Positions 1 to 34,019 of a DNA stretch of 34,019 nucleotides are shown piece after piece. The stretch covers positions 1 to 34,019 of the forward strand of contig JACMPC010000253.1 of the NCBI GenBank assembly GCA_014377705.1, written 5' to 3'. The notes below the pieces were generated by a model. The model worked only from the letters and a program-made list of their open reading frames with translations, was not told where the DNA came from and did no database searches. Source of the DNA: Dermatophilaceae bacterium. Its GTDB lineage: Bacteria; Actinomycetota; Actinomycetes; Actinomycetales; Dermatophilaceae. The translations under genes and the position numbers were made by a program. Every line of letters starts with the position of its first letter. The first letter of the stretch is position 1.

Positions 1-135
1 CAGCAATGATCGCATCGCGTGATCCGGGGCCACCACCGTTCTGACGCCCTGGCGCCCACCCGACTGTAGGGCCGGCGGCTGAGCTGATCGCGGGCCAGGC
101 CCGATGGCGGGCCCATGTCACCAGGACGCGGTCGA

Positions 136-264
136 TCACGGCTCGGTCAAGTGTGCGACGACCGCCCAGATGAAGTCGATCTGGGCGCCGATGTAGGTCA
201 GGTCCATCAAGGGCAGGTTGAGACTCCGAAGGGTCGCGTTGAGCGCATGCTCGATGTCAGCCAT
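136..264 (-). CDS. possible small hypothetical protein (42 aa)
   Basis: ATG-initiated reading frame encoding 42 residues, with a central hydrophobic/aromatic stretch around MDLTYIGAQIDFIW. I recognise no family. No clear Shine-Dalgarno sequence precedes the ATG. It lies on the same strand as, and 34 bases downstream of, another tiny frame (299-454). The amino acid composition looks more protein-like than the frames on the opposite strand, which is the only support. It may be a remnant of a larger gene or chance. Confidence 0.2.
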   Translation of the reverse strand: MADIEHALNATLRSLNLPLMDLTYIGAQIDFIWAVVAHLTEP

Positions 265-298
265 TTCAAACGGTGGCGTCTGATCTCGGCGTTCGCCG

Positions 299-454
299 TT
301 AGCTGAGCACCTCTTGCTTCCGCTCGGACTGGAAGCAGCGGTGGTGCCAACCGGCGGCGAGAGAACTGATCGTCATACGGTCCGGCCGGGCAGCTGTCCG
401 CTCGGCCACGGCCGCCATCACCAGCTGACGGAACTCTTTCTCGAGCAGACTCAT
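299..454 (-). CDS. possible small hypothetical protein (51 aa)
   Basis: ATG-initiated frame of 51 residues beginning MSLLEKEFRQLVMAAV, predicted to form an amphipathic helix, and ending QEVLS. No known family is recognised and no strong ribosome binding site is visible. It may be a small accessory gene, a remnant, or chance. It is listed only because nothing else explains the first 531 bases of the window, which otherwise show no recognisable gene, RNA or repeat. Confidence 0.18.
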   Translation of the reverse strand: MSLLEKEFRQLVMAAVAERTAARPDRMTISSLAAGWHHRCFQSERKQEVLS

Positions 455-531
455 GAGCTAGTGCCGCCAGCTTGGCCCGAGTACAGCGCGGTCAGACTGA
501 AGTCACCCTAGCCAGGGTCGTGTCGGCGGTC

Positions 532-1380
532 TCAGTCCACCTTTGGTGGAATCGGGTCCGCGCTGTATGACGGGTCGGAGTCCTCGGCGTCCGCCCGCGC
601 GTGCGCTGCCGCAGCGGCCGTCTCGCGGGCGAGGAAGGTGCCTAGCTCCCCGATGGTGCTCATGAGCGGCGCCGGGAACACGACCGTCGTGTTCTTGTCG
701 ACGCCGAGCTCCACGAGGGTCTGCAGGTTGCGCAGCTGCAACGCCAGCGGGTGGGCCATCATGATGTCCGACGCCTCGCCCAGCGCTGCCGCGGCCAGGT
801 GCTCGCCCTCGGCGGCGATGATCTTGGCCCGCTTCTCCCGCTCGGCCTCGGCCTGACGTGCCATGGCCCGCTTCATGCTTTCGGGCAGCTGGATGTCTTT
901 CAGCTCAACCACGGTGACCTCGACGCCCCAGACGGCCGTGGTGGAGTCGAGGTTCTGGCGGATGTCGACGTTGATGCGATCGGTCTCGGCCAGGATCTCG
1001 TCCAGGGTGTGCTGGCCGACCACCTTGCGCAGGGTGGTCTGGGCGATCTGGTCGATGGCCTCGCGAACGTTCTCAATGGCGAGCACCGACTTCACCGCGT
1101 CGACCACCCGGTAGTAGGCAACGGCGGAGACATCCACGCTCACGTTGTCCCGGGTGATGATGCCCTGCGACTGGATGGGCAGGGTGACGATGCGTAAGGA
1201 GATCCGATGCAGCACGTCGACCAAGGGGATGATGATCCGCAGGCCAGGCTCTCGTGTCCCTCGCAGCTGTCCCAGCCGGAACAGCACGCCCTTCTCGTAC
1301 TGCTTGACGATCCTGATGGAGAGTCCCAGAGCGATGAGGACCAGCAGTACGGCGATCAGAACGACAACCCAGTTGCTCAT
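532..1380 (-). CDS. SPFH/Band 7 (stomatin/slipin-type) membrane protein
   Basis: 282-residue slipin-type SPFH protein. Residues about 4-23 form one N-terminal transmembrane helix ([20 protein letters not shown]). Next comes the Band 7 core, with the family's signature regions [10 protein letters not shown] (about 30-39) and [11 protein letters not shown] (about 45-55). A long charged alpha-helical segment follows ([20 protein letters not shown], about 170-190) that normally drives oligomerisation. The tail is Ala-rich and acidic. Such proteins form membrane-bound oligomeric scaffolds, and bacterial slipins often pair with an NfeD partner. No nfeD is seen here, so it appears to stand alone. 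The start is well placed because the hydrophobic anchor begins immediately after it. Its specific role in this organism is unknown. Confidence 0.9.
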
Positions 1381-1804
1381 ATGGATTCTCGTCTCGCAGT
1401 GTGCGGGAAGCTTTTACCCGCCTGACAACCACCCGTGCCCACCATGACGTCTCCCTCTCGAAAGGTCCGGGGGAGTTTGATGGAGGCATCCCTGCCGGTT
1501 CTTGACCACGTTACCCCCGCAACGGATCAGAGATCGGAAGCCGACCCCGTCAATAGTGGGACGCACTCACCTGCCATCGCCGCGACCTCGTCCACGGACG
1601 CGTTGTGCAACTTCGACACCTCGCTGGATGGGGCGGTAGAGGGAGCCGCCGAGGGTGCAGGGTGGAATCATGATGCGAGGCAGGTCGTTGACGTCTCAGG
1701 ACGTAGGAAGAGATGAGACGGAGCCGCTTGCGCCCTGCACCGAATCCCGGCAACACCAAGTCTCGGCAACGTCTCGACTCAGCAGATCAACGGAAGGTGT
1801 ACGC
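1381..1804. other. 424-base divergent intergenic region
   Basis: This region separates the minus-strand slipin gene from the plus-strand sulfurtransferase gene and must hold both promoters. I see no convincing gene in it. The part nearest the sulfurtransferase (about 1690-1800) can fold: GAGACG near 1714-1719 is complementary to CGTCTC near 1770-1775, and the loop contains CCCGGCAAC, reminiscent of the S-box core. A ribosome binding site GGAAGG lies just before the ATG at 1805. Confidence 0.5.
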
Positions 1805-2692
1805 ATGTCTGTCGACATCGACGACAACAGCAAGTTCACGGAGTACGCGCACCCCGAGCGGGTCGTCACCACCGACTGGCTCGCGGGCCAGCTCGCTACC
1901 GGCAACCCCGGACGAATTGTCGTGATCGAGTCCGACGAGGACGTGCTGCTGTACGACACCGGCCACATCCCCGGCGCGGTGAAAGTCGACTGGCATCTCG
2001 ACCTCAACGACCCGGTGAGGCGCGACTACGTGAACGGTGAGCGCTTCGCCCAGGTTCTGGGCGAGCGTGGCATCGGCCGCGACACCACGGTGATCATCTA
2101 TGGCGACAAGAGCAACTGGTGGGCTGCCTATGCGCTGTGGGTCTTCACCCTCTTCGGCCACGAGGATGTGCGACTCCTTGACGGTGGCCGGGCCAAGTGG
2201 ATTGCCGAGGGCCGTGAGATCACCCGCGAGGTGCCGGCGCAGACGGGTGTGGCCTACCCGGTCGTCCAGCGCAACGACGCCCCGATCCGTGCATTTAAAG
2301 ATGACGTCCTGGCCCACCTCGGCCAGCCGATGGTCGACGTCCGTTCGCCGGGGGAGTACTCCGGCGAGCTGTTGCACATGCCCGACTACCCGCAGGAGGG
2401 TGCGATGCGCGGCGGCCACGTCCCCGGTGCCCGCTCGGTGCCCTGGGCGCGCGCCGCCGCCGAGGATGGCACGTTCAGGAGCCGTGCAGAACTCGAGGCC
2501 ATCTATCTGACCGAGCAGGGGCTTGGGCCCTCCGATGACATCGTGGCCTACTGCCGGATCGGCGAGCGCTCCTCGCACACGTGGTTCGTGCTGACCCACC
2601 TGCTCGGCTTCGACAACGTCCGCAACTACGACGGTTCCTGGACCGAGTGGGGAAATGCCGTGGGAGTTCCGGTCGAGGTAGGAGCCAGATGA
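1805..2692 (+). CDS. thiosulfate sulfurtransferase (two-domain rhodanese, CysA/SseA type)
   Basis: 295-residue tandem rhodanese. The N-terminal inactive domain (about 15-145) has the [20 protein letters not shown] region. The C-terminal catalytic domain (about 165-290) carries the active-site loop [10 protein letters not shown] with the persulfide-forming Cys at about residue 250, followed by YDGSWTEWG. The sequence closely resembles mycobacterial CysA2/CysA3. It transfers sulfane sulfur from thiosulfate (or 3-mercaptopyruvate) to an acceptor. The ATG at 1805 is chosen because GGAAGG precedes it and the upstream in-frame extension is not protein-like. Its stop overlaps the start of the SufE gene (ATGA), so persulfide sulfur could be handed directly to SufE-type chemistry; that coupling is inferred from gene order. 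Confidence 0.93.
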
Positions 2693-3165
2693 CCCAGGGC
2701 GACGTGACGGTTGACCTGCCGGAGTCCCTGGAGTCGATCGCCCAGGACTTCGCTGCCCTCTCGGCTCGCGACCGGCTGATCCTGCTGCTCGACTTCAGCG
2801 ACGAGCTTCCCGAGCTGCCTGAGCGCTACCAGGGGCATGCGGAGCTGCTGGAGCGAGTTGACGAGTGCCAGTCGCCCCTGTTTCTGGCGGTGGAGGTGGA
2901 CGGTGCGCAGGGTGCTGCCGCTTTGCAGGACGCGACCGTTCATCTGTTTTTCCAGGCGCCTCCCGAGGCGCCCACCACCCGGGGTTTCGCGGGAATCCTG
3001 CACGAGGGACTGAATGGTCTCACCGTTGGTGAGGTGCTCGCTGTCCCAGACGACGCGCCATACCGCTTCGGGCTGGGCGACGCCGTCTCGCCGTTGCGCC
3101 TGCGCGGGATGGTGGCGATGCTGAGCCGGATCAAACGTCAGATCCGGATCAGGTCCGCCGACTGA
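2689..3165 (+). CDS. sufE: SufE family sulfur acceptor protein
   Basis: 158-residue SufE-like protein. The conserved acceptor cysteine is Cys60 in the loop [11 protein letters not shown], matching the family pattern of a single Cys followed by Gln-Ser. The remaining fold features, including [13 protein letters not shown] (about 105-117) and the C-terminal LSPxR-like helix region ([20 protein letters not shown]), fit the family. SufE receives persulfide sulfur from a desulfurase or rhodanese for iron-sulfur cluster or other sulfur delivery. The ATG lies within the stop of the upstream sulfurtransferase (four-base overlap), so the two are translationally coupled. No SufS or SufBCD gene is present in the window. 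The pairing with a rhodanese is common in actinobacteria. Confidence 0.9.
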
Positions 3166-3179
3166 CTGTCGTTCATGGC

Positions 3180-3217
3180 ACTGCCGTTCGCATGGGTAAC
3201 TGCCGTTCGCATGGGTA
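3180..3217. repeat. exact 19-bp tandem duplication
   Basis: The unit ACTGCCGTTCGCATGGGTA occurs twice without a spacer at 3180-3198 and 3199-3217, just after the sufE stop. It lies in non-coding DNA. It could be a recent slippage duplication or a pair of protein-binding half sites. Confidence 0.9.
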
Positions 3218-3378
3218 TATGACGTTTCCCAAGCAAGGCGGGTACGGGGGATCTATGCTCGGACTAGCCGTTGGGAGAGTCGTATGCCAGATCCACACGC
3301 CGTGATTCCGCAGCTTCGGGGACGGCGCCACTCTCGTGCTGGCGAAAACCATCCGCCGGGGATCTGCCCTGAACGCGG

Positions 3379-3747
3379 TTGTCGCCGGTGATCAGGCACT
3401 CGTGGTCCAGGTTGACGACTTTCCTCGAGTTCGAGCCTGAGCGGGCAACGGTCTTGTCCTTCCAGCAGATCGAACGAATCCTCGGGCATTCGCTGCCGGC
3501 CGCGGCCCACCAACATGCAGCCTTCTGGTCGAGCGCATCCAGCTACTCCTATGCGTGGCGGGATGCCGGTAGAGAAGTCAGCCGCCGGGGTCTGCTGCCC
3601 GAACAGGTCAGGTTCTCGCAGCGGCCGCGCGTTCCGGAGTTGTCCGCGCCGCAGGGGTCCAGCCCGGCGGAGGCGTTGAGAGCGCCGACCAAGACTCGGC
3701 TCTACGTCGTGCCGACGCTCCCCGGGCCGGCCGGGGGCTGCAACTAG
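3379..3747 (+). CDS. small uncharacterised protein (DUF7662-like)
   Basis: The segment at about residues 13-80 (FLEFEPERATVLSFQQIERI, then ILGHSLPAAAHQHAAFWSS and AWRDAGREV) matches a small family I know as DUF7662: a threonine/serine-containing strand, the 'F-x-x-I-E-x-I-L-G-x-x-L-P-x-x-A' helix, then 'W-W/F-x-N/S' and 'A-W-x-x-A-G'. Function is unknown. The apparent start is TTG with no strong ribosome binding site. The C-terminal third after about residue 85 is not family-like, so the gene may be truncated or frameshifted at its end. It is followed by about 135 bases with no recognisable gene before the convergent serine dehydratase. Confidence 0.45.
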   Translation: MSPVIRHSWSRLTTFLEFEPERATVLSFQQIERILGHSLPAAAHQHAAFWSSASSYSYAWRDAGREVSRRGLLPEQVRFSQRPRVPELSAPQGSSPAEALRAPTKTRLYVVPTLPGPAGGCN

Positions 3748-3883
3748 GCCGTTCCCGTGATCACCCTTGGGCTCCGGCATGTCGCTGACTTCAGCCGGCG
3801 GGCGTTTCAGGGGAACGTACTGGTCCTGGTGCTCGACTTGGAGGAGCTTTCCCCTGAGCTGATGCGGGCGGTGTGGCGGTCCG

Positions 3884-5347
3884 TCAGCAGGCGGTGACGT
3901 TGACCGCCAGACCGCCCTCGCTGGTCTCCTTGTACTTGGTCATCATGTCGCGGCCGGTCTGGCGCATGGTCTCGATCACGGTGTCCAGCGATACCAGGTG
4001 GAGCCCGTCGCCGTGCAGAGCAAGGCGGGCCGCTGACACGGCGGTGGAGGAGGCGATGGCGTTGCGCTCGATGCAGGGGACCTGGACGAGTCCGCCAACC
4101 GGGTCGCAAGTCAGGCCCAGGTGGTGTTCCATGGCGATCTCTGCGGCGTTCTCGACCTGGCGCGGGGTGCCGCCCAGGGCCGCGCAGAGGGCGCCGGCGG
4201 CCATGGCACAGGCGGTGCCGACCTCTGCCTGGCATCCGCCCTCGGCTCCGGAGATGGATGCGTTGGCCTTGACCAGGGATCCGACGGCCACAGCGGTGAG
4301 CAGGAACCGGCGGATGCCGGCGGCGTCGGCTCCGGGGACGAAGCGCAGGTAGTAGTGGCCGACGGCAGGGATGATCCCGGCCGCGCCATTCGTGGGGGCG
4401 GTGACCACCCGGCCGCCGGCTGCGTTCTCCTCGTTGGCGGCCAGGGCGAAGGCGTGCAGCCACTCGGTTGCGGTGTCGCGTTCGCGCACCGGCTGGCGGT
4501 CCAGAGCCTCCAGGTGTTCCCGGACGACGGAGGCCCGCCGCGGCACACCCAGGCCACCGGGCAGCGTGCCCTCGCCATACAGGCCGGCCTCGACGCACTC
4601 GTGCATGGCATCCCAGATGGCATCAAGTCCGGCGTCCAGCTCTTCGGCGCTGTGGATGGACTCCTCGTTGATCCGGGCGATCTCGCAGATGTCGAGTCCG
4701 TGCAGCTCGCACAGGGCGAGCAGCTCGACGGTCGTGGAGTAGGCCATCGGATGCGGCGCGGTCGGCGCAGCCTTGGTCAGGTCACCGTCCTGCCGGATGA
4801 AGCCGCCGCCGATCGAGAAGTACGACTCCTCCAGCAGCGGGAACACCTCGGTGCCGGTCCACGCCGAGAGGGTGAGGGCATTCGGATGGCCGGCCAGGCG
4901 GGTGCGCGGCACGAAGCTGATGTCGTTCTGGCAGACCGGGATCTGGTGGCTGCCTGCCAGGAGCAGGGTTGCGCCCTCGGCCAGGTCCGTCCACAGGTTG
5001 CGCACGTCCCCGGGGTCGCAGGTCTCAGGCCGGAAGCCTGCGAGACCGGCCAGGACGGCGTCCGGCGTGCCGTGGCCCAGGCCGGTGGCGCCCAGAGACC
5101 CGTAGAGCGAACAGCTGATCCGGGTGACGTCGGTCAGCCTGCCGGTCGCCGCCAGGTGACCGGCGAAGGCGAGGGCTGCGCGCATGGGGCCGACGGTGTG
5201 CGAGCTGGAGGGGCCGATCCCGATGGAGAAGAGGTCGAGAGCCGAGAAGTACGCCATCGGGCGAACCAGCTTCGGCTCTTCGCCGTGGCCGATTGTCGTG
5301 GTCCCGGTTGCGGTGGTTTCGACGGTGTCATGGGTTCGTGCAGACAT
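3884..5347 (-). CDS. sdaA: L-serine dehydratase, single-chain iron-sulfur type
   Basis: 487-residue fused alpha/beta L-serine ammonia-lyase converting L-serine to pyruvate and ammonia. The beta-type domain starts at FSALDLFSIGIGPSSSHT (about 34-51). The catalytic domain carries the Asn-containing loop TAPTNGAAGIIPAVG (about 316-330). The three 4Fe-4S ligands are Cys372, Cys414 and Cys425. The enzyme ends in a C-terminal cysteine (AVNVTAC, Cys487). The Cys spacing (42, 11, 62) equals that of the Legionella enzyme as I know it, in which the C-terminal residue occupies the active site. The first 30 residues (Thr-rich) are not conserved; an internal ATG at residue 31 (MAYFSALD) may be the true start. 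It is monocistronic, with DedA upstream on the same strand 270 bases away. Confidence 0.95.
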   Translation of the reverse strand: MSARTHDTVETTATGTTTIGHGEEPKLVRPMAYFSALDLFSIGIGPSSSHTVGPMRAALAFAGHLAATGRLTDVTRISCSLYGSLGATGLGHGTPDAVLAGLAGFRPETCDPGDVRNLWTDLAEGATLLLAGSHQIPVCQNDISFVPRTRLAGHPNALTLSAWTGTEVFPLLEESYFSIGGGFIRQDGDLTKAAPTAPHPMAYSTTVELLALCELHGLDICEIARINEESIHSAEELDAGLDAIWDAMHECVEAGLYGEGTLPGGLGVPRRASVVREHLEALDRQPVRERDTATEWLHAFALAANEENAAGGRVVTAPTNGAAGIIPAVGHYYLRFVPGADAAGIRRFLLTAVAVGSLVKANASISGAEGGCQAEVGTACAMAAGALCAALGGTPRQVENAAEIAMEHHLGLTCDPVGGLVQVPCIERNAIASSTAVSAARLALHGDGLHLVSLDTVIETMRQTGRDMMTKYKETSEGGLAVNVTAC

Positions 5348-5616
5348 GAGGCTGATCCTGACTGGCCCCGCCGAGGATGGCGAGGGTGTTTCAAAGGTAA
5401 CAAACGATCAGGGGGAGGCACTGTTCGGCGATCGGCGCCGTGGACGCGACAAGCAGGGTGCGCGGCCGGTGGCTGACTCTTGACGAGGTGCTGCACCGTG
5501 CAATGAAACTCACCTTGACGACGCTCAAGCCCTCATGGCGCCTTCCCTCCGGGAACAATTTGGGTGCGCCTCTTCTCTGGAGAGACGACGTGATGAGTCG
5601 CGGTCCTTCGGTACTA

Positions 5617-6270
5617 TTAGGTCCGGTCGGGCAGCAGCACCTGGCGTGGTGGCAGGGGGGCAATTCCGCTGCGGTCGCTGAGGGTTCGCCGGCGACGGAG
5701 TCCCCAGTCGAGGGCGAGCCCGCTGAGGAGGCCGCCGACGACTCCCACCGTGATCGCGACCATTGGCTGATCCTGGATCCACGCGCCGGCGAGGAGACCG
5801 ATCACGACCGAGTAGAGCGACCAGGCCACCGCCGCGAGCGCGGTGAGCCCGACAAACCTGCGGCGAGGGTAGTGGACAGCACCGGCGGTCAGGTTCACGG
5901 CCACCCGCCCGATCGGGACGAACCTGGCCGCGAGGATGAATGACGGCCCGCGCCGGGCCAGTGCGCGCTCGGCGCAGTCGACGGTGCGTTGCCCGCGGGG
6001 GTTGCGCAAGGTCCCGAGGCGGCGGACGTCGATCCGGCTGCCCACCGAATACGCGATCTGGTCCCCGGCGAAGGCGCCCGCCGCCGCCGCTAGAAGCACC
6101 AGCGCAAGGTTCGGCCTACCGGTCGACATGGATAGCACAGCCAGTGCGATGACCGCGGACTCGCTTGGTATGGGCGGGAAGAGGCCGTCGAGGGCCACCA
6201 GGGCGAACAGCGCGAGATACACCCAGGGTGCGCCGGCGAGCGCAAGAAGCCAGTCGTGCAGCATAGACAT
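5617..6270 (-). CDS. DedA family membrane protein (SNARE-associated/VTT fold)
   Basis: 217-residue integral membrane protein of the DedA family. It has the family's early hydrophobic segment with the acidic re-entrant motif ALDGLFPPIPSESAVIALA (about 27-45). A Gly-rich helix AAAAGAFAGDQIAYSVGSRI (about 60-80) follows, then the basic motif ILAARFVPIGRVAVNLTAG (about 112-130), and two further membrane helices. DedA proteins act in lipid carrier recycling (undecaprenyl phosphate or phosphatidylethanolamine flipping) or membrane homeostasis; which applies here cannot be told. The tail after residue about 195 is basic and cytoplasmic. No operon partner is apparent. Confidence 0.9.
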   Translation of the reverse strand: MSMLHDWLLALAGAPWVYLALFALVALDGLFPPIPSESAVIALAVLSMSTGRPNLALVLLAAAAGAFAGDQIAYSVGSRIDVRRLGTLRNPRGQRTVDCAERALARRGPSFILAARFVPIGRVAVNLTAGAVHYPRRRFVGLTALAAVAWSLYSVVIGLLAGAWIQDQPMVAITVGVVGGLLSGLALDWGLRRRRTLSDRSGIAPLPPRQVLLPDRT

Positions 6271-6577
6271 CCCTCTTCCTTCCCCGGTGGATCGTGCCCC
6301 GCGAACTGACGGCCGCGTTTTCGGCTGTTGTCAATCTAGGGATCGGGGGCGGTCGCTCACATCAGGGATGACCCTGGTCGGGACCCTGACTCGACCCTGG
6401 TGTCTGCCTGCCTTCACGCTGGGCGGCGGCAGGGGCGCGCCAAGCAGTTCGTCTCAGTCATAGCCGAACAGCGACTTCGTACGGCTTGTCCAACCACACC
6501 AACGCATCAGGCATAGCCTCCAGCTCCAAGACCGCGAAGCGGGAACTGATCGCGAGGTAGTCAGTCGCGAAAGGGCT
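6271..6577. other. 307-base intergenic region containing a PAS gene remnant
   Basis: It lies between the start of the DedA gene and the end of the response regulator, both on the minus strand. Besides the DedA promoter it holds a short in-frame fragment that resembles the start of the PAS protein encoded at 6963-8160 (see 6458-6560). No other gene, RNA or repeat is evident. Confidence 0.5.
6458..6560 (-). pseudogene. fragment of a PAS-domain gene
   Basis: Minus-strand translation of this stretch reads FAVLELEAMPDALVWLD and stops at 6458-6460. It resembles the beginning of the PAS protein upstream (LLEAVPDALVGMD). The similarity is visible in DNA: 6497-6524 and 8101-8128 match at 24 of 28 bases. 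No start codon or complete domain remains. I interpret it as the leftover of a duplicated PAS gene directly after the response regulator. Alternatively it could be a recombination scar. Confidence 0.5.
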
Positions 6578-6955
6578 TCAGGTGGGGCTTGTGTCCAGGC
6601 CGGTCAGTCGTTGCGCCAAGGACAGGAGCCGTGTTGAGTCGGTCTTGAGCAGGAAGGCGTCGATGGCGGGCTCACCTGAGGCGCGGGACTGGAGCTCGGC
6701 ATGAGCGGTGAACAGAATGATCTTCGCGCCTGGAGCGAGCTCTTTGAGCATCGGCGCTGCATCGAGGCCGGTCAGTGTTCCGGCCAGGCCGTGATCGAGA
6801 ATGATCACTCCCGGCTCTGCCTTCCGCGTTGACTCAAGGGCCTCCTCGGCGGTCTTCGCCGCGTTCGCGGCGCTGAAGCGGGAGTCCATGGAAAAGATGG
6901 TCTCGATGAGCAACTGAACGTCTGGGTCGTCCTCGATGACGGTGAGAAACTTCAT
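6578..6955 (-). CDS. single-domain response regulator
   Basis: 125-residue stand-alone receiver domain. The acidic pocket is Glu8/Asp9/Asp10, the phosphoacceptor is Asp54 (VIILDHGLAG), the Thr is in ILFTAH (about 78) and the conserved Lys is in FLLKTD (about 100). No output domain follows, so it would act by protein contact or phosphotransfer. The ATG at 6955 (MKFLTVIEDD) fits the receiver fold exactly; an upstream in-frame ATG adds 12 non-conserved residues and would overlap the previous gene. It follows the PAS protein gene with a seven-base gap and is the last intact gene of the signalling block. Confidence 0.88.
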   Translation of the reverse strand: MKFLTVIEDDPDVQLLIETIFSMDSRFSAANAAKTAEEALESTRKAEPGVIILDHGLAGTLTGLDAAPMLKELAPGAKIILFTAHAELQSRASGEPAIDAFLLKTDSTRLLSLAQRLTGLDTSPT

Positions 6956-6962
6956 GGGCGCC

Positions 6963-8160
6963 TCAGTACGCGCCACTCTGCTCGCCTCCATCGATTGGGA
7001 CGAACTTCCGCAGATACTTGTTCTCCTTTTTCAGCTTGATCATCTTGAGCTCACGTCCGACGGTCAGTCGGTGGAACTGCTCCAGCTCGGCCAGCCGAGT
7101 CAGCGCGGCGGTTTGCTGGCGGGCAACCTCCAGATGTGCCTGGTTCTGGATGGTCACGTCCCGGGCCGCGGCGAACACCCCCAACACCTTCCCTCCCCCG
7201 TCGCGGTACGCCGACGCGCTGTACAACACCTCGGTCAGCGTCCCGTCCCGGTGGCGCATCGTGAGCGGGTAGTCCACCGCCATGCCCTCCTCGAAGACCA
7301 GCTGGTAGATCGCGTTGGCCTTCTCCGGCTCGGTGAAACATTGCGAGAACGCCGTCCCGATCAGCTCCATCCGGGGTACGCCGCTGGCCTTGACCGCGGC
7401 CTCGTTGGCGTCGGGTGATCAAACCCTCCGCGCTGATCGCGACCAGCGCGTCCAGACTCGACTCGATCATCGAGCGGGCCGACTCGAAGGCTGCTTTCAC
7501 CGGTGACATGACCGGGAACACCGTCTCGTCCTTTCGGACACGCAGGGTCTCGAAGGGCTCAACATCCAAGCCGGCCTTGATCCTGGCCAGGATGGCGCTG
7601 ATCTCACCGGTTCGGCCCCCGGGGCTGAGCCGGTCGATGGACGTGCCGTCCATCTCTTCTCTGGAGTACCCGTTCATCCTCTCGACGGCCGGGTTCCAGC
7701 TCGTGACCATGCCGTCGAGCGTCTTGGCGATGATGGCGTCGTTCGAGTTCTCGATGATCGCAGCCAGGAGCTTGGAGTTCTCGATCGCCTCATTGTGTCT
7801 GTTCACCTCGCGCTGGGCCGTGAGCACCAACAGGATGTCCCCGGTGTCGAGATGCGACAAGCTGATGTTGACCGGGAGCTCGGCTCCGTCTTTTAGCCTT
7901 CCGCTCAGCTGCAGATCGAGTCCCCTGGACCGGCTCCGGGGATCTGCGAAGTAGTCCTCCCGGTGCTCGGAGTAGGCCTCCCAGAGATACTCAGGCACCA
8001 GCATCTGAATGGGCTGGCCCACCATGTCGTCGCGGTCAAAGCGGAACAACGTCTCCGTCTGATGATTGACAAACACGATGACACCCGTCTGGTCCATCCC
8101 CACCAACGCGTCCGGCACCGCCTCCAGCAGACCTTCGAACTTCCTCGTCTTCGAGGCCAT
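6963..8160 (-). pseudogene. PAS-repeat sensory protein with a frameshift
   Basis: About 399 codons encode PAS domains followed by a coiled coil and no kinase. PAS1 covers about residues 5-115 (LLEAVPDALVGMDQTGVIVF). PAS2 covers about 130-225 and appears to lack its last strands, since FPV runs straight into MSPVKAAFESARSMIESSLD. PAS3 covers about 230-345. A basic coiled-coil tail ends KKENKYLRKFVPIDGG. The frame is lost in PAS3 after ISAEGLIT: removing one base from the GGG run at 7413-7415 restores DANEAAVKASG and joins the two halves. The gene sits between the GGDEF-EAL gene and a response regulator. Without a kinase domain it probably senses a ligand and contacts partners. A sequencing error could also explain the single shift. 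Confidence 0.8.
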
Positions 8161-8339
8161 CTATTCCCCTTTAGGCTGCATCAGTGAGCGCTGAACTTAC
8201 GGCAAGGAGAGCGAGTTTCAACCTTACGTCGGGCAGAGGCCCCCCAACCGGGATCACCCAAAACCGGGCAGATCGACCGTGCCGGGTGCTGGACGCCTCA
8301 GCATCCCGTCCGCAGCCGACCAGGGCCAGGGGAGAAGGG

Positions 8340-10562
8340 TCATTCAAGAGCAGTGTCCCCCGGTGGCGCCGCTGGCTGGTCGGTTGCTGCCATCAGGCTG
8401 GAACGCCCGAGCAATAGCGGGTCGAGGGCGGGCACTGCCAGCGGTGGCCGGAACAAGTAGCCCTGCACCTGGTCACATTGGTGGCTTTGCAGGTACGCCA
8501 GCTGCGGCTGTGTCTCCACGCCCACGGCGATCACCTCCAGGTCGAGGCTGCGGCCCATCCGGATGATCGCCGCGGTGGTGGCGGCAGCGTCCGAGCTGCG
8601 GGTGACGTCGCGGATGAAGCGGCGGTCGATCTTCAGCGTGTCGACCGGGAACCGGCGCAGGTACGCGAGGCTGGAGTGGCCCGTCCCGAAGTCGTCGATG
8701 GAGATCTGCACGCCTGCGGACCGCAGGCTCCGCAAGGTGGCGATCGTGTGGTCGGCGCTCGTCATCAGCAGGTTCTCGGTCAGCTCGAGCTCGAGCAGCC
8801 GGGCCGGGATCTCATAGATGTCCAGCGCGAGCAGGACGTCGTTCTCCAGGTCGCCCCTGACGAGCTGCCGCTGCGAGACGTTGACCGACACCGGAACCGG
8901 GTCGATCCCGCGACGGCGCCAGTCCCTGATCTGTTCGCACGCCGTCACGATGACCCAACGGCCGACATCGACGATGAGGCCCGACTCCTCCAGTGAGTAG
9001 ATGAACTCACTGGGCGGGACTATGCCGAACCCTGGCCGCTCCCAGCGCACCAACGCCTCCAGGCCCACGACATGCCCGCCTTCGAGCTCCACCTTGGGCT
9101 GGTAGTGCAGGACGAACTCCCCGTTCTTGAGCGCATGCCTGAGCGCCGTCTCGAGCTCCAGCCGGCGCCATACCTCGGTATTCATCGCGTTCGTGAAGAA
9201 CTGGAAGCCGTCGCGTCCGGACTGTTTGGCCTGGTACATGGCCATATCCGCGTACCTGAGCAGGGTCTCGGTGTCGGTTGCGTCTTCGGGATGCAGCGTG
9301 ATGCCGATGCTGGCGGTCACTGTCACGTTGTGGCCGTCCAGGCGGAAGGGCCTCGCCAATGCTGTCTGGATCTGCCTGGCCACGACCGAGGGATCGCCTC
9401 GCCCCTGCGGCATGGTCAGGATCAGAGCGAACTCATCACCCCCGAGCCGCCCAACGGTATCGCGGTCGTCCACGCACTCGACCAGCCGGTCGCTCACCTG
9501 GATCAACAGCTCGTCACCGACCGCGTGGCTGTGGCTGTCGTTGACGTTCTTGAAGTAGTCGAGGTCCACATGCAGGACCGCGACCGTCTCCCCGGAGGCC
9601 GAGGCGTACGCCAGCGTCCGGTTCAGGGTTTCGCAGAACAGCGTGCGGTTCGCCAGTCCGGTGAGCGTGTCGAAGTGAGCCATATCCTCCAGACGGCTCT
9701 GAACCCTGAGTCGTCCAGTGATGTCGTGCATGACGGTCACGATGATCCAGTCGGCTCCCGCACGCTGAGCCTGCCGGTGCACCTCGACCGGGAAGGTGGA
9801 CCCGTCCTTGCGCTGTGCGGTCTCTATGGAGGCAGTCCGGCCCCGGCCGGCAATGATCGCGTCGTACAGCGCCGCCAGCTGGTCGCGCGAGCTCGTGGAC
9901 AGCTCGGTTGGTCCGAGCTCTAGCAGCTCGTCCCGCGAGTAGCCCAGCATCTGGGACGTGGGTGCGTTGAGCGCGACGAACCGCATGGTGGTGCGGTTCA
10001 CGATCACGATCGAGTCGTGGGTGGCATCCATCGCCATCCGGAAGCGTTTCAGGTCCACCGTCCGTGCCTGTAGCTCTGCGGTCCGTGCCTGCGCCTGGGC
10101 TTCGAGGTTCACCTGGTGCTTCTCGAGGAGGTCGCTGAGCCGCTTCAGCCGCAGGAGGTTGCGTACCCGCAGCCAGAGCTCGGCCCGGTCGACGGGTTTG
10201 GACAGGAAGTCCTCGGCCCCCGCGTCCAGTGCCGCCAGGCGTGCTTCGCGGTCGGTCTGGGCCGTGACCATGATGATCGGAATCTTGCTGGTGGCGGGAT
10301 CTGACTTAACGGCCCGCGCGACCTGCCGACCGTCCAGCCCGGGCATCATGACGTCAAGAAGGATCAGGTCCGGCGGGTCGTCGGCTATGGCGACCAGGGC
10401 ATGCTCGCCACTGTCCGCAGTGCTCGTGACATAACCTTCATGCCCGAGCAGGGCCTCCAGGAGTCGACGATTCTGGCTCTCGTCATCGACGATGAGGATG
10501 TTGGCCGGCGCGGACACGTCGGGCGCTGACACGTCGGGCAGTGAGACGTCGGGAGCTGTCAT
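8340..10562 (-). CDS. receiver-PAS-GGDEF-EAL c-di-GMP signalling protein
   Basis: 740 residues. An N-terminal receiver (about 21-140) has phosphoacceptor Asp70 and Lys122. A coiled-coil linker leads to a PAS domain (about 170-285). The GGDEF domain has an intact GGDEF motif at 374-378 and a metal-binding Asp in HVDLDYF, but DDRD replaces the RxxD inhibitory site. The EAL domain (about 465-715) keeps Glu502, Asn561, Glu593, Asp623/624, Lys644, Glu683 and Gln700. Residue 680, which aligns by spacing with the RocR catalytic base Glu352, is Val (codon GTG at 8523-8525). It may therefore make c-di-GMP but degrade it poorly. The first 20 residues are three PDVS-containing pentapeptide repeats. The gene begins 10 bases after a response regulator. 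Confidence 0.93.
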   Translation of the reverse strand: MTAPDVSLPDVSAPDVSAPANILIVDDESQNRRLLEALLGHEGYVTSTADSGEHALVAIADDPPDLILLDVMMPGLDGRQVARAVKSDPATSKIPIIMVTAQTDREARLAALDAGAEDFLSKPVDRAELWLRVRNLLRLKRLSDLLEKHQVNLEAQAQARTAELQARTVDLKRFRMAMDATHDSIVIVNRTTMRFVALNAPTSQMLGYSRDELLELGPTELSTSSRDQLAALYDAIIAGRGRTASIETAQRKDGSTFPVEVHRQAQRAGADWIIVTVMHDITGRLRVQSRLEDMAHFDTLTGLANRTLFCETLNRTLAYASASGETVAVLHVDLDYFKNVNDSHSHAVGDELLIQVSDRLVECVDDRDTVGRLGGDEFALILTMPQGRGDPSVVARQIQTALARPFRLDGHNVTVTASIGITLHPEDATDTETLLRYADMAMYQAKQSGRDGFQFFTNAMNTEVWRRLELETALRHALKNGEFVLHYQPKVELEGGHVVGLEALVRWERPGFGIVPPSEFIYSLEESGLIVDVGRWVIVTACEQIRDWRRRGIDPVPVSVNVSQRQLVRGDLENDVLLALDIYEIPARLLELELTENLLMTSADHTIATLRSLRSAGVQISIDDFGTGHSSLAYLRRFPVDTLKIDRRFIRDVTRSSDAAATTAAIIRMGRSLDLEVIAVGVETQPQLAYLQSHQCDQVQGYLFRPPLAVPALDPLLLGRSSLMAATDQPAAPPGDTALE
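10512..10556 (-). repeat. three 15-bp tandem repeats at the gene start
   Basis: Directly after the first two codons of the receiver-PAS-GGDEF-EAL gene, three diverged 15-bp units encode APDVS, LPDVS, APDVS and run into the receiver domain. The units share the core CCCGACGT and the codon phase, so they expand the protein by five residues each. Confidence 0.9.
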
Positions 10563-10572
10563 GTCGGGGGTG

Positions 10573-10986
10573 TCATTCTGCCGGCAGACTCAAAGGCACC
10601 GTCTGGTTCGCGGGTGGTGGTGACACCTGCAGAAGGTGGTCCATCACGGAGTACAGCTCTTTGTACCGCAACGGTTTGACGATGTAGGCGTCACAGCCGG
10701 CGGTCTGGCTCCGCTCCTTGTCGGCCTTCATCGCCAGCGCGCTCAGGGCGATGATCGGGATGGCCTCGGTGGCCGGGTCCTGCTTCAGGATGGCGGTCGC
10801 AGCCAGGCCGTCCATGCCCGGCAGCTGGATGTCCATCAGGATCAGGTCCGGCTGCTCGTCCAGAGCCAGTCTCAACCCCGTTTCGGCGTCCACGGCGGGC
10901 AGCACGATGTGGCCGGCACTGTGCAGGAGCAGCGATGTCAGCTTCATGTTCGCGGGGTTGTCCTCGACGACTAGCACCTTGGCCAT
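10573..10986 (-). CDS. single-domain response regulator (DivK-like)
   Basis: 137 residues, a single receiver domain with acidic residues Glu8/Asp9, phosphoacceptor Asp52 in ILMDIQLPGMDG, Ser/Thr position in IIALSALAM and Lys in AYIVKPLRY (about 103). The MDIQLPGMDG signature and KAD region are typical of DivK/CheY-like partners of hybrid kinases. A Pro-rich tail of about 20 residues follows the fold. It lies 12 bases after the hybrid kinase gene and 10 bases before the GGDEF-EAL gene. It is therefore likely the diffusible phosphocarrier between them (inference from gene order). Confidence 0.92.
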   Translation of the reverse strand: MAKVLVVEDNPANMKLTSLLLHSAGHIVLPAVDAETGLRLALDEQPDLILMDIQLPGMDGLAATAILKQDPATEAIPIIALSALAMKADKERSQTAGCDAYIVKPLRYKELYSVMDHLLQVSPPPANQTVPLSLPAE

Positions 10987-10998
10987 CTGATGCTCCTC

Positions 10999-13530
10999 CT
11001 AGCGTCGGGGCAGGGCACGCCGGACCTCGGCCATGAAGTCAGTCGCGTTGAGGCCGGCCTTCCTGATGATGCGGACGGCGTGGCTCGGATCGGTGTTGAG
11101 GGCCTTGCGGTCAAGTGCCGTGATATCTCTGGCGGTGACGACCAGGATGGGGATGCCCGACGTGCCGGGGTCGGACTTCAGCGCACGGACGACATCGAAC
11201 CCGCTCACCTCGGGCATCATCAGGTCGAGCAGGATGAGATCGGGCTGCACCTGATGAGTCAGGGCGACGGCCTCGAGCCCGCTGTAGGCCCGGACCACCA
11301 CATAGTCCGGCAGGGTCAGGTACGCGGCGATCAGCTCGACCGCCCTGGGGTCGTCGTCGACGACCAGAACGGTACGCGTCCGGTCCTGCTCGTCGTGGAA
11401 GCCCACGTTGGTCAGTGCCTGCTTCAGCGCGGCGTGGCTGATCGGCTTCTGCAGGACCGCGACGGCGCCTTCGGCCAGGGCCAGGGGTCCATCGGAAGCC
11501 CCGGAGACGACGACGACCGGCACCGTGCCCAGGTTGTCGTGCTCACGGATGGTCGCCAGGAACTGCCATCCGCTGATCCCGGGCAGCTCGGTATCCAGGG
11601 TGATCAGGTCGAGGCTCTGCCGGGGCGCCATCCGCAGCGCTTCCTCGGCGCTGGAGGCGCGCAGGACGGCAAAGCCCTCAGCCGCGAGAAGTTTGCACAC
11701 CACCGCCGCGGAGTCGTCGTCATCTTCCACCACGAGTGCGACACGATCCACGATCCTGGCGGGGACCACCGTCACCGCCGGCACGTCTGCGCGCTCGGCC
11801 GGGGCAGGCTGGGGGTATGCCTGCAGCGGGATCCAGGCCGCGAAGCACGCGCCCTCGCCCTCCTTGCTGGCCACCGCCACGGTCCCACCGAGCAGCTCGG
11901 TCATCTGCTTGACCATCGCGAGGCCCAGCCCGGTGCCCTCGAACTTGCGTGCCAGGCTGCTGTCGATCTGGGAGAAGGACTGGAACAGCTTCGCCATGTT
12001 CTCCTCGGAGATACCGATGCCGGCATCGGTCACGCAGATCTCGAGGAACCCGGTGAACTCGTTCTCGGCCAGCTCGAACGTGCGGACCGGCCAGGTGCCG
12101 TCCAGCGTGCTGACGGCGCTCCGGGGAACCTGCCGGGCGCGAAGGGACACCAGACCCCCCTGGCTGCTGAACTTCACCGCATTGGAGAGCAGGTTGTAGA
12201 CGATCTGCTTGGTCTTGCGCACGTCCAGCTGGGCTACGCCAACATGATCATCCAGCTCGAGGTCAAGACCGATGCTGCGCGCCAGCGCCTTCTCCCGCAC
12301 GATGGACAAGGCGTTGGACAACAGCTGCCTCGCGTCCACCACCTCCATCTCGAGCTCCATCATCCCGGCTTCGACCTTCGAGAGGTCCAGGATGTCGTTG
12401 ATCAGCAAGAGCAGATGCTGACCGCTGGTGAAGATATCCCCGATGTACTCCTGCTGCTTTTCGGTCAGCTCGCCCAGGAGGCCGTCCTTCAGCGCCTCAG
12501 AGAATCCGATCACCGAGTTGAGGGGGGTGCGGAGCTCGTGCGACATCGTGGCCAGGAACTCCGACTTCATCCGGCTTGCATGCTCCAGCTCGACGTTCTT
12601 CTGCTGCAGGGTGCGTTCTGAGCGCCGGCGGTCGGTCGCGTCGCGGGCAGCCACGAACACGCCCTGCAGGTCGTGGTGTCGATCGTGGATGGTCGAGGCG
12701 TTGTAGGACACAAACGTCTCACGCCCGCCTCGGGCACGGACGGTCAGCTCGTAGTCGGTCACCTGGTGCTCGGCCAGCACCCGCGCGATGCCCGCGTCAG
12801 CCCGGGCGGGGTCGGTGAAGAAGTCTCTGAACGGGACACCGATCAGCTCAGCGCGAGTACGTCCGGTCAGGGTCATCATCTGCTGGTTGACGTCGGTGAT
12901 GGTGCCCTCGGGATCGGTGGTCATCAGGGCATCGACGTTCGACTCAATCAGGGAACGCGTGTAGAACTGCTGGTCCCGCAGCTGCTGGTCCAGCAGCGCC
13001 TGGGCTGCCTCGACCTCTTTGCGGGCGGTGTTGTCGGTTCCGATCAGCAGGTAGCCGATGATGTCGTCCTGTACGTCGCGCAGCGCGGTCACCGAGACGA
13101 TGGCCGGGAAGCGGCTGCCGTCCTTGCGGACGTAGGTCAGCTCGTAGCTGTCCTCGATGCCTCGTTTGGCCTTGAAGACGAGGGCCTCGAAGCCGGGCGC
13201 GATCGGGGTGTCCAGCTCGGCGCTGAGCTCGGCCGCGCGCTTGATGAGCTCTTGGGGGTCGGAGATGTCCGCGGGGGTGATCCGGTCGACCACGTCGACC
13301 GCGTCGTATCCGAGCATCGCCTCGGCGCCGACGTTGAAGATCTGGATGACGCCCCGCTCGTCGGTGGCCATCTGCCAGAAGTATGCGCTGTTGAAGATGG
13401 CGTCCGACAGGGCGCTACGGGCCTTGATCTGTTGAAACCTGCGCTCCGCGGTGAGGGTGGCGGTGACGGTGACGGTGACGGGTGCACTGTCGGCCATGCC
13501 GGGGGGAGTGCTGTCCAGGGAACTGGTCAT
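10999..13530 (-). CDS. hybrid sensor histidine kinase (PAS-PAS-HisKA-HATPase-REC-REC)
   Basis: 843 residues from the ATG at 13530. There are two PAS domains (about 45-160 and 175-290), then the HisKA domain with phosphoacceptor His in FLATMSHELRTPLNSVIGF. The HATPase domain has an N box (IVYNLLSNAVKFS), G1 (VTDAGIGIS) and G2 (FEGTGLGLAMV). Two receivers follow: the first has Asp in ITLDTELPG and Lys in LQKPIS, the second Asp in LLDLMMPEVSG and Lys in RKAGL. No transmembrane helix is seen, so the sensor is cytoplasmic. An in-frame GTG at 13710 would add 60 disordered residues; 13530 is preferred because GGGAG precedes it. It heads the signalling block and probably phosphorylates the adjacent response regulators. 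Confidence 0.93.
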   Translation of the reverse strand: MTSSLDSTPPGMADSAPVTVTVTATLTAERRFQQIKARSALSDAIFNSAYFWQMATDERGVIQIFNVGAEAMLGYDAVDVVDRITPADISDPQELIKRAAELSAELDTPIAPGFEALVFKAKRGIEDSYELTYVRKDGSRFPAIVSVTALRDVQDDIIGYLLIGTDNTARKEVEAAQALLDQQLRDQQFYTRSLIESNVDALMTTDPEGTITDVNQQMMTLTGRTRAELIGVPFRDFFTDPARADAGIARVLAEHQVTDYELTVRARGGRETFVSYNASTIHDRHHDLQGVFVAARDATDRRRSERTLQQKNVELEHASRMKSEFLATMSHELRTPLNSVIGFSEALKDGLLGELTEKQQEYIGDIFTSGQHLLLLINDILDLSKVEAGMMELEMEVVDARQLLSNALSIVREKALARSIGLDLELDDHVGVAQLDVRKTKQIVYNLLSNAVKFSSQGGLVSLRARQVPRSAVSTLDGTWPVRTFELAENEFTGFLEICVTDAGIGISEENMAKLFQSFSQIDSSLARKFEGTGLGLAMVKQMTELLGGTVAVASKEGEGACFAAWIPLQAYPQPAPAERADVPAVTVVPARIVDRVALVVEDDDDSAAVVCKLLAAEGFAVLRASSAEEALRMAPRQSLDLITLDTELPGISGWQFLATIREHDNLGTVPVVVVSGASDGPLALAEGAVAVLQKPISHAALKQALTNVGFHDEQDRTRTVLVVDDDPRAVELIAAYLTLPDYVVVRAYSGLEAVALTHQVQPDLILLDLMMPEVSGFDVVRALKSDPGTSGIPILVVTARDITALDRKALNTDPSHAVRIIRKAGLNATDFMAEVRRALPRR
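13462..13479 (-). repeat. GTCACC hexamer repeated three times
   Basis: GGTGAC on the plus strand is repeated three times, giving the VTVTVT run near residue 18 of the hybrid kinase. It lies upstream of the first PAS domain, in a segment with no conserved fold. Confidence 0.85.
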
Positions 13531-13912
13531 GCCGGTCGCTCCCGGCGCATGGCGCAGGTTGAGCGAGCCGGTCTGCTGGTTCGTGATTCGGTGTCGAGCA
13601 CGTGCGGAACCTGTCTGTCTGGTGGCGTCTCGGCGGACAGTGGCTCTGACTTCTCCAGACTGCTCATGCGCCGTACTGCTGGCACCCGGTTCTGAGTACC
13701 AGCGGGCCACGATAGCCTAGCCGCGGTAGCCTCCGTTGTCAGTGGCATGGGGGAGCAGCGCCTTCGGTGCAACAGGCAATAGCGGGGTCCCGGATGTTAT
13801 CATCTAGCCTGCTGCTTCCCCGTGGACCCGGTGGCGTCAGCGAAGTGACGCGCCGCACACGCACCCCGGTGGCTCGTACTTGGCAGTGCGGAACCACCGA
13901 ATTGAGTCTGAG
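13531..13912. other. divergent control region of the signalling locus
   Basis: 382 bases between the minus-strand hybrid kinase and the plus-strand STAS/ATPase fusion. It contains a good minus-strand promoter candidate (13714-13742) and possible N-terminal extensions of both genes (GTG 13710 on minus, TTG 13880 on plus) that are not conserved-looking. No other gene is recognised. Confidence 0.5.
13714..13742 (-). promoter_or_regulatory. putative promoter of the signalling operon
   Basis: Read on the minus strand, CTGACA (13742-13737) and TAGGCT (13719-13714) are separated by exactly 17 bases, a good vegetative-sigma match. Transcription would start near 13707, leaving a leader of about 175 bases before the preferred ATG at 13530. 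Confidence 0.45.
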
Positions 13913-14962
13913 ATGCGGCAAGTCAGCAGTTCGCTGAACCTCCCTGTGGATCTTGACCCTGTGGATCTTGACGACCAGGTCATCCCGCTCCCGGACCGGC
14001 AGGCGCCCTTCGCCCCGGCCGAGGCCGCAGCGCGCCCGGCTGGCCGCCTCGCCACCGTTCGACAGGGGCGGGCCAGAACCCGCGCCATACGTCAGGTGGT
14101 GGTCGTCGAGGTTGCCGGCCGGCTCGGTGACGTGGTCGAGGATCTGGACCTGGCGATCCAGCTAGCCCTGGCCGACGGACCCCGTGGCGTGGTCTGCGAC
14201 CTGTCTGCAGTCACACCCGGTGCAGACCCGGACGCGGTTGGGGCGCTTGCGAAAGCAGGGCGGCATGCGCGCGACTGGTCCGGAATACCGGTGGCCGTGG
14301 CTTGCTCGGACCCAGAGGTGTGTGAGGCGCTGGAAGCCGACCCCGTTGGTGCTCATCTGATCGTGACGACGTCATTGTTCACCGCGGTGTGCGCAGTGCT
14401 GGCCGTCCCCTCAGTGGCAGTGGAGTCGCTCAGCCTCGCGCCGCACCCGACAGCGCCGCGCGCGTCGCGGGAGTTCGTCACCCGCACCTTGCTGGACTGG
14501 CGACTGGGCCGGGTCATTCCCTTCGCGACCCTGGTGGTCAGCGAGCTCGTGGCCAGCTCATCAGTCACTACCGGCACCCAGATCGAGGTGTCCGTCGCCT
14601 GGAACCTCGGAGCCTTGCGCCTGAGTGTTCGGGACCACGGCCCCGGCCTGCTGAGTCGGCCGTCGCCTGCCCTGTCCCTGCATGGGCGACGGCGCGCCGT
14701 CGTCTCTGGCCTCTCGCGCGCGTTCGGCGTCTTGCCCGCCGACGACGGTGGCACGGTCGTCTGGGCCGTGCTGGAAGCCCCCCGTCCGCTTCCGTCGGTC
14801 CGGCGAATCCGTTCAGGGCGTGCCCCCGAACGCCAGGACTCGCCCGTTTTCACCGATGGCCATGGCCTGGCGGAGCGGCCATTTTGCGCAGGGTCCGCCA
14901 GAGTTCCCAAAGCTGATCCGGTCCCGTCCTTACAAGGTGGCGACCACACGTTCGTTTTGTGA
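13913..14962 (+). CDS. STAS-like domain fused to a GHKL ATPase-like domain
   Basis: 349 residues. Residues about 55-165 resemble a STAS anti-sigma-antagonist domain (VVVVEVAGRLGDVVEDLDLA, then GVVCDLSAVTPGADPDAVGA). The phosphorylatable Ser/Thr usually found after 'DLS-x-V' is absent (GADPDA). Residues about 205-330 resemble an RsbW-type ATPase fold (FATLVVSELVASSSVTTG, LRLSVRDHGPGL, VVWAVLE), but the N-box Asn is replaced by Ser. Domains that normally sit in separate partner-switch proteins are thus joined and both look degenerate. The ATG at 13913 is preferred over an upstream TTG. It diverges from the two-component block and may interact with it (inference). Confidence 0.75.
   Translation: MRQVSSSLNLPVDLDPVDLDDQVIPLPDRQAPFAPAEAAARPAGRLATVRQGRARTRAIRQVVVVEVAGRLGDVVEDLDLAIQLALADGPRGVVCDLSAVTPGADPDAVGALAKAGRHARDWSGIPVAVACSDPEVCEALEADPVGAHLIVTTSLFTAVCAVLAVPSVAVESLSLAPHPTAPRASREFVTRTLLDWRLGRVIPFATLVVSELVASSSVTTGTQIEVSVAWNLGALRLSVRDHGPGLLSRPSPALSLHGRRRAVVSGLSRAFGVLPADDGGTVVWAVLEAPRPLPSVRRIRSGRAPERQDSPVFTDGHGLAERPFCAGSARVPKADPVPSLQGGDHTFVL
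13942..13971 (+). repeat. exact 15-bp tandem repeat at the N-terminus
   Basis: CCCTGTGGATCTTGA occurs twice back to back (13942-13956, 13957-13971), encoding PVDLD twice at about residue 11 of the STAS/ATPase fusion. Confidence 0.92.
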
Positions 14963-15071
14963 CGGGCCGGGATCGCACCTGGAGCCTTCAGCAGATGTGA
15001 GGCCACCCGGGGTGGGTCGGCGGGACAACACCGAGACGACGGGTGCTGGAGCGGGTGGAGACTATGCAACG

Positions 15072-16412
15072 ATGACGACACAAGTTGAGGTTGAGCCCAC
15101 CCGGAGCCAGAGGCTCGACCGCCTTCCGTTCACGCGGGAGCACGGCCGGCTGGTGGTCGGGTCCGGCCTCGGCTGGGCGCTCGATGCGATGGATGTCGGC
15201 CTGATCAGCTTCGTGATGGCATCGCTGGCGGTTCAGTGGCGGCTCGGGACCACCACCTTGTCGTGGATCGCGTCCATAGGCTTCGTGGGGATGGCGCTTG
15301 GGGCCAGTGTGGGGGGCCTGCTCGCGGACCGGATCGGCCGACGACAGGTGTTTGCCACCACCTTGCTGGTCTACGGGCTCGCCACCGGGGCCGCCGCGCT
15401 GTCGTGGTCGGTGGGGGCGCTGCTGGTCTTCCGCTTCCTGATCGGCCTCGGTCTCGGAGCAGAGCTTCCCGTCGCGGCCACCCTGGTGAGCGAGTTCGCG
15501 CCAGCCCGGATCCGTGGTCGTGTCGTTGTCGCGCTGGAGGCGTTCTGGGCGGTGGGCTGGTTGCTGGCCGCGCTCATCGGATACTTCGTCGTGTCCGCCT
15601 CTGACGACGGGTGGCGATGGGCCCTGGCGGTCGGCGCCGTCCCCGCGTTGTACTCCGCCTACGTCCGGTTCGGCCTGCCGGAGTCGGTTCGGTTCCTCGA
15701 GCAACGTGGTCGGGAGGCGGAGGCCGAGATCGCGGTCCGTCGCTTCGAGAGCGCGGCCGGTTTCGCGCCGCCGGAGCACCCTGCGCGGACACGAGTGCGT
15801 GCGGCCTCGGGTCCGGCCCCGGAATCGAGACCGGGGGACCTGTGGCGCCCGGGCCAGCGCCTGCGTACGGGGTCACTGTGGCTGGTCTGGTTCGGCGTGA
15901 ACTTCTCCTACTACGGCGCCTTTATCTGGCTGCCCTCCCTGCTCGTCGCCTCCGGGATGACCCTGGCGCGTTCCTTCGGCTTCACCCTGGTGATCACCCT
16001 CGCGCAGCTACCCGGCTATGCCACCTCCGCGGTGCTGGTCGAGCTGTGGGGCCGGCGGCCGACGCTGTCGCTGTTCCTGATCGGTTCGGCCGGCTCAGCG
16101 GTCGCCTTCGGAATGGCGGACAGCACGGCCGCGACGGTTGCCGGCGGGATGGCCCTGTCGTTCTTCAACCTCGGAGCATGGGGCGCGCTGTACGCCATCA
16201 CGCCCGAGATCTACCCGACGCCGCTGCGGGCGACCGGAGCCGGGTGGGCCGCGGGATTCGGCCGGATCGCGTCGATCCTCGCTCCACTGTCGGTTCCGCC
16301 CCTGCTGAAGGTCGGCGACAACCTCTTGGTATTCGCGGTCTTCGCCGCGTTCTTCCTGCTCGCCGCGGCGTTCACCTGGGGCCTGCCCGAACGCCGTGGG
16401 GAGCCCCTGTAG
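15072..16412 (+). CDS. MFS transporter, NiaP-like metabolite:H+ symporter
   Basis: 446 residues with 12 predicted membrane helices. The loop 2-3 signature of the major facilitator superfamily is GGLLADRIGRRQVF (about 77-90). The segment YYGAFIWLPSLLVASGMTLA followed by TLAQLPGYATSAVLVELWGRR (about 278-325) closely resembles NiaP-type niacin and aromatic-acid:H+ symporters. The substrate cannot be fixed from sequence; nicotinate or a small carboxylate is a reasonable guess. The ATG at 15072 puts the first helix after a 30-residue cytoplasmic head, while the upstream open frame is not protein-like. It follows the STAS/ATPase gene by 109 bases. That gap contains a small hairpin (CCACCC/GGGTGG near 15003-15016). 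Confidence 0.88.
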   Translation: MTTQVEVEPTRSQRLDRLPFTREHGRLVVGSGLGWALDAMDVGLISFVMASLAVQWRLGTTTLSWIASIGFVGMALGASVGGLLADRIGRRQVFATTLLVYGLATGAAALSWSVGALLVFRFLIGLGLGAELPVAATLVSEFAPARIRGRVVVALEAFWAVGWLLAALIGYFVVSASDDGWRWALAVGAVPALYSAYVRFGLPESVRFLEQRGREAEAEIAVRRFESAAGFAPPEHPARTRVRAASGPAPESRPGDLWRPGQRLRTGSLWLVWFGVNFSYYGAFIWLPSLLVASGMTLARSFGFTLVITLAQLPGYATSAVLVELWGRRPTLSLFLIGSAGSAVAFGMADSTAATVAGGMALSFFNLGAWGALYAITPEIYPTPLRATGAGWAAGFGRIASILAPLSVPPLLKVGDNLLVFAVFAAFFLLAAAFTWGLPERRGEPL

Positions 16413-16536
16413 TCCGGAGGCAGACCAGACTGACCAGCGGTTCTTCGCCGGGATGAGCGCCGTCTCCGCGCACCGGCCCTCTCCATACAGAACCTGTCCC
16501 GAGTGAAAGCGCCAGGCCATGTAGTCGGCGCACATC

Positions 16537-16569
16537 CTGGGGTCCCGTTGAGGGCTGGGGTCCCGTTGA
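16537..16569. repeat. 15-bp direct repeat with 18-bp period
   Basis: CTGGGGTCCCGTTGA occurs at 16537-16551 and 16555-16569, separated by three bases, upstream of the small gene at 16680. It is non-coding and may be a slippage product or a binding site pair. Confidence 0.9.
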
Positions 16570-16585
16570 AAGCGATGCGCTTTTC

Positions 16586-16607
16586 AGGTTGCAAGGTGGC
16601 GCAACCT
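16586..16607. promoter_or_regulatory. 7-bp inverted repeat, possible operator
   Basis: AGGTTGC (16586-16592) and GCAACCT (16601-16607) form a perfect dyad with an eight-base centre, about 75 bases before the ATG at 16680. It could bind a dimeric regulator of the small gene or form a short leader hairpin. Confidence 0.35.
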
Positions 16608-16679
16608 CTACAAAACTTAAAAGGCGTGCCAAAACACCTGGTATGCCTACGAAGGCACCACATTCAGCGGAGGAATTTC

Positions 16680-17072
16680 ATGGCGGCAAAGTCAATCAGG
16701 GTCAAATCCGACTCCACTGGGGCCGCGCCGCCATCGGTGAGCAAGGCCAAGTTGCCATCGGTGAGCAAGGCCAAGCCCAGGAAGAGTCAGGCAAAGCCGA
16801 AGGAGCAGTTGGCGCTTACTCCCATCCGGGTTCACTACAACGTCGGCCTGGGCAACCGGATGACCGCCCGTGGTGACACCGACCCCTTCCGATGGGACAG
16901 CGGTCTTGAGGCGCACTACGCAGAGGCCGACGTCTGGGAGCTCCAGCTCGAACGGGTTCCGGCCGGACAGACCTTCCAGTTCAAGCCTCTGATCAATGAT
17001 CTGACGTACTCCACCGGCGAGAACTATGTCGGCACCGGGGGCCAGACCCTCGACATCTATCCCGTCTTCTAG
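16680..17072 (+). CDS. small beta-sandwich (CBM20/starch-binding-like) protein with Lys-rich head
   Basis: 130 residues. The first 48 are Lys/Ser/Pro/Ala-rich and contain PSVSKAK twice. The rest (IRVHYNVGLGNRMTARGD, WDSGLEAHYAEADVWELQLE, FQFKPLINDLTYSTGENYVG, LDIYPVF) looks like one compact carbohydrate-binding-like beta-sandwich, as in CBM20-type modules. No enzyme domain or signal peptide is present, so it would be cytoplasmic. A strong ribosome binding site (GGAGG at 16670) precedes the ATG. The basic head might bind polyphosphate, nucleic acid or acidic polymers, but this is a guess. The gene is followed by a strong hairpin and is probably monocistronic. Confidence 0.75.
   Translation: MAAKSIRVKSDSTGAAPPSVSKAKLPSVSKAKPRKSQAKPKEQLALTPIRVHYNVGLGNRMTARGDTDPFRWDSGLEAHYAEADVWELQLERVPAGQTFQFKPLINDLTYSTGENYVGTGGQTLDIYPVF
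16731..16775 (+). repeat. 21-bp direct repeat, 24-bp period, in coding sequence
   Basis: Identical 21-base segments at 16731-16751 and 16755-16775 encode PSVSKAK twice in the Lys-rich head of the small beta-sandwich protein, separated by one Leu codon. Confidence 0.92.
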
Positions 17073-17081
17073 TCGCGTCGC

Positions 17082-17129
17082 GGTGGTGGGGGGTGAGGTC
17101 AGGGGAACAACGGCCTCACCTCCACCACC
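17082..17129. terminator. bidirectional hairpin between convergent genes
   Basis: GGTGGTGG (17082-17089) plus GGTGAGG (17092-17098) pair with CCTCACC (17114-17120) plus CCACCACC (17122-17129): 15 base pairs with a small internal loop and a 15-base terminal loop. It lies between the plus-strand small protein gene and the minus-strand oxidoreductase gene. No T-run follows, as is common for actinobacterial terminators. Confidence 0.7.
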
Positions 17130-17180
17130 CGTTGGGCGATGCCCAGAGAGCCCCTGCACGGCCCCCAGCTGATCGAAGTG

Positions 17181-18161
17181 TCACGGTCGCTGGGACGCAT
17201 GGTCGATCCTGATGACGACATTGCCGGTCTTCTGCCCGGTATCGACGTAACGGTATGCCTCGACGATCTGGTCCAGCGAATACGTTCTGTCGATGACCGG
17301 CCTGAACTCCCCGGACTCCATCAGCCTCCCGAGATACCGCACCATCTCCTGATCGTGCTTCGGGATGGGGAAGTGGACCTTCCTGCCGCTATGGAGCGGA
17401 GCGATGAGTGCCAGGAACGGGTTCTGGGCCAGGGGACCCAGCTCCGACGAGAGGTAGACCCCGTGCGGTTTCAGGAGTCGCCTGCATTGGCTGAAGGAGC
17501 TCTTGCCGACCGAGTCGAGGACCACGTCGTAGGTCTGCTGGTCCTTCGTGAAGTCCCCGGCCGTGTAGTCGACGACCCTGTCGGCTCCCAGTTCCCTGAC
17601 CAGATCCATGTGGTCCGTGTCGCAGACCGCGGTGACGTTGGCACCGAGACTCTTCACCAGCTGGACCGCCGCTGAGCCGATGGCTCCGGTCGCGCCGTAG
17701 ACGAGGACGTCCTGACCGCTCTGAATCTTTGCCGCCCTGATGTGCGAGAGGGCATAGTGCGAACCCTCTGTGCCGGCAGCAGCCTGCTCGTAGGTCACGT
17801 TCGCAGGCATGGGTGCGAGCGAAGCTTCCTGGGGAACACAGAGGTACTCCGCGTGAGCACCGAAGTGACCCTCGTTGTACCCGAACACCTTGTCGTCGAC
17901 CGTGAAAGAGGTGACGCCGCTGCCGACCGCCTCGACCACTCCCGCAAACTCGTTGCCCAGAACAGTTGCCCGCGGCCTGGTGAGCCCGGTGAAGAGTCTC
18001 ATGAAGAAGGGCCTGGCAGCCCGGCAGGCGCAGTCCGTCCGGTTCACCGTCGTCGCGTGAACCCTGACTAGCACCTCGTTGTCGTGGGCGGCCGGCTTCT
18101 CCACTTCCAGGATCCGAACCACGTCGGCTGGGCCGTATCTGGTCTGGACGGCTGCTTTCAT
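17181..18161 (-). CDS. NAD(P)-dependent zinc-free medium-chain oxidoreductase (quinone oxidoreductase-like)
   Basis: 326 residues. The N-terminal GroES-like substrate domain has MKAAVQTRYGPADVVRILEV at its start and GNEFAGVVEAVG (about 69-80). The Rossmann dinucleotide-binding domain has VYGATGAIGSAAVQLVKSLGA (about 155-175). The catalytic-zinc ligands of classical alcohol dehydrogenases are missing, placing it with quinone oxidoreductase/reticulon-4-interacting-like members. It is predicted to reduce alpha,beta-unsaturated carbonyls or quinones with NADPH. It lies 57 bases downstream of the eroded bioD on the same strand, so it could be read from the bio promoter; no biotin-related function is implied. 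Confidence 0.9.
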   Translation of the reverse strand: MKAAVQTRYGPADVVRILEVEKPAAHDNEVLVRVHATTVNRTDCACRAARPFFMRLFTGLTRPRATVLGNEFAGVVEAVGSGVTSFTVDDKVFGYNEGHFGAHAEYLCVPQEASLAPMPANVTYEQAAAGTEGSHYALSHIRAAKIQSGQDVLVYGATGAIGSAAVQLVKSLGANVTAVCDTDHMDLVRELGADRVVDYTAGDFTKDQQTYDVVLDSVGKSSFSQCRRLLKPHGVYLSSELGPLAQNPFLALIAPLHSGRKVHFPIPKHDQEMVRYLGRLMESGEFRPVIDRTYSLDQIVEAYRYVDTGQKTGNVVIRIDHASQRP

Positions 18162-18218
18162 GCCCGGACTCTAGCGAATCGGCCCAGGACCCGGAAGGTC
18201 ATGCTGACGATGACCAGG

Positions 18219-18936
18219 TCAGGCGATGGCGACCCAGCCGGCGGCGCTGGTCTGGAAGGCGACGGGGCCCAGCTGTCCGATGCCGGCAGGGATCCGGCCA
18301 AGCAGCTGAGCGCCGGTGACCGACGGCAGGTCCTGCAGGTTGGTTCGCATCGCCAGGTTCGGATCATCGGGCCAGGACCCGATGACGAAGCCGAGACAGT
18401 CCAGCCCCCGGCTCCGCAGGGCTTCGGCGGTCAGGGCGCTGTGGTTCAGGGTTCCCAGGTCGGCGGCCGCGACCACGACGTAGCCCACTCTGGCGCCGAC
18501 GTCGGTGAGCTCCCTGCCCAGGTCGGCAACCGTGGCCGCTTCAGCATCGATGCGTGAGCAGCCCGCCTGCTCCCTCGACGAGGACGAGGTCGACGTCGTC
18601 GCGACCTGAGATCTCGGCCAGCCGCGCGGGGTGTTCCGCCACGGGGGGGTAGCGCCACGCCCGCCAGGCGCCCGGCTGCATCGGGTGCGAGCGGGTCGGC
18701 AGCCGGACGAACTCATGGTTCTCGACCTCACCCGCCAACCGGCATATGTCGTGCAGGTCCCCGGGCTCACCCGGCAGCAGCCCGGTCTGGGTGGGCTTGA
18801 CGACCACCAGTCGTAAGCCCTGGGCGCGAAGCCCCACGACGATCGCGGCCGGGGTCACCGTCTTGCCGATCCCGATCCCGATCCCGGACCCGGTTCCGGT
18901 GCCGGTAACGATGATGATCGGAGCGAGCTGGCTCAT
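18219..18936 (-). pseudogene. bioD: dethiobiotin synthetase, frameshifted
   Basis: About 239 codons are recognisable as BioD, which closes the ureido ring of diaminopelargonate using CO2 and ATP. Two faults are visible. The P-loop VTGTGTGxGKT is enlarged by about six residues (GSGIGIGIGKT), produced by the hexamer run at 18868-18885. The frame is lost at about 18551, after LVLVEGAGGLLT; in another frame the family sequence continues as IDAEAATVADLGRELTD and reaches a plausible end (QTSAAGWVAIA). The ATG overlaps the stop of the bioF remnant by four bases (ATGA). The expanded P-loop still formally fits G-x5-GKT, but the frameshift should abolish the product unless bypassed. Original function is clear; present function is unlikely. 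Confidence 0.88.
18868..18885. repeat. GATCCC hexamer repeated three times inside the bioD P-loop
   Basis: Three exact GATCCC units on the plus strand give Gly-Ile repeats in BioD on the minus strand, inserted within the nucleotide-binding loop just before GKT. Confidence 0.92.
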
Positions 18937-19787
18937 CGTCTGGTGACCTCTCTGAGCACCCCTGCGGCGTGGGCCATCTCGTCCGCAGTGTGGTGGGCAT
19001 GAGCGGTGATTCGCAGTCGCGAGATGCCGTCAGGGGTTGAACGCGGGCGGAAGCATCCGATCCGTATGCCGCGCTCCGGTCAGGCCGCGACCGCTGCCAC
19101 GGCCTCTCGCGGTCCGGGCATAGGGACGGAGAGCACGGCCCCGGTGGGCGGGCGGGCACCGCAGCTCTCAGCGAGGATGACGGCGTTGGCCCGGGACAGC
19201 CCAAGGCTTGCGGTGAGCCCCTGTCCGCGGTCGCCGCGCGATCTCGTCGAGCTTTAGGGGCGCAGCATCACCCAGAACGGAGTAGATGGACTCGACGACG
19301 ATCATCGCCCTCGGCTGGCTGCGGGCGCCAAGCATCCTCTCGACCTCGGTGGCGTCGCTGTGCCCGGCGACCGCGACCTGTGCCCCGGATAACCGGGCTG
19401 CGTCATTGAGCGAGGCATGGATGTGGGCGTCCGAGACGATCAGGATGTCGGCCCCACCCAGTGCGGTGACCGCACCGAGGTTGGCGTGATAGCCGGTGGA
19501 GAACACCAGCGCGCTGCTGGCCCCGAGCAGCTCAGCCAGGGCGTCCTTGAGCTGGTCGTGGACCGGCAAGATACCGCTGATCAGCCGCGACGCACCGGCG
19601 CCGCCGCCGTAGGCGCGGGCCGCCGTGGTCGCCCCCAGGATGACTTCGGCGTGGTCGGTGAGCCCGAGGTAGTCGTTGCCTGCCAGGTCAAGCAGAGTGT
19701 CGCCGTCACGGGTGGCCAGGCGTCGGTCCAGCCGGCGCGTTCGCGATCGGCCGCCCTGGTCGCGAGTTCCTCCAGGAACCAGCTCAC
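18933..19787 (-). pseudogene. bioF: 8-amino-7-oxononanoate synthase, multiply broken
   Basis: Remnant of the PLP enzyme that condenses pimeloyl thioester with alanine. The start GTG (19787) encodes SWFLEELATRAADRERAG. One base is then missing near 19731 and the next frame continues LDRRLATRDGDTLLDLAGND through VESIYSVLGDAAPLKLDEIA. At about 19225 roughly 100 residues are absent, including the PLP-binding lysine loop, and the frame changes to LTASLGLSRANAVILAE and GAVLSVPMPGP. A TGA follows at 19080-19082 inside what should read AERGIRIGCFRP. The C-terminus RLRITAHAHHTADEM is still recognisable up to the stop overlapping bioD. Both ends keep the original four-base overlaps, so decay occurred within the operon. 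It cannot encode an active enzyme. Confidence 0.92.
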
Positions 19788-20993
19788 CGTGCAAGCCTGC
19801 CGCGGGGCGTACTGCCATGGACCTCGGCGACGGAGCCGACCAGGGCTGAGGTGATGGCAGCGATGTCTTCGGTCGTGCTGACTTATGGCGGCATCGTGGA
19901 GACCAGATCGCGGAACGGCCGCACTCACACCCCGCGTTCGATGGCCGCGGCACCGATCGCCTCGACGTCTGCCGGGCCGGCCAGCGGGTTGCCCATGAAC
20001 GTGGGCCCGTGCATCAACCCGCCGGACGTTGAGCCCACCGAGCCGGCCAAGCCGCTCACCCCCTGCGCCACCTCCCGGGTGCACAGGGTCGCGGCCAGCG
20101 TGAGGTAGCCGCCGGTGATCGCCTTGCCCACCGTGAGGATGTCGGGCACGACGCCGCACCTGTCCGCACCCCACATCGTTCCGGTCCGCCCGAAGACGGT
20201 CGCAATCTCGTCGAGGATCAGCAGTGTCCCGTGCCCGCGCGCCAGAGCGGCAAGCACCTGCACGACATGCGGGCTGTAGATGTGCATCCCGCCGGCGCCC
20301 TGCAGCACCGGCTCGGCCACCACCGCTGCCACCTCGCTGGCATGAGCTGCAAAGAGAGCTCGCGTCTGCTGCTCCCAGGCGACCATCGCCGGATCGTCGG
20401 CCGGGACGTGGATCCCGGCCGCGGGACGAGGGGCAAAGATCTGCTCGGGAAGGACGCCGGTGAACAGCCAGTGCATGCCGCCGACCGGGTCGCAGACACT
20501 CATGGGGGCGAAGGGGTCGCCGTGGTAGCCCCCGCGAATGGTGAACATCTTCGTTCGCGGTCGACCGGCGTTGACATGGAACTGCCACGCCATCTTCAGG
20601 GCTACCTCCACCGAGACCGACCCCGAGTCGGCCAGGAAAACGTGCTGCAGTGGTGACTCGTCGTGACCGTCCAGCCGCGGCGCCAGCTCGATCAGCCTGC
20701 GAGCCAACGCGATAGGGTCAGGCCGCCGAACATGACATGGCTCATCCGCCTGAGCTGGTCGCTGGCGGCCCGGTCCAGCTCAGGCACTGCGTAGCCGTGC
20801 GGGCGCACCACCAGCACGACATCGCGTCGATGACGCTGCAGACCTGCCCGTTGCGGCGGCGCAGCCGAAGGCGGACACCGGACGCGGACCCCACGAGGTA
20901 GGGAGTCGAGGGTGCCAGCGCGGATGAGTACGGGTGCCAGACGTGTTCACGGTCGAAGGCGATCAGCTCGGCTTGGCGCCCGAGCCCGTTCAT
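19784..20993 (-). pseudogene. bioA: 7,8-diaminopelargonate aminotransferase, multiply broken
   Basis: Remnant of the SAM-dependent PLP aminotransferase of biotin synthesis. The N-terminus is ELIAFDREHVWHPYSSALAP in the first frame. One base is lost near 20800, after which HGYAVPELDRAASDQLRRM and MSHVMFGGLT read in a second frame. About ten bases are lost near 20715, and a third frame carries LARRLIELAP through the PLP lysine segment [13 protein letters not shown]. The C-terminus contains two in-frame nonsense codons: TGA at 19925-19927, where RGVWVRPFRD is expected, and TAA at 19883-19885, after DLVSTMPP. Coding similarity continues past both stops to a TGA overlapping the bioF GTG. The ATG overlaps the bioB stop. 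Confidence 0.92.
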
Positions 20994-21949
20994 CGGTGCA
21001 AGACGGGCTCCGTGGTCAGGCGCACTCCCAGCTTGTCGAGGAGCTGATGATCACGGTCCGGGCCCGCATTCGGTGTGGTGAGGAGCTTCTCGCCGAGGAA
21101 GATGCTGTTGGCACCGGCGTGAAGGCACAGCGTCTGGAGCTCGTCGCTCATCGACTCCCGGCCGGCGGAGAGTCGAACGACCGAGTGCGGCATCAGCAGC
21201 CGCCCGGTCGCGATGGTGCGGACGAGCTCGAGCCCGTCCAGTGGCTCCACCTCCTCCAGCGGGGTGCCGGGCACCTGCACGAGCAGGTTGATCGGCACGC
21301 TCTCCGGGTGCGGGTCCATCGTCGCCAGCTGACGCAGCAGACCGGCCCGGTCATCGCGGGACTCGCCCATTCCGACGATCCCGCCGCAGCACAGGCTCAC
21401 CCCCGCGGCTCGCACGTTGGCGAGGGTGGCCAGCCGGTCGTCATACGTGCGGGTGGTGATGACCTCGCCGTAGAACTCGGGCGAGGTGTCCAGGTTGTGG
21501 TTGTAGTAGTCCAGACCGGCGGTGGCCAGCGCGGCGGCCTGGGCGGAGGTCAGCATGCCGAGCGTCGCACACGTCTGCAGCTCGAGGGCGGCGACCTCGC
21601 GCACCGCCTCCGCCACCTTGTCGACCTGTTTGTCGGTGGGGGAGCGCCACGCGGCACCCATGCAGAACCGGGTGGCGCCAGCGGCTTTCGCGTCGTGGGC
21701 CGCGGCAATGATCTCTTCGGTGCTGAGCAGGCCTGCAGGCTCCAGGCCGGTGTGGTGCCGGGCTGACTGCGGGCAGTAGGCGCAGTCCTCCGAGCAGCCG
21801 CCGGTCTTGATCGACACCAGCGACGCCCCCTCGATCTCGTTGGGGTCGAACCGGTCGCTGTGAACGCGGTGCGCATCGGCGAGCAGGTCGTGGATCGGCC
21901 GGTCGAGGATCTCTCGAACCTCGGCGTTGGTCCAGTCATGGTGGATCAT
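20990..21949 (-). CDS. bioB: biotin synthase
   Basis: 319-residue radical SAM enzyme that inserts sulfur into dethiobiotin to give biotin. The 4Fe-4S/SAM cluster motif is Cys52, Cys56 and Cys59 (CSEDCAYC). The 2Fe-2S sulfur-donor cluster ligands are Cys96, Cys127, Cys187 or Cys188, and Arg259 (VVRLSAGRE), all in expected contexts ([20 protein letters not shown]). The frame is complete and uninterrupted. The ATG is preceded by GAGGAGA. It is the first gene of the bioBAFD operon and overlaps bioA by four bases. It is the only biotin gene here without damage. Activity would need a sulfur-cluster repair system and supplied dethiobiotin. Confidence 0.96.
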
Positions 21950-21983
21950 CGGTCAGTGTCTCCTCAGCGAAGGCGGCGGCGAT

Positions 21984-22013
21984 CCCTGGGGGCTAGGCCC
22001 CGTTGGCCCAGGG
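21984..22013. terminator. strong hairpin between dsbA-like gene and bioB
   Basis: CCCTGGG (21984-21990) pairs with CCCAGGG (22007-22013), and the inner GGGGC/GCCCC bases can extend or compete with the stem. It lies 45 bases after the stop of the oxidoreductase gene and 35 bases before bioB, both on the minus strand. It may be a terminator for the former, or, if bioB starts at the TATCTT box at 22047-22042, an attenuator in the bioB leader. Confidence 0.5.
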
Positions 22014-22057
22014 CCCGGAGACTCGTTCCACCGTTCGCACGAAGATAACAGCACGTG

Positions 22058-22771
22058 TCATACGGCGCAGGAGTCACCCTCGCAGGAGGGTGCGGAGCCG
22101 CCGGTGGTCACGAGGGGAAGTGGCGAGCGCTCGGACCAGGCTTTGTCCAGTGCCTGCAGGACGGCATCGGCGGGCTGGGCTCCGGAGATGCCGTACCGAC
22201 CGTCGATGACGAAGAAAGGGACGCCGGTGATGCCGTATGCCCCGGCCTGCGCCTCGTCGGCGCGGACGGCGTCGGAGTAGCGGTCCGACGCCAGCACGGC
22301 GTCCACTTCCGCCCCGGGCAGCCCCGCCTGCGTCGCAAGGGCCCTCAGGTCGGAATGGTCTGAGGGCCGGGAGCCCTCCGTGAATGTCGCGTGGTCGAGG
22401 CGCTCCTTCAGCTCGTCCTGGTGGCCGTGTTCCAGAGCGAGGTGCAGCAGCCGGTGCGCGTCGAAGGTGTTGCCCGGCCGGGCAAGGTCGAAAAGGAAGT
22501 CGAGGCCTTCCTGGGCTGCCGTCGCCGTGATGTTGTCGATCATGGTCCGCGCCTCGGCGCCGGAGCAGTGGTATTTCGCCGCGAGCCGCTCGGAGTACGT
22601 TCCCTGCTCCGCGGTGCTCGGTGGTGCGGACACGTCGAGCTCGAAGCTCCGCCAGACCAGCTCCACCTCGTCACGGTGCGCGAAGCGGGCCAGGGCGGCC
22701 TCGAACCGGCGCTTGCCGATGTAGCACCACGGGCAGACAACATCGGACCAGATTTCGACTTTGAGGCTCAC
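22058..22771 (-). CDS. DsbA/FrnE family thiol oxidoreductase
   Basis: 237 residues of the DsbA-fold FrnE-like family. The redox motif CPWC is at 13-16, following a beta strand (KVEIWSDVVCPWCYIGKRRF). A long helical insertion follows, and the cis-proline loop is GVPFFVIDGRYGISGAQP (about 183-200). No signal peptide is present, so it acts in the cytoplasm on thiols or as an isomerase for small molecules. An extra C-terminal pair (CEGDSC) resembles the tail cysteines of some FrnE proteins. It starts three bases after the stop of the monooxygenase gene, so the two form an operon, possibly for oxidative or quinone stress. Confidence 0.92.
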   Translation of the reverse strand: MSLKVEIWSDVVCPWCYIGKRRFEAALARFAHRDEVELVWRSFELDVSAPPSTAEQGTYSERLAAKYHCSGAEARTMIDNITATAAQEGLDFLFDLARPGNTFDAHRLLHLALEHGHQDELKERLDHATFTEGSRPSDHSDLRALATQAGLPGAEVDAVLASDRYSDAVRADEAQAGAYGITGVPFFVIDGRYGISGAQPADAVLQALDKAWSERSPLPLVTTGGSAPSCEGDSCAV

Positions 22772-22774
22772 GCC

Positions 22775-23125
22775 TCAACCAACAACGTCGGTGACCTGGT
22801 TCTTCCGCGGCTGCAGCTCCGCCATCGGCGTCCAGCCTTCGCCCGGCGCCTCGACGTTGATGATCTCGGGCGTGTCCGACAGTGCGTCCGGCATCGACGC
22901 CATGGCTGTCTTGAAGTGGTCGGACCTCACGTGCGCCTCGCCGGCTTCGCTGTCCGTGAACGCCTCGGCCAGAACGAACTGGTGCGGGTTGTCAACGCTC
23001 CTGGACCACTCGAAGAAGATGTTGCCCGGCTCCGCGCGGGTGGCTTCGCTGAACTCCGCGACAAGGGAGAGCCACTCCTGGCCGCGGTCCGGGCGTACCG
23101 GGAACTTGACGACGATGAAGATCAC
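22775..23125 (-). CDS. ABM-fold (antibiotic biosynthesis/quinol monooxygenase-like) protein
   Basis: 116-residue dimeric alpha+beta barrel protein. IFIVVKFPVRPDRGQEWLSL begins the first strand and helix. EPGNIFFEWSRSVDNPHQFV and EAFTDSEAGEAHVRSDHFK are the classical YgiN/ABM signatures, with the His of the 'H-x(5)-H-F' pattern. Such enzymes oxidise quinols or related aromatics without cofactors, or act as small stress proteins. A strong ribosome binding site (AAGGAG) precedes the ATG. It is co-transcribed with the DsbA/FrnE oxidoreductase. The C-terminal 20 residues are longer than usual for the family. The substrate is unknown. Confidence 0.88.
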   Translation of the reverse strand: MIFIVVKFPVRPDRGQEWLSLVAEFSEATRAEPGNIFFEWSRSVDNPHQFVLAEAFTDSEAGEAHVRSDHFKTAMASMPDALSDTPEIINVEAPGEGWTPMAELQPRKNQVTDVVG

Positions 23126-23464
23126 TGTTGCTTCTCCTTGGGTGCAGGGATTCTGCTCGTGCGGCGGCCGTTCGGTCGGTCCCGTCCCTCACCATCGTGT
23201 CACCAGACCATGTTCTCGTTGGCCAGGGCCGGCGAGAGGCCGTCCCGAGATTGATGGTGCCATTCGAGTAGCCGCCTCAAAGTAACCGATGTGCTTGAGA
23301 CCCCGAGTCTTGCTCACATGCCTCGTCGTCACGAACGGCGCAGATCGCCGGCCCACGTTGGCACGGCCGGGTATCACCTCGTGCCGGGCTCCTGCCAGCC
23401 AGTGGCGCTGGCAGGAGCCCAAGTCGTTCGGGGAGGTACGTCGGTGTCACCCTGCGGTGGTCGG
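23126..23464. other. 339-base intergenic region
   Basis: It lies between two minus-strand transcription units. It contains the terminator of the polyol dehydrogenase gene at its upper end (23386-23420) and the promoter and ribosome binding site of the monooxygenase gene at its lower end. I see no gene, RNA or repeat otherwise. Confidence 0.5.
23386..23420. terminator. 14-bp perfect inverted repeat after the polyol dehydrogenase gene
   Basis: GGGCTCCTGCCAGC (23386-23399) and GCTGGCAGGAGCCC (23407-23420) form a 14-bp perfect stem with a seven-base loop, 45 bases downstream of the dehydrogenase stop. There is no U-tract. Confidence 0.8.
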
Positions 23465-24964
23465 TTAGCCGACCAGGTCCTGCAAGGTTGCCAGGGAACC
23501 CTTCTCGTGCAGCGAGCGGAGTACCTTCTCGTATGCCGTGCTGAAGCGCTCGTCGTCCACCACCGCGCCAAAGACGTCGCGCTGGGCGATGAAGGAGTCG
23601 ATGTCGTCCTTGCTCCTGAGGGCGACGGCGGTCAGGGTGTCGGCAAGCCGGTCGACGATCTCGATGGGCTCACCCCGCTCGTCGACACCCTCGGCGTATC
23701 GGGCCCAGCTGGCCACGATTGCGGCGGACAGCTCGATCCGGCCGTCGGCGGCGAGGTTGTCGCGAACGACGGGCATGAGCCATTTCGGGATGCGGTCGGA
23801 GCTCTCGGCACATAGGCGGGCGACGGTGTCGGCGACATACTCGTTGCTGAAGCGGCCGATGAGCTGGTGCTTGTAGGCGTCGAGGTCGACCCCCGGCAGC
23901 GGTTCCAGGGTCGGTGTTGCCTCCTCGTCCATGTACCGGAGCAGGAAGCGGGAGAACAAGGGGTTGCGGGCCACGTCGTGCACTGCGCGGTACCCGGCGA
24001 GGTAGCCGAAGTAGCACAGGCCCTGGTGGCTGGCGTTGAGCAGGCGCAGCTTCATCAGCTCGTAGGGTGCCACCTCCTTGACGACCTGGACTCCGGCGTC
24101 CTGGTAGGGCGGGCGGCTCGCTGCGAACCTGTCCTCCAGGACCCACTGGCAGAAGTCCTCGCAGACGACCGGCCAGGCGTCCTCGATGCCGTAGGTTGCG
24201 GCCACGTCGACGCGGTCGGCGTCAGTGGTGGAGGGGGTGATGCGGTCGACCATCGAGTTCGGGAACGGGACCTGGTCCTTCATCCACTGCGCGAACTCGG
24301 GGTCGAGGGCGCGGGCGTAGGCGTTGAACATCCGCTCCGCGACGTGGCCGTTGCCCTGGATGTTGTCGCAGCTCATCACCGTGAACGGGGCGATGCCGCG
24401 CTCGCGCCGAAGCCTCAGCCCAGCGCAGACGAGTCCGAACACCGTGCCCGGGTTGGTGGGGTCCGCGAGGTCCGCTCTGACTGAAGCATTCTCGAGGTCG
24501 AACTCCCCGGTCACGTGGTGGAAGTTGTAGCCGCCCTCGGTGATGGTCAGGGACACGATGCGGATGGCCGGGTCGGCCAGGCGCTCGACTGCCGCGGCAG
24601 GGTCGTCGGGGGCGAAGACGTAGTCGATGATCGAGCCGATGACGCGGACGTCACGGGTGCCGTCGGGATTTTTCGCGATCAACGTGTACAGCCCGTCGGA
24701 CGCCTTGAGCACGTCGCGCATGTGGGCATCCGAGGCCATGACGCCCATGCCGCAGATGGCCCAGTCCATGGCCTTGCCCTCGTTCATCAGGGCGTCGAGG
24801 TACATGGCCTGGTGGCCGCGGTGAAAGCCACCAACACCGAAGTGGATGATCCCGGCGGTGAGCTTGGAACGGTCATACGCGGGGGTGGCGACGGTTTCGA
24901 CGACCTGCTCCAGATGAGCATTGTCCAGATGAATATTGTCCAGGTGAATACTGTCCAGCTTCAT
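23465..24964 (-). CDS. polyol (mannitol/D-arabitol) 2-dehydrogenase
   Basis: 499-residue long-chain polyol dehydrogenase. The NAD-binding loop IIHFGVGGFHRGHQAMYLD is at about 39-57. The catalytic triad of the mannitol dehydrogenase family is in KLRLLNASHQG (Lys305, Asn310, His313). CEDFCQWVLED (about 268-278) and DNIQGNGHV (about 200-208) are further family marks. It oxidises D-mannitol to D-fructose or D-arabitol to D-xylulose with NAD. The neighbouring xylulokinase and polyol permease favour D-arabitol. The N-terminus carries three pentapeptide repeats (LDSIH, LDNIH, LDNAH). A good ribosome binding site (GAGGAG) precedes the ATG, 26 bases after the permease stop, in one operon. Confidence 0.93.
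   Translation of the reverse strand: MKLDSIHLDNIHLDNAHLEQVVETVATPAYDRSKLTAGIIHFGVGGFHRGHQAMYLDALMNEGKAMDWAICGMGVMASDAHMRDVLKASDGLYTLIAKNPDGTRDVRVIGSIIDYVFAPDDPAAAVERLADPAIRIVSLTITEGGYNFHHVTGEFDLENASVRADLADPTNPGTVFGLVCAGLRLRRERGIAPFTVMSCDNIQGNGHVAERMFNAYARALDPEFAQWMKDQVPFPNSMVDRITPSTTDADRVDVAATYGIEDAWPVVCEDFCQWVLEDRFAASRPPYQDAGVQVVKEVAPYELMKLRLLNASHQGLCYFGYLAGYRAVHDVARNPLFSRFLLRYMDEEATPTLEPLPGVDLDAYKHQLIGRFSNEYVADTVARLCAESSDRIPKWLMPVVRDNLAADGRIELSAAIVASWARYAEGVDERGEPIEIVDRLADTLTAVALRSKDDIDSFIAQRDVFGAVVDDERFSTAYEKVLRSLHEKGSLATLQDLVG
24914..24958 (-). repeat. three 15-bp tandem repeats at the dehydrogenase N-terminus
   Basis: Starting at the third codon, three units related to CTGGACAATATTCAT encode LDSIH, LDNIH and LDNAH, running into the conserved LEQVV. 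The units differ at two to four bases. Confidence 0.92.
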
Positions 24965-24990
24965 GAGATCTCCTCAGATGTTCGATGGGG

Positions 24991-26454
24991 CTAGCGGTTG
25001 GCCGGGCTCAGCTCGGCGTGATCGGCCGCGCTGAGCCCGGCCGGGTCGTCGGCGGTGGCGGTCTCGGCGGAGGTGTCGGCGGGTATGCCGTCGAAGCCGG
25101 GCTGCGTGCCGCGCAGGACCGCGGCCATGGCGGCGGCAACCAGGTAGAGCAGCGCGAACAGGATGACCAGGCCTTGTGCCCCGAGGCTGTCGTAGAGCAT
25201 CGCGACGAGCAGGGGGCCGGCGAACACGGCCGCGCCGATGCCGAGGTTGTACGAGCTCATGGCTGCGCCCGGCTGCTTGGGGGCCAGGGAGACGGCGATC
25301 GCCGAGAGAGGAACGAAGCCTGCCAGGCCGATGCCGAACACTGCCCCGACCAGCAGGGTGAGCCCGTAGGCGAACGGCCAGCCGTGGCTGATCGCGTACT
25401 CGGGCACGACATACAGGCCGAGCATCGAGATGGCGCAGACGACGGCCCCGCACCAGACCACGGTCCGGCTCCAGCCGATCCGGTCGCCCAGCTCGCCGAA
25501 GAAGAGGTTGAACGGGATGTTCACGGCGTAGATGACTGTCGTCAGGATCAGGAAGCGGCCGATGGACCAGTGGAAGTGCTCGGTGAACAGGACCGGGAAG
25601 AAGATGGCCATCCCGTAGGTAGGGATCGAGTTGATCATGCGGGTGAGCATGACCATCAGCACTTTGGGCCTGGTGACCAGCAGCTTGAGACCGAAGGTCA
25701 GCACCTGGAACACCTGCTCGGGGTTGTCCACCAGGGGCGCGCGCCCGGTCCGCTCCTTCACGCCCACCATCACGACGATGGCGCCGAGCAGGACAAGGCC
25801 CAGAGACACCCACAGGGTCTCGTACATCGACAGGTGGAAGACATCCAGGCTGGTGGTGGCGACCAGGGCGCCGAGGGTCGGCAGGCCGGAGGTGAAGGCG
25901 ACGTAGAACCAGCCGATGGCGCTGGCCATCCGTTTGGCGTCGGCCGTTGCGGTGATCCAGACCAGGAACCCGTAGGCGAAGAACGGGTAGCCGAAGCCGC
26001 GCAGACCGTAGGTCAGGAAGATGAGCGTGACGTTGCTCGTGGTCAGGGCGACTGCCAGGAAGGCCACGCCGAAGAACACCCAGATCCCGGCGCCGATCAT
26101 CATCACCTTGCGTGGGCCCCACAGGTCAGACAGGGCCGCGGAGAAGAATGCCGCGATGGCGACCGCGACGCCGTAGATGGTGACCAGGGTGCCGACCATC
26201 GGGATCGAGAACCCGTGGCCGGTGTGCAGGAACGGCGACAGGATGTTCGTCTCGACGCCGTCGCCGATCATGAACAGGGTGAGGCCGATGAAGCCCCAGA
26301 TCAGCGGTCGGGGCAGGCCCAGCCGGTCCAGGACCCCTGGCGCGGGGAGGCGCCCGGAATCTTTGGCCGGGCGGGGCACCGCTTGAGATGACACAGCTTG
26401 AGATGACACAGCTTGAGATGACACAGCTTGAGATGACACAGCTTGAGATGACAT
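24991..26454 (-). CDS. polyol permease (RbtT/DalT-like MFS transporter)
   Basis: 487 residues from the ATG at 26454, with 12 membrane helices. It resembles the ribitol/D-arabitol permeases of Klebsiella throughout: PLIWGFIGLTLFMIGDGVET, GPRKVMMIGAGIWVFFGVAF, YGLRGFGYPFFAYGFLVWI, the helix LTRMINSIPTYGMAIFFPVL, and GAAMSSYNLGIGAA. It should import a polyol by proton symport. The first 30 residues are SSQAV repeated five times plus a Pro-rich linker, giving a disordered cytoplasmic head. The ATG at 26454 is chosen over 26505 because AAGGAC lies at the right distance. It begins the permease-dehydrogenase operon from the promoter at 26496-26523. Confidence 0.92.
   Translation of the reverse strand: MSSQAVSSQAVSSQAVSSQAVSSQAVPRPAKDSGRLPAPGVLDRLGLPRPLIWGFIGLTLFMIGDGVETNILSPFLHTGHGFSIPMVGTLVTIYGVAVAIAAFFSAALSDLWGPRKVMMIGAGIWVFFGVAFLAVALTTSNVTLIFLTYGLRGFGYPFFAYGFLVWITATADAKRMASAIGWFYVAFTSGLPTLGALVATTSLDVFHLSMYETLWVSLGLVLLGAIVVMVGVKERTGRAPLVDNPEQVFQVLTFGLKLLVTRPKVLMVMLTRMINSIPTYGMAIFFPVLFTEHFHWSIGRFLILTTVIYAVNIPFNLFFGELGDRIGWSRTVVWCGAVVCAISMLGLYVVPEYAISHGWPFAYGLTLLVGAVFGIGLAGFVPLSAIAVSLAPKQPGAAMSSYNLGIGAAVFAGPLLVAMLYDSLGAQGLVILFALLYLVAAAMAAVLRGTQPGFDGIPADTSAETATADDPAGLSAADHAELSPANR
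26381..26454 (-). repeat. five 15-bp tandem repeats at the permease N-terminus
   Basis: Five copies of GCTTGAGATGACACA (plus strand) run from 26381, four exact and the last merging with the ATG. They encode SSQAV five times immediately after the initiator Met. Confidence 0.95.
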
Positions 26455-26495
26455 GTCGCGTCCTTGCGATAGTCCGTCAGATCGGGGTCGCCCTG

Positions 26496-26523
26496 AAACT
26501 AACACTAAATTTCACATTGTCAA
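26496..26523 (-). promoter_or_regulatory. promoter of the polyol permease-dehydrogenase operon
   Basis: On the minus strand TTGACA (26523-26518) and TAGTTT (26501-26496) are 16 bases apart, a near-consensus vegetative promoter. The -35 box lies inside the dyad operator at 26512-26546. Confidence 0.65.
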
Positions 26524-26546
26524 CATCCTACGTGTTGCTCTTGTGA
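26512..26546. promoter_or_regulatory. nested symmetrical operator between divergent promoters
   Basis: TCACA-N4-CAACA-N7-TGTTG-N4-TGTGA: both arm pairs (26512-16/26542-46 and 26521-25/26533-37) share the same centre at 26529. It covers the -35 elements of both the permease promoter and the regulator promoter, the expected place for repression by the adjacent DeoR-family protein. Confidence 0.65.
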
Positions 26547-26569
26547 GTTACGGACGCTTGAGATACCCT
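26541..26569 (+). promoter_or_regulatory. promoter of the DeoR regulator-xylulokinase operon
   Basis: TTGTGA (26541-26546) and TACCCT (26564-26569) are 17 bases apart on the plus strand. The predicted start site is about 26576-26577, at the GTG start codon, so the mRNA may be leaderless. Confidence 0.5.
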
Positions 26570-26576
26570 GGGCACT

Positions 26577-27416
26577 GTGAAATCTGACTTGTTCGATGAG
26601 AAATATGTCGCAAAGCTAGCGCTGGACGGGTTAACCGCCCCGGCGCGGCGCGGCGAGCTTGTGCGCTACGTCAGGGAACACAACATTGCCAAGGTGGACG
26701 AGCTGGCCGAGAGGTTCGCGGTGAGCGCCATGACCGTTCACCGCGACCTCGACGCCCTGACCCGTGAAGGGGTGCTCGAACGTATCAGGGGCGGGGCGCG
26801 TGCCATCCCCAGCGACTTCGCCGAGCGTGACGTCGGTCTGCGACGCAGCACCCTGTCGGCTCTGAAACAGGCACTGGCACAGGAGGCCTCGGCGTTAATC
26901 CAGGAGGGGGACATCGTCGCCTTTGACGACTCCACCACGGTGGGGGCGATTTACCCGTACATCGCGGCCCGGCGCCCCTCGGCAGTCATCACGCACTCCC
27001 TCGGGCTCCTGCACCGGCTCACCGAGAGTCATCCGGACTTCACCATCGTGGGCCTCGGTGGCCAGTACTACCCCGAGACCGACTCTTTCCTTGGCGCTGT
27101 CGTCGTGGACCAGATCAGCCGTGTCTCGGCGGACGTCGTCCTCGTCTCCACGACCTCGTTGAAGAACAACGCTCTGTTCCACCCAGATGCCGAGGCAGCA
27201 CGGACGAAGCGGGCGATGATCGGCATAGCCGACCGCAAGGTGCTTCTCGTCGACTCCACCAAGTTCGAGGTCAACGGCCTCTACCACGTGGTTGACCTCT
27301 CGGACTTCGACGACGTCGTTGTCGACGCCGGCCTGGCGGCCGGGAACCGCGCCCAGCTCGAGGAGCTCGACCTCACAGTCCACTACGTTGCCACTACCCA
27401 GTTCCCCTCCGCCTAG
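26577..27416 (+). CDS. DeoR-family transcriptional regulator of polyol catabolism
   Basis: 279 residues. The N-terminal DeoR winged helix-turn-helix is at about 22-80 (RRGELVRYVREHNIAKVDEL, AVSAMTVHRDLDAL, GVLERIRGGA). The C-terminal sugar-phosphate-sensing ISOCOT-type domain starts at about 90 (IQEGDIVAFDDSTTVGAIYP, VITHSLGLLHRL, GIADRKVLLVDSTKF). DeoR proteins usually repress until a phosphorylated sugar binds; here the phosphorylated product of the kinase, such as xylulose 5-phosphate, is a candidate effector (inference). The GTG start is supported by the position of the predicted promoter. The kinase gene follows 47 bases after its stop, and the permease-dehydrogenase operon diverges. Confidence 0.93.
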   Translation: MKSDLFDEKYVAKLALDGLTAPARRGELVRYVREHNIAKVDELAERFAVSAMTVHRDLDALTREGVLERIRGGARAIPSDFAERDVGLRRSTLSALKQALAQEASALIQEGDIVAFDDSTTVGAIYPYIAARRPSAVITHSLGLLHRLTESHPDFTIVGLGGQYYPETDSFLGAVVVDQISRVSADVVLVSTTSLKNNALFHPDAEAARTKRAMIGIADRKVLLVDSTKFEVNGLYHVVDLSDFDDVVVDAGLAAGNRAQLEELDLTVHYVATTQFPSA

Positions 27417-27463
27417 TCCCCTGTGCCCCAGTCCCCTCGTCCAGCACTCTCCAGGAGCCAACG

Positions 27464-28852
27464 ATGTCCCCTCAGCACGTGCTTGGAATTGACTCGTCCA
27501 CCCAGTCCTGCAAGTCCGTGCTGGTCGATGCGCAGACCGGGCAGATCCGCGATCTGCGTCGGGCTCCTCACCCCGAAGGCACCCAGGTCGACCCGGCGGC
27601 CTGGCTGCGGGCCCTGACCGAGTCGTGCGACGACCTCATGCCCCAGGTTGCGGCGGTTGCCGTGGCCGGGCAGCAACACGGCATGGTCGCACTCGACACC
27701 TCCGGCGAGGTCGTGCGCCCCGCCATGCTGTGGAATGACACATCCTCGGCCGGGCAGGCGCGCGACCTCATCCAGGAAATGGGCGGACCGCAGGCCTGCG
27801 CGGACGCGGTGGGCAGTGTCATGGTCGCCTCCCTGACCGCGTCCAAGCTGCGCTGGATGCGTGACAACGAGCCGGAGAACGCGGCCCGGACCAATCACGT
27901 CCTGCTCCCGCACGACTACCTGACCTGGCACCTCGGCGGGCGCAAGGAGATGACGACCGATCACGGTGACGCCTCCGGCACGGGGTACTACTCGACCTCC
28001 GAGCGTGCGTTCGTCCCCGAGCTTGCCGAACGGGCGCTCGGCCATGAGGTCGGGCTGCCCCGGGTGGCCGGTCCGAGCGAGATGGTCGGAGAGACCGTCC
28101 ACGGGGCCCCCATCGGCCCCGGCACCGGTGACAACATGGCGGCCGCGCTCGGGCTGGGACTGCGTCGCGGTGACGTGTGCGTGTCCATCGGCACCTCAGG
28201 GGTTGCCTCCGCGACGGTTGACCGCAGCGTCCATGACGGGGCCGGTCTGGTCACCGGGTTCGCCGATGCCACCGGCCACTTCCTTCCGCTCGCCTGCACC
28301 CTGAACGGCGCCCGGGTCCTCGAGCTCGGCGCCCGGCTGCTCGGTGTCGACCAAAACGAGCTGGCCCGGCTGGCGCTTTCTGCAGCGCCCGGCGCCAACG
28401 GCGTGTGCGTGCTGCCCTACCTGGACGGTGAGCGGACCCCGAACCGGCCTGACGCCAACGGCATGCTGCGCGGCCTGACCACAGCGACCTCCCGCGAGGA
28501 TTTCGCCCGCGGGATCGTCGAGGGTCTGCTCTGCTCGATGAAGGACGCTGTGCAGGCGCTCGAGACCGCGACAGGCGTCACCACAGGCCGCATCCTGCTT
28601 ATTGGTGGCGGCTCCAGGTCGGAGGCCATCCGGCGGATCGCCCCGCAGATCTTCGGTGTCGGCGTCGACGTCCCCGACGCCGGTGAGTACGTCGCGCTCG
28701 GCGCCGCGCGCCAGGCCGTGTGGACTCTCAGCGGTGAGGTCGACCCGCCCGAGTGGAAGGGCGCGTCCTTCACCACCTATGACGACGGCCCGCAGCCGCA
28801 CATCTTCGAGAGGTATGCCGAGCTCCGCGACCAGACCCAGGGCTGGGGCTGA
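27464..28852 (+). CDS. xylB: xylulokinase (FGGY family)
   Basis: 462-residue FGGY carbohydrate kinase. The N-terminal phosphate loop is LGIDSSTQSCKSVLVD (about 7-22). VAVAGQQHGMVALD (about 63-76) and MLWNDTSSAGQA (about 86-97) are xylulokinase-type substrate motifs. The catalytic base region is GTGDNMAAALGLGL. The C-terminal ATP-binding signature is RILLIGGGSRSEAIRRIAPQ (about 375-394). It phosphorylates D-xylulose to D-xylulose 5-phosphate, completing the pathway from D-arabitol. AGGAG precedes the ATG. It is co-transcribed with the DeoR regulator. Its last codons lie in the left arm of a strong hairpin. Confidence 0.92.
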   Translation: MSPQHVLGIDSSTQSCKSVLVDAQTGQIRDLRRAPHPEGTQVDPAAWLRALTESCDDLMPQVAAVAVAGQQHGMVALDTSGEVVRPAMLWNDTSSAGQARDLIQEMGGPQACADAVGSVMVASLTASKLRWMRDNEPENAARTNHVLLPHDYLTWHLGGRKEMTTDHGDASGTGYYSTSERAFVPELAERALGHEVGLPRVAGPSEMVGETVHGAPIGPGTGDNMAAALGLGLRRGDVCVSIGTSGVASATVDRSVHDGAGLVTGFADATGHFLPLACTLNGARVLELGARLLGVDQNELARLALSAAPGANGVCVLPYLDGERTPNRPDANGMLRGLTTATSREDFARGIVEGLLCSMKDAVQALETATGVTTGRILLIGGGSRSEAIRRIAPQIFGVGVDVPDAGEYVALGAARQAVWTLSGEVDPPEWKGASFTTYDDGPQPHIFERYAELRDQTQGWG

Positions 28853-28870
28853 CCGGACCAGCCCTGGGTC
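28834..28870. terminator. 13-bp perfect inverted repeat between convergent genes
   Basis: GACCCAGGGCTGG (28834-28846) pairs perfectly with CCAGCCCTGGGTC (28858-28870) around an 11-base loop that contains the xylB stop. It lies between the convergent kinase and phosphotransferase genes and can act in both directions. Confidence 0.8.
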
Positions 28871-28881
28871 CGACCAGCGCC

Positions 28882-29643
28882 TCATCTCAGGAGGGCTGCG
28901 GTCCAGTGCTCGACGTGCGCCTCGATGTATTCGGTGGCCGGGCCCCAGTGCTCGCCGTGGCCCTCGTCATACAGGCGGGCCCACGGCTGCTCCCCGGTGA
29001 GGGAGGCCGAGTGGAGAAGGTCATACATCCCGCGCGTGTGTGCGGCGATCAGGTCCGGGAACGCTTGTCGTTGTGGCTCGTCCAGGCCATAACCGTCGGC
29101 CAGGGCGCGCAGCCGGGGTCCGTCCAGGCCGGGGTCGCCGCCGGCACACAGGGGGACGAAGGTCGCCGCGGTGTAGGCAAGGTCCCAGAGCCGCGAACCC
29201 GGACCGGCGCCGTCCCAGTCGATGAACACCCACCTGTCTCCGTCACGGACGAGGTTCCACGGCGCGAGGTCGTGGTGGCAGATCAGCTCCTCGCGATCAG
29301 GGGCGATCACCACATTCCACTCCGGCCCCGGAGGTGGTTCGAAACTCTCGGCGGCATCGTGCAGCTCGTGGACGAGGGCGCCGAGCCGGCGCAGTTCGCC
29401 TGCCGCTAGTCGCGACCCGGAGTAGGCCAGCTCCCCGGGGATGTACTCCAGGACGTGCCGCCCGAGCTCGTCGCGCCCCAGTGAGCGGGGCGCACCCGAG
29501 AAGCCGACCCCGGCGAAGTGGTCAAGCAACGCCTCGACGGCTGCGGTGGAAGCAGTCGCCGGCTTGCGCACGGTCGAGCCGACCCGGACCACCACGTCCG
29601 CGACATTACCGCCCTCAAGGACATGTTCGGCGGATGAGCTCAT
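28882..29643 (-). CDS. APH-family aminoglycoside/choline-type phosphotransferase
   Basis: 253 residues from the ATG at 29643. The C-lobe catalytic motif is CHHDLAPWN (Asp125, Asn130) and the metal-binding motif is FIDWDGAGPG (Asp142). The helix RLWDLAYTAATFVPL follows. The N-lobe has the short beta strands DVVVRVGSTVRKP and FLEYIPG-like hinge VLEYIPGEL. The family phosphorylates hydroxyl groups of aminoglycosides, choline, homoserine or other small molecules; this member's substrate is unknown. It resembles the small actinobacterial 'trifolitoxin immunity-like' phosphotransferases. It converges with xylB and has no operon partner. Confidence 0.85.
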   Translation of the reverse strand: MSSSAEHVLEGGNVADVVVRVGSTVRKPATASTAAVEALLDHFAGVGFSGAPRSLGRDELGRHVLEYIPGELAYSGSRLAAGELRRLGALVHELHDAAESFEPPPGPEWNVVIAPDREELICHHDLAPWNLVRDGDRWVFIDWDGAGPGSRLWDLAYTAATFVPLCAGGDPGLDGPRLRALADGYGLDEPQRQAFPDLIAAHTRGMYDLLHSASLTGEQPWARLYDEGHGEHWGPATEYIEAHVEHWTAALLR

Positions 29644-29745
29644 AGGTCCATCGTTCCGGTCGTCCCGGTTGACCGCAATCCAGGCGCGGTCACGGGGGAG
29701 CGGTTGCTGGCCGTGCTGCGGGTCGAACATGGCTAGCGTCAAGGT

Positions 29746-29943
29746 GTGATCACAGCTCTCGCAGAGGTGAGCCTCGGCTCCGCCGATCCCGACGGGCTGA
29801 TGCGCTTCTACCAGCTGGTTCTGGGGGGCGACGTCAAGGTCTTGAGCTCGGATTTGGCGGTGTTGCCGTACCTGTCGGCGGATGAGTCCCAGCGACGCCC
29901 GCACCTCAGCATCCAGGCGTTACCGGGGGTCTGCGAGGAAGGA
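29746..29943 (+). pseudogene. truncated glyoxalase/VOC-like gene fragment
   Basis: GTG-initiated frame whose first 57 residues (ALAEVSLGSADPDGLMRFYQ, then LVLGGDVKVL and PHLSIQ) resemble the first beta-alpha-beta unit of a vicinal-oxygen-chelate protein. After about 29920 the frame becomes low-complexity and runs antisense into the diguanylate cyclase gene. The metal ligands and second module are missing. It is probably a remnant truncated by recombination at the cyclase's 3' end. It diverges from the phosphotransferase gene with about 100 bases between them. Confidence 0.4.
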
Positions 29944-29978
29944 ATCGGTGGCCGGCGAACCCGTGCCGGGCGCTCGCG

Positions 29979-31919
29979 TCAGGCATTGGGTATTTCAGGG
30001 TGGGTCGGGCCACCGGCCAAGGCGTGCATCGTGCCGTCGAAGACGTGCCAGCAGGCCCGCCCGGAGGCCTTGGCCCGGAACAGCGCCGAGTCTGCGTCGC
30101 GCAGCAGGCCGTCGGGGGTCGAGGTCGACGTCGACACGGCGATGCCGATGGAGGCGGTCGGCACGACCCGGTGGCCCTGCACCTGAAGGTCAGCGGCGAT
30201 CGAGGCGGACACCCGTTCGGCGCAGTGCAGGACGTCCGGCTCGTCGCGCACGTCCTGGATGACGATGACGAACTCATCCCCGCCGAAGCGTCCGACCCGG
30301 TCCCCGGGCCGCAACGCCGCCGCGATCCGTTCCGCCACGGCGCTCAGCACCTGATCGCCGGCTGCGTGACCCAGGGAGTCGTTGACGACTTTGAAGTTGT
30401 CCAGGTCCAGGAACAGTGCCGCCACAGAATGGCCCTGACGCGTCGCGGCACGCAGATCGGCTTCGAGGATGTCCAAGACCCAGGCCCGGTTGTGCAAGCC
30501 GGTCAGCGGGTCGTGAAAAGCCCGGTAGGCCAGGGCTTCTTGGGCCTCGTGCTCCGCGCTGATGTCCTCGGCCTGAACCATGAGCTTGCTCGCCTGGCCA
30601 TCCTCGTCGCGAAGGAGAACAGCAACCCGACGCACCCAGACCGTGGTGCCGTCGGCCCGAATCAGACGCATCTTCGCGACGCCCGAGTCCCGTGTTCCGG
30701 ATAGCACGCGGGAGTGCTCCTTGGCCTCAGTCTCAGCATCGTCGGGGTGGACCACATCCTGAAGCCGGTGTGCCAGGAACCACGTCTCGTCGTGGCCGAG
30801 CAGCTCGCACAACGAGCTGTTCACGACCTGGAAGCGGCCCCCCAGGTCGGCCAGGGCGATGCCGATGGGCGCGGACACCATCATGGTGTGGACCAGGTCC
30901 TGCGCCGCGGTCGGGGTCCGGACGTTCTCGGCCGCCCGCGCTTGTTCAGCCGCCCGGCGGCGCGCGACGCGCCAGGTCAGCAGGGTGAATGCCAGCACTA
31001 GCAGCAGCGCGACACCGAGGGTGATGAACAGGCCGCGATGGAAGTTGCGGGCGGGAGTCAAGGCGACCGCGGAGGGCAACGCGGCCGTGACCGTCCAGCC
31101 GAGGCCGGTCACGGGCCCGGCCGCCTGGAACCTTCCAGCTGTGACGGCGCTGCTGTTTTGCCCAGCCAGCGCCTGCCTGGTCGTCGCGTCAACCGGCACC
31201 TGGATCGCCTGCCCACGCTCGTCGACCCTCGGGGTACCGGTGAGCGGTTGTCCTTGCTGATCGGTCACGGTGATGGTGACACCGTCATCGGCGCGCGCGC
31301 CCTGACTCACCGCGCGGACCGAGTCGAGCTGCCACAACACCGCGAGGTACCCGACACGTCGGGAGCCGTCGAAGACGGGGGTGGCGACCGAGACGACCAG
31401 CGGATGCCCCTTCGCAAGCGTCCTGTAGGCCTGCGACACGTATGGCCTGCCTGTTCCGGAGACACCCTTGAACCAGTCCCGGAACGCGAAGTTGCGCCCG
31501 ATCAGCTCGGGTTGCGCGGGATAGAGCGCGACAAGGCGACCCTGGAGATCGGTCATGAACACCGACGGCGCGCTCTTGCTGCGCGCCAACGTCGACAGCT
31601 GATCCTGCACGCCGCGCAGGATGGCGGGTGAGGCAGTGGGCGTGCGGAGGCTGTCGATCACCGGGGTGTTCGTCGCAGTGGTCACCACTGTGGTCTTGAA
31701 GTCGTTGGCCTGATGCACCAGTGCCCGCGCCGCCGCGTCACGATTTGAACGCAAGCGTGCCTGTGCGTCGCTTTGGACAGTTCGGCTCACTCCGCTTGCT
31801 GCGAACACTCCGACACCGCACAGCAACACGACCGCCAGCAGAAGCGCACCCGCCGGAGCGGCAGCCGGAAGCCGAACCCATGAGCCTGGCGAGTGGCCCA
31901 CACGCACGCCGCTCTGCAT
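29979..31919 (-). CDS. membrane diguanylate cyclase (Cache-PAS-GGDEF)
   Basis: 646 residues from the ATG at 31919, preceded by GGAG. Residues about 15-42 form the first membrane helix. An extracytoplasmic dCache-like sensor follows (about 43-285, including VFMTDLQGRLVALYPAQPEL and RPYVSQAY). A second membrane helix (LFITLGVALLLVLAFTLLTW) leads to a PAS domain (about 330-450). The GGDEF domain has FHDPLTGLHNRAW at its start, metal Asp in LFLDLDNFK, an intact GGDEF at 546-550 and the inhibitory RxxD site RPGD at 537-540. It should make c-di-GMP in response to an external ligand with product feedback. There is no EAL domain. A longer frame up to 32189 exists but is not protein-like. Confidence 0.92.
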   Translation of the reverse strand: MQSGVRVGHSPGSWVRLPAAAPAGALLLAVVLLCGVGVFAASGVSRTVQSDAQARLRSNRDAAARALVHQANDFKTTVVTTATNTPVIDSLRTPTASPAILRGVQDQLSTLARSKSAPSVFMTDLQGRLVALYPAQPELIGRNFAFRDWFKGVSGTGRPYVSQAYRTLAKGHPLVVSVATPVFDGSRRVGYLAVLWQLDSVRAVSQGARADDGVTITVTDQQGQPLTGTPRVDERGQAIQVPVDATTRQALAGQNSSAVTAGRFQAAGPVTGLGWTVTAALPSAVALTPARNFHRGLFITLGVALLLVLAFTLLTWRVARRRAAEQARAAENVRTPTAAQDLVHTMMVSAPIGIALADLGGRFQVVNSSLCELLGHDETWFLAHRLQDVVHPDDAETEAKEHSRVLSGTRDSGVAKMRLIRADGTTVWVRRVAVLLRDEDGQASKLMVQAEDISAEHEAQEALAYRAFHDPLTGLHNRAWVLDILEADLRAATRQGHSVAALFLDLDNFKVVNDSLGHAAGDQVLSAVAERIAAALRPGDRVGRFGGDEFVIVIQDVRDEPDVLHCAERVSASIAADLQVQGHRVVPTASIGIAVSTSTSTPDGLLRDADSALFRAKASGRACWHVFDGTMHALAGGPTHPEIPNA

Positions 31920-32594
31920 AGCCGCCACTCCAGGCCCACCTTCCATGTCGCGAGCAGATCCCCAGATCGGGTGGTGTCGCTGACCGACCGGAGGCCCGAG
32001 AGAACCAAGGACTGAACGGAATACCCAATGACGGCTCGCATTCCCGAATCCCGACCAAGGCCCCACCCATCTCGCCGTCTCCGCTTCCCACTCTATGACG
32101 CCCGTGGCCGACACCTGGGTAAAATACGCAAAGACGCGGTGCCCGCGCGTGGGTTGCCGACATCCGCAGCCGCCGCCGCGGCAAGGCATCCCAAACGACG
32201 ATCGCCCCGCCGAGCGGTGCCCTTGGTGGGACTGCTGCTGGCGATCCCGGCTCTGGGATGGACGGGCTTCCGAAGCTCGGAATACTGTTCATCCTCGGGG
32301 CATGAGCGAATTCAACTCTAGCGGTGTCAAGATGTTGTATTTCTCTTCCAAGATCGCCATCAATGTGGTATTACCGTGTGTCGATAGCCATTTCGACCTG
32401 AATGAGCAGGTGCCTCTGCTCCTCCTCTATGTGGTAACCGATGTGGTACCAGGGCTGGCTCAGATCAGGGGCGTAGATCTCAGGTCAGTGCCTCTCTCGA
32501 TTGTCCAGCGAGGTCCCAATAAATTTATGGGCGAGAACGGTGCGTGAAAGTGTTCGAGGTCCTGATGGCCATGGGCGCCCGCCGAAAGCCCCTC
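31920..32594. other. intergenic region, AT-richer in its upper half
   Basis: 675 bases between the sortase stop and the cyclase start, both on the minus strand. The part at 32290-32550 is visibly lower in G+C than the rest of the window and contains three direct copies of ATGTGGTA (32363, 32429, 32441) and a TGGTACCA palindrome (32444-32451). A TTGACA-like hexamer is found on the minus strand at 32330-32325 without a good -10 box. No convincing gene is seen. Confidence 0.5.
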
Positions 32595-33290
32595 TTAGGC
32601 GATGAGATGGGCGAAGGCGACGACGTTGTCTGCGTAGTGTCCGCTCTTCTGATCGAAGGATCCGCCGCAGGTGATCAGGCGCAGCTCGGCCCGGCTGGTG
32701 CTGCCATAGACCAGCGCGGTGGGAAATCGGTCCTTGGGGAAGCGCAGGACCTGGTCGATGTTGAAGGTCGCTGTTGAGCCGTCCTTGCGGGTGATGGATA
32801 CCCGGGCACCTGGTCGCAGGGCGCCGAGGCGGTAGAAGACAGCAGGTCCGCTGTAGCTGTCGACGTGGCCGGTCAGGACAGCCGCGCCCAGCTCTCCGGG
32901 GGACGGGCCTGCCGTGTACCAACCGACGGACGAGAAGTCCCTGGGGGCCTCAAGAGTGCCGTCGGTAATGAGCCCGAGGTCCACCAGCTTTCTGGTGGAG
33001 ACTCTGATGCTGGGGATGTCGATCGCGACCGGTGGGGAGGCGTTCAGGATAGGTCCCAGGTTCGAGCCCTTACGTGGCGATGAGGCACTCGCAGCGGGCG
33101 TGCCGGCCGGGGCGGTGGTGCGCGCGTAGGTTGCCAGGGACCGGACGGCGTTCGTTGGTGGTTGTGGTGGGCCTGCCACGGTGCGGAGGCCCGAGAAGAG
33201 GACGATGGCACCGATTCCGGCCAGCAAGACGGAGGCCGCCACCGCAATGGTGCTGCGGCGACGGCCCCCATGCTGTGCGTGGTTGGTCAT
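32595..33290 (-). CDS. class F sortase
   Basis: 231 residues. An N-terminal anchor helix (about 13-35) is followed by a Pro/Ala/Ser-rich linker and the sortase beta barrel (about 86-231). Catalytic His142 is in AVLTGHVDSYSGPAVFY and catalytic Cys208 in LRLITCGGSFD. The context HVDSYSGPAVFYRLGAL is diagnostic of actinobacterial class F sortases. The position that often carries Arg in the last strand (YRDNVV in many members) reads YADNVV here (Ala220). The enzyme would cleave and attach a C-terminally anchored protein to the cell wall. The likely client is the adjacent CHRD-domain protein, 22 bases upstream in the same operon. Confidence 0.9.
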   Translation of the reverse strand: MTNHAQHGGRRRSTIAVAASVLLAGIGAIVLFSGLRTVAGPPQPPTNAVRSLATYARTTAPAGTPAASASSPRKGSNLGPILNASPPVAIDIPSIRVSTRKLVDLGLITDGTLEAPRDFSSVGWYTAGPSPGELGAAVLTGHVDSYSGPAVFYRLGALRPGARVSITRKDGSTATFNIDQVLRFPKDRFPTALVYGSTSRAELRLITCGGSFDQKSGHYADNVVAFAHLIA

Positions 33291-33312
33291 CGGTTCCGTG
33301 TGCTGCTACTTG

Positions 33313-34019
33313 TTAGCCCTGCTGACGTGCGCGCCTCGTGTAGTACACGCCGGAGCCGGCCGCGATGAGCATGAGCCCACCGCCGAGGGCGATCATGGCC
33401 TCGTTGGAGGTTCCGGAGGAGGCGCCGCCGGCGCCGGTCTGCATCCCGCCGACGGGCATGGCCTTCAACGCCCCGCACAGGGCCGGGTCAGTGGCCTCGG
33501 TCGGCAGCTTCGGGTCAAGGTCGCTCTTGGCTGCACCGGAGTACTTGCCGTCTTTGTTGTAGTCCACGCCGTGGATGACGACGACGGCCTTGCCGGCTGA
33601 GATGGCGTCGGCCACGGTCTGGCTGACTTTGATGCTGCCACGCTCGTAGGAGATCTTGCCGCCCTTGGCGGTGTCGAAGCGGTCGATGGCCAGCGTGCTT
33701 GCCGGGCTGGTGTCTCCGGTCTTGGTCAGCGAGACGACGACCGGGCCGTAGGCCGGAGCGCCATCGGTGGTGTTGATGTGACCGTCTTTCTTGACATCAT
33801 CAGCGGCGACCGGGCACTCGTGACGGGCGTCGGCGCCGAAGTGGATGTGCGCGGCGTGCGGGCTGCCCGCGAGCAGTCCGTTGGCGGCCATCGTGACGGT
33901 GATCATGGTTCCTTTCACCGCGACCGACGCCGTTCCGCTGCCGTTGACGCCGTTGAGGGCAACCGGCTTGAGGTTTGCGTTGACGTTGCCGTCAGCGGCG
34001 AACGCGGTCCCGGCGCCGA
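33313..34019 (-). CDS. CHRD-domain cell-surface protein with C-terminal sorting-like tail, 5' end outside the window
   Basis: Partial; the frame is open to the window edge. The first visible residues (GAGTAFAADGNVNANLKPV) look like the end of a signal peptide and the start of the mature protein. The body has CHRD-type strands (ASVAVKGTMITVTMAANGLL, PHAAHIHFGAD, VVIHGVDYNKDG). The tail is PVGGMQTGAGG, a Ser/Gly linker, a hydrophobic helix (EAMIALGGGLMLIAAGSGVY) and basic residues TRRARQQG, laid out like a sorting signal but without LPXTG. The sortase gene follows in the same operon. It is probably secreted and anchored to the wall by that sortase. Confidence 0.85.
   Translation of the reverse strand, partial: GAGTAFAADGNVNANLKPVALNGVNGSGTASVAVKGTMITVTMAANGLLAGSPHAAHIHFGADARHECPVAADDVKKDGHINTTDGAPAYGPVVVSLTKTGDTSPASTLAIDRFDTAKGGKISYERGSIKVSQTVADAISAGKAVVVIHGVDYNKDGKYSGAAKSDLDPKLPTEATDPALCGALKAMPVGGMQTGAGGASSGTSNEAMIALGGGLMLIAAGSGVYYTRRARQQG

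What the first reader, a model, noticed from the sequence alone, without database searches (positions are those of the whole stretch)
18219..21949. Biotin operon with intact bioB and decayed bioA, bioF and bioD
Four genes keep their original order and four-base overlaps. In 2.8 kb, bioA has two frame-disrupting losses and two nonsense codons. bioF has a frameshift, a loss of about 100 codons including the PLP lysine, and a nonsense codon. bioD has a frameshift and a P-loop expansion. bioB is perfectly intact. The pattern suggests relaxed selection on de novo synthesis while the dethiobiotin-to-biotin step is kept, i.e. a vitamer-scavenging strain.
Basis: partly seen in the sequence, partly recalled or inferred. 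Interest (0 to 1): 0.78.

Follow-up and report, generated by a model that had tools for sequence, protein, structure and literature searches.

The report
Biotin operon decaying except bioB
A bacterium's vitamin-B7 gene set is falling apart except for its last gene, which is still kept in working order, so the cell probably finishes biotin from a precursor taken up from other organisms; this is a known lifestyle, seen here in mid-decay.

Summary
BioB (20990-21949, minus) is intact; bioA, bioF and bioD beside it carry 12 inactivating coding lesions. Two same-genus genomes lack them: G001 has intact bioAFD on another contig; G003 has bioB-A-F-D with bioF and bioD open and one bioA break at an N gap. 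The window's genome (97% complete) shows no second bioA, bioD or DNA copy; its best bioF-like gene is glycine C-acetyltransferase. BioY, an ECF-type ATPase, biotin ligase and four biotin-carboxylase hits are present. Changes on the window's branch: bioB 35 synonymous/2 nonsynonymous; bioA+F+D 72/63. So bioB stayed under purifying selection while its neighbours decayed. Best reading: a desthiobiotin auxotroph importing desthiobiotin or biotin, a documented lifestyle (PMC9561691: 20.3% of 1068 aquatic genomes have bioB without the full set). Corrections: two of the three 'original' four-base overlaps look deletion-made, and bioB is foreign: 40-43% identical to BioB of three family genomes but 66% to a database relative, the reverse of bioA/F/D. 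New member of a known kind; useful as a natural test of why bioB is kept.

The parts
20990..21949 (-). bioB, intact biotin synthase (319 aa); foreign relative to BioB of other family members
   Evidence: open frame; TIGR00433 387.8 bits; 1r30 E=2e-114 with the radical-SAM cysteine motif; tree and identities
22034..22054 (-). 21-base element upstream of bioB shared with G003 (probable promoter region, inferred)
   Evidence: identical in the 200 bases upstream of bioB in window and G003, not seen in those of G001
19784..20993 (-). bioA pseudogene: -1, -10, +18, -165, two nonsense codons; junction losses of 62 bp (before it, against G003) and 44 bp (at its end, against G003)
   Evidence: alignment with G003 and G001; fragments in several frames; ends checked
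18933..19787 (-). bioF pseudogene: -1, -3, -53, -210 (SKSLAAQGG stretch lost), one nonsense codon
   Evidence: fragments
18219..18936 (-). bioD pseudogene: +18 in the P-loop, then -1, +1, -2
   Evidence: two fragments of 28.2 and 27.3 bits against a cut-off of 83.3

Best explanation
The window comes from a bacterium, probably an actinobacterium (inferred), that has lost de novo biotin synthesis by decay of bioA, bioF and bioD but keeps bioB under selection. The cell most likely imports desthiobiotin and/or biotin through BioY with an ECF module, converts desthiobiotin to biotin with BioB, and loads it on biotin carboxylases with BirA. Shown: the lesions, their absence from two same-genus relatives, no other bioA or bioD found in the assembly, presence of BioY, BirA and carboxylases, and constraint on bioB. 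Inferred: that BioY or another carrier takes up desthiobiotin, that bioB is expressed, and that desthiobiotin supports growth.
For: Lesions not seen in G003 and G001. Window branch: bioB 35 S/2 N against 71.7 S/63.3 N for bioA+F+D (one-sided Fisher p=7e-7); the three genes on G003's branch have 58 S/14 N (p=7e-5 against the window's branch); by gene p=0.011 (bioA), 1e-4 (bioF), 0.45 (bioD). Rough model: neutral share of the branch 0.28 (0.15-0.44); about 26 (13-46) nonsynonymous changes expected in bioB if equally relaxed, 2 seen, P about 3e-4. No lesion in bioB against 12 in about 3.2 kb: P about 0.03. BioY, ECF-type ATPase near it, below its equivalog cut-off, BirA, 4 biotin-carboxylase hits. 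Precedents: bioB-retaining bacteria overcome biotin auxotrophy with desthiobiotin (PMC9561691, abstract and passages); dethiobiotin supports growth of C. glutamicum (PMC3398298, passages).
Against: The assembly is 96.93% complete in 278 contigs, so intact genes in the missing part cannot be excluded. bioD alone shows no significant relaxation against G003. Synonymous distances of bioB (G000-G003 0.58, G000-G001 0.45) do not follow those of bioA/F/D (0.33-0.41 and 0.49-0.54), so its history may include recombination. No transport, expression or growth data; pimeloyl genes were not sought.
Confidence: 0.82

Rival explanations
1. The decay is recent and bioB has by chance not been hit yet; the species is on its way to losing biotin synthesis completely.
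For: By lesion count alone, none in bioB has P about 0.03. Same-genus G002 (79% complete) has no BioD match, no BioA over cut-off and only a 9.5e-4 BioB-query match, and has two BioY hits.
Against: 2 nonsynonymous against 35 synonymous changes in bioB on the branch where bioA+F+D have 63 against 72; P about 3e-4 for equal relaxation in a rough model.
Confidence: 0.08
2. The lesions are assembly or sequencing errors.
For: The assembly is in 278 contigs; raw reads are not held.
Against: Losses of 10, 53, 165 and 210 bp, 18-bp insertions and three nonsense codons are not typical read errors; the nonsynonymous excess is spread over bioA and bioF; 17 of 20 other frames scanned in the window give Pfam matches, a weak control.
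Confidence: 0.03
3. BioB is kept for a reaction other than making biotin from imported desthiobiotin.
For: PMC9561691 (passages) names an unknown BioB reaction as one of two explanations for retention.
Against: BioB equivalog match and close alignment to E. coli BioB; BirA, carboxylases and BioY present.
Confidence: 0.04
4. Intact bioA/F/D, or unrelated replacements, lie in the unassembled part or were not recognised, so the cell is a prototroph.
For: 96.93% completeness; in G001 bioAFD lie apart from bioB.
Against: No bioA over cut-off, no other bioD, no second DNA copy; all three functions would have to be missed.
Confidence: 0.03

Closest known systems
Desthiobiotin auxotrophs (bioB kept), Wienhausen et al. 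2022, PMC9561691
   Same: bioB kept, one or more of bioF/A/D missing; rescue by desthiobiotin shown there, predicted here
   Different: There genes are scored present or absent; here the lost genes remain as alignable pseudogenes beside bioB, so selection can be compared within one operon
Corynebacterium glutamicum (PMC3398298)
   Same: Biotin auxotroph with a BioY uptake system, supported by dethiobiotin
   Different: It keeps functional BioA, BioD and BioB and lacks BioF; here A, F and D are all broken
Same-family genome G010 (unnamed)
   Same: BioB and BioY present, no BioD match and no BioA over cut-off
   Different: Its BioB is of the usual family type; bioF and remnants were not looked for

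Membership tests
Biotin synthase BioB | Match to the BioB equivalog above cut-off | tested here: met
   TIGR00433 387.8 bits, cut-off 225
Biotin synthase BioB | Radical-SAM CxxxCxxC and the other conserved cysteines and arginine of E. coli BioB | tested here: met
   Aligned to 1r30; which residues bind the clusters is recalled
Desthiobiotin auxotroph (bioB kept) | bioB present and intact | tested here: met
Desthiobiotin auxotroph (bioB kept) | One or more of bioF, bioA, bioD absent or broken, no second copy | tested here: met
   within a 96.93% complete assembly
Desthiobiotin auxotroph (bioB kept) | Import route for the vitamer | tested here: inconclusive
   BioY 125.1 bits, cut-off 25, with an ECF-type ATPase below its cut-off; desthiobiotin transport itself not tested
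Desthiobiotin auxotroph (bioB kept) | Growth on desthiobiotin, none without biotin vitamers | not testable with these tools
   needs culture

The most novel reading that the evidence does not exclude
A foreign bioB of the Acidimicrobiia/Pseudomonadota type, placed in front of a native bioAFD set, has outlived the operon it joined: acquiring this BioB, in cells that have BioY, may itself have favoured desthiobiotin scavenging and the loss of bioA/F/D.
Probability: 0.12. Interest if true: 0.55.

Novelty: new member of a known kind. Interest (0 to 1): 0.4.

Why it matters
Why many bacteria keep bioB after losing the rest of the pathway is left open in PMC9561691 (passages). Pseudogenes beside a still-constrained bioB give an internal neutral yardstick, so retention by selection can be told from accidental survival, and sister genomes with the upstream genes show the earlier state.

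Tried and rejected
Second copies of the pathway: none found (one search gave only a 38-base weak second match); the best bioF-like gene, on C25, is glycine C-acetyltransferase by equivalog cut-off, and the one on C266 reaches no cut-off. G003 bioA as a second decayed copy: rejected, its break coincides with two Ns. Shared operator between bioB and bioY: only short shared words, nothing convincing. Plasmid collection: 193 records, all at 60-80% identity, not used. bioB with pseudogenes in the literature: three papers, listing only, none used; other biotin-transport papers and the yhfT/yhfS papers seen as listings only, except PMC3398298. Not done: search for pimeloyl genes (bioW, bioC, bioH, bioI), identification of the species.

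Full report
Observation. The window is contig C138 of a 3.78-Mb genome (96.93% complete, 278 contigs), which has one match to the BATS domain of BioB. On the minus strand bioB is open from 21949 to 20990, over the BioB equivalog cut-off and aligned over residues 5-311 to E. coli BioB 1r30. Downstream lie remnants of bioA, bioF and bioD in several frames.

Relatives. BioB was searched in 58 genomes, the window's own included. Of the three other genomes of the genus, G003 (68% complete, 92% identity) and G001 (87% complete, 86%) have it; G002 (79% complete) has only a 9.5e-4 match. G001 has bioA, bioF and bioD open on contig C8, while its bioB is on C273. G003 has bioB-A-F-D together; bioF and bioD are open and bioA breaks once, at two Ns, which I read as an assembly gap. 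No bioF of the four genomes reaches the TIGR00858 cut-off (G001's has 347 of 426 bits), so that name rests on gene order and best family.

Lesions. Against both relatives the window has, in bioA, -1, -10, an 18-bp insertion and two nonsense codons, plus a 165-bp in-frame loss measured against G001 (G003 is gapped there); in bioF, -1, -3, -53, -210 and a nonsense codon; in bioD, an 18-bp insertion, -1, +1 and -2. Leaving out the -3 and the two 18-bp insertions, that is 12 coding lesions. Two further losses lie at junctions: 62 bp before bioA (against G003 only) and 44 bp at its end (against G003; 35 against G001). They produce the bioB/bioA and bioA/bioF overlaps. The second is absent in both relatives and so derived here; the first is most simply derived too, since G003 and G001 share a bioA start that the window lacks. 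The bioF/bioD overlap is shared by all three.

Selection. Codons at which two of the three genomes agree were polarised: 319 bioB codons, and 372, 271 and 219 of bioA, bioF and bioD after leaving out those within three columns of a gap or N. Window branch (S/N): bioB 35/2, bioA 33/25, bioF 21/24, bioD 17.7/14.3. G003 branch: 35/4, 22/4, 23/2, 13/8. One-sided Fisher tests of the window branch against the G003 branch: bioA 0.011, bioF 1e-4, bioD 0.45, the three together 7e-5, bioB 0.89. bioB against the three on the window branch: 7e-7. A rough model puts relaxation at 28% (15-44%) of the branch and expects about 26 (13-46) nonsynonymous changes in bioB if it had been equally relaxed. This is simple counting with one polarising genome. 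Pairwise synonymous distances of bioB do not follow those of its neighbours, which I cannot explain.

Genome context. No other bioA over cut-off (best other match 253.7 of 405 bits), no other bioD, no second copy of the DNA beyond a 38-base weak match. BioY lies on C236, followed by an acyl-CoA-ligase-like gene, a thiolase and an ECF-type ATPase; the next open frame looks like a membrane partner, by eye only. One BirA and four biotin-carboxylase C-domain hits point to a need for biotin. A 21-base element upstream of bioB is identical in the window and G003.

Origin of bioB. In a tree of 103 BioB rows (80 database loci, three of this genus, 20 from family and order genomes) the genus groups with Ca. 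Microthrix and an Acidimicrobiales genome (94/100, just under the tool's star) inside a clade that is otherwise of Pseudomonadota (77 rows; 97/96, starred) and one methanotrophic endosymbiont without a phylum label, apart from the two clades that hold the other 20. The bootstrap had not settled, and the 80 rows are the best matches of 585 confirmed candidates in a capped scan, chosen for likeness to this BioB. As a check, G001's proteins were compared with the bio clusters of three family genomes (G012, G004, G017) and with the 80 loci: bioA 56-67% in the family against 50% at best in the loci, bioF 57-59% against 35%, bioD 46-57% against 32% (best-scoring match in each case), but bioB 40-43% against 66%. 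The loci often do not include bioA, F or D, so those three figures are lower bounds for them. bioB is therefore probably a transferred gene beside native bioAFD; no trees of bioA, F or D were built.

Census. Of the 58 genomes, 24 match this BioB at E below 1e-30. BioD was sought in all 24: 21 pass the cut-off, G015 falls just short (80.9 of 83.3), G000 has fragments and G010 has none. G010 also has no BioA over cut-off and has BioY. So 2 of 24 have BioB without a full BioD.

Comparison. [quoted passage not shown] PMC3398298 (passages) reports dethiobiotin supporting C. glutamicum. The finding is a well-supported new case whose merit is that the decaying genes are still there to be compared.

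Noticed in passing
L154:5647-9391 (G000:C236): BioY is followed by an acyl-CoA-ligase-like gene, a thiolase and an ECF-type ATPase, with a possible membrane partner after them; the role of the two lipid-type enzymes beside a biotin transporter is unclear.
   Followed up: partly
window 20990-21949: bioB synonymous distances do not follow bioA/F/D: G000-G003 0.58 against G000-G001 0.45; possible recombination.
   Followed up: no
G001:C273 and G001:C8: bioB and bioAFD are on separate contigs in G001 but joined in G003 and the window, so the arrangement may differ within the genus.
   Followed up: partly
G010:C5: A 99% complete same-family genome with BioB and BioY but no BioD match and no BioA over cut-off: a possible second case.
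   Followed up: partly
L085-L104: BioB of the other family and order genomes falls into two well separated clades, so BioB may have been exchanged or duplicated more than once in this group.
   Followed up: no
window 7051-13710 and 29979-32189: Several signalling genes: a PAS protein, a response regulator-GGDEF-EAL protein, a hybrid histidine kinase and a Cache-PAS-GGDEF protein.
   Followed up: no
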